Positions 1-64,000 of a DNA stretch of 64,000 nt are shown one piece after another. The position numbers and the translations under genes were made by a program. The DNA is from Plumapathes pennacea. Lineage: Eukaryota; Cnidaria; Anthozoa; Antipatharia; Myriopathidae. The notes under the pieces were generated by a model. The model saw only the letters and a list, made by a program, of their open reading frames with translations, was not told the origin of the DNA and did no database searches. The stretch covers positions 7,223,501 through 7,287,500 of the forward strand of contig OZ038473.1 of NCBI GenBank assembly GCA_964036295.1. The letters run 5' to 3'. The stretch's first letter is position 1, and every line of letters starts with the position of its first letter.

Positions 1-83
1 AGATGCTGCTGAACATAATATTCTGCCTGCAGCTATATGTACACAAGAGATATCCCACTCATTTGGAAAAGATTAACATCATC

Positions 84-385
84 CATCAGAAGAAACAAAA
101 TGCTGGACTTGTATGCACAGCCAAAGACATCCATGGATATTTGCAGTCACTTGTGGACATAAAGATACTATTCCTTGCTGAATAAGAATAAACTTCATTA
201 GAAGAAACTGATGCAGAACGTGTATGTGCAACCAAACACATTCATGGACAACCATTTGTGGTCACCGGTGGGCATCATTCTGATGAACTATCATTTAATT
301 ATTTCTTGTAAACCTCGTCAGAAGAAACTACTGGACTTGTTATAAAATGCACATCCAAAGACAATCATGTAAATCAAACGAAGAA
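84..385 (+). repeat. Three degenerate tandem units of about 115 bp
   Basis: Three related blocks begin near 84, 198 and 317. Each starts with a [T/A/G]CAGAAGAAAC-like motif and continues through a CCAAA(G/C)ACA(T/A)(C/T)CATG core. Partial conceptual reading gives repeated peptides of the type KDIHG / KHIHG, so this may be a decayed protein-coding repeat. The frames are now broken between units and no gene can be named. Confidence 0.45.
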
Positions 386-779
386 CATGACATCCTTATG
401 CTTAAATAAGAGACCTCAAAGTTTCAATTTGTTTCAATAAATTATGTCGGGTCGTTGTCAGGTTCCATACTTGTGGTCTCAATTCATATAGATAATACAG
501 TAAACTTCAAAGATTCTTCATGTATGATGCAACACCACAGAGACAAGCATTTTCATGCAGTAACAGCAATTGCATGTTTAATATTCCATTGGTCAACCGA
601 TACAAAAGTTTGCGTGGGAGCCAATTATAGCCGTCAAATACAATTTAAATCGTACCTTATTTCTTGCCTCATTCAACTAAGCGCTCCAACAAATGCGATC
701 ACTGGTGCACACATGAAAAACAATCCCTATTTCACTTATCATAGAAAACAAAATGTCCGACATTTTCGCTGCAAAACAC
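386..779. other. No recognised feature
   Basis: AT-rich sequence. The open frame that crosses it (455-850) has no recognisable domain and runs into repeat sequence, so I do not treat it as a gene. Confidence 0.5.
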
Positions 780-1340
780 GGATAGGCCTGAGAACAAGAC
801 CAGAAAGAGAATGGGTACCACTCGAAGCCCACTGTACTATCGCACAATAAACATTTTTGGTGAAATTTCTGTTCAACCGAAATTAGAAGATAAAGACAAC
901 AAGAAAAATATAGAGAGCTCTTGGATCCCGTGTCTTGGATCCGCGAACTGATTTAGCTCAGTAGTATCCTTGCCGCAATTTGCATAAATAAAACGTATGA
1001 CAAAAGTTCCCTACTCCATTATACTTATGCACCACAAGCTCACTGGCACCATACAGTCTTGTTAAATTATTATAATGCATACTTTGTTTAAATTAAAAAG
1101 ATGTAGCATGTAAGACTAATAAGCACATGCGAACAGACACAGACCAAGAAACTTAATCAAGAATCCACCTTCAATGTTAATTCTTAGCATGGACTCCATA
1201 TGGTACAGTTGCTTATCAATGGTAATCACTCAAAAAATCAAGTGAACACTTTTTGAAAGAACTTGTTGACTGCTATCACCAAACGCTGACTCTACATCAT
1301 GCAAAATCAGCTGCTGAAATAGACTAACACCAGACTCTGT
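780..1340 (+). repeat. Copy of long repeat family R, plus short repeat S
   Basis: The first half (about 840-1070) matches 46,675-46,920 almost block by block: a GACCGAAATTAGAAGA-like motif, then CTCTTGGATCC, then ACAAAAGTTCC, then the module CAAGCTCACTGGC...CAGTCTTGTT. The second half (about 1080-1340) matches 16,081-16,330 and 16,741-16,915, a short repeat called S here, recognised by GGTAATCACTCAAAAAA. Neither half codes for protein. Confidence 0.7.
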
Positions 1341-1373
1341 CTTGGGGTGCATTCTTTTAGGACTATTCCATCT

Positions 1374-1395
1374 ATTCCTATTCCGGAATAGGAAT
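1374..1395. repeat. Perfect 22-bp palindrome
   Basis: ATTCCTATTCC is followed directly by its reverse complement, with an NciI-like CCGG centre. It lies between repeat S and the Harbinger pseudogene and may be a decayed transposon end. No partner copy is seen. Confidence 0.6.
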
Positions 1396-1536
1396 AACAA
1401 AACACAGAATAGTTTTCAAACAAACAGAAAACAGAATAGCTGACGTGACGTGATGTGACAACAAAATTGACATGATCAAACTGACGAAGTCTGGGTACTG
1501 TTTTGGCCGTTTTATAAAAATATTCAGAAGGCTCTA

Positions 1537-2533
1537 GAGGTAGAGAAAGCTAGGAGAAGAGCCAGGGAGGAGGAAGAATTGTTTTTCCTTTTGACAGCTT
1601 TTGGAAGTGTCAGGCGAAGGAAGCAGTCGTACAAGAGCAGGGTTACATTAAAGAAGTGGTACCGCATTACTCTCTCACCGACTTCAAGAGACACTTCAGA
1701 ATGAACAGACATTCGAGAGGGTGTTGGAGGTACTTGCAAATGATGACGAGCTTCCTCAGCAAGTCAACCAAGGTGGAAGGCCTCCTGTTTCCGTAGAGAA
1801 GCACCTGTTCATTACACTATGGCTCCTCCGAAACCAAAAAGCCTTCGGCGGCATTTCCGATCGTTTTGATGTTGCTGAATCGTGTGCATACAACTGTTTA
1901 CGAAGAATTTGTAAAGAACTTAAAAACATGGTCCACTTTCTTATTGTGTGGCGCAGAGGCGAAAAGGCCAAACGTGCTGTGGCCGATTTCGAGGCAATAC
2001 AGGGAATTCCTGGGGTCATAAGAGCTATCAATGGGTGTCACATTCCCATAAAGGCCCCTCGCATTTGCCCCGAGAACTACATAAGCCGGAAAGGTTTCCA
2101 TTCTCTGGTACTGCAAGCAATAGCAGATAGTAAACTTTTCTTTACTGATTGTTATGTGGATTGGCCCAGGAGCGTTCACAATGCCCATGTTCTAAACAAC
2201 TCTGACATTGCCAGTTTGTACGAGAAGTTTTAAGGTGACTCATTCATGCTGGGAGATTCAGCTTGTCCTCTCAAGATATGACTGATGACTCCATGCAAGG
2301 ATTATGGAAATCTTACAGGGCCACAAAAGAACTACAACTATGTCCATTTCTCAACTCGAATGGTTGTGGAAAGATCCTTTGCTCTTCTGTAGGGAAGGTT
2401 CAGAAAGCTAAAGTACAAGGACATGAATGTAGAGCATATTCCAGATGCAGTGATTGCTGCTTGTGTTTTGCATAATCTCTGCCTTATTCAGGGGGATGGT
2501 TTTGACGATTATTTTGAGCCAGTAGAAGGTTAG
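1537..2533 (+). pseudogene. PIF/Harbinger transposase (HARBI1-like) pseudogene
   Basis: This is a DDE_Tnp_4-type transposase that would cut and paste a Harbinger transposon. The longest clean stretch is 1721-2233 and begins FERVLEVL in a frame different from the upstream part (about 1537-1720), so there is a frameshift near 1715. After 2233 the frame shifts again. LGDSACPLK, HFSTRMVVERSF and ACVLHNLC, all conserved C-terminal blocks, are read at about 2247-2530 with two in-frame stops. Two catalytic positions are altered. The usual DG.HI is NGCHI, and the usual S.HD.RV is SVHNAHV, so both aspartates are asparagine. The Glu of VVERSF is kept. The copy cannot be active. Family identity is firm; exact ends are not visible. 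Confidence 0.85.
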
Positions 2534-3031
2534 GTCAATCACTTCCAAAACATCTTTTGCAAAGATGGTAGAGCACAGCAAAAGCGAGAAGAACTTATTC
2601 ACTATCTGCAGATCAGGCACAATGAAGTTCCAGGTTAAGGTATCATTCCCCCAAATGACCACTTTTCAGCTGATTTTTATTTAAATAACAGCGAATGACT
2701 AAACATAGGCATGTTATACCTTAAGCTGTTTATAGCTTTGACTTTAATACATGGATCAATTCTACTGATACTGTAAAGACTACCATGGAGTAACCTTGAC
2801 AGCTTCTGTTTTCTTCAGGTGACATGCCCTAAGGATTAATATTGTAAAACTTTTTTATTCCACACAATGACTCCAAATCCCAGCAAGAAGCTATTAGTGT
2901 GTTATAGTCAGACTTCTATAACATTTGCAATATATTTCCAATGTTTTCCAAATTATTACACTTATGGTAAGGGAAATGTTTCACTTTTATGTAGTGGTCA
3001 TCATAGTTGCAGTGAAACCTGTAGTAGCAAT
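2534..3031. other. Non-coding, probably rest of the Harbinger element
   Basis: AT-rich sequence between the Harbinger pseudogene and the BEL/Pao insertion site. No conserved coding stretch is recognised. Confidence 0.4.
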
Positions 3032-3036
3032 GTCCC

Positions 3037-3223
3037 TCTTGTGGACTTTAGAATTGTATTACATGAAGTTATGTAGTACTGTGTGGCATGCTGGTAACAT
3101 GCGGAAAATAGTTTTACGGTTTTACGAGTTTTCTTCATCGTTGTTTTTGAGGAAAGTTGTTTTGAACGCAATCCTTGGAGTAGAGCCTAAGAGCCTAGAT
3201 TCTCAACGAACCGATATTCAATA
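3037..3223 (+). repeat. 5' LTR of the BEL/Pao element
   Basis: Aligns over its length with 8886-9080. It starts TCTTGTGGAC where the 3' copy has TGTTGTGGAC, and ends in ATTCAATA. The 5' copy lacks a short insertion (CTGTAATA-like) carried by the 3' copy after the GGTTTTA block. Confidence 0.93.
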
Positions 3224-3307
3224 TGGTCTTTTGAGCCAGATGCGACTAGGATTGCGTAAATAAACACTGAGCCTCGTTCCTTTCCATTTTTTGCTTGTTC
3301 AATAACA

Positions 3308-4801
3308 ATGGCCGATCGTGAGCTGACAAGAAAGAAGATCCGTGGTGGACACAGATTATCAGCAAAGCGAGGAGTCTTGCCTGCAGGCAAACTTCTCGAT
3401 GAACTTGATCCACCAAACATAACCTCGGAGATCACCGTCACGTTGAAACAACACAGAGACTCTCAAAGGAAAACTGGAAATTCTGAAACAGCTAGACGTC
3501 GAAATGCTCAACCTTGTAAAGGAAGACGACATAGAAGAAGAAATCCAGTCGTCGGACCGCTTCACGTAAATTATTCAATTCACTATTGGGAAATTAGACG
3601 CAATATTATGCCATCCACATCCCAGGTTCATCGAGCATATTTCTAATGTCTCACCCAAAAATACAGCAGTTCAAGTAACAGCGCCGAGCTCAAGAGTTAA
3701 GCTGCCAAAGTTGGACCTAAAGAAGTTCAGTGGGGATGTCAGCCAATGGCACCCATTTTGGGACAGATTCCAATCTTCAATTCACAAGCATCCGAACCTC
3801 AGTTCAATTCACAAGTTCAACTATCTAAATTCCCTTCTGACAGGGACTGCATCGGATGCCATCACCGGCTTGCCACTCACTGCGGCCAATTACGATGAAG
3901 CCATTGCAATTCTGAAGCAAAGATTTGGTAACAAACAATAAATCATAAACAAACATATGGATATTCTACTGAATGTGGACTCTGTCACTTCCAGCCAAAA
4001 TCTCAGAGGACTCCGTCAGCTGCATGATACAATCGAGACTCACATCAGAAGTCTGAGTTCACTGGGAGTGCCCTTTAAGTCGTACGAAGCCTTCTTTCAT
4101 CTATTGTGATGAATAAAATGTCAAGTGACCTGTGCCTAATCACCAGAGAAATCAAGAAGGAGGAGTGGGAGCTTGACCGTCTGTTAGAGGTGTTGAGAAG
4201 TGAGATAGAAGCCAGGGAGAGAGCTACAAAAAATCCAGGTACCAGTGTTACCATACAGCCATCCTTTAAGGCACATGAACACCACAAGCCTCGTAACAGG
4301 GAACAAGGTACTGCAACTGCTCTTCTCACCAGTGATTCTGGACCAAGATGCACCTATTGTAAGATGCCTCATGCAACGAATGCCTGCACCACCGTGACTA
4401 ATTTCAACACCAGGAAGGATCTATTGAGAAGTGGAAGGTGCTTAGTGTGTCTCAGGCGAAATCATGTCAGCAGAGAATGTCACTCAAAGGTCCGATGTCA
4501 TAAGTGTGGTGGACGTCACCACATCAGCATTTGTCAAAGCAAGGATGCACAAGCCCCAACTCTCCCAGCAGCCTCAAATACTAACTCTGCATTGCCAGGC
4601 AACCCAGGACAAGCTCACATGTGGAATCAAGATTCACAGATTACACAGCCACAGCCAAACGGAAACCCCACATCCCTGTATGTCAATGGGTCCAGTCCTA
4701 TTCTGCTCCAGACTGCAAAGGCAGAAGTCTACAAGAATGGAAACCCTCAGAATAGTATACAAGACTTCTTTTGGACAGTGGCAGCCAGAGAACATACGTG
4801 A
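3308..4801 (+). pseudogene. BEL/Pao gag with DUF1759 and zinc knuckles (frameshifted)
   Basis: Gag-like structural protein of the LTR element. The N-terminal basic part is read at 3308-3646. The DUF1759 core, with PKLDLKKFSGD and W..F...F motifs, is read at about 3690-4100 in another frame. Three CCHC-type zinc knuckles follow in the stretch 4106-4801: C-x2-C-x3-H-x4-C units starting CTYC, CLVC and CHKC. The frame changes near 3660 and 4100 mean no continuous protein can be made. This is standard BEL/Pao architecture, and the zinc knuckles would bind the RNA genome in an active copy. Confidence 0.85.
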
Positions 4802-5106
4802 CATCTCAACTGAAAGAGGATCTGGGACTACCAAGTGAAGGCAAACAGTCTATTCTGATCAAAACATTTGGCTCCACAGAGGAAAAAACCCAGACTGTTG
4901 ACATTATGCATATCTCTGTTAACACAGAAACTGGAAATGAAGTTCAGCTCACAGCCTATGTAGTACAATTCATCTGTGAGCCCTTGCAGAGCCAGTCAAT
5001 CGTCCAAGCATCCCAATCACACAGACACCTGCAGGGAATTAAACTAGCTGACTATACAACTGGAGAACAGGATGTGAGGATTGACATCTTAGTTGGTTCA
5101 GACTAG
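4752..5106 (+). pseudogene. BEL/Pao aspartic protease (DUF1758-like)
   Basis: The catalytic block LLDSGSQRTYV (about 4767-4800) carries the aspartic-protease D-S-G triad. It is followed by the DUF1758 continuation with KTFGS and HRHLQGIKLADY, ending in DILVGSD where the next residues should be YY/HY. A stop (TAG, 5104-5106) interrupts the reading frame there. The frame differs from both the preceding gag frame and the following polymerase. The protein would process Gag-Pol. Confidence 0.85.
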
Positions 5107-5519
5107 TTCTGGAATCTGGTCACAGGCCAAGTCATATGAGGAAAAGAAGGCCCTACAGCCATGCATACGAAACTGGGATGGGTACTATCAGGCCCAACAC
5201 ACGGAAAGATCCAAGAGCAGCAATGCAGCAATCTGGTCTCTACCCATGTTCTAAAGAGTGCTGTCCAAGAGTGCTTGCCCAAGAGATGGTCTGGAGGGAG
5301 AATTGCAGATGTTTTGGGAGCTGGAGTCATTGGGCATCCAACCACGATCAGTGCACGAAGAGCTAGTCGAGACAATTACTCTGAAGGACAACCACTATGA
5401 AGTTCAACTGCCATGGAGGTCATCCCATTCCCTCCTACCAGATAACTACCAATTGAGCCAAAAGAGACTGCACGGTCTACTGAAACCTGACATCCTACAA
5501 GAGTATGCAGTAATAAGAG

Positions 5520-6493
5520 ATCAGATGTAGAAGGGCATTGTAGAAGAGGTAAAGGAGCCAACCGATGTAGAAGTAGGCAATGTTCATTACCTTCCTCACC
5601 ACGCTGTCATGACGGACAAGTCGACTACAAAACTCAGGATTGTCTACGATGCCTCAGCCAGGTCAAGTGGCCCGTTACTGAATGACTGCCTGCACACAGG
5701 CCCCGCACTTACCCAAAACATCTTCGACATCCTACTGAGGTTCAGAAGCAACAAGGTTGCCCTGACCGTAGACATCGAAAAGGCCTTCCTCATGGTGTCA
5801 ATGGCTAAGCAAGACAGAGATGTGTTGAGATTCCTGTGGGTGGATGACATAGCAGAGCCATCCCCAGAGATTGTCACATTGCATTTCACCAGGGTCGTTT
5901 TTGGAGTCTCCTCCAGCCCATTTCTTCTCAATGCCACCATAAAGTACCACATAGAACAATATGTGAGAGAAGACCCAGAGTTTGTGGAAAGATTTCTTCG
6001 CTCCATCTACGTAGATGACCTGACTTCAGGAGGCAGTGGAAATGCCGTGTATGAACAATACATGAAGGCAAAGCTAAGGTTAGCAGGAGGGTTCAACTTG
6101 AGGAAGTTCTCTTCGAACTCCACCGAATTGATGAACCGAATAGCTGAGAATGAAACCGCCCTCCGCACAGAACCAATTGAACCAGAGGGACAGTCGCAGA
6201 ATGACAGAGTGCTCGAGGAAGACAAATCTTATACTAAGAGTGTACTCGGAGCCACTGAATATTCGCCTACTGCAGAACAGGTCCTTGGTGTACGATGGAA
6301 TTACTGCAGAGATAAGTTTGTCTTTGACCTGAGAAACATTGCACAACTTGCAAGGAACACTGAGCCTACAAAAAGAAATATACTGAGCATATGCAGTAAA
6401 ATTCTACGACCCCCTTGGATTCGTCTCTCCTGTCATCATCCAGTTCAAGATGCTGTTCCAAGACCTCTGCAAGGGGAAGCTCGACTGGAATGA
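5520..6493 (+). pseudogene. BEL/Pao reverse transcriptase
   Basis: The best stretch is 5609-6493. The finger motif KLRIVYDAS, then TVDIEKAFLMV, then FGVSSSPFLLN, then the catalytic YVDD at about 6010 are all present, so the active-site residues survive. Upstream, the connection to the protease region has a TAG stop near 5530 and a frame change. Downstream the frame shifts near 6450 into the RNase H part. It would copy the element's RNA into cDNA if expressed as part of an intact polyprotein, which is not possible here. Confidence 0.88.
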
Positions 6494-7175
6494 GCACCCG
6501 GAAGGAGAACTGATGGCAAAGTGGCAGAAGTTGGTAGCAGAGTTACAGAAGGTCAGCGTGATCACACTCCCAAGGTGTTTCTTCTGCCACATCAAGGAGC
6601 CAGTCACCTCCTGCAGCCTACATGGTTTCTGCGACGCATCCAACAAGGCCTATGCCGCTGTAGTCTATCTACAAATCACGACAGCAACTGGGAGCCACCT
6701 CAGATTCGTAGCTTCCAAGACCAGAGTGGCTCCAGTTGCACAACAAACAATTCCCAGACTGGAGCTCCTGTCTGCACTCATCTTGGCAAGATTGGTGACA
6801 AATGTTGGGAAGGCGTTAGAAGCAAAAATAACTATCAACAAGACCACATGTTGGTCTGATTCAAAAGTTGCACTGTTTTGGATCAAGGGACAAGACAAAA
6901 CATGGAAACCATTTGTCCAGAACCGCATGGATGAAATCAGGGAACTTGTGCCAATCAGCAGTTGGAGGCACTGTCCTGGAAGCACAAATCCAGCAGACAT
7001 CCCATCAAGAGGCATGAACCATACTGATTTGTCCAGAAACCTCTTATGGAAGGAGGACCCTACCTGCTTGATTGACAATGAGGACACCACTAAACAAGGA
7101 AGTGAAGACCCCCCCTCAGGAATGCCTACAAGAGATGAAAGGCAAAGCCTCATCTGTGCTTCTGGTCAAGTCTGA
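6450..7175 (+). pseudogene. BEL/Pao RNase H
   Basis: Continues the polymerase in another frame. FCDASNKAYAAVVYL is the Pao-type RNase H opening, followed by KTRVAP, PRLELLSALILARLV and CWSDSKVALFWI, which supplies a further acidic residue. FVQNRMDEIRE and WRHCPGSTNPADIPSRG complete the domain. All the usual landmarks are present, but a frame change near 7070-7175 separates it from the integrase. Confidence 0.88.
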
Positions 7176-8213
7176 CCCTATTGGAATCAGAAAGATCATG
7201 AACTGTGGGGATTACAGTGACCTGCAACAACTCCTGAGAGTGACAGCCTGCGTATTGAGATTCACGCACGTACTGCTGTCAAGGTTGAGGACAAACCCCT
7301 GCCAGACGCCGAGCGAGGAGCTAAGAAGTGAAGATCTGGCGGAGGCTCAAGTGCTTTGGATCAAGGCAATCCAGTCAGCAGTGAAGAACAACCCAAAGTT
7401 TGCAGAATGGAAACTTCAGCTTGGTTTATTTACTGATGATAAGGGCATCATAAGGTGCAAGGGACGACTGGGAAATGCGGAGCTTCCCCCATCCACCAAG
7501 TATCCTATTCTACTGGATGCAAAGTATCATGTCACATCACTCATCGTGAAGGACAGCCACAAACGTGTCATGCACAGTGGTGTCAAGGCAACACTTAGAA
7601 AGTTGCTGTACCGGTGTGTGACATGCCGTAGACTTGAAGGAAGACCTTTCAAGGCATTGCCACCACCACCTCTGCCAGAATTAGAAGGAAACAGCTCCAT
7701 TCTCCTACATTGGACTGGACTATGCTGGCCCATTATATGTGAAGAATCTTAGCAAGCAACCTCACTCACTGAAGGTGTGGATTTGCCTTTATACTTGTTG
7801 TGACCAGAGCTGTTCATCTAGATGTGGTTCCTGACGTCACTGCTGCAGCCTTTCTAAGAAGTTTCAGACGGTTCACAGCTAGGCGAGAAAACCCGTCAGT
7901 GGTAGTATCTGACAACGGAAGCACCTTCAAGCCAGCCTCTCAAGAGATTGTTACATTGATGAATGACCCAAGTGTACAACAGTACCTCGCTACACAGTGC
8001 ATGCAGTGGAAATTCAATCTAGCTAAGGCTCCATGGTGGGGTGGAATCTTTGAGAGACTGGTGAAATCCGTGAAGAGGTGCCTGAGGAAAACCATTGGAG
8101 GAGCCAAAGTCACCTATGAGGAACTACTAACAGTAGTGGTCAAACCTGAAATGATCCTGAATTCCAGACCATTTTCATGTGTCAACAGAAGACTTGGAAG
8201 AGCCACTAACTGA
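7072..8213 (+). pseudogene. BEL/Pao integrase (internally deleted)
   Basis: The zinc-binding N-terminus reads HKRVMHSGVKATL then directly CVTCRR. The usual segment between the His pair and the Cys pair (fW.. GR..v) is shortened, so a small deletion has removed part of the HHCC domain. The DDE core is split. The first Asp region near 7710 is in one frame (7072-7752), and VVSDNGSTF (second Asp) and WWGGIFERLVK (Glu) are in another (7800-8213), with a stop and frameshift at about 7752-7800. The core residues D-D-E themselves appear kept. Confidence 0.85.
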
Positions 8214-8744
8214 CTTCTTAGCCTACCAGACAACGAAACTAGTGACACACCAGATTTCGTCCCGGTTGTTGAACAGGCAGACCTTACCAAGAGAATGCAT
8301 CACCTGAGTACGGTCATGAACCATGTCTGGCGCTGCTGGAGGAATGAGTACCTGTTGGAACTGCAAGCTACCCATCACCGTGTATCCCAGGAGAGCAATG
8401 ACTCCACCATATCCATCGGAGACGTGGTAGTTGTTTATGAAGACAACCAACCAAGGGGACTATGGAAGCTGGGTCTAGTCCAGGAACTAATCATAGGAGC
8501 TAATGGTTGTACTAGAGGAGCAGTTGTGAGAGTCCAGTGCAAGAAGGGGAGATCTAAGAACCTACAACATCCAGTGCAACATCTGTACCTGTTGGAAATC
8601 AGCAGCAAGGCCAATGAACCCCGGCAGGAAGCGGAAGTCACAAGGATGGCGCCGCTGCCCGAGCTAGCCAATCCAGTACAGTGCCCAAGACGAGCAGCCG
8701 CAGAGGAAGCGGACAGAAGATGCTGGATTGAGGAACTGACTTGA
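8214..8744 (+). pseudogene. BEL/Pao integrase C-terminal (DUF5641-like) part
   Basis: A stretch in the same frame as the end of the integrase, after a TGA (8211-8213). It has WRCWRNEYLLELQ, VVVYEDNQPRGLWKLGLVQELI and RVQCKKG motifs typical of the C-terminal beta-rich tail of Pao integrases. It ends 140 bp before the 3' LTR. Confidence 0.75.
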
Positions 8745-8885
8745 CACCTAATCATTTGGAATCAAACAGTCATTTCAAACTGAACAGTTATTTCAAACTT
8801 AGTTGACTTGTTTTGCCTTGTTTGTTCTCAGAGCGTTGACCAGCTTAATTGAGTCAGCCACAGGAACACTGGTCAACGGGGGCAG

Positions 8886-9080
8886 TGTTGTGGACTTTAG
8901 AATTGTGTTACATGAAGTTATGTAGTACCGTGCGGCATGCTGGCAGCATGCGGAAAGTAGTTTTGCGGTTTTACTGTAATAAGAGTTTTCTTCATCATTG
9001 TTTTTGAGTAAAGTTGTTTTGAACGCAATCCTGGGAGTAAAGCCTAAGAGCCTAGATTCTCAACGAACCGATATTCAATA
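8886..9080 (+). repeat. 3' LTR of the BEL/Pao element
   Basis: Second LTR copy, TGTTGTGGAC...TTCAATA, preceded by a G-rich tract and followed by the GTCCC duplication. Confidence 0.93.
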
Positions 9081-9324
9081 GTCCCCACTTGTCATAAAGG
9101 CCTTTGATGAGTACATGCATACGAAGAGAAAGTAAATATTGCCTGTCACTCAGCCATATTTTTATTGAAAGACAAAGTCAGATAATCTCACTTTGCATGT
9201 TTCAAAATTCAAAATTACACACTACTTTTTTAATGGAAACAAATTTGCCTCTGACTTGGATGATCCATTTGTTCACAGGTTAAGTGAACGCACGAGTCAT
9301 CTTGAAAGGTTTTTAACATTATCA

Positions 9325-9480
9325 CTATGGGCTGGAAATTTCCGACTTGTTAAGAGAAAAATATATTAAGGGTATCATGAACACCCACACAACAATCAGT
9401 GAAGAAAAGTTTACTATCTGCTGCTTGCAAACCAGAAATGCAAGCCTTTTTATGGTAATGTGACACCCGTCGATTGACCT
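9325..9480 (-). pseudogene. Second Harbinger transposase fragment
   Basis: Reverse-strand reading gives IDGCHITIK, then a shortened and frameshifted continuation containing ADSKLFFTDCCV and VHDTLN. These align with the Harbinger copy at 2020-2190 (NGCHIPIK, ADSKLFFTDCYV, SVHNAHV). At nucleotide level 9410-9476 is a rearranged relative of the antisense of that copy. Unlike the first copy, this one keeps Asp at both catalytic positions. It is only a fragment, with an internal deletion of about 50 bp. Confidence 0.7.
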
Positions 9481-9501
9481 ATCCAAGCAACAATAGCTAT
9501 A

Positions 9502-9790
9502 AAAAATTGTCAAATTGATAAAACCAATTCTTGGTCATGTCTTTCAAAACCTGCAGAAAGCCACCCAACAGCTGCATTTGTTGAGTGTGCATTTCGCGTA
9601 GTTCTCTTTGGTGGTATTCCTCCTACTCTGCCTTTTCCTGTCTGTACTTTTCCAGCCAAAAAACCATTTGATCTTTATCAGATACTGAACTTTTTCTCTT
9701 CTTTTTGGGGGGAGGGACAGTGGTTGCCTGCAAATTGGGCTGTTTGCTTACTTCAACCACACAATGGTAACTTTTCTTTCTAAAGTAGGG
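9502..9790 (-). pseudogene. Harbinger accessory (Myb/SANT-like) protein C-terminal fragment
   Basis: On the minus strand, a basic PPPKKKRK nuclear-localisation-like cluster is followed by a charged coiled-coil-like stretch (FWLEKYRQEKAE, stop, EEYHQRELREMHTQQMQLL) ending in FDNFL and a stop. It lies just upstream, on the same strand, of the second transposase fragment. Harbinger elements normally carry a second gene for a Myb/SANT-type DNA-binding partner of the transposase, and this has the look of its C-terminus. One in-frame stop is present. The identification is by composition and context, not by a clear SANT fold. Confidence 0.45.
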
Positions 9791-9939
9791 CCCGAACTGG
9801 ACAAGTCAAGGGTGCTTGCGTCTATCGTAAACAAATCCGCCATTTTGAAAATCTCAGCCGCGAGAGTATGAGCGCGAGCAATTTTCAGCTGACGTGACAG
9901 CCAAAAACTCGCCAAAAGAGTGCGATTACCTACTTGATA

Positions 9940-10250
9940 AATATTACATTTTATTTATAACATCTCACCAATTTTTAAATCAGTAAATTGTTAATTGCTA
10001 TCTGAACCATTTTTAAACTATTATTTTGTATACTTTGTTTAACTTATCAACATGCAACTGTTAACATCTGACCAATTTTTAAATTATCAAATTATTAATT
10101 GCTCTGACCCATTTTTAAATTATTATATTCTATACTGTTTAACTTATCAACATGTAACTGTTGCCTTTCCTTTTTATTCTTTTAACTATTATTATTTTCC
10201 ACTAATAAAACTAATTACTTGAAAAATATTACATTTTATTTATAACATCT
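9940..10250. repeat. AT-rich repeat related to 16,520-16,760
   Basis: Blocks such as ATATTACATTTTATTTATAA, CATCTNACCAATTTTTAAAT and TATCAACATGTAACTGTTGC recur two or three times here and again at 16,520-16,760. It is non-coding and immediately precedes the KRBA2-like fragment. Confidence 0.6.
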
Positions 10251-10253
10251 CAG

Positions 10254-10425
10254 CAGGGTTGTGGCTGATGAATTTCAACGTACTAAAGGATCAGGCGCCA
10301 GAAAGATTGTGTATTCCCTGAAAGATAACTTTGTTGGCAAGCCATGTGTTCAGGATATTCTAAACTGTAATAATGTACTACCGCTGAAATGCTAAATGTC
10401 TAAACAAGGCAAATCTCAAGCCAAT
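10254..10425 (+). pseudogene. KRBA2-like integrase pseudogene, upstream part
   Basis: The reading VADEFQRTKGSGARKIVY...NFVGKPCVQDILN resembles the region just before the integrase core of KRBA2 (KRAB-A domain-containing 2)-like proteins, which are integrases derived from mobile elements. A stop and frameshift lie near 10,395. The remaining codons to 10,425 run, in phase, directly into the sequence at 14,040 once the ISL2EU insertion and one copy of its AT duplication are set aside. The N-terminus is missing. Confidence 0.6.
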
Positions 10426-10484
10426 TGACCTATTCAGCTATCTACGTCATCAGGCGGTCACGTGGTCTGAAATGGGTAAACAAA
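10426..10484 (+). repeat. ISL2EU left terminal inverted repeat
   Basis: TGACCTATTCAGCT, a 16-bp spacer, then GGTCACGTGGTCTGAAATGG and GTAAACAAA. The partner is at 13,991-14,037, where the spacer is only TACC. Confidence 0.93.
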
Positions 10485-10542
10485 TAATGACCGCGTGCGG
10501 TGTTTCAAGTGAGTGACTCTTTATCCAGTTTCTTTGTCCGTT

Positions 10543-12125
10543 ATGGTTCATTATTGCTGTGCGTACGGATGTTACAATAGCTCAACGGACCCTGAATTAT
10601 CATTTCATGGATTTCCGAAGGATATGAAACTCCAGAAGGTACGAAAAGCACGATATTTCTCTCGCCATTTTACATGTTGTAACGTATGTATCGAATGCTT
10701 ATATTATGCGACATCAATCTCCAGGTTTGGGCTACCAGGATCAAAAGAGATATTCAAAAGGACTTCAGGATTACAACCAGCGCGAAAGTTTGTTCAGCAC
10801 ATTTCACGGAAGCGGATTTTGTTAATCCGAACACCAAGTCGCGAAGACTGAAGACGGGCACTTGTCCATCGGTGTTTCAATGGAAAGAAGCCATGCAGCC
10901 AAGAGAAAGTTCGGTGATATCAAAGAGAGCTAAACTGGAAGAGGACTTAAAGCTGCAGGAAGAAGAGCTAACGGCTACCGCCTCAGAAGGAGAGGGTATT
11001 TACGAAGAAACTCTTGACAGCAAAGTAAACAGAGGAATCCAAGTTAATGTACAGGTCATGTGTCAACATAAATTTTCCATGAAAGTGTTGATGTCTAAAT
11101 GTACCACTCCAGCAAAAGAGAATAAGTACACGAAACACTATACTTGTTTTAAAAGCTATGAGCAGTTTCGTAATGTTCTTGATTTTGTTCTTCCAAACCA
11201 AGACAGAACAAAGTTAGTGTACTGGAATACTGCTCCTGCAAAGGCAAATCTTGTAGATACCAATCTTTTGTTTGGGTGTAACATTGCAGCAGAACCAGAA
11301 AGGAGGAGCGATAGTGAGGATGAAGATCCAGAGTATGTGGATAGGATCAAAGAGCATAAGCTGGAATTGGAAGATGAATTTTTGTTGTTCATGATGAGGC
11401 TTAAATTAGGGCTCAGTTGTTTGGATTTATCTCTTCGGTTTTGCATTTCTGAGGGCACAGTCAACACTATTGTGATGACATGGCTAAATTTTCTGTATGT
11501 GCATTTGGGACACCTAAAGATTTGGCCACACAGAAATGTTGTACTAAGTAACATGCCCAAAGAGTTTAAAGAGAAATATCCCAACAACATTGTTATCATA
11601 GATGCCACAGAATTGAAGATTCAGACACCTTCGTTGCTGAAGCAGTCACAGAGTTATTCTACTTACAAGAGTTCTAACACCCTGAAGGGGCTGGTGGGTG
11701 TAGATGCAAAAGGTGGCATTATGTTTGTGTCCCAACTCTACACTGGTTCTATTTCAGACAAAGAGATCACTGTTCGCAGTGGATTCCTTAATTTGCTGGA
11801 AAACAAAGTTTCAGTGAATGAAATTCTACCTGGTGACTCCATAATGGCAGACAAAGGTTTTGATATTGAGCCTCTACTAAAAAAGATGGGGTTATGTCTC
11901 AACATTCCTCCATTTTTAGGGGAAACTCCCCAATTTGATGAAGCAGATGTGGTGAAAACCCAAACAATTGCACAGCACCGAATTCATGTCGAGAGAGCTA
12001 TAGGTAAAGTTAGACGATTTAAGATATTTGCTTCCTATGTGCCTGTTACAATGCTTGGTACTGTTAACCAACTATGGACGGTATGTTGTATTCTTTCTAA
12101 TTTTATGGATCCCATATTAGCGTGA
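10543..12125 (+). CDS. THAP-domain DDE transposase of ISL2EU (two exons)
   Basis: Exon 1 is 10,543-10,638 and exon 2 is 10,725-12,125, joined in phase 0 across an 86-bp intron (AAG|GTACGA ... TCTCCAG|GTTTGG), giving about 498 residues. The N-terminal THAP zinc finger is complete after splicing. It has C-x4-C in CCAYGC, the FP of FHGFPKD, the conserved Trp in VWATRIKRD at the splice, C-x2-H in CSAHF, and a CPSVF tail. A linker rich in acidic residues leads to a DDE_Tnp_4-like core with IDATEL, MADKGFDI and HVERAIGKVRRFKIF, so the D-D-E residues are present. No stop or frameshift is seen, so this gene could be functional. It would bind the terminal repeats and catalyse excision and insertion. 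Confidence 0.9.
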
Positions 12126-12256
12126 CTTTTTCTCTTATTTTATTGTTTAATCCCAATGAACTTACAGCATATACAAGTGTAACAACAACAATGCACTATT
12201 GTATTAAGGTTTTTGTTAATTACATTTGTAGGTAAAGTCCATTCTCACTACCAGTT

Positions 12257-13979
12257 CTATACTTTTGCAGAAAAATATGGAAGAGCATGCTCAAAATAGA
12301 AAGATTTGAGTTTAGGCAAATAAGTCTGGTTCCAGAGGATAGGATCAGAATATATCCTCTGAACATTCATGCATCTTGACCCAGACAGCAGAACCACAAA
12401 ATCACACCATGGTAGTCCAGACAGAGCTAGCTGACCTTGAATCTGGGGGTAATAGCCTGCCTTATGGTTGGGTTTTAATCGTGGTTTTTCACCTACCAAT
12501 TCACACATAAAATCATGATCTTGGCAAGCTTCAGCAAAGGTATTAGACCTCCAACGAAAGGGGGCTTTAATTTCAATAAGTCCAAAGGGACTTCTTTCTG
12601 ATGGGTCAAATACTTTTCCATCAGGGGACGCACCAAGAAAGGGATGGGAGGGGTTTACTACAAGACCTGTCTCATATACTGTGAATTTCCTGTTTTGCTT
12701 TTGCATTGCTTGTGCATACAGAGATCTAGCAATGGATTCATTTGCTTTACCATGTGCAATAGAGGAAACATTTGACAAGTCTTTTGGTTCAAACAAATTT
12801 CTCAAAAAAGCATCACTTGGTCGTCTTTGACGCTTGAGAACCAACCCAAAGTTAGAAACTGTTAGTCTAAATCTTCTTGCTGCAAACCAATTACGATCTG
12901 AGGACTGCTTTACTGTAGTCTTTGCAATACGTTGTGCATCTTCTAAAGTTAACATGACTTTAGAAATAATTTTATTCTGGTCTAGGGGTAGGTTAGTGGG
13001 AGGGCAATATGGAGCACAACATGGACCAAGTGGGAGGTCAGGAGATGGAAGAATAGTTGCTGGTTGATCTTGTTTGTTACAAATTTCATTGAGGGGTCTA
13101 TCAATAAAAAAAGTGAGCCTGTTTTCATCATGATCAAACAGTTGGTAACTTAGAAATGAACCCAATGGTACATCACCGAACACTGTGTTGACCGTCATTG
13201 AATGTTCCTGATCACTCAAGAGATATGAGTATGGAGGCGCTTTTCTTTCTGCCTCATTCATTCTACCGCACTCTTGCATAACCAATTCTTGATCCCAGCC
13301 TTCTTGTCTGAGTACCTTTGATCTGGCGTCGTACAGCTTACATTTGACAGGAGGTCTCTTTCTGTTGCCATTCTGATCACAGCTCGCCTGGGCAAAACAA
13401 CAAGACATGACCGGCTCTGGTCAAACGCGGGATCCTCGTGGTTGATGCCAAGTTTGGGGTTGACTAGTGCAGGTTTTATCCGCAGGGATTTCTCGAAGGC
13501 CCAAAAGAAACCAGTGATTCATTGTGTATAACAAACCAAATATGTGATTGCAGTGACCACCCATCCTGTGTAACAGCAAATGGATAGCAAATTAACTTCG
13601 TTCAGAAGCTCTAGCCGTGCAGGGCCTGCCATTGTGTAGTAAGTATTATGGCCAAGATTACTCACCCTGCTTTGCAGGAACACTTGGCATGGCGAATTTT
13701 TGCTCTCCCATCATCGTCGGCTACTATGATTTCCATGGAATGCGGTGGTTCATTTTTTCTCTGACTCCGATGACACCGACCTTTGACACGACTCGCGATT
13801 TGATCACACTGGTTCAAACCCACATAAACGTCTTGAATATACCCTTCAGTGAAAAATTTATAGCCTTTTTTTCCAATATCTTTCTTGCCACAACTTTCTA
13901 AGTGCTTCTCGACTTGAATGAACGAAAACTGGGGCAAAGAAGCGATTGATTTCGTCCATGTTATGCTTGCGTCCGCCAT
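12257..13979 (-). pseudogene. SWIM zinc finger + YqaJ-type nuclease of ISL2EU (one in-frame stop)
   Basis: Exon 1 runs from 13,979 down to 13,666 and exon 2 from 13,565 down to 12,257, around a 100-bp intron (AGG|GTGAGT ... ACACAG|GATGGG). The splice completes a SWIM-type motif, CSCKAG then GGHCNH. The nuclease half has the YqaJ/lambda-exonuclease landmarks: GKANESIARSLY, PFLGASPDGKVF, GLIEIKAPF and YYPQIQGQL, with the acidic and Lys residues intact. A single TGA at 13,423-13,421 interrupts otherwise open codons between SWIM and nuclease, followed by PEPVM. I chose the ATG of MADASI because the earlier ATG at 14,003 lies inside the terminal repeat. The nuclease role in transposition is unproven. 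Translation could in principle restart at 13,408. Confidence 0.88.
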
Positions 13980-13990
13980 GTTGGAAAGCG

Positions 13991-14037
13991 TTTGTTTACC
14001 CATTTCAGACCACGTGACCGGTAAGCTGAATAGGTCA
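13991..14037 (-). repeat. ISL2EU right terminal inverted repeat
   Basis: Inverse of the left repeat, ending GGTCA at 14,037, followed by the AT duplication. Confidence 0.92.
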
Positions 14038-14039
14038 AT

Positions 14040-14426
14040 TCAAGCTTGGGACGTGCAAGTCAGACACCAAGTAGATCTGATGGATATTGGAAAAGGAGGA
14101 TGTGTTAGTTTCAAGGGAGTTATTTATTGATATATTTTGTCTGTTATTGGCATATTCAGCATGTTCGTTTGGCTCAGACCTCTGAAAGGAAAAAGAAGCA
14201 AGAAAACTGCTGATGAGTTGAAAAGCATATATATGGAACATGGACCCCCTATTGTGATTCAGAGCGACCAAGGCACTGAGTTTAAAGGAACTGTTAAGAG
14301 ACTTTGTCGTAAAATGAATGTGAAAACCATATACAGTCGCCCATACCATCCGCAATCCCAGGGAAAAGTAGAAAGAAGTCATCCTTCCCTGCGATCCAGG
14401 ATAGAATACGACCTACTAAAACGGAA
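14040..14426 (+). pseudogene. KRBA2-like integrase pseudogene, catalytic core
   Basis: Continues the pseudogene of 10,254-10,425. RHQVDLMDIGKG carries the first catalytic Asp. After a TGA near 14,130 the reading continues with FVWLRPLKGK. VIQSDQGTEFKG carries the second Asp, and YHPQSQGKVERSH the catalytic Glu. All three acidic residues of the rve integrase core survive. It ends abruptly near LLKRK, where a Pao-type integrase sequence begins, so the 3' end was removed by another rearrangement. KRBA2/GIN-type genes are domesticated or mobile integrases; here it is broken. Confidence 0.75.
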
Positions 14427-15192
14427 GAAGTTGCTGGGGATGCAAACAATCTCAAGCGACAGCACTTGCAGCTCCACCTCCCAGAAACCTTCCCACAACT
14501 CGAACAGAGGGAACAACTCCATTTCAAGTGATTGGAGTGGACTTCGCGGGACCCATTAAGTTCCAGACAAAGCGCCAGGCAGCGGGAAAAGCCTATCTGG
14601 CCCTCTACACCTGCAGTCTTACCAGAGGACTGTACCTGGAATTGCTGCCCAATCTGGAGACCGAAGAGTTTCTGGGAAGTCTGAAACACCTTGTGGCAAG
14701 GAGGGGGAGACCCAAAGTTATTTACTCCAATAATGGAGGAACCTTTGTCGGAGCAGCCAAGTGGCTCTGTCAAGTCATGAGAGATGAGAGGCTAAACAAG
14801 TTCTTGGCGGAGCAAGAGATAAAGTGTGATTCAACTTGAACCGCACGCCCTGGTGGGGCAGTCAATTTAAGCAGGTGGTGGGACTGGTGAAGTGTGCCGT
14901 GTACAAGACCATTGGGCAGGGATACTTGTCCTGGAAGGAGTTGCAAGACGTTATCCTGGACGTAGAGGTGGCCCTCAACAACAGACCCCTTGGTTACGTG
15001 GAGGATGATATTCAGCTACCAGTCCTGACACCAAACACACTCTTGTTCGGACAACCCAACACGCTACCTGAACCAGAGCCCCACTACATCGAAGATATAG
15101 ACCTACGGAAGGGTGCCAAATACTTGCAAAAGTGCAAGGAAGCCATGTGGAACAGGTGGTCCAAAGAATACCCGAGTCACTCTGAGCGCTGA
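14427..15192 (+). pseudogene. 5'-truncated BEL/Pao integrase
   Basis: Begins in the Cys pair of the zinc domain (CWGCKQ) and continues LPTTRTEGTTPFQVIGVDFA with the first catalytic Asp. The second should be SDNGGTF but reads YSNNGGTF. The Glu block reads WWGSQFKQVVGLVK, where WWG..FE is expected, so two of three catalytic residues are lost. A stop and frame change lie at about 14,838. The C-terminus retains ALNNRPL and TPNTLLFGQ. It forms one remnant with the LTR at 15,414-15,705. Confidence 0.82.
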
Positions 15193-15413
15193 CACCCCCA
15201 TCTTCAGGCCCAAGAGGGATGCGGCAGTTGCTGCAGAAATGCATATTCGGCACACTGCTAAAGATGAACAATGAACTACCGGTACTCTTATAATCCAAAC
15301 AACGAATGTCACATGTAGTTCATATAGTTCAGTTATATTGTAATCAAATACTTATTAGGACTCCAAGGATCAGGACAAAACATATACCTCATGAGCGAGC
15401 TATATGGGGGAAG

Positions 15414-15705
15414 TGTGTCAGAAATTACGCAAATGTATATCATGAGAAGAGTGGATTAGTGTGAGAAGAGTGGATTAGTAAGATAAGAGCACATTGCCAG
15501 CGAGCGGAAAGATAAGTGAGTTTAGTGAGTGACAGGTTGAGAGGGATTAATTTTTGGTAAGTGATATGATTGAACTTAGCATTGTGTATGGAACTGAAGA
15601 AGATAGTGTGAGTGAATCTGTGTGAGATTGCAAAGCTTCAATAAAACTGTGAAAAGACAGCCTTGCGATTTTGTCGTGGATACTTGGGGAGACGAATTCA
15701 CAACA
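15414..15705 (+). repeat. Solitary 3' LTR of the truncated Pao element
   Basis: Starts TGTGTCAG right after an ATGGGGGAAG purine tract and ends TTCACAACA. It contains AATAAA near 15,640 followed by a GAAAAGACAGCC downstream element. No 5' partner is in the window, because the element is cut off at 14,427 on that side. The boundaries rest on the TG...CA ends and the purine tract only. Confidence 0.65.
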
Positions 15706-16960
15706 CCGTCATCACCATGTCCTGTGATGCGAACCACAGGGAGTGGAAGATCCAGTGTCTTCTCTATTAAATATAAAGACCATCAGACATAAGTTGTGTT
15801 TTGTTTTTGCCTTTTTTGTTGTTTGTTTGTTTGTTTTTTTTTTTTTAGAAGTTACTGTTGTTTATCCTTTTGGACTTGCAACAATTCTGTCTCAAAGTGT
15901 TAAATACGGAACACTAATGTGACCCTGGCCATATAGCTCGTTTGTTAATATTGTAAAAAAGAGAGATGTGATTGGATGTTCCATTACATCACTATGCCCC
16001 AGAATACTTTGGGTGATTGAGTTGATTAAACATGGCTTCTAACTAGCACACATGTTGATAACATTACTTTCTTTAATTTTAAAACGTGAAACACGTAAAA
16101 CCAATGAGCACATGCAAACAGATGCAGACCAATGAACATTTGAGAATATATCTTCAGTGTTAATTCTCAGCATGGACTGCATATGGTAGAGTAGCTTATG
16201 AATGGTAATCACTCAAAAAAAAACAAGTGAATACTCTTTCAGAGAACTTGTTCACTGCTATCACCAAACACTCACTGTACATTATGCAAAATATGAGCTG
16301 CTGAAACAGGCAAAGACCAGACTCTGACTTACTTGCTCACACCTAAGTGCAAACTATGTCAGACAACTTCTTCACTCCTTTACCAGGCACCAACTGCACT
16401 GAAACACTAGTAAAAGTAAATTTGGCATATAAATCGTCGTCCAAGAAATTTGCCAAACCCAAGCTTGCCAGCAGCTTTCAGTTTGCCCTCGACTTGTCAC
16501 CTTTATACACTAAGAACTATTATACACTATTATCAAATATTTTCTACTAATAAAAGTAATTAATAAAATGATATTACATCTTATTTACAACCTCTGACCC
16601 ATTTCTAAAATATTACACCGTATATTGTTTAAATTACCAACACGTAACTGTTGCTGTTACTTTTTTATTTTCTTATCATTAAACTAATTACTTAATAAAT
16701 ATTACATTTTATTTATAACATCGGACCTAGTTTTAAATTATTACAATGTATACTTTTTTTAAATTAAAAACATGTAACACGTAAGACTAATGAGCACATG
16801 CAAACAGACAGACCAAGAAACTTATTTGAGAATCCATCTTCAATGTTAATTCTCAGGATGGACCGCATATGGTACAGTTCCTTATAAATGGTAATCACTC
16901 AAAAAAAAAAACAAGAGGAAGGTTGTAGCAGGGACTCACAAGTCCAACAATGCAAGTCGT
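15706..16960. repeat. Low-complexity sequence and two copies of repeat S
   Basis: A T-rich run with TTTG units lies at about 15,795-15,848. Copies of repeat S lie at 16,081-16,330 and 16,741-16,915, homologous to 1,080-1,340 (shared CATGGACTGCATATGGTA-like and GGTAATCACTCAAAAA blocks). AT-rich blocks at 16,520-16,760 match 9,940-10,250. I see no gene. Confidence 0.65.
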
Positions 16961-17190
16961 CCAAATTGCCAAGATGCACTATTATCACAAATGCAGAGCC
17001 TCGGGATTTGCTGTTTCAAAAGGGGAATAAAAGCAAAGAAGCATAGATTTCAGCATAGTTGTAAAGAAACATCCTACTGTTCAGATTCTCGTATTTGGTG
17101 GTCTGCCTATGTAGAAGATGAAGGAGTTTTTTGCCTCCTTCATCATAAGATGCACCATTATCACAAATGTAGAGCCTCAGGATGTTGTGC
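16961..17190 (+). pseudogene. Possible ZNF862-like (hAT-derived) N-terminal fragment
   Basis: An open stretch reads RIWWSAYVEDEGVFCLL followed by a His/Lys-rich tail. It recalls the BED/TTF-like zinc-binding opening of ZNF862/KIAA1586-type hAT-derived proteins (W...D...G.FC.LC). A 35-40-bp direct repeat (cores GATGCACTATTATCACAAAT and GATGCACCATTATCACAAAT), about 174 bp apart, bounds it. The resemblance is weak. A better ZNF862-like piece lies at 23,400-23,830, with a LINE fragment and Gypsy between them, so the two could be halves of one locus. Confidence 0.3.
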
Positions 17191-17194
17191 GGAA

Positions 17195-18360
17195 AGATCT
17201 CCCTCGCTGGCCATCATACTACCTCTCAAATGGAAAATGGCAAACATAACTCCAATTCATAAAAAAGGAGCAAAAGGCAAAACAGAAAACTACCGCCCAA
17301 TTTCACTCACTTCAATCATTTGCAAAATCTGTGAAAAGATAGTACCAGACCGAGTGGTACAGTTTTGGAAAGAGCAGAATGTATTCAACCCAAAGCAATT
17401 TGCATACCTCAGTGGTAAGTCAACGGTGGCCCAGCTGCTGTCCAGCTATAACGACTGGGCCACAGCAAGAAACAGATCCAAACCAACCAACACAGCATTC
17501 CTGGACCTGTCAAAAGCCTTTGAGGGTCATAAATGACCCTGCAAGTGACACAATGGCCCTACAATCTGACCTAAATAACCTATGCACATGGGCTACAAAA
17601 TGGCAACTGTCATTCAACCCGAGCAAATGCAAAAATATGAGGATGACCCACAGCCAAGACAGTTCCACACCAAATTACTCCTTCTGCAGCCAAGTCCTGA
17701 CAACTATAGAAAACACCAAGGACGTGGGTATCACAGTTTCCCGTGATCTATCGTGGAGTGAGCACTTGAGCTCAACCGTACACAAAGCAAACAAAATCCT
17801 AGGCCTCATCAAGCATACCTCAGGAGGAGAGAATCCCGAAGTATTCACCATACTGTACAAATCCCTTGTGATACCTATCCTAGAGTATGCATCACCAGTC
17901 TGGTAACCCTACCTGGTCAAGGACATCTCTGCCATTGAAAATGCCCAGAGGAGACCCTCGAGATTAGCCATCGGGCAGAGACACAGAGAAATGCCATACG
18001 AAGATTGGTGCAGGATTCCAAAGTGACCCACCCTCAAAAAACGGAGAGACTAGTTGTTGATGGAGTGCTACTGTACTAATGCTTGAATAGTGTTAGAGTC
18101 GATATTTTATTTGTGTATTCACAATATTGTAAGTAGCTCTTGAAAATATTTCAACTAGTATTTATAGTTACTGTAATTTAGTGATATAGAGTACTCTATT
18201 TTAAAACTTATTTGTTAGGAGGTATTTTAAGCTTTGATTCCATATTTTGTTGGGAGCCACAATAGGGCTAACCTTGGGTCTTCCCTTCAAGGTGATTTTT
18301 ATTTGTATTTTACGTAATAGCAGCACCTTGAATAAACCATGTATGTATGTATGTAAACAT
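17195..18360 (+). pseudogene. Non-LTR retrotransposon RT fragment with catalytic core deleted
   Basis: WKMANITPIHKKGAKGKTE-type opening, then NYRPISLTSI, KQFAYLSGKST and AFLDLSKAFEG are the first half of a LINE reverse transcriptase (RVT_1). At about 17,530 it jumps to NDPASDTMALQSDLN and WQLSFNPSKCK, which lie beyond the catalytic (F/Y)ADD box. The several hundred bases that should encode the active site are missing. The second half continues to LEYASPVW (17,906) and a non-coding tail ending in a short (TATG)n run at 18,336-18,355, as in CR1/L2-like 3' ends. It is 5'-truncated. Confidence 0.82.
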
Positions 18361-18715
18361 CATAGTAAATCTTCACAGAATAAAAGTGACACCTTTGAAA
18401 CTGAGCCCTCACCATGGTTTAAATGGGTACACTTTCCGATTATGCACTTATCATTGGCTTTCCTGGGGGTCGACCCCCGGGACACCACCGGGATTAGATA
18501 CATTACTTTCCCTGTGGGGTAGGGGTATTATACATCTTTGGTAACGAACACCTAAAACCCCCGGGGATACCCCCACGGGATTTGTCCTGGGTAGGTCAGC
18601 AGTATTACACTCACATGGCAACTTTCCTGCCTTGCGGACCTTGTCCCCTTCGTTTTGCGAAGACTGTTTTCTTTCATGGACTGATTTTGCGATCTAACAA
18701 GTATTTTTAAGCAAA
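18361..18715. other. No recognised feature
   Basis: Contains a C/G-rich patch with near-inverted GGGGTCGACCCCCGGGA and CCCCCGGGGATACCCCCAC blocks (18,467-18,580), possibly a degraded foldback. No coding sequence is recognised. Confidence 0.4.
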
Positions 18716-19420
18716 ATGCCACTGTACAAGGCATGGGATGTCAACAGAGTGAAGAGAAAGGCCATAGTAGCCAACGGTTTTCAAGACTTTGTGTGTAAAG
18801 GTGAGTTTGAATTGCACTTTTGGTCCTGATACTTCTCAAAATTCTCAGTCGCCTTTACACTGACATGTTTGTTGGAGTTATATTTACTCATTCCCCTTTT
18901 TTATTCCGGATTTAAGTGAAAAGAAAACTTGGAATAAATGAGGAAGTAACCATCAAAGTATTCACTGAAGGTGACGGCACAGAAATCGATGACAAGACTT
19001 GACGTGCTTGATCCTGGCGAGACATTTATTTGCGGACAAGGGAATGAAACGTGGCTTTCTGCCAGTGAGTCGGCTGGTGCTAGCAGTTTATCGGAGCCTT
19101 CACGTAGCAAAAAACGTTCATCTTGCAATGTCTCATCGCACCTCAGAAGTAGAAGAGGAAGAAGAAGCAGATACACAAGAACTCTGGTGTCACTGTCAGG
19201 AACCTGAATATGGGTAAACTTACCATATAACTGACAATTTCTGGCCTCTTCATTGTGCCCTAGTCCTTAAGTTATTTCGATTTGTTTCAATCATCTTTTT
19301 TCGCCCTAGGTTCATGATACAATGTGACAAACAGGGGCCAAGCTGGCAGATGCATAAAAGTTAGTCAAAGACGTGTGAAGATGCTAAAGAAGTTCGTTTG
19401 TTATTATTGCAAAGATTGCT
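18716..19420 (+). pseudogene. CIDE-N domain plus PHD-finger gene remnant
   Basis: Exon 18,716-18,800 (MPLYKAWDVNRVKRKAIVAN...) splices at AAAG|GTGAGT ... TTTAAG|TG to 18,917 onward: KRKLGINEEVTIKVF and EGDGTEIDD. Together these match a CIDE-N domain, the protein-interaction domain of DFF40/DFF45/CIDE proteins, including the L...DGT.(V/I)DD signature. DVLDPGETF follows only after a shift of frame that looks like a 5-nt deletion near 19,000. Further on, SEVEEEEEADTQELWCHC splices at 19,213|19,310 (GG|GTAAAC ... CCTAG|GTTC) into GFMIQCDKQGPSWQMH, then, after another shift, FVCYYCKDC. This is a PHD finger outline that has lost the Cys expected after MHKS. With three or more frameshifts it cannot encode the full protein. 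The CIDE-N and PHD combination is unusual to me. Confidence 0.65.
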
Positions 19421-19469
19421 GACCGTACTGACTACTCCTAACTTTGGTGAAGGTAAACAGGGTTCCTAT

Positions 19470-19621
19470 TGTAGTAGGACGCGCGGTTACTCAGCAGAAC
19501 CAGTTAAGAACCAGTTAGAACCGGTTAGGAAACGCACGAGGTAGAGAGTACAGCGCGCACCGTGAGAACGATTAAAGGCTTTGAGTTATTCCCTATACTC
19601 TGATCTTTGGTTCCCTCTACA
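19470..19621 (+). repeat. 5' LTR of the Gypsy element
   Basis: TGTAGTAGGACGCG...CCCTCTACA, 152 bp, containing two overlapping AGAACCAGTTA-type repeats. Confidence 0.95.
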
Positions 19622-19649
19622 AGTGGTGGAAAATCCAGGCTCTTCAGCA

Positions 19650-20570
19650 ATGTCCACTGTGGAAGAGCTCACAGGAATTGTAGCGGGGCTGATGAGCGTC
19701 GTAAAGGACCTCACACAGAACCTGAATCATGTAACTTCTCAAGTTGGACAACTCGCCGCCACAGCAGCTCAACCAGGCACAGTTCCACTCGCCGTGAATC
19801 AGGCCACACCGTCTCTGCGCCTTCCAACCCTTCAGTTACCAACCTTTCGCTGTGACGAGGAGCAACGTAATGACATTGCTGACTTTCTCAAGCACTTTAC
19901 ACAACAAACGTCTCATCTCACGGATGAGTTAAAAACAACACTTTTGGAGCAGCAGTGCGTGGGAGACTGGCCACGCTCAGTCCTTTCAATCGCCAAAACT
20001 ACCACTGGCTTTGCAGAAAAGACCGCCAAGGAACAGTTTGACATTTTTACTGACAGCCTGAAACGAGAATTCGAGGAACCAAAATCAGTGAAATGCCGCA
20101 GACTCGCATCGGAACTCAGTTCCATGCAACAACACGACGATGAGAATGTGGATCAGTTTACATTCCGATTCAAGAATGTTTTACATCAACTGGAGAAGCT
20201 TGGTGAAAGAGTCGCGAAAGATTGCCCCACGTATGTCATCTCGCAATTTATTTCCAAAGTCAAACCAGAAATCGCTCAGCATTTGGCTTTGAAAGCTGAG
20301 GAACTGACAACTCTTGACAAAGCAGTAGAATCAGCTCGTCGCGTAAAGCTGTCATTCTGTCAACATGCAGACAATGGAAATTCGACGGCGCCACAAAGTC
20401 TGGCCTCTTGGAAACCTTCCAGCGCTCTGTTTACTTCACCACCAGACAAAAGCAAGTTACGTTTTGCTCGAAAGAACGTCAAAAAACGAGAGTGTTGGAC
20501 CTGCGGTTCGTTCAGCCATGTTGCTAGGAACTGCACATCTCAAAAAAACCGAACACATGAATTCCAATAA
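19650..20570 (+). CDS. Gypsy Gag with CCHC zinc knuckle
   Basis: About 306 residues from the ATG of MSTVEELTG. The frame is also open upstream into the LTR (19,581), but that ATG lies inside the LTR and the sequence there is not Gag-like. The N-terminal coiled-coil-like stretch (VKDLTQNLNHVTSQ) leads to a retrotransposon Gag core (FTFRFKNVLHQLEKLGERV, FISKVKPEIAQHLALK) and then a C-terminal CCHC knuckle CWTCGSFSHVARNC that would bind genomic RNA. The frame ends in TAA. Pol lies in the +1 frame and overlaps the end of gag, so Gag-Pol would need frameshifting. No inactivating lesion is seen. Confidence 0.88.
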   Translation: MSTVEELTGIVAGLMSVVKDLTQNLNHVTSQVGQLAATAAQPGTVPLAVNQATPSLRLPTLQLPTFRCDEEQRNDIADFLKHFTQQTSHLTDELKTTLLEQQCVGDWPRSVLSIAKTTTGFAEKTAKEQFDIFTDSLKREFEEPKSVKCRRLASELSSMQQHDDENVDQFTFRFKNVLHQLEKLGERVAKDCPTYVISQFISKVKPEIAQHLALKAEELTTLDKAVESARRVKLSFCQHADNGNSTAPQSLASWKPSSALFTSPPDKSKLRFARKNVKKRECWTCGSFSHVARNCTSQKNRTHEFQ

Positions 20571-23040
20571 GCCCGAAATCTGCAGGAACTTTAATCGTCG
20601 CCTGCACTCAACTTGTGAGAAGGCGAATAACAAATGTACCCACGGACGCCTTCACAAATGTTCAACGTGCAACAAATGGGGATGCAAAGCAGTACGCCAC
20701 GAGTCCCAACAAGCCAATGCAGCCACAGCTGTTAATCAGCCTGCATCGCCTCCAAACACTCCGGTGTCTTCCAACGAAACTCTGTTCGGACTGCCAGCAT
20801 TTACAGATCCAACCGCTGTCCCTGCGAACACCCAAACTCAAGTGGGAAATCGTAATATCTTGTGGACCTCAGTAATATCTGCAGGCAAGTCTCTTCCCCT
20901 TCTGTTGGATAGTTGCTGTTCAATGTCACTAGTTGTTACTGACCATGCAAACCTGAAGTGGCTCACCACAATTGCACCACAACAGGCCAAAGTTGCAAGA
21001 TGGTGCATGTCAATGGCTGAATTTGACTTCTACATTCAACACCGCCCAGGTATCAAGAATGTAGTGCCTGATGTCCTGAGTCGGTACCCAGTCACAGCCT
21101 CACCAGATTGTCATCTCATCACCCTTCCTGACTCCAGAATAGAAACTTTCATTCTAACAGCATTATCAGCAGATGTTCCAACCCATACCTCCCAGTTGGT
21201 ACATAACACCTTCAATGAAACTGTGATGTACTTGTCCAGTGCATGTCTCTTGACACACCCTGGACATGACCGATACATCTCACATGAAGCTATCGAACCA
21301 GCAGCAGAGCACCCTGACCAGAACAAGAAGAAACAACCAAATGAACAGCAACATTCTACCATGAATGTTCCAGAGCCTGTGGATCTCACATCTCCCAACC
21401 CTACTCGCGCACAGTATGCCGAGGCCCAGCGCCAGGATTACTGGTATGGTAATCTCATGAACTATCTAACGTCGGATCACAACAAGACAGCCATTGCTCA
21501 TCTACCTGAGAAACACCAACAGTGGATTAGACAAATATCAAAGAGAACTACCATTGTGGATGGACTACTTTTGTACCGAGATGAATTTATGGACAGTCCC
21601 TCACATTACCGAATCATGGTCCCTAATGACATTGAACTTCAACGCAAGTTACTAAAGGCTTACCATGATTCACCACTGGGCATGCATAGAGGACGTGAAG
21701 CAACTTATGAGTCTCTCTCATATGACTATTACTGGAGAAACATGGCTAAACATGTCAGGAACTGGATACGAAGATGTCCTCAGTGCCTCAAGTTCAAAAC
21801 AGCAGACCCAAAGCATGGTCCAATGCAAGTACGCACCTATAATCATCCATTCCACACCCTGAGAATTGATTATGTTGGACCCCTTCCAAAAACACCCACC
21901 GGAAACAAGTGGATGCTAACTGCAGTTTGTCCCTATTCCAACTTCCTGGTAGCTATTCCAGTCCCAGACAAACAAGCTACAACAGCTGCCCGAACACTCT
22001 TTGATCATGTTTTTCTTCAGTATGGCTTCCCCTCAGTACTACAAAGTGACCAGGGAGGAGAATGGGTCAACGCAGTTGTTCATCAACTAACCAAGTTACT
22101 CTCCATCGACCATGTTTTCACAACGAGCTACAGGCCCCGCCTGAATGGAAGTACAGAACGAGTTCACCGATGGCTCAATAGTGCAATAGCCATTTACTGC
22201 AACAAGTATCAAAGCAACTGGCAAGATTTTCTTCAGCCTGCAGTTTATACTCATAATGTGTCACCAATTCCAGGAACAGGAAAAATCAGTCCCTTCTTCT
22301 TAGTGTTTGGTCGTCATGCTCCATCACCGGAGACTTTGATACTTAACTTGCCTCCACATCCTCTACCTAAACAAACGTATGCAGAAAACCTTGTTTTGCG
22401 CATAGGAGAAGCACAGAAACACTTCAACCGCATAAAAGCTGACATTAAGAGGAGTCAACGTGAACATTACGATCAATCCTCCCGCAACATAGAGGTTGAT
22501 GTTGGCATGAGAGTCTATGTCAGAAAACCACCCCCAACTAATCAGCCAAAAGGTTTAACACCTCGTTTTACACGCCGATTTGATGGCCCCTTTATGGTTA
22601 CAGAACATGTACATGGCCGCCAGGATCTTCTCAGACTGCGCCATGAAACAACAGGACAGGAGATGCGAACTGTCAATATTGAAAAAATTGTTGTTGTTCC
22701 AGAAGGCGACCCACATGACATTCGTCCTGAGGATGAACAGCCTGTACAAGCATCCAACGAGCCTCAAGTAACAACAACACCAGTCTCTCCAGACTTGGCT
22801 AAAGTAGCCTTTGCCTTTGGCCAGTACCTCAGTAGCTTACCAAAGCCCCAAGCATATGTCTCTGAAGCATGTAAAGCAGTTTATGAAACCCTACCAGATG
22901 CCAGAGACATTCTCACCCGTTGCGGCAAACTTAAAGGACTTGTCTCAAAGTGCCCCTATCTCTCGATGAAAGGTGGAACACAAGGAGGAACATATCTTCT
23001 TGTTCTTAATGTTAAACTCTTTCATGACCTGAACAAGTAA
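20365..23040 (+). CDS. Gypsy Pol: zinc finger, protease remnant, RNase H C-terminus, integrase (RT deleted)
   Basis: An open frame of 891 codons; the convincing Pol part begins near 20,570. A Cys/His cluster (CRNFN...C...C.HGRLHKC) precedes LPLLLDSCCSMSLV, an aspartic-protease block with D-S-C instead of D-S/T-G. Immediately afterwards comes VTDHANLKWLTT and FYIQHRPGIKNVVPDVLSR, the end of Gypsy RNase H. The whole RT and the start of RNase H are therefore absent, yet the frame is preserved. The integrase has H..H (HDSPLGMHRGRE), CPQC, then LRIDYVG, LQSDQGGEW and RPRLNGSTERVH, a complete D-D-E. A C-terminal tail of about 250 residues follows. The product could bind and integrate DNA but not reverse transcribe. 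Confidence 0.88.
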   Translation: MQTMEIRRRHKVWPLGNLPALCLLHHQTKASYVLLERTSKNESVGPAVRSAMLLGTAHLKKTEHMNSNKPEICRNFNRRLHSTCEKANNKCTHGRLHKCSTCNKWGCKAVRHESQQANAATAVNQPASPPNTPVSSNETLFGLPAFTDPTAVPANTQTQVGNRNILWTSVISAGKSLPLLLDSCCSMSLVVTDHANLKWLTTIAPQQAKVARWCMSMAEFDFYIQHRPGIKNVVPDVLSRYPVTASPDCHLITLPDSRIETFILTALSADVPTHTSQLVHNTFNETVMYLSSACLLTHPGHDRYISHEAIEPAAEHPDQNKKKQPNEQQHSTMNVPEPVDLTSPNPTRAQYAEAQRQDYWYGNLMNYLTSDHNKTAIAHLPEKHQQWIRQISKRTTIVDGLLLYRDEFMDSPSHYRIMVPNDIELQRKLLKAYHDSPLGMHRGREATYESLSYDYYWRNMAKHVRNWIRRCPQCLKFKTADPKHGPMQVRTYNHPFHTLRIDYVGPLPKTPTGNKWMLTAVCPYSNFLVAIPVPDKQATTAARTLFDHVFLQYGFPSVLQSDQGGEWVNAVVHQLTKLLSIDHVFTTSYRPRLNGSTERVHRWLNSAIAIYCNKYQSNWQDFLQPAVYTHNVSPIPGTGKISPFFLVFGRHAPSPETLILNLPPHPLPKQTYAENLVLRIGEAQKHFNRIKADIKRSQREHYDQSSRNIEVDVGMRVYVRKPPPTNQPKGLTPRFTRRFDGPFMVTEHVHGRQDLLRLRHETTGQEMRTVNIEKIVVVPEGDPHDIRPEDEQPVQASNEPQVTTTPVSPDLAKVAFAFGQYLSSLPKPQAYVSEACKAVYETLPDARDILTRCGKLKGLVSKCPYLSMKGGTQGGTYLLVLNVKLFHDLNK

Positions 23041-23152
23041 ACCCTCAAGAAAGGGTGGACAAAAGAGGAACAATTCACCTTGTTACATAATGTTTTTGTT
23101 TGTCGTTCAGTTATCGTTACATTTCATGTATCCCTCTCAAGAAGGGGTGGAC

Positions 23153-23304
23153 TGTAGTAGGACGCGCGGTTACTCAGCAGAACCAGTTAAGAACCAGTTA
23201 GAACCGGTTAGGAAACGCACGAGGTAGAGAGTGCAGCGCGCACCGTGAGAACGATTAAAGGCTTTGAGTTATTCCCTATACTCTGATCTTTGGTTCCCTC
23301 TACA
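23153..23304 (+). repeat. 3' LTR of the Gypsy element
   Basis: Near-identical to 19,470-19,621; followed by the CTAT duplication. Confidence 0.95.
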
Positions 23305-23399
23305 CTATGCCCCGGGGGAGGGGGGCATTTGTCAAGCATCATTGTCCCGTACCCCAGGGCTTTAGTAAGCTTTTGTAAGGCCTTAAACACAAGTCCCCG

Positions 23400-23830
23400 T
23401 GGGTGTGAATGATAAGTGCATTATGTGACCTCTGAAAAACACAAGAGAACAGTAAGCAAGGGGTTGTTAAACAGGGTCTCCTATTTCCAGAAGAAAATCA
23501 AGGAAGAGGAAAGTAGCAGAATGGAAGTGCTGGAAAAGGCCTCCCATGCTATGTACTGGTTGGCGGCTAAGGAATGTTTTGCTAACAGAAAGATCACATC
23601 CCTCCTTGAACTGCTGGAGATGCTGGGCCTTGACAAACTCAAGTATTTTCACACAGATCCTGTGGATCACTCAGAGGATAGTTATTACAATCAGAGAGAG
23701 TTTGAACAATCTGATTTGTGGCAAAATTCAGCCGTCAGGTGCACCTTATGGTCTTCTTGTTAATGTCCCAGATACTAGTAGTACCATGCTCACCAAGAAA
23801 GAACAGAAAATTTCATAAGACCATATCAGT
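23400..23830 (+). pseudogene. ZNF862/KIAA1586-like (hAT-derived) fragment
   Basis: The reading VTSEKHKRTVSKGLL, then FQKKIKEEESSRMEVL, AMYWLAAKECFANRKITSL and LGLDKLKYFHTD, follows the region after the zinc finger in ZNF862-like proteins of marine invertebrates. These are hAT-transposase-derived. After about 23,700 the reading moves to another frame (SGAPYGLLVNVPDT), where 'GLL(V/I)DE..D' normally marks the first catalytic Asp; here it is Asn. Several stops follow. It begins 100 bp after the Gypsy insertion and is truncated at both ends. Confidence 0.55.
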
Positions 23831-24749
23831 CAGATTTCCTTCAGCCAGCAGCAGCTTACCAGCCACTACCAAACCCAGTGCCAGTGCAGACATAAGGTAC
23901 CCACACCAAGGCTGAGGAAGAAGTGTATGAGGAAATTTGAGTAGCTTCTTGCAGCCTTGGCTTCCCTTCAGCTGATCAACTGTCCAATTCATCTTAGCAC
24001 TCACACAATTTTAGCAATGAAGATACTGACTCAAACTAATACTGATGTATAAACATACACTGTATTACAGTGTAAACTTTCATCCCTCAAATTTCAAACT
24101 ATTTAACTTGGACTGTTAAAGGTTCTTTTTTCTTTTACTTTCCAAGCAAAAACGTAATACACAAAAGTAAGATGCAGTGTAAAGAGAAAGGCATCTGCAA
24201 TCCAGTTGAAACTTCAGGAGTTCTGTCAACCTTCCTGAATCTGACAGCAAGCATTCCGTATTGGATTTGTGGACTTGTCATATTAAACTTCAATTCATTT
24301 GATCCATAAAGGTCCAAATGCACCAGATAGCATTTTGGAGCATTCAACATTTAAAATTTTCCCAGGGGGGAGGGGGTGGCATGCCCCAACCCTCCAAGGG
24401 GATAGCGGCCTTTTGGCACTCGTTGGATAGTATTTTATCCTCACCAAATACCATTCTCACATCATGGACGGTTAAGTTATGGGAGGTATCCACTCCTGGC
24501 CCCCAGCCTTCCGGCCGTTAGTACCCGACAACACCGAGACATTAAAACAAGCCCTCTTACATGCCCTGTATAAATGATGATTACATGCATACGAAAGACT
24601 GTTCTCCTTCCACTACTCAGATCTTTTATCTTATATTTACTAAACTGTTTGTTTAGGTTGCAAACACACTTGGTTTCCTTAGGTTACTTTCTGATCGCTT
24701 TAAGAAGTCGACACAAGCAAACATAGAAGCAATAAATCACCATATCATT
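23831..24749. other. No gene recognised
   Basis: AT-rich, with a G-rich patch at 24,361-24,385 (GGGGGGAGGGGGTGGC) inside a probable miniature element (about 24,350-24,540). Nothing codes. Confidence 0.4.
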
Positions 24750-25505
24750 TTGAAATGTCTGTATTTCACAGACTGACCTCCCCGCACAGTGGGGCTTGCT
24801 GGGTAAAACATCGGAGCAGAATCTTGGCCCCACTACGCAGGGTTTCCTGGGTAAAAAACATCGCAACAGAATACCCAACCGCGTTCCCAGGCCCTTTCCT
24901 CTCCTGACCTCAACTTCGAATCTCGTGTTGAAATGTCTGTATTTCACGGACCGACTTTTGATCATGTGGAGTTCTGGTAGTCCGTTATGAAGCAACGGGC
25001 ACAGCAGGAGATTGAATGAGTTTTTGCACTCTTGCCAAACTACATAGTGAATATGAATCAAGCAAAGAATCAAAAGGAACACTCTCACGAGGAGAAACAA
25101 ATTCATCTTCAAAAACGAAGAGAGCAAGACCGTCTAAGACAAACTCATGAGACAAGCCAACAGCACAGTATTCGTCTCAAGTGCAGACGGCAAACAGCCG
25201 CCCAACAAAAACAACAGCAGTCGAGACAGGACAATACTGTCGCTGTCAAAGAAGAGAAACAAGGGCATGACTGAGAGCGTTAAAAGCAGAAATGAGCTCA
25301 GGAGACAACCCAGGAAAGAGAATGGCACACTGCAGCTGCCCGGGAGCATCATATGCAGAAGCGAGCCCAAGAAACAGCTCAGGAAAGAGTGGAACAGCGC
25401 ATGAAAGCCGATCGAGAACGAGCGCCCGACGCCACAATGAAACGTCCGGAGAAACACCCTGTAGGCTTCATGCTCAAAATGAGGCCAACAATCGATGCCG
25501 TGAGC
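24750..25505 (+). repeat. R/E/Q-rich repeat unit, copy 1
   Basis: Matches 54,915-55,673 at roughly 85% by eye. Both start TTTTGAAATGTCTGTATTTC, repeat that motif about 170 bp later, and contain two or three GC-rich blocks of the type CAGCGGGGTTTGCTGGGTAA. The coding part (25,052-25,505, several frameshifts in this copy) encodes a highly charged protein: KRREQDRLR, IRL(K/E)(C/R)RRQTA, KQQQSRQDN, VKEEKQ, then QERVEQRMKADRERA. Repeated ARG/GLU heptad-like blocks of this kind resemble the N-terminal arms of Helitron proteins, but no Rep or helicase is present. Function unknown. Here it abuts a piggyBac C-terminus. Confidence 0.65.
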
Positions 25506-26267
25506 AATGTTCGTCTCTTGTCAAAGAATGGCGCTTTCCGAGGCAACAATATCTGCCTAGCAGTAGATGGGCAGAAAGGTAAGCTCATTTTCACCAAATG
25601 GTTTGACAAGAGGGATGTGTGCATTCTTTCATCAAATGCCAATCCCCTTGATGCTGATGTAATCGTGCAGCAGAGAGAGTGACACGGGAACGCGATTGTA
25701 CAGGTGAGAAAGCCGAGTGTTGTCGCTTTGTACAACAAGCACATGGGTAGTGTTGACCATGCCGATCAGTTTCGCTCGTATTATTCTATCGGCCGTTCAT
25801 CCCGAAAATGGTACAAATATTTGTTTTGGTTTTTGGCGGACGTGTCCGTTTCCATTTGGCGGACGTATCATTCTTGATTTGATGTCGACAAATTTGCATT
25901 TCCCGAGTCCACCATTAACCATCAACTTCAATTTCGGTAATCCGATCCGTTTTCACCACACATGTCATCCATAAACGAAGAAAATATTTGTCTTGTTTGG
26001 CTACGAAGCTCATCTTGGCAAACAAAACATTACCGTTTGGCAGCTATTTTGGATGGATTTTATTCTCAATTGGCAAATATTTATGCATAGATTGGCGATT
26101 TATTTATTACTCTTTCAAATAAAATTCATTTGGCAATCGTATCTTGTGTCTGTTGATACTGCACATATGGTTTACTTTTATGACTCGCGTTTCGTTGTCA
26201 TTTGCCAAAAAAGCCCAGGAACTGGAGAAACGCCACGCGCTAATTCTTCTAGGAGCTAATGGGTTAA
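25506..26267 (+). pseudogene. piggyBac transposase C-terminal remnant and 3' transposon end
   Basis: KWFDKRDVCILSS, followed after a TGA by KPSVVALYNKHMGSVDHADQ and WYKYLFWFLADVS, are hallmark blocks of the piggyBac DDE_Tnp_1_7 C-terminal half (W.DKR.V, YN..M.GVD..DQ). The rest decays into stops. The element ends with AGGAGCTAATGGG at 26,263 followed by TTAA (26,264-26,267). This is the mirror of the CCCATTCGCTCCT left end seen at 50,307, so the same piggyBac family is involved. The N-terminal half of the transposase is missing and is replaced by the R/E/Q-rich unit. Confidence 0.82.
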
Positions 26268-26889
26268 ATTAGCAGTTTAGCTGTATTTTATACATTATGT
26301 ATAAAGTAATGTTCAGAAGAGATTTCTGTCATAATAGCTGGTGTGGGCAAAAAAAATTGCCATGATCTAAACAAGTTTAATTAGATAATACCCTGACAAG
26401 TCAATGCCTTCAGTGGACTAAAGGTCAAAATCATTTGCAAAGATACATAATTATAACAGCCAAACAAGTCAATTTGCATTTACCATAGTTAGTTTCATTT
26501 TACTTAAGCCAGCACTTTAATAGCATAAATTTCTTCCTTTTCCCAAATAGAATATTAGTAATGATATTTTATCAAGTTTTCTTTTGAACAAGTTTTTTTC
26601 CATGCAGCTTGCATGACATTAATTTCTGGTGAGATACTGTCTAAACTGTTACCCCAACATCAGTCTGCTTCCCCACCCACCCATCTATCTCAAGCCACAG
26701 AACACACTTTTTTATTTCTAGACTTTGATGCTTGTTTTGTTTTTCATAGGTCTCTAAATATCAAGACAAACACAAAGTTCACTAAGTCCAACTGGAAAAG
26801 GTATCTTTCTGTGATTAGGAAGAGTTAGTTTATACCCACATGACATGGAAAATGAGACTTTTTAAGATAAGAATGTCAATACAGTACTA
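26268..26889. other. No gene recognised
   Basis: AT-rich spacer. GGAAAATGAGAC (about 26,845) is inverted as GTCTCATTTTC (about 26,906). The 26-bp block around 26,889-26,914 recurs at 55,679-55,704. Confidence 0.4.
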
Positions 26890-26903
26890 AACTGATGTTC
26901 TTC

Positions 26904-29579
26904 TCATGTCTCATTTTCAGACATTGTCCATTTCTTCTTGGCTAGCGCAAGTTCCATAACAGTCAGGGGTCCCGTCTGTCTAGTTGCTCGGTTCCTCAAG
27001 TTCTGGACATACCTTAGGACATAGGCTGTGATGCGCATCAGCTTGCCGTATGTGCTGTACCTTGTAATGTCCATGGTGTTGCTGATGTTTGGATCATCTT
27101 CAGATGTCGGAGGTGGTTCGGGATGCTCACATTTGGGTTCCGTTAGCGTCTCCGAGTCTGGGACTTCTGCTAGAAGGATGGTACTTGAGTCCCACATGGG
27201 CCATTTGTCAGTGGTTAACCAATTTGGTCCATGCTGCCAGGCGTCGGAGGACTGTAGTTGTGAAGCGTTAATCCCTCTAGTTACCAGATCCGCAGGATTG
27301 TCGGCAGTTACTGGGAAGAGATGCTTGATCTCTTGGACGCGGTTGGCTACAAACTGCTTGAGTTGCTTGTTGCTATGTAGCCAATGAAGGACGATCTGAC
27401 TGTCTGACCACAAGTTGACATCTAGACTGGGAAACCTCTGCTTGAGTGAGTTGTAATGATGAAGGTCACGAGGTTGGCACCAACCAGAGCAGCCATCAAC
27501 TCAAGTTTGGGCAGCGTCAACTTCTTCAGGGGTGGGACTCGAGTCTTCACCATCACGAACACAGTCTGATCCACTTGTCTGAGGTATGCTGCGGCACCAT
27601 AGGCCTTGGGGCTCGCGTCTACAAGCACATGTAGCTGAACTGCGTCATCTGTCGGTGGGCGAGTGAAGTAGCTCCTGGGAATGACAACCTTCATGCATTG
27701 TTGAATGTCCTGTGCTATCTTGATCCAACGCTCTCAAATTTCTTCATTTAACGGTTCATCCCAGCCAACAGTCTTCTGCCATATATCTTGCATGAGGATC
27801 TTCACACTAATGGTGACTGGGGTGATAAGTCCAAGTGGGTCAAATATCTTGGATGACTCTCGGAGTACCTCACATTTGGTGACAAGTATGTCTGGGGTGG
27901 TAGAGTTTCTCTAAGTGAGTGTTAGTGTGTCTGTTGAGGTGTTCTGCCGGAGACCCAAGACGCTTACTCTGTCACTGGTGGCATCAGCTACTTTGTCTTC
28001 AGTGGCTTGAGCTTGAAGTGACTTACTGTTAGATGCCCATGACCGTAGGTTGAACTTTGCTTCGGCCATTACGGATCTTGACTCTTGATAGTACTGCATG
28101 GTATCATCGTCGGTGTCGTACCCGGTGATGTTGTCGACGTACAGATTGTTCTGCATGTCCTGGGTTACCTTGGTGTCGTATCCATCGAGGTGGGTGTGCA
28201 GAACAGCATTCAGCATAAAGGGGGAGCTCGCTGACCCGAAGAGAACAGACTTGAATCAGTATACCACAAACTCACTTTCAGGGTCATCAGGGTCGAACAG
28301 CCAAAGGAAACGTGTCATATCGCGGCGCTCTCATCAAGTCTGACGTGCAAGAATGCCTCTTCTATGTCTGTAGAGATTCCGATGGCGTGGCTACGGAAGC
28401 GCACCAGCATGGATCCCATGTCAGTCAGAAATGGTGGGCCAACCATTAGGCAATCATTGAGACTGGTAGAGTTGGATGTTTGGCAACAACTGCAGTCATA
28501 TACGATCCTGATAGGTGTGGTTGACGATTCCTTCTTCACGGGATGTTGGGGGATGTAATGCACTTTGTCAGATGGGTCTGGATGTTGAACCCTCTCGATA
28601 AAGCCACGTACTTCCTGCTCCTTGATGATCTCTGCATAGCATTTCAGTAGGTCTGGCGTCTGAGTCGGCGGGCTGTGGCACGTATGCATTTCTCGCAAAT
28701 CAAAAGGTTAGTGGGGAGAGGGAGGTGTTCATCTTTCCAAGGAAATTTGGCTTTGTATGCACCATCAGTATCACGAGAGATTGAGGTGGCCTGGTAACTA
28801 CTTAGAAAATCATTCTCTGGGCTATCATCACAAGGTGAGATGCCTAGTGACTCTACTGACCAGAAACGTTCAAGGTTGAACTCATCTTCCCCATGTTGAG
28901 CCATGACATGAAAAATGTTGGTTGAATTCCCTTGAGACCTCATAGGTTTTAGGGGGCCGGATAACAGGTACCCCAATCTTGACTGCATTGCTGTAGGTCC
29001 CTCTTCCCCACGGAAGGTGTTGTCCTGGACAATGTCCCAATAATGATCGGCTCCAATCAACAAATTGATTTCAAAGTTCCCATCAGACACTGGGTGTGCA
29101 AGTTTAAGCCCCTTGAGGTGGGGTAGACTGTGGACAATGTGGCGGCATTTGTTTTGTAAAGGGGTGGCAATTGTAGGGACCACTAGTATGCGTAGAGGAA
29201 TTTTGTCACCCTCATCTGTAATGATATCAACAGTGGTAACATCTAGCTGTCTGAAGGTAGGTTCCCTTGAACCAAAGGCTGACATGGAGATACTTTCCTT
29301 AGTGTGGGGGTTTGCCCCAAGTTCATCGGCAAGTCCCTTAGTAATAAAGGATCGTTGTGCACCATCATCCAACAAAATGTTGGCCTCTGTACTAACATTT
29401 CCAACACTGACTTGCAATACCTTCTTGGATTGAACTTTTATAAACCATTTAAACTTCCTAACGTGGTTACTGGCACTTAAAAGCAAGTTATGATCAAGAG
29501 CAAGGCCTGAGAAACAATTCAGGACAGAAAATAGTGCTTGAAGGCTGGCTGATAGCTCCAAGGGGAAGGTAAGACACAT
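26904..29579 (-). pseudogene. BEL/Pao protease-RT-RNase H fragment, minus strand
   Basis: Read from 29,579 downward. The protease block NILLDDGAQRSFITKGLADE has D-D-G in place of D-S-G, and is followed by LPHLKGLKLAHPV and LLIGADHYWDIV. The RT follows in other frames with RIVYDCSCC, STDIEEAFLHV, FGSASSPFMLN and YVDNI. The RT box is YVDN rather than YVDD, a variant I believe occurs in Pao elements. RNase H follows (LVDASPKAYGAAAYL, WSDSQIVLHWLHS, NPADLVTRG) and the sequence stops just before the integrase. Gag, integrase and LTRs are absent. Stops or frameshifts lie near 28,315, 28,216, 27,911 and 27,700. Confidence 0.87.
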
Positions 29580-30269
29580 AAATTTACTTTGTTCACATCA
29601 CTAACTCGTTTGTTCTGCATTGCTTCGAGTTTATCAAACATTTTGTGACCACGGTAAAACTTGGTTGTTGCAATGCGATACATTTTCACGAAAGAAAATT
29701 GTTTTGACCGTTTGAGTCTCGACATTTAAATCAACTTCCAGTGTCACATACAATGCAGAGGTTATTTTGCCACTTGACAACTTGCTCAGACAAAATCACA
29801 ACATATCACTCACACAGAAGAATCTTGGTGTTTCTGTGCATTTGATTAGAGTAAACCATTTCAGTGTATCACAGAACAGATCAAAATATTTGTCCTCTGT
29901 GAAATTATATCTGCAGTGCTCAGTCAAAGTTTTGAACACAGAGTAAAAAAATCATAAAACCTTTTGTATTTCAAGAGATTGTGAGTTTTGGTTTGAACAT
30001 GCAGTTTTTTAACTGCCCAGCTGCTGTTATCATGTACTGCATAACACTGTATAAGTACTACAAGTCAGTGGCCTAAACTTTAGAGTACCCAGCCAATAAC
30101 TTTCTTATCCAGTCTTTGTTTTGTCTTTGCTTTGTTCTAGAAGTATCAGATATATCAGAATGTATTAGAAATAATAAGTGGCTGGGTGTGCTATAGTTCC
30201 TTCATACAGGTAATCATCCCTCTCTAAGTAAGCTTCTCTCACAAGGTCAATTTTAGAAATATGCCTCTC
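29580..30269. other. No gene recognised
   Basis: A short minus-strand open stretch (29,725-29,519, MSRLKRSKQFSFVKMYRIAT...) precedes the Pao fragment but matches nothing I know. The rest is AT-rich. Confidence 0.35.
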
Positions 30270-30645
30270 TCAGTCTAATGGGGGAGGGGAGTACTCCCAT
30301 ATATATATATAGGTATGTGCCACCCCAAAGGGTATTGTTTTTAAACATTTTTAGTCTGAAATAGGGTATAGAGTTTGCCTTTTTGGTCTGAAATAGGGTA
30401 TTGATTTTGTGTTTTTGGCCTGGGATAGCATATAGGAATGTGTCAACACAGACAATGCATGGCAAATGGAAGAAAAAACAGGGTAGAAATTGTTGGGTCT
30501 GAAACAGTGTATAGTAAATCAGATATTTTGGTCTGAAATAGGGTAAGGGTTTTCAGGTCCAGGTGGCACACCCCCACCCAAAATTATGATGAGTGTCCCC
30601 CAGAATGGAACACATGCTAATATCATGTAAATGCTAATATGTTGA
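30270..30645 (+). repeat. GGGTA-type miniature element, copy 1
   Basis: Begins GGGGGAGGGGAGTACTCCCA and contains at least five internal repeats of TCTGAAATAGGGTA, ending near CATGTAAATGCTAATAT. Homologous to 56,140-56,575 and, more distantly and inverted, to 46,016-46,418. Confidence 0.75.
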
Positions 30646-30667
30646 AATGTGTGGTGTAAGCATACTG

Positions 30668-31455
30668 TACAGTATATGGGCAAATAATTACCATTCACGT
30701 CTTGACAAACTGTTAAAATTGCAAAAAAAATTGATACGAATAATGACATTTTCCAAATATAATGCACCCTCTTTACCTCTATTTCACAAATTTAAACTAC
30801 TCAATATCCATCAAATAAATGATTTTCTGAGAGCCTGCTTTACGTTTAAACTCATCAACAAGTTTCTTACGCCCTATTTTAGCTCTTTTTATGTTTAAAA
30901 TTTAAACATACATCAACATAATACTAGAAGGGCAAAAAAATTACACCAAAAATATAATAGAACTAACTATGGTAATTTTTCTACACGAAATAAATTAATA
31001 TCGATCTGGAACTCGACACCCAGCAATATTCAAGAATCTTTTTCCTCCACAATATTTAAAAATAACATGAAATCGCACATTCTAAATATCCAAGTAACAT
31101 AGAGATTTATTCTTATGATTATTATTAGCTTATTACTATCTACAAATACAAATATTTTTAGCTTCACATTTGTTAATATTTCTTACTTGTTTGTGGCGAA
31201 GTAGCTTATCTTTATTAGTATGATTATTTCATTAACCAAAAAATATATACATAGAATAGAATATTTTTGTTGGTAATTCTGCCAACTGATCACCTATAAA
31301 GATAATCTCAAAGTATTACATAAAGGGGGGACTACTCTGTAAAAGCCTGTTAGGGTTTAATTTAGTCCTCCTACCATTCTATCGATTAAATATATACCAA
31401 TGTACAGTAATTAATTTGTTATGACAAAATGGTGAATAAACAAACAAACAAACAA
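30668..31455 (+). pseudogene. 3' end of a LINE, inserted between two parts of an older repeat
   Basis: The C-terminal end of a LINE ORF2 reads NYHSRLDKLLKLQKKLIRI, then LFHKFKLLNIHQINDF and FSTRNKLISIWNS. These are post-RT blocks like those of the LINE at 39-44 kb. A frameshift occurs near 30,898. The tail ends in (AAAC)n (about 31,438-31,455). The flanks (GTGTGGTGTAAGCATAC left, TACATTAGAGCTC right) are contiguous in the related repeat at 56,612-56,650, proving a 5'-truncated insertion; TAC(A) is the likely short target duplication. Confidence 0.72.
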
Positions 31456-31640
31456 TACATTAGAGCTCTAAGCAATGTCATGCATAATCGATTACTTGGG
31501 CGTGGGACCTTTGCGAATATCGCATTTCTAGTATTGAGATGTGTGGTGAAAGCATACAGTACATGAGAGCTCTAGCAATGTCATACAAAACCGATTACTT
31601 GGGCGTGGGGCCCCTGCGAATATCGTATTTCTAGTACTTT
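31453..31640 (+). repeat. Tandem duplication of a roughly 92-bp unit
   Basis: Two copies (about 31,453-31,548 and 31,549-31,640) share CGATTACTTGGGCGTGGG, then GCGAATATCG(C/T)ATTTCTAGTA. A third, single copy is at 56,612-56,715. Only two units, no spacers: not CRISPR. Confidence 0.8.
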
Positions 31641-32580
31641 AAATAAATCCGTGATCTGGAGCTTAGAACTTCACATGCACTTGGTTTTTCTTAACAAAGT
31701 TTAAATAAACAGTGACAAACAGTCAAAAAGAGAGCGGTTCCCAGTCTCGAACGGGTCAAAGCCAAGGCCTCTCATATTCTGCCGATAGTACATCGAACAT
31801 GTCGGGAATTTACCGGGAAAATGGCTTGGGGCTGGTTACAAAAATCGTACGAAAATAGCATGACACTCACAAGCATATATCCCGCAAACATCACATGCAG
31901 TATATTTCCACACAACACACGAGGTGACATAAAAGCTCAAAGCTGGCAGGTTCTCTGGCTGCCTCTCGAGACACTTTGTTCAAACGAAATAGCATAAAAT
32001 GCATGAGAGCAGACTTTTCAAAGCGACAACAAACAAACTCACCAATATTTCAGTTGACAAAGATAGCTGGCTTCGTTCCCCGATTTTTTCGTCGGACCAC
32101 ACACTACAACTGTACTAAATAATTCCGCGCCACTTGACACCTATGGTTCTGCAGTCTCAATTTCACGTAGCACTTATCTGCCCCTGGGTGAGGGGGTGAG
32201 CGTTATGCCCAGACGTGATTTCCAGTTTGATCCCAGAACCACTAGCGACATTCAATATTGTAGTAAGGACAATCTTCATAGAAAGCCGCAACTAAAACCA
32301 ACGTAGTATACTGTGCGCTTGGAGTTGCTTGTCCTAGCATTTGACCACAGTATTTGACCACAGAGGGGTGGGTAGGGGGAAGGGTAAATGTTTGAGCCCG
32401 CGCAAACTCGTGCCCAGACAATAACGACTGACGTTCAAAATGGCTGACGTGAAGGCATTTTTGAGAATCAAACACTCTATCTGTGTGCAGGATGAATGGT
32501 TAAGGGATCGCATAGGGTTAGCCAAGCAAAGGAACCAGGTGCCATCCTTCTTCATTTTTAGTTCATTTTTAGGGAGAGGG
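31641..32580. other. No confident gene
   Basis: Contains a minus-strand open stretch (32,475-32,242) without recognisable domains. Unique-looking sequence. Confidence 0.35.
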
Positions 32581-32668
32581 TAGCCTGCGTGCAGACGTCC
32601 TGTATCCCGCTAAAGTTCCTTTCCCGACTTTAATATAGCGGGCATACACGACGTCTGCACGCAGGCTA
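32581..32668. mobile_element. 88-bp palindromic foldback element flanked by TA
   Basis: AGCCTGCGTGCAGACGTC at the left is mirrored at the right end, and the pairing continues inward (TGTATCCCGCTA / TATAGCGGGCATACA) with a short loop. TA stands at each end. Arms of about 40 bp form an almost perfect hairpin. It is probably a MITE. Confidence 0.75.
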
Positions 32669-32795
32669 GGGACAGGGCACCATTTTTAAAGATGCTGTTT
32701 TTTTCTCTTTCATATGAATTTAATAGTGCGGACCGTAACTACTAACTGGAACCAACAATTTAAAACATTTTGACACCCCGCCGCCACCGTCAAAT

Positions 32796-32821
32796 CACAC
32801 ACACACACACACACACACACA
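32796..32821. repeat. (CA)n microsatellite
   Basis: Thirteen uninterrupted CA units. Confidence 0.95.
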
Positions 32822-34070
32822 ATAGGTTTTATTAATTTACCTTTAAGTACATACAGGTAATATCAATCAGAAGATAATTTTACTACATTTAGGTAAAACT
32901 GTAGCCCAGAATTAAAAAGCTAATCAAGCTGGGCCACTTAAATAGGTTATTATTTAATTACAAATCAGTCATCATGCCAACATAAGTACATGTATATGCT
33001 GACTTTAACTAATCAAGCAATTACAGTATAGGGTACAAGCACAGCAAAACACATACAGACTAACACACAGCATCAAGTACAAAAGTGGGTACTGGACTTA
33101 TATACAGATTACGCACCAATCAGTGCAAAAGTTCAACATCCCCCCAGGCAATCCCCCAGGCATTTGAACTTTTGAAGATTGGTTAGGTCGAATACCCGCC
33201 CCCCTGGACTAAAAGGGTGTTCAAATGCCCTACCCTAGTATCAGATTTGGCAGTCAAATACGAAACAAACAACAACATATTTTGCCATTTGACTAAATCT
33301 TCCAGAAACTGAAAATTTGTCATTCAAACCAATTTATAACTCGCTTTGATAATACTACAACTTTAGGTTCTCAAGTAAAATTATCTCAGATTATATTAAG
33401 AGGGTGTTTTCCATGTTTTGTTTGCATATTGTTCAGCGTTTCGATAAAATAATGGCAGCTGCATACAAGGATTATTCTGTTGACGCATTTAGAAGAATGC
33501 AGTGAGCCATGCTCTGAAGCATGATCTGTGATCTGTGTTTATAGACAGTGAACAGTCTACGTAAATGAGATAAAAATTCACAGTGCTGTGGAGCTATAAA
33601 AATGAAATCATTTTTGTTCATGGTTTCCCAGCGATCTCTCTTTGTAGGCTGCCTCTACACTAGTCTGATTTTATTTGAAAATGCAACTTATTAATTCCAT
33701 TAGGATTGTTTTAGTGTGGACAGAGAAGTTTGCAAAAAAAAAAAACATTTGTAATGACTGACAATTTCACTATGAATATATTCACAAACATGTACATATC
33801 AGTATGCTACATTGATTATCAGGAAGCATGTTGTACCTACCTTCAAAAACACTATAAAGCTTTTGTAGACCCTTTCTTGACAACTATTCTCTTACAAAAG
33901 TGCAGTCTTGTCCTCTAAACTCCATCAAAAAAACCATGTGCATATTTTGCAAGACAGGAAAAACAAGATTCTTCCGGTTCAAATTCCCCACCCTGCCCAC
34001 ACAACAGTCTAATTCTTCACCCATGGTCATCTTTTGAATCAAATTCAAGACAGAGGGTCAAATGCCCTCT
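32822..34070. other. No gene recognised
   Basis: AT-rich. C-rich blocks at 33,139-33,168 (CCCCCCAGGC repeated) are the inverse of the GTCAAATGCCCTCTGGGGG block at 34,056-34,080, suggesting a decayed foldback of about 0.9 kb. No coding sequence. Confidence 0.35.
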
Positions 34071-34086
34071 GGGGGGGGGGGGGGGG
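34071..34086. repeat. Poly-G tract
   Basis: A run of 16 G residues. Confidence 0.95.
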
Positions 34087-34680
34087 ATTTAGTTTTTTCA
34101 TCTAAACCATTCCAGATCTTGGCTCCTCTATAGCAAATGTTAATTTTACCATAGTTTGTTTTAGCATAAAGAATATAATATGAAGATCTAGTGTAGCAGC
34201 TTGCCTGGTATTGTAATGGTGCACAGATGCTACAGTTTGAAGGAAATTATTAAATTCAGATGGAAGGATTTTAGAGTGATAGTTATAGAAGAGTATGGAG
34301 TTCTGGAAATGGATGACATCTGTTAGCTTTAAGATCTTGAGCTAGGGCTTTGATGAGTGGACTACTGTAGAATGTTCATCTTGCCTGGAGAATGTCATCA
34401 TATTCACAGTCTTCTTCTGAAGAACTGAGATCGGTTTTAAGGCTGTGTCATATGTGTTACCCCTGATTACTAAGCTATAAGTCATAAATGGATATATAAG
34501 TGAATGATATAGCTCGATTGAAATATTTCTTGGTATATGATGTCTTAATCTACACAAGATGCCTTTACCTCTTGAAACTTTCTTTGAGGCTTCATGGATA
34601 TGTTTGGTCCATTTTAAATTTGAATTGAACATAACTCCCAAGTGTTATACAGTACATCATTCTTTTGGGTTATACAGTAT
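34087..34680 (-). pseudogene. LINE reverse transcriptase C-terminal fragment
   Basis: Minus-strand reading GVMFNSNLKWTKHIHEASKK, then LCRLRHHIP, SLIYPFMTYS and LQKKTVNMMTF, followed by a degraded end (TRQAATRSSYYI, GAKIWNGL). This is the post-catalytic thumb/C-terminal region of a LINE of the same broad group as the element at 38.7-44.3 kb. Only this 3' fragment is present, with a frameshift near 34,345. Confidence 0.75.
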
Positions 34681-35229
34681 ATATTTTTCATAATTTTGAG
34701 TACAACATTTTTATGTAGTTTTCTTGGAGGTGAATGAAAAATGACGAAATGATTGTATTTTATTTGAGCTGTGTTCAGGGATAATTTCAATCAAATCACT
34801 TTGATGGCCAGCTCAAATGTACACAACAATTTTGGAAGACTTTAGTCGCATTTCATGCTGCAGTGTTTAATAGTAGAACAAGGAATTTAATACACATCCA
34901 TTAGTAGAACAATCAAGGACTAGAAATTTGTTCTTTGTCCATTTTGCGTGGTATTTTATGTTGTGTTTACACTTGAGCATTTACCGAGGTCAAAATTTGC
35001 TGAAGTCAAGTTACTTAACCTTGATACATTCATACAGTGTTGATACTGACTCAATAGTTGAAGTAAACCTGTCATCAATCAAGAACAAATAAGCTGGGCC
35101 CAAATTACAAAATACATGTAGGTAGGCAGGAAATATTCATGTTTGGAAGCAAAGCTGTGGCCCTTGTTTTCATCACTTTTCACTTATAATGGAGCCTCTG
35201 TTTGTTTTTGCAAAACAATTCAATTAGAA
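34681..35229. other. No gene recognised
   Basis: AT-rich, no coding features. Confidence 0.4.
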
Positions 35230-35441
35230 CTTTTTCTTCTGTGTCACTTCACCAATTTTCTTCTTTGGCTCTCCACTTGTTGATGGTGCAGGTGGATCCA
35301 AAGGCTAGAAAGGTTGAATGACTGGAGCAGCAGGAGCAAACTGTAGGGCCATCATAGTACTGAGGCACAAATTCTTGCCTTCCAAGATGATTGTACAGCG
35401 GGTAATGAAATGCGCTGAATCACGAATATGTACTTCCCTAG
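35230..35441 (-). pseudogene. Possible terminal exon of an unidentified gene
   Basis: On the minus strand, after an acceptor-like pyrimidine stretch ending CTTGCTAG, the sequence reads EVHIRDSAHFITRCTII, LCLSTMMALQFAP, AAPVIQPF, stop, PLDPPAPSTSGEPKKKIGEV and ends in KKKF and a stop. The Pro/Lys-rich C-terminus looks like protein sequence rather than noise. One internal TAG disrupts it. I do not recognise the family. Confidence 0.25.
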
Positions 35442-36176
35442 CAAGGCAATAGATGAAGAGTAAACACAAAGTAAACCTGGAAGGTTGCCACAAGAAGGCA
35501 CAAAATAATATGAACAAAAAGAACTACTACACCATATCTTTTACAGGTCGGACTGTCCTTTGTAGAGATTACATGTTTTGTCTTAGTATATAGTATATTA
35601 GTGCTTTTTACTTCTTACATACAGTAAGCAAGTGTCTCTCAAGTAAATCTATCTGCTGAGCTTGGTTTTGTGTCTTTTATAATTGCATTAGAACCACAGA
35701 ATCAGTTATACCCTCTGCTCACCATGTTTTATCATCTGTGGCCCACCAGAAAATCTGCACTTTGCAAACTGCGTACAAGTGACTTGTGAAAGTGACTTAT
35801 TCCAGCTGTTAACATCTCCTCGGGGACTTTTCAAGCCTGACTGCAAAGTAGCAATCACTTTTTCTCTCATTCTTTCTCTATTTTTGTGGTTCGGTAACCA
35901 TTGAATTAATTATGATACCACAACTACAAATTCCCCTCCCCTGGGCAAGGAAAAACTGGCAATTTCACTCTTTCTCTATTAACATTTCTGCTGTTCTCTT
36001 GTGAATTCTGCCCCAGGGGAAGGTGATACAGGTTACAGTTGCACATTAAATGACCCCAATTATCATAGGCTTGAATCTTTTTCTTCACCTGATTTCACAG
36101 GTGTTATGTGTTTACAGTATAAGATATAGTACAGTATAGAAAGAACTGCTGACATTTTAGTCTTGTTCTTTTTTAG

Positions 36177-36324
36177 GGTCGGCTCTTGCCCTCACAACAG
36201 TTGGGGTGAGTTTGTCTTTGGTCAGTGGTTGCTAGCAGATCTGCAAGAGATACGCAGGCCATGCCTTCCTGATAATATCTCAAATGTGGAAATTGTCACA
36301 CTGGAGGGAAATTTTTGCTTGCAG
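36177..36324 (+). other. Candidate host exon, unidentified
   Basis: TTCTTTTTTAG|GGTC at the start and TTGCAG|GTATGC at the end frame an open 148-bp stretch reading SCPHNSWGEFVFGQWLLAD, LQEIRRPCLPDNISNVEIV and LEGNFCLQ. Composition and splice signals look genuine, but no family is recognised. A second stretch at about 36,784-36,960 (SKQIHVTLFNTSS) could be a further exon. A neighbouring block at 36,912-37,040 is a diverged duplicate of 35,630-35,800, so part of this area is duplicated non-coding DNA. Confidence 0.3.
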
Positions 36325-37172
36325 GTATGCCATGCAATAAAACATTTTATAGAGGGAGGGTGTGAGGATGGTCTTGGAGCCTATTTAGCACTTAAAACAG
36401 TCACTATGTGAGGCAAAGACATCAATAGTGTCACAGTTGCTTACTAAATGTACTTACAGAGATTCTGCTAGACCAGCATATGCCAGTAATCATACTGTAC
36501 CAGAAAAAAATTGAGGCTGCCGGTGTTCCTTACCGGAAAAATTTGAAGTACAACCTCTTTTTTCTGAAACCTCTCCTCTCCGAAGGGAGCCCACACTGGA
36601 CACTCTACTCATTCTAGTGAAGAAATACACTGAAATGGTCAAAAACTCTGAGATAAATTATCTTGTGTCCAGTTCTGCTGCAGCAGAAGAAACAATTGTT
36701 TTGCTTCACATATATGTTGTACCAGTTCCAGGTGGCTCCATGCCGGAAAACATATATTTCTTACCAGTACTCTGTACCAGCTGATGGACGATCCTAGCAG
36801 AATCTCTGACTTATCAGCATCCATCCAGGCTTTGACTTTTGACATCCAGACTGACAATATTGAGCCACTTTCACAATCAAAGCAAATACATGTAACACTT
36901 TTTAACACGAGTTCCTGTCAAGTTAATCTCTCTGCTGGGCATGGTTTGGTTTCTGCAGAATCACATTATGGCCAAAAAAAGCCATTCTCCATTCTGCCCA
37001 CCAAAATATCTCAGCTTTGACAACTGCACAAGTGATCGTGATTTGCATCTTTCTAAAATGATCCCAAAACACAATGTTACAGGTAATTTTTCTGTTGAAA
37101 AATATTGTCTTAGTTTGCATACAGTAGGTGGATTTGTTTTGTTCTGGCAATGTGCAAATGCTCAGGGTCACT

Positions 37173-37191
37173 CCCCCCCCCCCCCCCCCCC
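37173..37191. repeat. Poly-C tract
   Basis: About 19 consecutive C residues. Confidence 0.95.
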
Positions 37192-37679
37192 TTGGATGAC
37201 ATGCACTAGTACAGTAAGTGCATAACCATTCAACCTGGGTTATCTCATCCAAATTTATACAATCATACAGTAAGCTGTCCTAAACGGGTAAATAGATGTA
37301 AAAAGGCTTTTTGTGATATGAAAACACGGTGTTTTTCTCCTGTCAAGCAGCAGTAATAGCCAGCTCGCTCATTTTTTGCATTCAGGCTGAGTATTAAAAT
37401 CCATTGTAAGTTTACTTTGATTCCCAGAGTATATCTATCCACAACTCTTTCCATGCAATAATTAGACCATTGGTTTAGAGAGTTTAAGATCTACTGTACT
37501 GTTGGGTACAACTGTTTGAAATCAAGAGTTTCCAACCAACAAGCAAGTTTTATTCCATTATTTTCATGTGTGTTTGTGATATTACGTGTCAGGCACACCA
37601 AACTGTGGTTCCTTATTTTAAAATTTAATTATTTATTGAAAACATCAATTAGCAAATATTAAAATTAGCAATTAACCTT
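37192..37679. other. No gene recognised
   Basis: AT-rich, no supported feature. Confidence 0.4.
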
Positions 37680-38702
37680 GTGATGCCCAAATGTGGGATT
37701 CTGCCAAAATGTGTCATGAAGTTATATTGGAGACCGTGTCTTCATTGTGTTATTTTTTTTCTGGGTTACGAACAGCACACAGTGATTGGTTGGTATTGCC
37801 ACGTGATATGTGATGACGTGGGTGACTTCGCGAATAACTTGAGATGTAGTCGATTGAATTGTACGTTAAATGCTTGTGTATAAAGTTATCTGTATGCCAT
37901 CCAAACTCAACACCGTTTGGTTCTGTGGAACATGCACGGATAAATTCGATTTTAGGGAACGATTTTGGCTTGCGTTCTTAAGTTCACCATCATAGCCGTA
38001 AACAAATGTTTGATGGATTCGATTATATTTAATGGCTACCGCTACAGGATTGCAAATAACTCTTGCCGCCGCTAATTATTTATCCTCTACGAACTTTCTG
38101 TGGCGACACGAAATACTTCTGGGAAGATACCAGGCCGAAAACGGAACACCATGACGAACTTTAGCTGTAAACAATGATGATTTATGCTCTAATGACATCT
38201 GTTGCCTCGTACGTACTGTAGCTGTTTTGTAAAGTTTTTCCGCCGAAAGTATATCCGTTTTTGTGACAAAAATATTCATTCTTCCGGCTTAAGACTCGAC
38301 CAATGCGTCTGTGAATATATTACATGTATTATGCTGCACGCGAGCGTGACAGTTGTCAAAATGCTTGATCGGCTTATCGTACAGTGCATGTTGAAACATT
38401 TCTTCCATTCGATCAAGTAGCCTTTGTTTTGCAGTGGTAATTGTATACTAGAAATGAAAACTAGACTGGCGTTGTCAGTGAGCTCACGGCCTGAGTTGGG
38501 TCGAGACCAGAATAAACTAAATGGAAAGTAGAGACAAGAGCGGAACTGAATGTAACACTAGACTTGTTGCTTGTGGCTAACATAAGCTTTAAAATGGAGC
38601 GTGTTTTCTTTTCTGGGTTACGAATCAGCACACGGTGATTGGTTCGCATTATCACGTGATTTGCGATGACGTTATGCAATATTGACTTTCCTCGCGAGCG
38701 AC
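37680..38702 (+). repeat. Long repeat family R, left part of a copy split by a LINE
   Basis: Shares with 60,360-60,890 (direct) and 46,930-47,530 (inverted) the blocks CAGCACAC(A/G)GTGATTGGTT, CACGTGATNTGNGATGACGT, CCATCCAAACTCAACACC, GAACGATTTTGGCTTGCGTT, TCTGTGGCGACACGAAATAC and ATGACATCTGTTGCCTC. The module CTAGACTGGCGTTGTCAGTG is at 38,461. The copy breaks at the poly-T of the LINE and resumes at about 44,269 with TTGAGATGTCGGCGATTG. Short open frames in it are not conserved as proteins. Confidence 0.8.
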
Positions 38703-39014
38703 TTTTTTTTTTTTTTTTTTTTTTTTTTTGTTTCCACACACAGCTATATTACTAAATTAATATATACATATACTGTACGTATTGATATAATTTTTTTCTT
38801 TGTATTATTGTGTGGTGAGGGAGCTCAAAAAGGAAGCCGGAGGCTTATATCATTTGAGCTTCCTCTAAAATTACTGGGATATATTATATAGTGCGGTGCA
38901 GAAGTGCAGGAGTGCAGTTCATAAATTAAAGATATAAGTGCAAGTATACACAGAAATACAGTTAAAGCAAAAATAGTTACATTGTAGTAGAGAAAATGGC
39001 TTATTGATAGTTGT

Positions 39015-42000
39015 TCAACAGAGAATGCTATTCTTCAGCTTAGCTTTAAAGGTTGAGATAGTTGTACAATTACGAATTTCGATGGCTAAAGAGTTAAATA
39101 TTTTTGGGCCTTGGTAATAAATAGAGAATTGTCTGATGTTAGTTCTGCAAAAAGGAAGGTGGAACAAGCTGGCATTTCTTGTGCTGTAATTATGAGTTTC
39201 ATTACAAAGTGAAAAATAATTATCAAAGCACTGGGGTAGTAACTGATTCTTAAACAAAAACATAAATTGACCGACTTGAAATGTATATATTTGTTCGAGT
39301 TTAAGGTATCAGGATACCCTCCGGACTTTGCCAGATTCGAAAAATTTTTTTTTGGCTCAACGAAATTATTACATGTTTTACCTTGTGTTTCTGAAAACAA
39401 AATTTGGATACCTATTTTTTTCCTCGAGATATTTAAACGAAAGGATTTTATATTTCTCTTTCTCGCCGGAAGCTACTTGTCAACAGATCGTTAGTATCTC
39501 CCGTAACTGCACAGCATGCGGCTTGCGCGTCAGTCATGCAAAACAATAAAGTACAAATTTTAGCCGCGCGACGGATAACGCATGACTAACAGCAGATCTG
39601 CAAGAATATCGAAATGCCGTAAGAAATATTCCCCGTATGCCTTTGTGAACGCTTTCTTACGTTTAGAACGAGTTTGTCGTTTGCTTGAACTCATTCCGAA
39701 TTCCAACTGTGGCTGCAAAAGGTTGAATTGGTGTTGAGTGGTGAGTGCAACTGTGAAGCGAAAATAGATGTTGCGAAACTTATCCGAACGAAGCGTTGAT
39801 GTCCGTAGTTATACACGGCGGTCTTTTGTGCTGCGTGTTTCAATTACCGACAAGATGCCTGGAAAGCCTCTACGCGAAAGCACTAACTGCGGTGTTTTGA
39901 CAGATTGCTGAGAGATGAGGCGATTATGTAAACAGGTTTCCGGCTCCCTGGTCAGAATCTTTAAATGTGTTTTTCTCGGTGTTTTCAAACGCGGAAAAGT
40001 GTTTCTTTCGGAAACCTGCATTTCAATGGATTTTAATCGATTGGCTTGAAACTTGGCAAATACGTGAATCAATATCAAAGCTCCAAAAAGGTGTCTCCGA
40101 TTTTAATTCTTTTTTTTTTTTTGTTCGGAAGATATGTCCGCTTTTGTCTTGCGCGTAGCTAGAAATATGATCGGCCAACTTTAAAAGCCAATAATTTTGT
40201 ATATGGACAAGATATCAAAATTCGAAGACACCTTTTTTTTCTTCATTGTGTCAACATTAGGCTGAAACAATAAATAATCAAATCGGGTAAAATCTGAGTG
40301 GCATTGGGCTTTTTGAATGAGGCAAGGTCAAAATTCACTCGGAAGCTGATAACTTTCTTTCTTTAGCAAATTCAAAAAATATAAAGCTTTACCCTAAATT
40401 TATGATTGTTGAGCTTTCAGAAAATATATACTTTATTTTTAGTTAAATGTAACTCTAGCGCGAAAAATGGGTTTGAACGCATGTTGTTCACGAGGGTATC
40501 CTGATACCTTAAGGATTTTTAATTGTTTAAAAATTGGGTCTGTGTGAGCTAGATAACCTTCCTTGTTGGCAATTCGCACTATGCGCTTCTGAAGTATAAT
40601 TAAACGATGGAGATTAGAAGGGTAGGTAGATCCCCACACTAATATGCAATAGTAGAAGTAAGGGTAGACTAAAGAATAATATAAAGAGCAAAGCGAGGAC
40701 TTAGAAAGGAAAAAAACTTGATTTATATAATATTCCTATAGCCTTTGAAACTTTAGAAGCAACGTGAGCAATGTGGGGTTTCCATGTTACATGTTCGTCT
40801 ATTATAACACCCAGAAAGACAGTTTCAGCAACCTTCTTGATAGGAATGCTGTTTATAAAGACTGGAATATCAAGTGTTTCCCTTTTCTGCCTTGGTTTAA
40901 AAATCATATAATTAGATTTCTTAATATTCAGTGATAGTTTATTGCATTTAAACCAGTCAGTGATTTTGTTCATTTCACAGTTGACAGATTGAGAAAGGAC
41001 GCTCAAATGTTTGTGTGAGAAAAACAGGTTCGTGTCATCAGCAAATAAAATGATTTCGAGTATATCGGAGGCGTTACAAAAGTCATTGATGTAGAGTAAG
41101 AAGAGAAGTGACGAGTATAGACCCTTGAGGGACTCCACACTTAGTAATCTTTGGTTGCGAGCAATGACCATTAAATTGAACAAACTGATATCTTTCTGAA
41201 AAATAATCTTTGATCCAATCAAGTGCCACACCATGGATTCCGTAGTGTTCTAGCTTATCGAATAAGATACTGAAATTAACGGTATCGAATGCCTTTGAAA
41301 GATCAAGGAAAATTCCTATTGTATATTCTTTTTTGTCTATTGCAGAGGATATTTTTTCGAATAGATTTAGGAGTGCAAAGGAGGTGGAATGATTTTTTCG
41401 AAATCCGAATTGATTTTGGTATAAAATATTGCTCTTATCTAAGTACCTAAGAATACGATTATACAAGACTCTTTCTAGAAGTTTGGAGAAGACAGGTAAG
41501 ATGGACACTGGTCTATAATTAGTAAATAAGTGCTGGTCTCCGGCCTTAAATATGGGAATCACACGTGCAATCTTCATTTGTTTAGGGACAATACCGGATT
41601 GAATAGACAGGTTTATAACATGGGTTAAGGGTTCTGCGATAAATTCAATGGAATCTTTTACGATAGAGACTGGGATGTTGTCATAACCTGCAGCAGCTCC
41701 TGTACGGAGATCGTTAACTAAATCAGTTACTTTCTGTTTGTTTGACGATTCGAGAAATATAGAAGTGACAAAATTCCCTTTGAGGTATGAGCGATGAGTA
41801 TTTAATGAAGGGGGTATATTTTTAGCAAGATTTGGTCCGATGTTCGTAAAATAATCACAAAAACGGTTTGCAATTTCGACTGGGTCCGAGGTTTCGCGGT
41901 TATCAATTTTGAAGGTAGAGCATAATTTACAAGACTTTGCACTCCGGTTTAAAATGTCATTTAAGAGTTTCCAAGTGTGTTTTATGTTTGATTTTACAGC

Positions 42001-43338
42001 TTCTAACTTTCTTTCATAGTATATACGCTTAGCCATCCTTAGGGAATGAGTAAGCTTGTTCTTGTATTCCTTGTATCTCTGTTCGTTTTGAGGTGAATGC
42101 TTGGAGAGATAACGTTTATATAGGCGGTTTTTCCTCTTAACGGATTTTAAAAGACCTTTGGAGAGCCACGGTTTTTTTAAGAACTTTCTGCCTTTCGGTT
42201 GTTTCAGGGGAAAGCACGAATTGTAAATGTCCGTATATTCTTTTAGGAAGCTATCATACGCATGCGATGGGTCGTAGTAACCATTTGGACTAGACCAATC
42301 AAAATTGCTTAGTTTGTCTTTGAATTTTAACATATTGGCTTCGCTTTTATCACGAAAAACAATAGGAGCATGGCTATTCAAATCAGAACACTGAGTGCGG
42401 GAAATAGAAAAAATAGGAATGTGGTCAGAGATATCAGTAAACAATAAACCATTGAAAGCATGCTCATCTAGATTGTTTGTGAAAATATTGTCAATTAATG
42501 TGGCGGTGTGAGCCGTTATTCTTGTTGGACGCGAAATTAAGGGATAAAACATGTTTGAATACATAAGATCTAGGAACTCACTTGTTTGTTGGTGACCTTG
42601 GTGGCCAATCAGATTTAAGTTATAATCACCTAGTAAATAGCACAGTTTGTTTTTTCCCTTGAGATTTTAGACAATAAGTCATTAAGGTCATTGATAAATT
42701 CACCAGGATTGAGGTTAGGTGGCCGGTAGATAATACCAGCAATAATGTTTTTTTCTTTCGGTCTGCAAATTTCTATGAACAAGGATTCGAAACTGTGCCG
42801 GTTAGGTGGTATTAGATCATCACGCAATTTATATTCTATTTCTGACTTTATATACATGCCAACTCCACCTCCAACTCCACCCAGATTTGTCGGTACGGTG
42901 TTTATGAACAAAAGAATAGCCTATTATATCAACTGAATGGGTCGAGCTTTGAAGCCACGTTTCTGAAATGCCAATTATGGAGAAATGGTTGTCAAGGTTT
43001 GATAAAAGGGTGGTAAGGCTGCATAAATTACGAGAGAGGCTACGAATATTTAAGTGAAGAAAAGATAAACAAGAGGATTGTGAAAACTTTTTGGCGAATA
43101 ATTCATTGAATTGATCTTCAATATAGTACTCCGAGCTTAGTTGAGAAAAGAAATTTGTGTCGGGGTCTAAATCTGGAGAAAGGGCAAGCGATCTTTCAGG
43201 GTTGGCTGATATAGGATTAAAGCGGAGGTTTAACAATCTATCTTCTGTGAAATGAACAGGACCGTTTGTGAGTTCAAATATAGCTAAATTAAATTCATTA
43301 TCGTTTAGGTGATTGAAAGGTAAATTAGGTAGAAACAT
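39015..43338 (-). pseudogene. LINE ORF2: EEP endonuclease and reverse transcriptase
   Basis: From 43,338: FLHLNIRSLSRN and IGISETWL (endonuclease start), GVGMYIKSEIEY, NIIAGIIYRPP, then after a frameshift near 42,640 TRITAHTATLIDNIFTN and DISDHIPIF (the endonuclease Asp-His end). The RT follows with KIARVIPIFKAGD, NYRPVSILP, QFGFRKNHST, GIFLDLSKAFDTV, GVPQGSIL and, after a frameshift near 41,130, ILFADDTNLF, so the catalytic box is FADD and is intact. The C-terminal region (NLHRLIILQKRIVRIA, FKQLKIL) is cut by the TTAA element at 40,508 and resumes at 39,300 (FMFLFKNQLLP, GPKIFNSLAIEI) in phase if one TTAA is counted. Confidence 0.88.
39301..40512. mobile_element. 1.2-kb non-autonomous DNA transposon with TTAA duplication, nested in the LINE
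   Basis: The element proper is 39,305-40,508. It starts GGTATCAGGATACCCTC and ends in the exact inverse, with TTAA on both sides (39,301-39,304 and 40,509-40,512). The terminal repeat is itself palindromic (GGTATC..GATACC). No transposase is encoded and open frames inside are short. TTAA duplications are known for piggyBac and Kolobok elements. These ends lack the CCC start of the piggyBac copies in this window, so Kolobok or another TTAA group is more likely. Confidence 0.87.
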
Positions 43339-43409
43339 CGATTCAAGTGCAGTATAAACTTCTAAATATCTAATAAATATCTAATAAATAATATCTATAT
43401 AGTAAATAT

Positions 43410-44210
43410 CTAACTCTGATTTGGCCTTTCCTTAATTACCAGCCTGTCTAGCACAAAATAAGCAATTTTACCGGCCTCTTTAGCTTGTCTGAGCTTCGTC
43501 ATCTGTTCCTTTCGCTTCTCTAGGGTTTCCGCCGCGAGGTCTTCATTGACAAATATTCCTTGCGGCTTGATCCTTCTCGCCTTCTTCAGAATTTGGTCTT
43601 TCTGCTTCCAGTCAGCGAGACAGCAGACGATGGTGCGGGGGCGCGCTGCGTTTTGACCATGTTGTCGTCTGGGAGCGATGCGATGGGTGCATACGATGTT
43701 AACACTGGATGGCAGTTCGAGGCTTGATTCCAAGACTTGCTTGGTCTTCGCCTCCGTTTCCTCCCAGCTCTCTCCGCCCTCTTCTGCAATGCCATCAATC
43801 CTGATATTATTTCGGCGGCTTTGGTTCTCAAGGTACTCCAGTTTTCTGCGGTGATAATCAACCTGGTCTTGGACCTGATTGAGTTCAGCCTCTACTCTTC
43901 GGGCTTGATCCTTTGCATTTTTTAAGTCAGCAACTTCATTTTATGTGAATTCAAGGCTTGCTTTAAGACCTTGCAATGTAGTAGATAAATTGTCTATCCG
44001 GCTAGTCACATTCTCCAACATTGAATCAAAGAGGCTGCGAAACATGGACTCTTGGACCTTAAGCAATTCGTTTACGTAGCTTTTAGTTACGAAGCAATCG
44101 TCACCTGGTCCGCCATCTTGATCGGCACTCGCTCCCTCAACAGTTTGGTCATTTTTGTCGCTTGAAACGGGATTTTGCGATTTTTTCGAGGATTTCTTAC
44201 CATTAGCCAT
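43410..44210 (-). pseudogene. LINE ORF1 (coiled coil, L1-like RNA-binding protein)
   Basis: Starts MANGKKSSKKSQNPV, then an acidic linker, a coiled-coil stretch (KSYVNELLKVQESMF, DNLSTTLQGLKASLE), a TAA near 43,941, and continues DYHRRKLEYLENQSRRNNI and IRIDGIAEE, the junction between coiled coil and RRM in L1-type ORF1. TIVCCLADWKQKDQILKKAR and GIFVNEDLAAETLEKR complete the RRM/C-terminal part. It would coat LINE RNA as a chaperone. At least one stop and a frame change inactivate it. Placement just upstream of ORF2 on the same strand fits. Confidence 0.82.
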
Positions 44211-44268
44211 TTTCTTTCAACTCCTTTCAATCTTACCCAGAGAATGATATCTATTTGCTTGAGCTTTT

Positions 44269-46007
44269 TGCTTGAGATGTCGGCGATTGAAGCAAGAGAC
44301 TGAAATTGCATTGTGTTAAAGTTATCCTGTACCCCATCCGAACTGAACATCGGTTGGCTTTCTGGATGCACAGAAGCCATACTTTAAGAACGATTTTGGC
44401 TTGCATTGTTTTTAAGCATCGGAAGATTTTAAAATTGCCGTACACAAATGCTTGATATGTTACCAGCGGAACCCCCGTAAAGTACGAAGGGTTGTGTTTT
44501 TGCAAATGCTCGATTATAGATACAGCTTCAACCAATGTATCTGTGTTTTGAGCAATATTTGTGTGAAAGAACATCGAATAAGTAGAAGACGTGTCAAAAC
44601 TTGATAAAACTTGAACTTTTCCCTGCGGGTAGAGTGTCTCCCTTTGTCGGAAGCTCGGGGGCTTTGTGTAACGCACGGCATATACGAACAGTCGGCGTTT
44701 AACTTCGCTTTGTGTGCAGTAAAGGTTCTTTGTTTATTGCCTGAGGATACTGAATTACTAATAGGTTTGAGGCAAATATCACGCGAGATTAAGATACAAG
44801 ATCTGTCAATGAAATGTCACGAGCATTATATCACAGAACGGGGAATCCCGAATCATCAGCTACTTAGCTTTCACTCACGCCACTTTAACAAAAGCAGGGA
44901 AGACCGGCAGGCGATTACATCGAGAATATTTGTCACTGAATACCTCGAAGTCGTCAAAAGCTCAATGTTGATATCCGACTATCCGAGCCTAATGTTCACT
45001 CCACAAGCGTGATGCACGCCTTTGTTGTCACGGTATTCAAACGTCTGCTGCTTTCGATAGAGATTAATTTCTTATCAACCCAGAATTTTGCATTAAAGCT
45101 TAATGCATAACAGTCTTGAACATATTAGTGTATCAGACTTGCACATGTAGGATGCGTAACTTCTGAGATGGCTTTTTCATACGAAGTAACTTCACCACTG
45201 GGCAGATAAAATAGGAAGTATCATGTTTTAATGTGCTGCAGAGGTAAGTCTAAAAAGCTGTCAGTTACAGCTACTTGAACATGATGCACACGCTGGGAAG
45301 ATTAGCAAAGACGAGATAAGACAAAAGCTGTTATTACAGCTACTTGTACATGATACATTTGAAATGTTCCAACATCTGCTGCAGAGATAGGCATAAACAA
45401 GCAATATTAAAGAGAATGGCACTGAGAAAAGCTTTTTCTTGTTGCTGTTAGGGTCTTCGTTTTCACACATTTCCTAAATACTCTCTTTATTCCCTTGGTT
45501 GATTCTGAGCAAGCTTCGCTTGAGACTTACATCGTTCAGGGTTCGTTCGTAACACGACACTCTCCTCGCTCTCTGAGCACATGTCTAATATGCTAATTAC
45601 AAGCTGTCAATCTTAACGGAAGTTGATTTCCGACACCTCCACAAAACATGTCAGCTTGAAAATTCACTCAGCAAGGTTGCCAGGTTATATAGCAAGCGTC
45701 ACACCAGTACTGTTACGTGCATCGGAAAGCAGCTTCAAAATGCTCCCGGCAAAAACGATCACTCAAGGCAAAAGCAAATCACTCATTGAAAATATTATTC
45801 CGTATGAAACATACCCGGCATGAGTCAGGAGCTATGGACGTTTGAATATCTGGTGACAACAAAGCCGTGTGACACGCTCGTGGCTGAACAAAAACGGTGT
45901 TATAAAGTTTTCCTTCACGGAACATTTTAAAATTGGCACTGCGAAAGATGAAGTAACATAACATCAAGCTGAGATGCAGATCAGCTTCATTTCATGTTTC
46001 GAGTTAT
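44269..46007 (+). repeat. Family R copy, right part after the LINE
   Basis: Continues 37,680-38,702. Inverted homology to 62,028-63,000 spans 44,380-45,105, including a frame that reads similarly in both (MNFSL...ESLKV-like), but this looks like repeat conservation. Inverted homology to 51,660-51,867 covers about 45,095-45,290, and to 49,370-49,720 about 45,640-46,007. The sequence GCATTAAAGCTTAATGCATA at 45,092-45,111 corresponds to the place where the 10-kb element is inserted in the other copy. Confidence 0.82.
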
Positions 46008-46426
46008 GGGCTGCCGGCCCGGGAGGGGGGGTACTCAATAGGAATTTGGGTAGGGGGGTTCCGCTGACTCTATTAAACCCTGACCTTCTCAAGACACAAA
46101 AATGGAAGTTTTGCTACCCTGTCTGAGACAAAGTGCTCTAATTTGATACCCTGTTCAAGACTAAGTTTAGATAAGTTAGCCTGCGTTGCACGCGTTTCCA
46201 CTGGAGCATACGAAGAAATCGCGCGAAATGGCGAGAGCAAAAATGTGGTTGAGGGGGGAGGGGAAGAGAAAATCTTCGGAAAATAACCCTGTTTAAGACA
46301 CGATAATTTAAAATTTGATACCCTGTTTAAGACAGAAGACCCTGAAAATGATACCCTATCAGGCGGAACGTCCCTATATAGGAAATATATGGGAGTACCC
46401 TCCCCCCCCCCCGGGGGGGGGCTGCC
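46008..46426. mobile_element. GGGTA-type miniature element with 8-bp target duplication
   Basis: The element proper is about 46,016-46,418, starting GGCCCGGGAGGGGGGGTACT and ending GGGAGTACCCTCCCC plus a C/G run. GGGCTGCC flanks both sides (46,008-46,015 and 46,419-46,426). The related family-R copy at about 49,340 lacks it, giving an empty site. Internal repeats of the type GATACCCTGTTTAAGAC are the inverse of the TCTGAAATAGGGTA units at 30,270 and 56,140. An 8-bp duplication suggests a hAT-type MITE. Confidence 0.75.
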
Positions 46427-48430
46427 AGTTGGTGAACAACCTTGGTGCGGCCGCTTACAAACTCTTTATCAAATTTCCAAAAGACAAATTGCCGCTGCTT
46501 TGCCAAAATGAAGCATAGACAATCCAAAATTGGCATCTTGACTAATTCAGGCATGTTCTGTTCAGTTCTGGAGTCAAAAAGGTACAATATGTTATTTTTG
46601 GAGGATCTTCGGTCACGTGACCCGTGAAAAACGAAGAATATTCCTACGGGGCCTTTGATAATTGTTTTCTCTCAATTATTATAGAACACTTTTTCGTGAA
46701 TATCTGTTTGACCGAAATTAGAAGAAAAGAGGGCAAAAAAAATAAAGGGATCTCTTGGATCCGCCATGTGCAAAAACTGACTCAGCTATAATATCTTTGC
46801 ATATGAAGTCTCGACAAAAGTTCCTCTCCCGGGACCCCGCGTGTCTCTATTCATTGTACTAATGACGCCACAAGCGCACTGGCCACGGGCCTGTCTTGTT
46901 TACAATATTATTGCGCTTTTGTTCACAGCGTGTTCAGTCCATTTGTGATTACAAACTCAATCTTCAGAACTATTTCGGTGTATTTTTCATTTCTAGTATA
47001 CAATTACCACTGCGCAACAAAGGCTACTTGATCGAACGAAAGAAACATTTCAACAGGAAATGTGCGATAAGCAGAAGCATTTTATGAGGCAACAGATGTC
47101 ATGTACAGTGTAAAGCATAAAGCGTCATTGTTTTACGGCTAAAGCTTGTCATTGCTTTGGTTTTCGTTTTCGGCCTGGTATCTTCCCAGAAGTATTTTGT
47201 GTCATCACAGAAAGTTTCGTCGGGACTAAATAATTAGGGGCGACAGAGAAATTTGCAATCCCGTAGAGGTATCCATCAAAAATTTGTTTACGGCTATTCT
47301 CAAAGCTTCCACGGTGAACTAACGCAAGCCAAAATCGTTTCCTAAAATCCAGTTTATCTGTGCATGTTCCACAGAGCCAAACGGTGTTTGAGTTTTTAAT
47401 GGGATGCAGCTAACTTTTACGCACAAGTAACAAGCAATTCGGCTGGCCACATCTCGAGTTGTTTCGCGAAGTCAATTACATCATCGCATATCACGTGGTA
47501 ATATGAACCAATTACTGTGCGCTGATTCTTGACCCAGAAAAAGAAACAAAAAAACAACAAACTCCGTTTTTAAGCTCGCCACAGGCGCGAGCAAATACAC
47601 CAAAATAGTCCTGAACATTGAGTTTGTTAGTCACAAATGGACTGAACACGCTGTGAACAAAACCGTAATAATATTGTAAACAAGTCTCCTGTTGCATTCC
47701 TTGCTTCCAACTTGTATTTGTTACAGAGCGCAAATACTCGAAAGCCTCATAGAAGAAACGCATTCAGTAAAAAAAAAGTATTGAAGCGAAGGCTACAATC
47801 AGTGACGAATTTCTTGGGACGCTCACACAGTTTCAGTAATCTCTACTGTCAGTTGAAAGACAACCCCTCTCCCCCCCGTTCAATGTTGAAGTGGCCTGAA
47901 CTTGTTTTCCCAAACACACGCAACATTGTACAGAGGGGAGGGGGGAGAAAAGTGGTTTTGCGCCTTTCAGTACGCTTAGTCAATGACTAGCCTGAGATAC
48001 ATCAATTTTTGAAAGTATCCCAAGAACTTTTGTCACTAATTGTAGCTTATTGTGGCCTCTGATTACAAATAATTCAAAGTCAAATTGTCAAAATCGACTG
48101 TGCATGAAAAGATAAGTCACACATTAGTCTTTTCTTGCTGGCTAACTTTTTCACTCCAAAGCTCAAAATGCAGAGTTGCTCAACCTTTAAGAAGCAAGTG
48201 TATGAGTGTTGTAATGACAATTTATACCAATAGGTTTCATTTGAGCAAGGTTTGAAAAGTCAAGTTATCTATACTGTGTGATATTTTTCTGGTGAGAAAC
48301 TGAAAGTCTCTTGGGAGTTTCACTCTTGTCCCTATTTTCCAATTTAGTTTCTTCTCAATTTAGTTTCTTCAATTTAGTCTCGACCCCACCCAACGAGCTC
48401 ACTGGCAATACCAGTCTTGTTAATATTAAT
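46427..48430. repeat. Family R, rearranged copy
   Basis: 46,427-46,910 is the inverse of 48,590-49,360. 46,930-47,530 is the inverse of 60,370-60,990. 47,560-48,430 runs in the same direction as 60,893-61,440. Two family-R segments therefore meet head to head at about 47,560 (GCTCGCCACAGGCGCGAGCA). Non-coding. Confidence 0.75.
47863..47946. repeat. 84-bp C/G-rich foldback, copy 1
   Basis: CCCCTCTCCCCCCCGTTCAA then TGTTG at the left pairs with CAACATTG...GGGGAGGGGGG at the right. A second copy is at 54,565-54,647. Confidence 0.7.
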
Positions 48431-48680
48431 TGTTGAAAGCTGCGAACATTCTGTGCATTGGGTATTGCACAAAACAGTTAATTCAAGTGCAGATTTTGTA
48501 ACCCTCATAAAACCTCAAGACATTAATAAGTCATAAGTGTGCAAACCAATTCGAGCTCAGCTTTGAGTAAAATGCACACTTAACAAGACAGGCCAGTGCC
48601 CTTGTGGCGTCATTAGTACAATGAATAGAGACACACGGGGTCCCAGGAGAGGAACGTTTGTCGAGCGTTTATATTTAACA

Positions 48681-48770
48681 ATTCGCCGAAGTGGAGGTGA
48701 ATAGCAGTGGATATTTACCGAACCGTTTCGAGGTAAATATCCACCGCTATTCACCGACACTGAGGCGAAT
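48681..48770. repeat. 90-bp near-perfect hairpin
   Basis: The arm ATTCGCC...GGTGAATAGC.GTGGATATTTACC is followed by a 12-base loop and the complementary arm. It lies inside an insertion that is absent from the sister family-R copy at 46,780. Confidence 0.85.
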
Positions 48771-48777
48771 AATTGTT

Positions 48778-48970
48778 TTAGTATATACCACACAGGTTTA
48801 ATAGCCAACTCTCAAATAGCTATTTTATTTCCGACGAAAACGGGCAAAAATTGGGTTTGCGCACCATTTTGTTTTACCGGAAGCCGCCAGGAGGTGAATA
48901 GTACTTGATATTCTGAGATTGAGGAGCCAATCAGAGCGTGCAAACTATTCACTTGTGTGGTATATACTAA
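48778..48970. mobile_element. 193-bp MITE with 17-bp terminal inverted repeats
   Basis: TTAGTATATACCACACA at 48,778-48,794 is exactly mirrored at 48,954-48,970. No coding capacity. It is adjacent to the hairpin, and together they make up the insertion. Confidence 0.8.
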
Positions 48971-49927
48971 GCAAAGATATTATAACCAAGTCGCAGTTTT
49001 TGCACATGGCGGATCCAAGAGCTCCCTTAATTTTTCTTGCCCTCTTTTCTTCTAATTTCAGTCAAACAGATATTCACAAAAAAGTGTTTTATAAGGATTG
49101 AGAGAAAACAATCATCGAAGGCCCCTTTGTTTTTCACGGGTCACGCGACCGCAGCATCCTCCAAAATAACATATTGTACCTTTTTGACTCCAGAACTGAA
49201 AAGAGCATGCCTGAATTAATCAAGATACCAATTTTGGATTGTCTGTGCTTCATTTTGGCGAAGCAGCGGCAATTTGTCTTTTGGAGATTTGATAAAGAGT
49301 TTGTAAGCAGCCGCACCAAGGTTGTCCACCAACTGGCGGCCAATAACTTGAAACACGAAATGAAGCTGATCTGCGTCTCAGCTTGATGTTATGTTACTTC
49401 ACATCTTCCGCAGTGCTAATTTTAAAATGTTTCGTGAAGGAAAACTTTGTAATTCAGACACAAGCACCGTTTTTGTTCGGCCACGAGCATGTCACACGGC
49501 TTTGTTATCACGGTATTCAAACGTCCATAGCTCCCGACTCATGCCAGGTATGATGTTACATACAGAATAATATTTTCAATGAGTGATTTGCTTTTGCCTT
49601 GAGTGATCGTTTTTGCCGGGAGCATTTTGAACTTGCTTTCCAATGCACGTGACAGTACTGGTGTGACACTATATAACCTGGCAACCTTGTTGAGTGAATT
49701 TTTAAGCTGACATGTTTTGTGGAGGAACTGTGTTGTCATTTTCTAATGGGATTGACTGGGGTGTTACTAAAACACGAAACAACAAAACAACGAAACAGCT
49801 AATTATTAACTAAAATTAACGGTAACAACTAATACCGAGATTATTACAGGGAAACAACTAAAATTTACTGCAAGAGCTAATACCTATATATGAAGGATGA
49901 TTATTGAACCTATTGCTCAAATAAACT

Positions 49928-50302
49928 AGACTGGCGTTGCCAGTGAGCTCGCAGCGTTATTTGGGTCGAGAGCAGAATAAACTAAAATGGAAAGCAAGGA
50001 CAAGAGTGGAACTTCCGGGGGACTTCCAGTTTCTCACCAGAAATATATCACACAGTATAGAGAACTTGGCTTTTGACACCTTGCTTAAATGAAGCCTGAT
50101 TAAACTATAAATATATCATTACAACGCTCACACACTTGGTTCTTAAAGGTTGAGCGACTCTGCATTTTGAGCCTAGAAGCGAAACAGTTACCCACTGAGT
50201 AATGCGTGACTTGTCTTTTTATGAATCGATTTCGAACACGTAATTCTAATCAGAGGCCACGATTAATCCAGCCTTCGCTTTAATACTAGTCTGTCTTGTT
50301 TT
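49928..50302 (+). repeat. Family R copy, left of the piggyBac MITE
   Basis: Starts CTAGACTGGCGTTGCCAGTG, as at 38,461. Inverse of 61,080-61,430. Confidence 0.78.
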
Positions 50303-51384
50303 TTAACCCATTCGCTCCTACGCCGACCGAAACCGGCCGCGCAAAAACAATAGCATTTGCTCCTACACCGGCCGAAACCGGCCGTAAAAAAACGTATCGG
50401 GAAAAACCTCTTCCCACCCTCCCCTGGTCAATTTTTGTCGAATCTATTGTTATAAAACCTTATTGTATGAATGAACCAATCAGAATCTGTGTTTTGCGCA
50501 TTTTTTGACAGCTAAACAAAGAGATCAGAAGACGATGAAATTTCATGATTTTCGTCGCGGCGCCATCCACGCGTACGCCGTTTGTTTTTGTACTTTCACG
50601 GACAAAAAATGCGACTTTAATGCTGCTAAGCGTAGAAGTTTATCTCAACAATAACTGGCGCCTTATGAACAGATTTTGACAGATTTACAATCTGAAAGAG
50701 CCTTCGGCCAATGAAGACGAAAGGAGAGATGTCATGTTGTTTGAACTTGCAATGGCGGACGTACAAGCGCGGATTCTTGTAAGCTTCTGATCTGTCCGAG
50801 GCAGTATGTTTCTTCGTTGTGTTTGCCGGAGATTGATTTGTGGAATTATTCGTCTTGGTAGTGACCGCGAAACAAACCCGTAGGAAAGAATTATCGATTA
50901 ATTTCTTCATAAAACTGACTTGGTTTATCACCACGTGGCGATGTACTTCACAAAATTATTTCAAGTCCAATTGCTAATTTTGCTCTTATTTTGTCTGCAG
51001 ACTTAATAGATTTACTTTAACGAGATTGATCTGTGATTTTAGAACATCAATCTGAAGTTTAGAACCATTTCACTCAAGTTTTGTTTAGATAAATTCGCTT
51101 TTTGTCTTCGGATGGATGAACGCTGCGAACAAACTATTTCATTCAACGATTTTTAACTTCACGTTTTGTTGCTTTTTGAATTATCTTTTGTCCTTTTTAT
51201 CACATATTTGGGTCATTTATGTATTCTAGTTTAAAATAAACTTTATTTGAGAATGGTATCTTGCTTCTGTAATTACTGCGCATTTGGTTTATTTTTGCGA
51301 GTCACGTTGCGCTTATCATTCCCTTAACCTCCCAGGAATTGGAGGTAGCTGCGCGCATTATTTCTCCAGGAGCGAATGGGTTAA
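50303..51384. mobile_element. Non-autonomous piggyBac element, 1,074 bp, with TTAA duplication
   Basis: The element proper is 50,307-51,380. CCCATTCGCTCCT at the left and AGGAGCGAATGGG at the right are perfect inverses, and TTAA stands outside both. Near the left end a block of about 27 bp with CCGAAACCGGCCG is repeated twice. The last 130 bp resemble the 3' end of the piggyBac remnant at 26,140-26,263. No transposase is recognisable. The matching family-R copy at about 61,074 carries a single TTAA there, giving the empty site. Confidence 0.9.
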
Positions 51385-51863
51385 CTGAATGCGTTTCACT
51401 TCTATCAGGCTTTCAAGTATTCGTGCTTTGTAACAAATATAAAATTGAAAGCGAGGAATGTAACACGAGCCCAATACGAGACATGTTTAAAATATTATTG
51501 CGGTTTTGTTTACAGTGTGTTCAGTCCATTTGTGACTGCAAACTCAATGCTCAGGACTATTTCGGTGTATTTTTCATTTCTGGTATACAATGGCCGTTGC
51601 GAAAGAAAGGCTACATGATCGAATGAAAGAAACATTTCAACAGGCGATGTACGATAAGCTGATGTTGGAATGTTTGTATGTATCATGTACAAGTAGCTGT
51701 AATTGACAGCTTTTTAGACTTATCTCTGCAGCACATTAAAACATGATACTTCCCATTTTATCTGCCCAGTGGTGAAGTTACTTCGTATGAAAAAACCATC
51801 TCAGAAGTTACACATCCTATATGTACAAGTCTGATACACTAATATATTCAACACTGCTATGCA
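51385..51863 (+). repeat. Family R copy between the piggyBac MITE and the 10-kb element
   Basis: 51,385-51,650 is the inverse of 60,830-61,070. 51,660-51,863 is the inverse of about 45,095-45,290. Confidence 0.78.
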
Positions 51864-51867
51864 TTAA

Positions 51868-52374
51868 GAGGCTGTCTCTGTAAAATCCTCCGAGTCATTT
51901 CAGATTCAAAAATAAATTTCGCTCATACTTTGCCTATCGAAGACACTTGATTCCCAAGTAACGAAAAACATAGTTTGTTTGGTAGAATTCGGTTCTATTA
52001 AGAAAATTTGAGCTTTGATGACCTTGACCCTGAAATGCTCTGACGGGCCCTGTGAAAATGCAAGAAAATGGGTAAACTTCTAGACTTGCTGTGTTCTAAA
52101 CGGTGTTTCCGATTAAAAATAAATTCGATACTAGCATAGAATAACCTTCATTCTCTCTGGAAAAAGTAATTTCCTTTTGTATTATGGAAATACCGCGGGA
52201 AAAACGTCGCACAAACACAGCTTCCTTAGCGTGACAGGTCAACTTTTGAAAAAGTATCCAAGTTGAAGTCACGTAATCTCGAAAGTGGCACTTACCTGGA
52301 ACGTTCTTTTAGTATTGATGCAGAGTCAAAAGGATACTTTTCAAGTATCAGTTAAAATAATTGGCGGCACTGGG
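51868..52374 (+). repeat. Left terminal inverted repeat (about 507 bp) of the 10-kb element
   Basis: Collinear, inverted match to 61,516-62,023 with only scattered substitutions and small indels, ending at GGCGGCACT. Confidence 0.92.
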
Positions 52375-54564
52375 ATATCGATGCAGGAGTGAGCCCTCAA
52401 ATCTATAGTTGTGTCACACTCGGTCATTTTGTCACGGAATATGTTAAGTCTAAACGGCCCGAATTTCCAAGTTAGTACGCCTATTTTGCACCTAGAAAAT
52501 CAATTCAAAGTTGCTGGAGTTTTCAATATAGGTTTAAGTGAATAGCCAAGCAGTTAAAGTACCAAACTAAGACACGTTAACAGCGGTTTTGAGCTGCACA
52601 CAATAAAGTCGCATAACCATGGATAATTGGTGCAAGGTCAAGGCAATTTAACATGACGTTAAGAAAAGCACCCGAGTAGATGAAATCGTTACAATGTCCA
52701 CTCGTTGGATATTTTAACGTATTTTCATGCTTATATAATAAACACGCTTGAGCATAAAAGGCGCACTCGTGACGCCGCATAAATTAGAGTGTTGTGAATT
52801 CTGACGAGTTTAACAGGTGCATTGTTTGGCAAAGCGAGCAGATATGGCAAGTGTTAAGCGATGTTCATTTTACGGGAAAGGACAAAAAGAGTGTGGAGAA
52901 TCAAGAGGAATATCGGATTTTGCTTATTTAGTTCAGTGTACGGCGGATGTTTCCAATCATTTATTGACGTGTCATTTGTCGCGTGAAGCGGCGAACAAGT
53001 ACGAGCTCATTTTGGCGAGAGTGGGCCATTTTGATCTACCTCAAGAAGTCGTCGAAAACTTGGTTGTTTGTCCTGTACACCGCCATATATTCAGAAAGTA
53101 TTGGAGACCTCCGAGGACGTGTCAGTATCCAAGTCACACAGGACGAAAAACAACAATCAGCTGCAAGAACCGTAAATTTCCAAATGGCAAAGGATATGCA
53201 GAGAATGTTTAGCAAAACCGTTTTAGTGGGATCACGTAAGTAATGCCCTTTTGATTTGCTTTGTATTCGCTTTCTTTGAGAATTACTATACAGGCTGAAC
53301 AGCTGTACAGCAGTACCTCCGCGGGAAAAAGATAGCAATGTGACATGCGTCATTGAGATGCGTCCTTGTGCAGTTTAGGCCTGGTTGAAACGGCAAGCAT
53401 ATTTATGTGCCGAACCTGACGTACCGAATACTGTACACAAGAATTTAAGAGGATCAATTTAATTCGACAGAAGCAATCAATTTGAATCAAGTTGGGCGAA
53501 TGAAGTGTGAAACACATCAACCTACAAATACCCGTGAAAATAGAATATGTAATGTTTGTTTTATTCTTTTATTGGATCTTCGGCCGTATAAAATTATTTT
53601 GACTCATTGGCACATGAGAAGTTGCCGATTGTTCAACTGCGAACTAGGGCAGCACTCAATACACTTTCAAAAGAAAGTTCAGCCCTGAGAGTTTGCCAAA
53701 CTAGTAAAGGCATTTCTGGAATTGTGTATGTCAAATCTAATGTGGTTGAACAGAAACAGTCTTGTCATTGAAAGAAAGTTGTCACGGGGACCCAAGTCAC
53801 CCTTTACACAACCTGTCCCTGTTCCCAGCCCCTCCACCCCCACCCCCACCCCCAAACTGGCCACCGAGGCAAGCTGTACGAATAGTTGGCGCGGTTAGGG
53901 TGAGTCAGGTCGATGGGCAACTTTTATTCGTGACGGGCCTCACATATGTGCTCCGGCTCACCCTTCTGACAAACATCCGCATGCACAAAGCATTCAATTA
54001 TTTTCTTCTAGATAGCTTCTTGCGCCTGTAAAGATCTGGTTTCACCAAATAGAATGTTTGATATTCACAGCAATATGCACACAATGTCGGAAACTGCACA
54101 AACACCGAATAGAGACGGACGCAGCTTGGGTTAGAGATGTGGTCAGTCAAAGTGACGATACGACTGACAGCATACCGAGGTATGTGACTCCATTAGGCCC
54201 TGTTTGTATGGAGGAAAGCTATCGCGGTCACCCAAGTCACCACCCTACCCAGGCCAACTTTTCTAAATACTTACATGGAAAAAAAGTAGCCAAGGTTAAA
54301 CGGGCCAAAACTTGCTTTCTCTCGGCTTGGAAACTCGGAAGAATTTGATAACTCAATTTATGAAGCCTACACGGATTGCGGATCAAAGGAAGATTGTCCT
54401 ATCACTGAATTTTATACTTGTATGTCAGATCTGCCGCAATTCGCTTTTGGACCGGGGCGAAACTACAATGAGTTGCAAAATTGTTGAGACGTTCTTTTAA
54501 AAATGATAAATTTTGCGTTTGTTCCCTTGGCTTTAAGTAAAATTGCGCTCAATCTGATCATTTT

Positions 54565-54647
54565 CCCCTCCCCCTTTTCAATGTTGATCCTGTAATACTG
54601 TGTAACAGATTTGGGCGCTCAAACAACATTGCAATAGGGGGGAGGGG
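54565..54647. repeat. 83-bp C/G-rich foldback, copy 2
   Basis: CCCCTCCCCCTTTTCAATGT then TG pairs with CAACATTG...GGGGGGAGGGG. Sister of 47,863-47,946. Confidence 0.7.
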
Positions 54648-54914
54648 AGAAGAGAAGCAAACAAGTCCAAAATCGAAAAACAGGGCGAAATTGATTTAAA
54701 GTGTCTCGACTATTTTTGCAACCCGTTGTAGGATAAGCAAGGCCCTTACTCCACCCACCCACCCGACCACCACCACTCCAGGGTGACATTTTTATTGAAC
54801 CTGATTCCCACACTGGCCCGGCGTACACGTATTCCATTTATCTCTCTTTCGCCTTTTGGCTCTATTTTCTTGTTAATTCATTCCCACGCCCTGCGTGGGT
54901 ACTAATCTGAACAC

Positions 54915-55673
54915 CATGTCGTTTTGAAATGTCTGTATTTCACGGACCGACCTCCCCGCGCAGCGGGGTTTGCTGGGTAAAAAACATCGGAACAGAATTA
55001 CGTCCCCGCACCGCGGGGTTTGCTGGGTAAAACATCGGAACAGAATCTCCAACCTCGTTCCCAGGCTCTTTCCTCCCCTGACCTCAACCCCGAATCTCAA
55101 GTTGAAATGTCTGTATTTCACGGACCGACTTTTGATCACGTGGTGTTCTGGTAGTCCGTTGCGAAGCAACGGACAGGACAGGAGATTGAATGAGTTTTTG
55201 CACTCTTGCCGAATTACGGTGAATATGAATCAAGCAAAGAATCAAACGGAACACTCTCACGAGGAGAAACAAGTTCGTCTTCAAAAACGAAGAGAGCAAG
55301 ACAGACTAAGACGAATTCGTGAGACAAGCCAACAGCGGAGTATTCGTCTCGAACGCAGACGGCAAACAGCCGCCCGACGAAAACAACAGCAGTCGAGACA
55401 GGACAATATTGTCGCTGTCAAAGAAGAGAAGCAACGGCGTGACCGAGAGCGTTACAAGCAGAAACGAACTCAGGAGACAACCCAGGAAAGAGAACGGCGC
55501 ATTACAGCCACCCGGGAGCATAATATGCAGAAGCGAGCCCAAGGAACAGCTCAGGAAAGAGAACAGCGCATGAAAGCCGATCAAGAACGAGCTGCTTCCC
55601 GACGCCACAATGAAACGTCTGGAGAAACAGCCCGTTTTTGACTCAAATGAGGCCAACAATCGACGCCGTGAGC
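54915..55673 (+). repeat. R/E/Q-rich repeat unit, copy 2 (coding part open)
   Basis: Homologous to 24,750-25,505. In this copy the coding part is open from about 55,226 to 55,641 (about 138 residues from MNQAKNQTEHSHEEKQ). It is almost entirely Arg, Glu, Gln, Lys and Thr with repeated QE(R/T)-type heptads, predicted long helix. It ends in RRHNETSGETARF and a stop. It lacks any catalytic domain. The similarity to copy 1 ends at GTGAGCAA, exactly where copy 1 runs into piggyBac sequence. Confidence 0.65.
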
Positions 55674-56139
55674 AACCAAACTGATGCTCTTCTCTTGTCT
55701 CATAGCATACAGTGCTTTATAATTTGTGAACCTGACTCTCGTTTGTCTAATATTCTGTAAAATTATTGAATATTTATAGTGCACTTTTTCATTTTCTCTC
55801 ACAGCAGAGTATTGGGTTAGGGCTATATTTCTCTGGCAATTGGGATTTTCTGTATTAAATACATTTACATTTGTATTAAATACAAATTTTGTACATGTAC
55901 AAGGCAACACTTGAGAACTTTTAAGAAGTATAATGTAACCTACAGGTACTTGAGAAGTATTTAATATACAGTATTTTACCAATAATGTAGTGCAAAGACT
56001 GACTGTATACTTTCTTATGAGACAAAATAAATTACTGTGAAATGGACCTGGCACAATGAATAATATTGTGAGAACTTCCTTCTTTCAAGACCACCCTACA
56101 TATTATATAATAAGATTACTGTACTCTTCAAACAGCAAT

Positions 56140-56575
56140 GGGACCCCAGGCGGGGGGGGGGGGGGAGTACTCTGCCATATAGGTATCTGCTGCCCCAAAG
56201 GGTATCATTTTCAAACATTTTTAGTCTGAAGTAGGGTATAGATTTTGCCTTTTTGGTCTGAAATAGGGTAACGATTTTGTGTTTTTGGCCTGGGATAGGG
56301 TATGATTTTAATAGAAATGTGTCGCAGCGGACAATGCATGGCAAATGGAAGAAAATACAGGGCGGAAATTGTTGCAAAAGAAATAAATCTCTAAACTAGG
56401 TCTGAAATAGGGTATACATTTTGGAGTCAGGTCTGAAATAGGGTATAGTAAATCAGATATTTTGGTTTGAAATAAGGTAAGGGGTTTTCAGGTTCAGGCG
56501 GCACACCCCCACCCAAAATTATGATGAGTACCCTCCAGAATGGGACACATGTCAATATCATGTAAATGCTAATAT
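56140..56575 (+). repeat. GGGTA-type miniature element, copy 2
   Basis: Starts with a run of about 14 G then AGTACTCTGCCATATAGG. Repeated TCTGAAATAGGGTA units; collinear with 30,270-30,645. Confidence 0.78.
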
Positions 56576-56611
56576 AGTGTCATCCGCCTTTAATTACATT
56601 ATATAATACTC

Positions 56612-56715
56612 AGATGTGTGGTGAAAGCATAGAGTACATTAGAGCTCTAGCAATGTCATACAAAATCGATTACTTGGGCGTGGGTCCTCTGCGAATATCG
56701 TATTTCTAGTATTAT
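56612..56715 (+). repeat. Single 92-bp unit, unoccupied counterpart of 30,655-31,640
   Basis: AGATGTGTGGTGAAAGCATA...CTAGTATTA. In this copy the sequence is not interrupted by the LINE tail and not duplicated. Confidence 0.75.
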
Positions 56716-59700
56716 TGTTTTTGCGTGATTTTAGCTATAGCGATAAACAAACTCAACATTCCTCTCTAGAGCTGCCAAACTTGAAGCAAGGGCCCTTCTG
56801 ACAAGTCTAACCCCAGCCCGTGAGCATGTGCGACACAGTGACCATGACTGGACCCCTACTGGACAAGTGGCTCAGTTGGTCTGTGGAAGTTCGGAAGACG
56901 ACTCCGAACAAATTCCGACTTTTCAGTCTAACGCCGCTCTTGATATATTCAATCAAGCTATGGAAAACATTTCCAAATGTGGAACTATGGGACGTATAAC
57001 CCCCTTGAACTTCCAGTTAAACACAACATGGGTAAAGGCAAACGAGTTTGAACGCACTGCATGCATAACGAAAGCCACTGAAGCATGCAAAACGGTCTGT
57101 AGTGCTATAGCTCCTGCTGATGGAAATAGGCTTTTCCAAGAGGTCCAGACTTGAAGAGGTCTGCTCAGAGCTCACTGATCTGGTAGCCGCATACGACAAG
57201 GCCGCCATGAGAAATCTTAAAACACAGCTCTTAAGTATATATGCGTACAAGTATCCAGCCCATCAACTCATGAAGATTCACGCAGCTTCAGGAATCCCAC
57301 TGACGGAATGGGATATTAGAAAGGCTAGAACTCACGCCAATGCCCATGGTCCTGGCACACCAGTTCAAAAGATCCCTCAGCACAGGATAAAGATTCACGT
57401 TGTAAAAGCTACCCACTTCCTAGAGTTCTGTGACAGGCCTTACTTTCACCAGGACGTAGCCTTTGGTACACGAACCTTAAAGCTTGATTGTGGAGAGAAC
57501 ATTGAAATGCCTAACGTCATCCGGACAGTGACGCGTTCTACAATGGTTGCACAGTACCAAAAACATTGTGAAGAGGAACAGTTCAAACCATTAAGTTGAG
57601 CAACACTCTATAGGATTCTCGAAGTGCGCGAAGCTTCGCAACGAAAGGCTTTACAAGAACTAGATAACATCGCAACAGATGAGGCGTTGGCCTTCGACTC
57701 TATTGTCAGAATAGTGGAAGAATTGGAAAGGGCAGGGGCTAAACCAGATTGGTCTTCCCAAGTACAAAGCACTCTTTTAGAAAGTAAACGCTATCTGAAA
57801 ACGGATTACAGGGCTCATTGCAAAGAAGAAGGAAGTCCATGTGCCGATCACTGCCGCCAATTTGCTCTAAGTGATGCAAATGATATTGCATTTCAAGAAA
57901 CGTGTGATCATGATCACAACATCATTTGTAATCAATGTGAGGCTCTGAGAAACGCACTTGCTGAGGTGGAGACATTGCCAAGAACTCACGATACACAGAT
58001 TACGTTCTACAACGCTGAACAACAAGGAGACATTTTGTACGATTTCATGCGTTTGAAAGAAAACATCTCTAAGTGGAAAGCCCATGTTCTACGCTCAGAA
58101 AATCAGGAAGAGTCAAAGCAGTTTGCTTTAAAGAACTTAGATCAATCTTCAGCCCTAATAACAATGGACTGGGCGATGAATTTCCAGTGCCAAAGATATC
58201 GTGAGAAGCAAGCCGAATGGTTTGGCAAGAGAGGCCTTAGTTGGCACGTCAGCAGTCTCATCACAAATCTGAAGGAATCAGGGAAATTTGAAGTTGCCAC
58301 TTTCGTCCATCTTTTCGACTCCTGTTCGCAAGATTGGTTTGCAGTCCATTGTGTCTTGGAAAACCTCTTGAGGCATCTGAAGAGTGAGCGCCCGTCCTTG
58401 AAAGCTGTGTTTTTGAGGTCTGACGAGGCAGGATGTTACCACAATAATTTTCTGGTGGCATCCATCCTGGAACTGAGCAAGTACACTGGCATAACAGTAC
58501 AGCAATACGACTTTTCGGAACCGCAGCACGGCAAAGACATCTGTGATTGTATCATATGCCCAATGAAGTCGGTGGTTCGCAGATACTGTGACGAAGGCCA
58601 CGACATTTTGTCTGCTGAAGACATGAGAGAAGCGCTTATGGAGAGACCAGTTAAGGGCGTGACTGCTTCTGTTAACCACATCAACGAGCAGCAAAAGACC
58701 TTTCTTCTGAAGAAGATAAGCCACTTCAGTGCTTACCACAGTTTTAGATATGAGCCAGAGGGAGTGAGAGTATGGAAGGCGTACGCTGTTGGGCCAGGGA
58801 AACTCATTCATTATAGCAACATAGTTGTAAAACCACAAGAAACAACGTCGCTCGTTGACGCCGACAAGACCTTCTTTGGCCGTTCTGTTAGACAACCATT
58901 GAAGATGAAGGATTCCCAACCCAAGTCACAATGTTTGCTACCCAGTCCTGTGCTCACCGATGGTTTCCCGTGTTCTGAGCCTGGATGCACTGCCACATTT
59001 GAACATTTTGAGGAATTGCAATACCACCTCAATGTGGGAGAGCACAACACCATCATTGTAAGGGAAAGTTACTATGACAAGATTCGAAGAGAATGGGCTG
59101 CACGCATTGCCACAGTGCAACAAAGTGGCGGTGCAACATGCTCAGTACCTGGTGTTTGTCACGAACATCCAGAAGATTATTTCCCACTTTCGATGGGTTG
59201 GGCACTACAAAAGCCTTGGAAGGGAGCATCCCGATATTCCCAGAAAGTGAGGGACTATCTGCAAGCCAAGTTTGACGCCGGAGAGGATACAGGAAGAAAA
59301 CAAGATCCAGGGAAAGTTTCCGCTGACATGAGGGCTGCGAGATCGGAGAACAACGAGAGGCTTTTTGACCGAGCCGAGTGGTTAACACGAACGCAGATAC
59401 AGTCGTACATTTTGAGACTCGCCGCTGTTAAACGGAAAGAGCCCTGCACCCGAGGACGAGATGAAGCAGTTGCAGCCGATGATCTTGACGAATGGATTAA
59501 AGAAATTGAAAGCGTGGATGACGAAAAAAGGCGACAGTCAACATTGAGAGACATTCACAACGAAATAGGGATAACACACCCTATCTATTACGATGCTTTC
59601 AATCTCTGTGACTGCACTAAAAAAGAGAGGCTTAACTCATTTAATGTTGCCATGCTGAAGGCCATCTGCACTCACTTCGAAATACAGTTCAAGTCCCGCG

Positions 59701-59768
59701 ATAAGAAAAAGGAACTTGTGCAAAAGGTTAAAAATATGATCTTGGAGTGCCAATGCAACAAGAGTTAA

Positions 59769-60299
59769 GAAATAATTATGGGACTGATTGATAGTTACTA
59801 TCAGTAATTGACGCGGCCATGGAAATCTTCATAGACATCAATGACAATCAAACGCTGATAGTTTATGAAAGATGTAAATTGCATTACTTGCTGAAAAAGA
59901 CAACACAAGACCACTTGTGTCAAAAAGATGTGAGATCATCTTCCAACATAATTATTCGAGAGTCGCCATATTTCGTACTACGTCTTTCAAGCTTTGTAGT
60001 TGGTAACTCTGGTTTCGGTCTTCTTTTTTGAAAGTGCTTTCACAAGAAAGGTTCAGTTTTCTTCCCTTTGATGTAATATCATTTGACTCTTGAATGTCAA
60101 TTTAGAAGGCATCGATCGTTCGGGGATCGTTAACGGGTGAGTGCATTTAATGTAAATTTAGTTATAAAAGTGAGCCGATAGGCCACTTCATTGTGCTGGT
60201 AAAAAATAAATAACGCTGCTCGCACTGGTGTAATGTTACTTTACTTCCTATACTTCACATATTATTGCTCTTCTGCTTATCTCGAAACACTAGGAACAT
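59769..60299. other. 3' untranslated/internal region of the 10-kb element
   Basis: AT-rich; no further gene recognised. An AATAAA-like AAAATAAATAA is at about 60,202 and could serve as polyadenylation signal. Confidence 0.4.
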
Positions 60300-61440
60300 T
60301 TTTGCTCGCGGGGGCCTGGGGCCCCAGCGAGCTTAAAAATGGGCATTTTTATTTATTTTTTTTCCTTTTTGTGGGTCGAGAATCAGCACACGGCGATTGG
60401 TTCATATTATCACGTGCTGGGCGATGACGTAATTGACTTCGCTAAACAACTCGAGATGTGGCCAGTGAATTGCTCGTTACTTGTGTGTAAAAGTTAACCG
60501 CATCCCATCCAAACTCAACACCATTTGGCTCTGTGGAATAGGCACGGATAAACTGGATTTTCGGGAACGATTTTGGCTCGCGTTCACCGCGGAAGCTTTG
60601 AGAATAGCCGTAAACAAATATTTGATGGTACCGCTGTCGCCGATAAATATTTAGTCCCGATGAAACTTTCTGTGGCGACACGAAATACTTTTGGGAAGAT
60701 AACAGGGCGAAAGCAGAAACCAAAGCTACGGTGAGCTTTAGCCGTAAAACAATGACGCTTTATGCTTTACTCTGTACATGACATCTGTTGCCTCATAAAA
60801 TTCTTCTGCGTATCGTACATTGCCTGTTGAAGTGTTTCTTTCATTCGATCATGTAGCCTTTGTTTCGCAATGGTCATTGAATACCAGAAAATACACCGAA
60901 ATAATTCTGAGGATTGAGTTTTCAGTCACAAATGGACTGAACACACTGTGAACAAAAGCGTAATAATATTGTAAACATCTCTTGTATGACATTCCTCGCT
61001 TTCAATTTTATATTTGTTACAGAGCACGAATACTCGAAAGCCTGATAGAAAAAACGTATTGAGTTAAGAAAAGAAAACACATAAGTAGTGAAGTGAAGGC
61101 TGGATTAATCGTGGCCTCTGATTAGAAATATGAGTCAAGGTCAAACTGTCATAATCGATTGTGCATAAAAAGATATGTCACGCATTCTCAAAATGCAGGG
61201 TCGCTCAACCTTTAAGAAGCAAGTGTATGAGTGTTGTAATAATAATTTTTAGTTTAATCAAGGTGTCAAAAGAGCAAGGTGTCAAAAGCCAAGTTCTCTA
61301 TACTGTGTGATATTTTTATGGTGAGAAATTGGAAGTCTCTCTGGGAGTTCCGCTCTTGTCCCCTACTTTCCATTTTATATTCTGGTCTCGACCCAACTCA
61401 CGCCGCAAGCTCACTGGCAAAAATACCGTCTTCCAGGGAT
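60300..61440 (+). repeat. Family R copy nested in the 10-kb element
   Basis: Starts with a GC-rich foldback GCTCGCGGGGGCCTGGGGCC / CCAGCGAGC and ends near CAAGCTCACTGGCAAAAATA. Homologous to 37,745-38,450 (direct), 46,930-47,530 (inverted) and 47,560-48,430 (direct). Confidence 0.78.
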
Positions 61441-61515
61441 GCCATGATTTGCGTGACAGAATTACCTATCGTCACGAAAGCAAATATTCGAGGGATAATT
61501 TTTCCGTAAAACAGC

Positions 61516-62023
61516 AAAGTGCCGCCAATTATTTTAACTGATACTTGAAAAGTATCCTTTTGACTCTGCATCAATACTAAAAGAACGTTCCAGGTAAGTG
61601 CCACTTTCGAGATTACGTGACTTCAACTTGGATACTTTTTCAAAAGTTGACCCGCCACGCTAAGGAAACTGTGTTTGTGCGACGTTTTTTCCGCGGTATT
61701 TCCATAATACAAAAGGAAATCACTTTTTCCAGAGAGAATGAAGGTTATTCTATGCTAGGATCGAATTTGCTTTTAATCGGAAACACCGCTTAGAACACAG
61801 CAAGTCTAGAAGTTTACCCATTTTCTTGCATTTTCACAGGGCCCGTCAGAGCAATTCATGGTCAAGGTCATCAAAGCTCAAATTTTCTTAATAGAACCGA
61901 CTTCCACCAAACAAACTATGTTTTTTTGTTACTTGGGCATCAAGTGTCTTCGATTAAGCAAAGTATGAGCGAAATCTATTTTTGAATCTGAAATGACTCG
62001 GAGGATTTTACAGAGACAGCCTC
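61516..62023 (-). repeat. Right terminal inverted repeat (about 508 bp) of the 10-kb element
   Basis: Inverse of 51,868-52,374; ends CAGAGACAGCCTC directly before TTAA. Confidence 0.92.
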
Positions 62024-62027
62024 TTAA

Positions 62028-63000
62028 TGCAAAATTATGGGTCGATACGAAATTAATCTCTATCGGAAGCTGCAGACGTTTGAACACCGTGACAACAAAG
62101 GCGTGCATCACGCTTGTGGAGCGAACATTAGGCTTGGATAGTCGGATATCAACCTTGAGCTTTAGACGACTTCGAGGTATTCAGTGACAAATATTCTCGA
62201 TGTAATCGCCTGCCGGTCTTCCCTGCTTTTGTTAAAGCGGCGTGAATGAAAGCTAAGTAGCTGATGATTCGGGATTCCCCATTCTATGATATTATCATCG
62301 TGACATTTCATTGACAGATCTTCTATCTTAATCTCGAGTTGCCTCAAACTTATTAGTAATTTAGTATCCTCAGACAATAAACAAAGAACCTTTAGTTCAC
62401 GCAAAACGAAGTTAAACGCCGACTGTTCGTATACGCCGCGCGTTACACAAAGCCCCCCGAGTTTCCGACAAAGGGAGACGCTCTGCCCCAGGGAAAAGTT
62501 CAAGTTTTATCAGTTTCGACACGTCTTCTACTTATTCGATGTTCTTTCACACAAATATAGCTCAGAACACAGATACATTGGTTGAAGCGGTATCTATGAT
62601 CGAGCATTTGCAAAAACACAACCCTTCATACTTTACGGGGGTCCCACTGGTAACACATCAAGCATTTGTGTACGGCTATTTTCAAATCTTCCGACGCTGA
62701 AATACAATGCAAGCCAAAATCGTTCTAAAAGTATGGCTTCCGTGCATCCACAGAGCCAACAGATGTTCAGTTTGGATGGGATACAGGCTGACTTTAACAC
62801 AATTCAATTTCAGTCTCTTGCTTCAATCGCTGACATCTCAAGTCGCTCGCGAGGAAAGCCAATTGCATAACGTCATCGCAAATCACGTGATAATGCGAAC
62901 CAATCACCGTGTGCTGATTCTCGACCCAGAAAAAAGAAAAAACAGTCTCCATTTTAAAGCTTGTGTAGCCACAAGCAATAAATATCTGACAAACTATTAG
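62028..63000 (-). repeat. Family R, continuation after the 10-kb element
   Basis: Inverse of 44,269-45,105. It joins logically to 51,385-51,863 across the insertion. Ends with the TTATCACGTGATTTGCGATG-type block (inverted) and CAAGCAATAAATAT. Confidence 0.82.
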
Positions 63001-63115
63001 TATCTTAGCTTTTGATAAAGATTTGTTGTTGTACTGATTAGTATGCATAACTTTTCATAAAGATCTGTACACTGCACTGAACAATTTCTAGCCACTCTTT
63101 TATTTCACAAGCACG

Positions 63116-63191
63116 ATAAAATATTTGCATCCCGATCTTTATGTGGCTCAGCATTGCTAATGCCCATAAAGATCAGCTGCAAATATTTTAT
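63116..63191. repeat. 76-bp foldback
   Basis: ATAAAATATTTGCA and GATCTTTATG at the left are mirrored by CATAAAGATC and TGCAAATATTTTAT at the right, around a loop of about 21 bp. Confidence 0.85.
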
Positions 63192-63292
63192 TCTATCACA
63201 TAAAGAGAAGTTTGCCTCTGATCACTCCCTCCTTTTGTGTCAAACTTTTATGTATTTTCTTATTTCTTTGTTGTGTTCTTATTGTTTTGCAG

Positions 63293-63400
63293 GTTAATTC
63301 TTTCGTGGATGTTGGGCAGCCTGCATATTCACAGTTGATAAAACTGAGGGGACAAGAAGACCCAGAAAATCTAATATCAAGCAACAAAATTGGTACAGTG
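63293..63400 (+). other. Candidate host exon (36 codons), unidentified
   Basis: A good acceptor (TTGTTTTGCAG) and donor (GTG|GTAAGC) enclose a phase-0 exon reading VNSFVDVGQPAYSQLIKLRG then QEDPENLISSNKIGTV. It looks like ordinary protein sequence and is outside the repeats. I do not recognise the gene; neighbouring exons would lie outside the window or at about 63,690 (MESKAFQDVDSAVNRW), which is weaker. Confidence 0.35.
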
Positions 63401-64000
63401 GTAAGCAAGACAACAAACATTGAGCAAAGAATACAATTATAAAGTTATATACTTTAGTATTGTGTCACTAATAAGATGAAGAGGCATAATTTGACACTTT
63501 TAAAAAATTCTGTGAAAGGAGAAAGACAATACAACCTTTATTTTGTAGTTATAAGATGACTGACTGAAACAGAAGTATTCCTCGGCCAGCAGAAAACGTT
63601 ACTTTACATGCATTGTTTTTGAGTTTGGCATCAAACTTCAATAGCCGGTACATGTAACTGCGTCCCTTTATTGATACAGTACATAGCAACAATGGAAAGC
63701 AAGGCCTTCCAAGATGTTGATTCTGCAGTTAACAGATGGAACACAGTGTATTAAGGGAATGGAATACCAGTCAGTCCCAGCTCTACAAGCCACAATGACC
63801 CCTGGCATAAAGGTAATAGTAATCTGACCTTAGACTCTTTCGTCAATAAAGAGCCCCACGCCTCCAGAGGCTAGAGGTGTGGGCATGTATTCAAAAGCGT
63901 AGCCAGGAATTTTTGAAAGGCATGTTCTCTCATTTGAATTTGTAATTTGAAATGTCTTCTGGAGTGGTTTTTATGGAGAACGGAGCGGCTTTTGTGGCAC
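63401..64000. other. No confident feature
   Basis: Mostly AT-rich. A short foldback-like CCTCTAGCCTCTGG region lies at about 63,850-63,880. Confidence 0.35.

Follow-up and report, generated by a model that had tools for sequence, protein, structure and literature searches.

TTAA is the target of piggyBac and Kolobok transposons and of a third group, Sola3. The transposase domain of piggyBac is the Pfam family DDE_Tnp_1_7. Sola3, reportedly described by Bao et al. in 2009, is said to make a 4-bp TTAA duplication, to have GAG...CTC ends, to encode a DDD transposase unlike others and to occur in animals; no text defining the ends or the target of Sola3 was found in the open-licence literature searched. 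Published accounts give the ends of piggyBac as CC[C/T]T (PMC2872659), and assign to Kolobok a TTAA duplication, 5'-RR and YY-3' ends, and a C/DxxH motif between the second aspartate and the last catalytic residue (PMC9587614). The THAP domain is usual in Kolobok but not universal (PMC6004289).

Here we describe a TTAA-flanked element from the window, a stretch of 64,000 nucleotides (C12:7223501-7287500) in the 290 Mb Plumapathes pennacea genome that was searched. The element is very likely an autonomous cut-and-paste DNA transposon, now in decay, that would have moved by the mechanism proposed below, an assessment that holds apart from the label given to its group; as to that label, the features ascribed to Sola3 make membership of Sola3 probable.

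Arms, gene and original size of the window element

In an alignment of the two terminal arms, 507 columns long, 487 positions are identical, 17 are mismatched (12 transitions) and 3 are gaps, a result that bears out the coordinates, the TTAA flanks and the arm length of about 507 bp given in a preliminary description of the locus (Table 1). The same description gave 10.16 kb as the length of the element, which is wrong as a length of its own, as about 2.9 kb of the interval is later nested insertion. The nested insertions were called against the copy at C12:7116334-7123566, minus its 566 bases C12:7118343-7118908; the first of them we take to be Helitron-like from its TTCCC start, its CTAG end and its placement between A and T. 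Because both insertions arrived later, the window element was originally about 7.2 kb, and the C12:7116334-7123566 copy is itself 7.2 kb long.

The three-exon gene noted earlier between the arms is indeed present, its exons being recognised by similarity to longer Oculina gene models. Splice borders were assigned by eye: AG and GT bound exon 2, and an AG precedes the main exon. An ORF at 54928-55641 lies inside the nested insertion 54882-56709 and is therefore no part of the transposase. The main exon shifts frame near 57110-57160 and carries an in-frame TGA at 57597-57599, and exon 1 contains another apparent frame change near its end, seen by eye; the window copy is presumably no longer able to make the transposase protein. 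Neither these defects nor the nested insertions figured in the preliminary description. Other copies of the subfamily likewise show stops or a split gene.

Table 1. Features of the element and its surroundings, in window coordinates
Feature	Position	Strand	Basis
Uninterrupted copy of the element-flanking repeat (empty site for L065); TTAAGCTTTAA at the window element's place	44793..45291	-	
TTAA at left end	51864..51867	.	sequence
Left terminal inverted arm, first bases GAGGCTGTCTCTGTAAAA	51868..52372	+	self-alignment and genome copies
Exon 1, Cys/His-rich N-terminal domain; end approximate	52844..53235	+	tblastn, Oculina gene models P0035, P0040, P0096
Exon 2, CxxC...H motif; borders inferred	54071..54179	+	tblastn, P0035 residues 129-167, E 0.002
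Nested later insertion, presumably Helitron-like	54882..56709	.	absent from C12:7116334-7123566 copy
Main transposase exon	56770..59768	+	similarity to Oculina gene models; frames
Open ORF, 722 aa, holds catalytic core	57600..59768	+	reading frame
Predicted integrase-like RNase H core; likely catalytic Asp190, Asp275, Asp316 of the 722-aa ORF	58107..58934	+	
Nested later insertion: repeat with inverted matches to both element flanks	60303..61418	.	absent from C12:7116334 copy
Right terminal inverted arm	61518..62023	-	self-alignment
TTAA at right end	62024..62027	.	sequence

Copies and relatives in the genome

The left arm matches 26 places in the genome, 21 of which form, by their coordinates, nine two-sided elements of 5.5 to 30.3 kb; two of these (C3:10415477 and C10:12017383) are missing the outermost left-arm bases. 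The remaining matches are a solitary end (C10:9345267) and the weak or partial ones at C5:16556224, C10:12710752, C1:14832173 and C1:496072. The terminal inverted repeats are common to many dispersed copies, and the nine paired copies rule out a chance inverted repeat. All nine arm pairs enclose a coding stretch whose protein is 68-100% identical to the 722-aa ORF, and all 14 protein matches of at least 68% identity (nine places listed) fall within these arm pairs, nine having been tested for arm enclosure and the other five placed by reading their coordinates. Arms that never flank the gene, or genes that never have the arms, had been named beforehand as the patterns that would speak against the element; in this genome, to which the count applies, the linkage is instead 9/9, which also rules out a gene unrelated to the arms. 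TTAA lies outside 14 of the 17 full ends of the subfamily, the other three showing AAAA, TTAT and ATAA. The TTAT and ATAA ends are the two sides of a single element (C2:28632867) and, read in one direction, are TTAT and TTAT; the AAAA end belongs to C10:10518431, the flanks of which disagree (TTAA on the left, TTTT on the right).

The end motif extends well beyond this subfamily. GAGGCNGTCTCTGTAAAA has 143 exact occurrences in the genome (76 + 67), as against none for the reversed control, and TTAA stands in front of 116 of them (59 + 57), leaving 27 without it. When up to three mismatches were allowed, a 22-base form of the end occurred 195 times, compared with 11 in the control. Among the first 100 of these 195 ends listed there are 30 facing pairs of neighbours less than 16 kb apart, with sizes of 1.36-12.9 kb; judged by size, the short pairs presumably represent non-autonomous copies.

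Relatives of the protein account for at least 67 matches in the genome, 62 of 651 first-look candidates having been scored. Relatives at 46-54% identity have the same ends wherever ends were found, and in copies at 47-48% identity (L019, L021, and L016 with its duplicate L017) CTC directly adjoins TTAA; the flanks differ among L019, L021 and L016. Fifty-one gene matches were placed against the first 100 of the 195 ends listed, a set that does not reach C12 and yields lower bounds. Thirteen of the 51 belong to the window's subfamily; of the 20 at 45-55% identity, at least 8 lie between two listed ends, at least 4 beside one and 8 beside none listed, while at least 1 of the 18 below 45% lies beside one listed end and 17 beside none listed. 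For families below 45% identity, own ends were read in L065 and L066 only, members of a 37% family whose arms, of about 960 bp, start with TTAA followed by GAGTC.

Some of these relatives are well preserved. In L022 and L023, which share 98.7% identity across 5.1 kb, frames of 1016 aa are open with no internal stops; L065 and L066 share 99.2% identity across 7.2 kb. At the sequence level, this near-identity suggests that the relatives moved or were copied recently. Relatives whose frames are open and whose copies are nearly identical might be of use as tools for TTAA-directed gene transfer.

The TTAA target and its empty sites

Duplication of TTAA on insertion, as implied in the preliminary description, is supported at two other insertions, where single-TTAA empty sites were found, and is unproven at the window copy. 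For the insertion at C12:7116334-7123566, the copy of the interrupted repeat in L025 (90% identity, the closest examined) reads GGATTAAATG, with a single TTAA; three more divergent copies of that repeat within the window lack TTAA there and carry no additional bases at that point. For L065, the repeat copies at window positions 44656-45344 and 62457-62024 each show a single TTAA where L065 is inserted. Both empty sites fit an ordinary 4-bp TTAA duplication. Copies at which TTAA is not duplicated had been named as evidence to the contrary, and these two insertions point the other way.

The window element lies in the same repeat as L065, about 40 bp from the L065 site, and this flanking repeat normally has two TTAA words seven bases apart. 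Among 75 matched copies of the repeat, found with a pattern that itself required the left TTAA, 73 have 7 bases between the flanking words, 2 have 8 and none has zero; the sequence is exactly TTAAGCTTTAA in 63. The window locus reads TTAA[element]TTAA, 7 bp fewer than in uninterrupted copies of the repeat. The TTAA pair at the window copy is thus real, but duplication there is not proven, because 7 bp are missing and the collapsed form occurs in 0/75 copies. The simplest account of the missing 7 bp would be a deletion between the two TTAA before the insertion. Before insertion the site may have read either TTAATGC or TTAAGCTTTAATGC.

It could be argued that, at the window copy only, the TTAA pair is not fresh, the host repeat having supplied both TTAA words and the 7 bp having disappeared during insertion or when two neighbouring insertions recombined. 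That all 75 repeat copies retain 7 or 8 bases between the words makes this possible, albeit tentative. However, a small deletion between both TTAA followed by an ordinary insertion gives the same outcome, and ordinary duplication is seen at the two other insertions.

The transposase and its place among TTAA-targeting groups

On predicted models, the three-exon gene is a transposase. The fold is predicted to be of the RNase H type, and three acidic residues, Asp190, Asp275 and Asp316, are invariant (104/104 alignment rows), the spacing between the second and third being 40 in every row. Alongside the linkage of arms and gene in both directions, these features uphold the earlier proposal that the orphan gene encodes the transposase. 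The transposase is 1108-1186 aa long in gene models from Oculina (four, annotated) and Exaiptasia (one). It starts with a Cys/His domain at the N-terminus and continues through a helical region to the predicted retroviral-integrase-like RNase H core with its DDD residues; beyond the core come a beta-rich segment, a C2H2 finger and a C-terminus with weak likeness to SAP/LEM. In the mechanism that we propose, the transposase would bind the long arms, the three aspartates would cut at GAG/CTC, and the cut ends would be joined to TTAA with a 4-bp stagger, such that gap filling would leave TTAA on both sides.

Comparison with solved structures and named families identified only distant similarities. 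With the model of the 722-aa ORF, Foldseek found nothing at E<=0.001, and with the core model its matches were weak, the best being to NurA (3.2e-4) and the next to TnsB (9.5e-4); a VIA-align comparison covered the top Foldseek chains. The catalytic cores of retroviral integrase, TnsB and Mos1 in solved structures are 7-14% identical to the core described here, which differs in having Asp as its third residue and in its other domains. A PDB sequence search returned mostly C2H2 fingers and a Ku70 end, with no transposase. Two protein searches yielded 422 and 582 relatives at E<=0.001, sets that may overlap; among the best 120 of each, named homologues are mostly 'hypothetical' or 'uncharacterized', with one 'Transposon Tf2-6 poly' (P0208). 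Scans of viral and GTDB collections, which reach only sequences with short patterns in common, produced 59 and 14 such matches, respectively, none of them a relative.

The likeness to Sola3 rests on three features, compared by description only: the 4-bp TTAA duplication at two insertions, the GAG...CTC ends, and a DDD triad indicated by conservation and by position in the predicted fold. It could be argued that the element instead belongs to a superfamily of TTAA transposons not yet described and separate from Sola3, Kolobok and piggyBac; an undescribed family was among the options of the preliminary description, which did not consider Sola3. Indeed, for 46 diverse members, no transposase family is present among the 25 listed of 42 matched Pfam families, nor among 10 NCBIfam families, where matches were weak and mixed, and the naming of most listed homologues as hypothetical or uncharacterized is in keeping with such novelty. 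It should be emphasized, however, that Pfam need not include every eukaryotic transposase, and that the target, the ends and the triad jointly match the features ascribed to Sola3. An undescribed superfamily is therefore doubtful, and Sola3 is the more likely assignment. If the superfamily were new, its members would be spread over several anthozoans and an amphioxus and would have arms measuring 0.5 to 0.96 kb. Their large protein would combine a retroviral-integrase-like DDD core with Cys/His, C2H2 and SAP-like regions, and TTAA specificity would have been reached by means of a transposase unlike those of piggyBac and Kolobok.

A divergent Kolobok lineage, an option raised in the preliminary description, is very unlikely. 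The TTAA duplication and the purine-purine 5' ends (RR...YY, here GA...TC) agree with the Kolobok account (PMC9587614). The C/DxxH motif of Kolobok is lacking, however, occurring between the second and third catalytic residues in only 3/104 rows, as chance matches, and on the missing motif, with a residue spacing of 40 throughout, we reject the assignment. In the five window ORFs tested, where the gene lies in pieces, no THAP match was seen at E<=10, and THAP is not among the 25 of 42 Pfam families listed; the C2H2 finger sits after the core. A relative of piggyBac, which the element resembles in its TTAA target and duplication, is rejected as extremely improbable, as was anticipated earlier, because the ends here are GAG rather than CC[C/T]T (PMC2872659) and the same five ORFs, the 722-aa ORF included, show no piggyBac transposase domain at E<=10.

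We consider the finding sound and the element probably of a known kind. Its identification makes a large set of unnamed proteins readable as transposases with known ends, a known target and a predicted core. Setting these proteins beside piggyBac and Kolobok would show how the same target comes to be chosen by dissimilar proteins.

Host repeats at the insertion sites

Repeats of the type that flanks the window element attract this group of TTAA transposons. When the flanks of the element were joined, the match was uninterrupted at all 40 places scored, and one such repeat hosts the L065 element, which belongs to the 37%-identity family, as well as the element in the window, with insertion points ~40 bp apart. 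The host repeat at C12:7116334, where another copy of the window element resides, is related to the nested copy at window 60303-61418.

Repeats and nested insertion in the window
Feature	Position	Ends and neighbours
Repeat hosting the transposon group	44656-45344 and flanks of window element	
Related copies of flanking repeat	37775-38208, 46990-47577, 60299-60890	
Nested insertion in window element	54882-56709	Ends are TTCCCACGCCC and CTAG; A and T on either side

The nested insertion contains, in the window sequence, an Arg/Gln-rich ORF of 237 aa; judged by its ends and the adjacent A and T, it is presumably Helitron-like.

Duplicated and adjoining copies in the genome

On C6, a relative with 48% identity is present three times (at 16280115, 16297694 and 16315272), the copies being spaced 17.58 kb apart. 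They are 100% identical to one another across at least 4.1 kb, and represent a recent tandem duplication with the transposon inside the duplicated unit. At C4:22.04-26.49 Mb the end motif occurs in 17 exact copies, all on the + strand, and a facing partner was absent among the ends listed; perhaps a single end was amplified within another repeat. The two adjoining elements at C1:30254734-30263088 share a single TTAA, one having inserted at its neighbour's target site.

A relative in a bacterial bin

P0022, a related protein, is filed under a Gammaproteobacteria MAG and probably derives from animal DNA within that bin.
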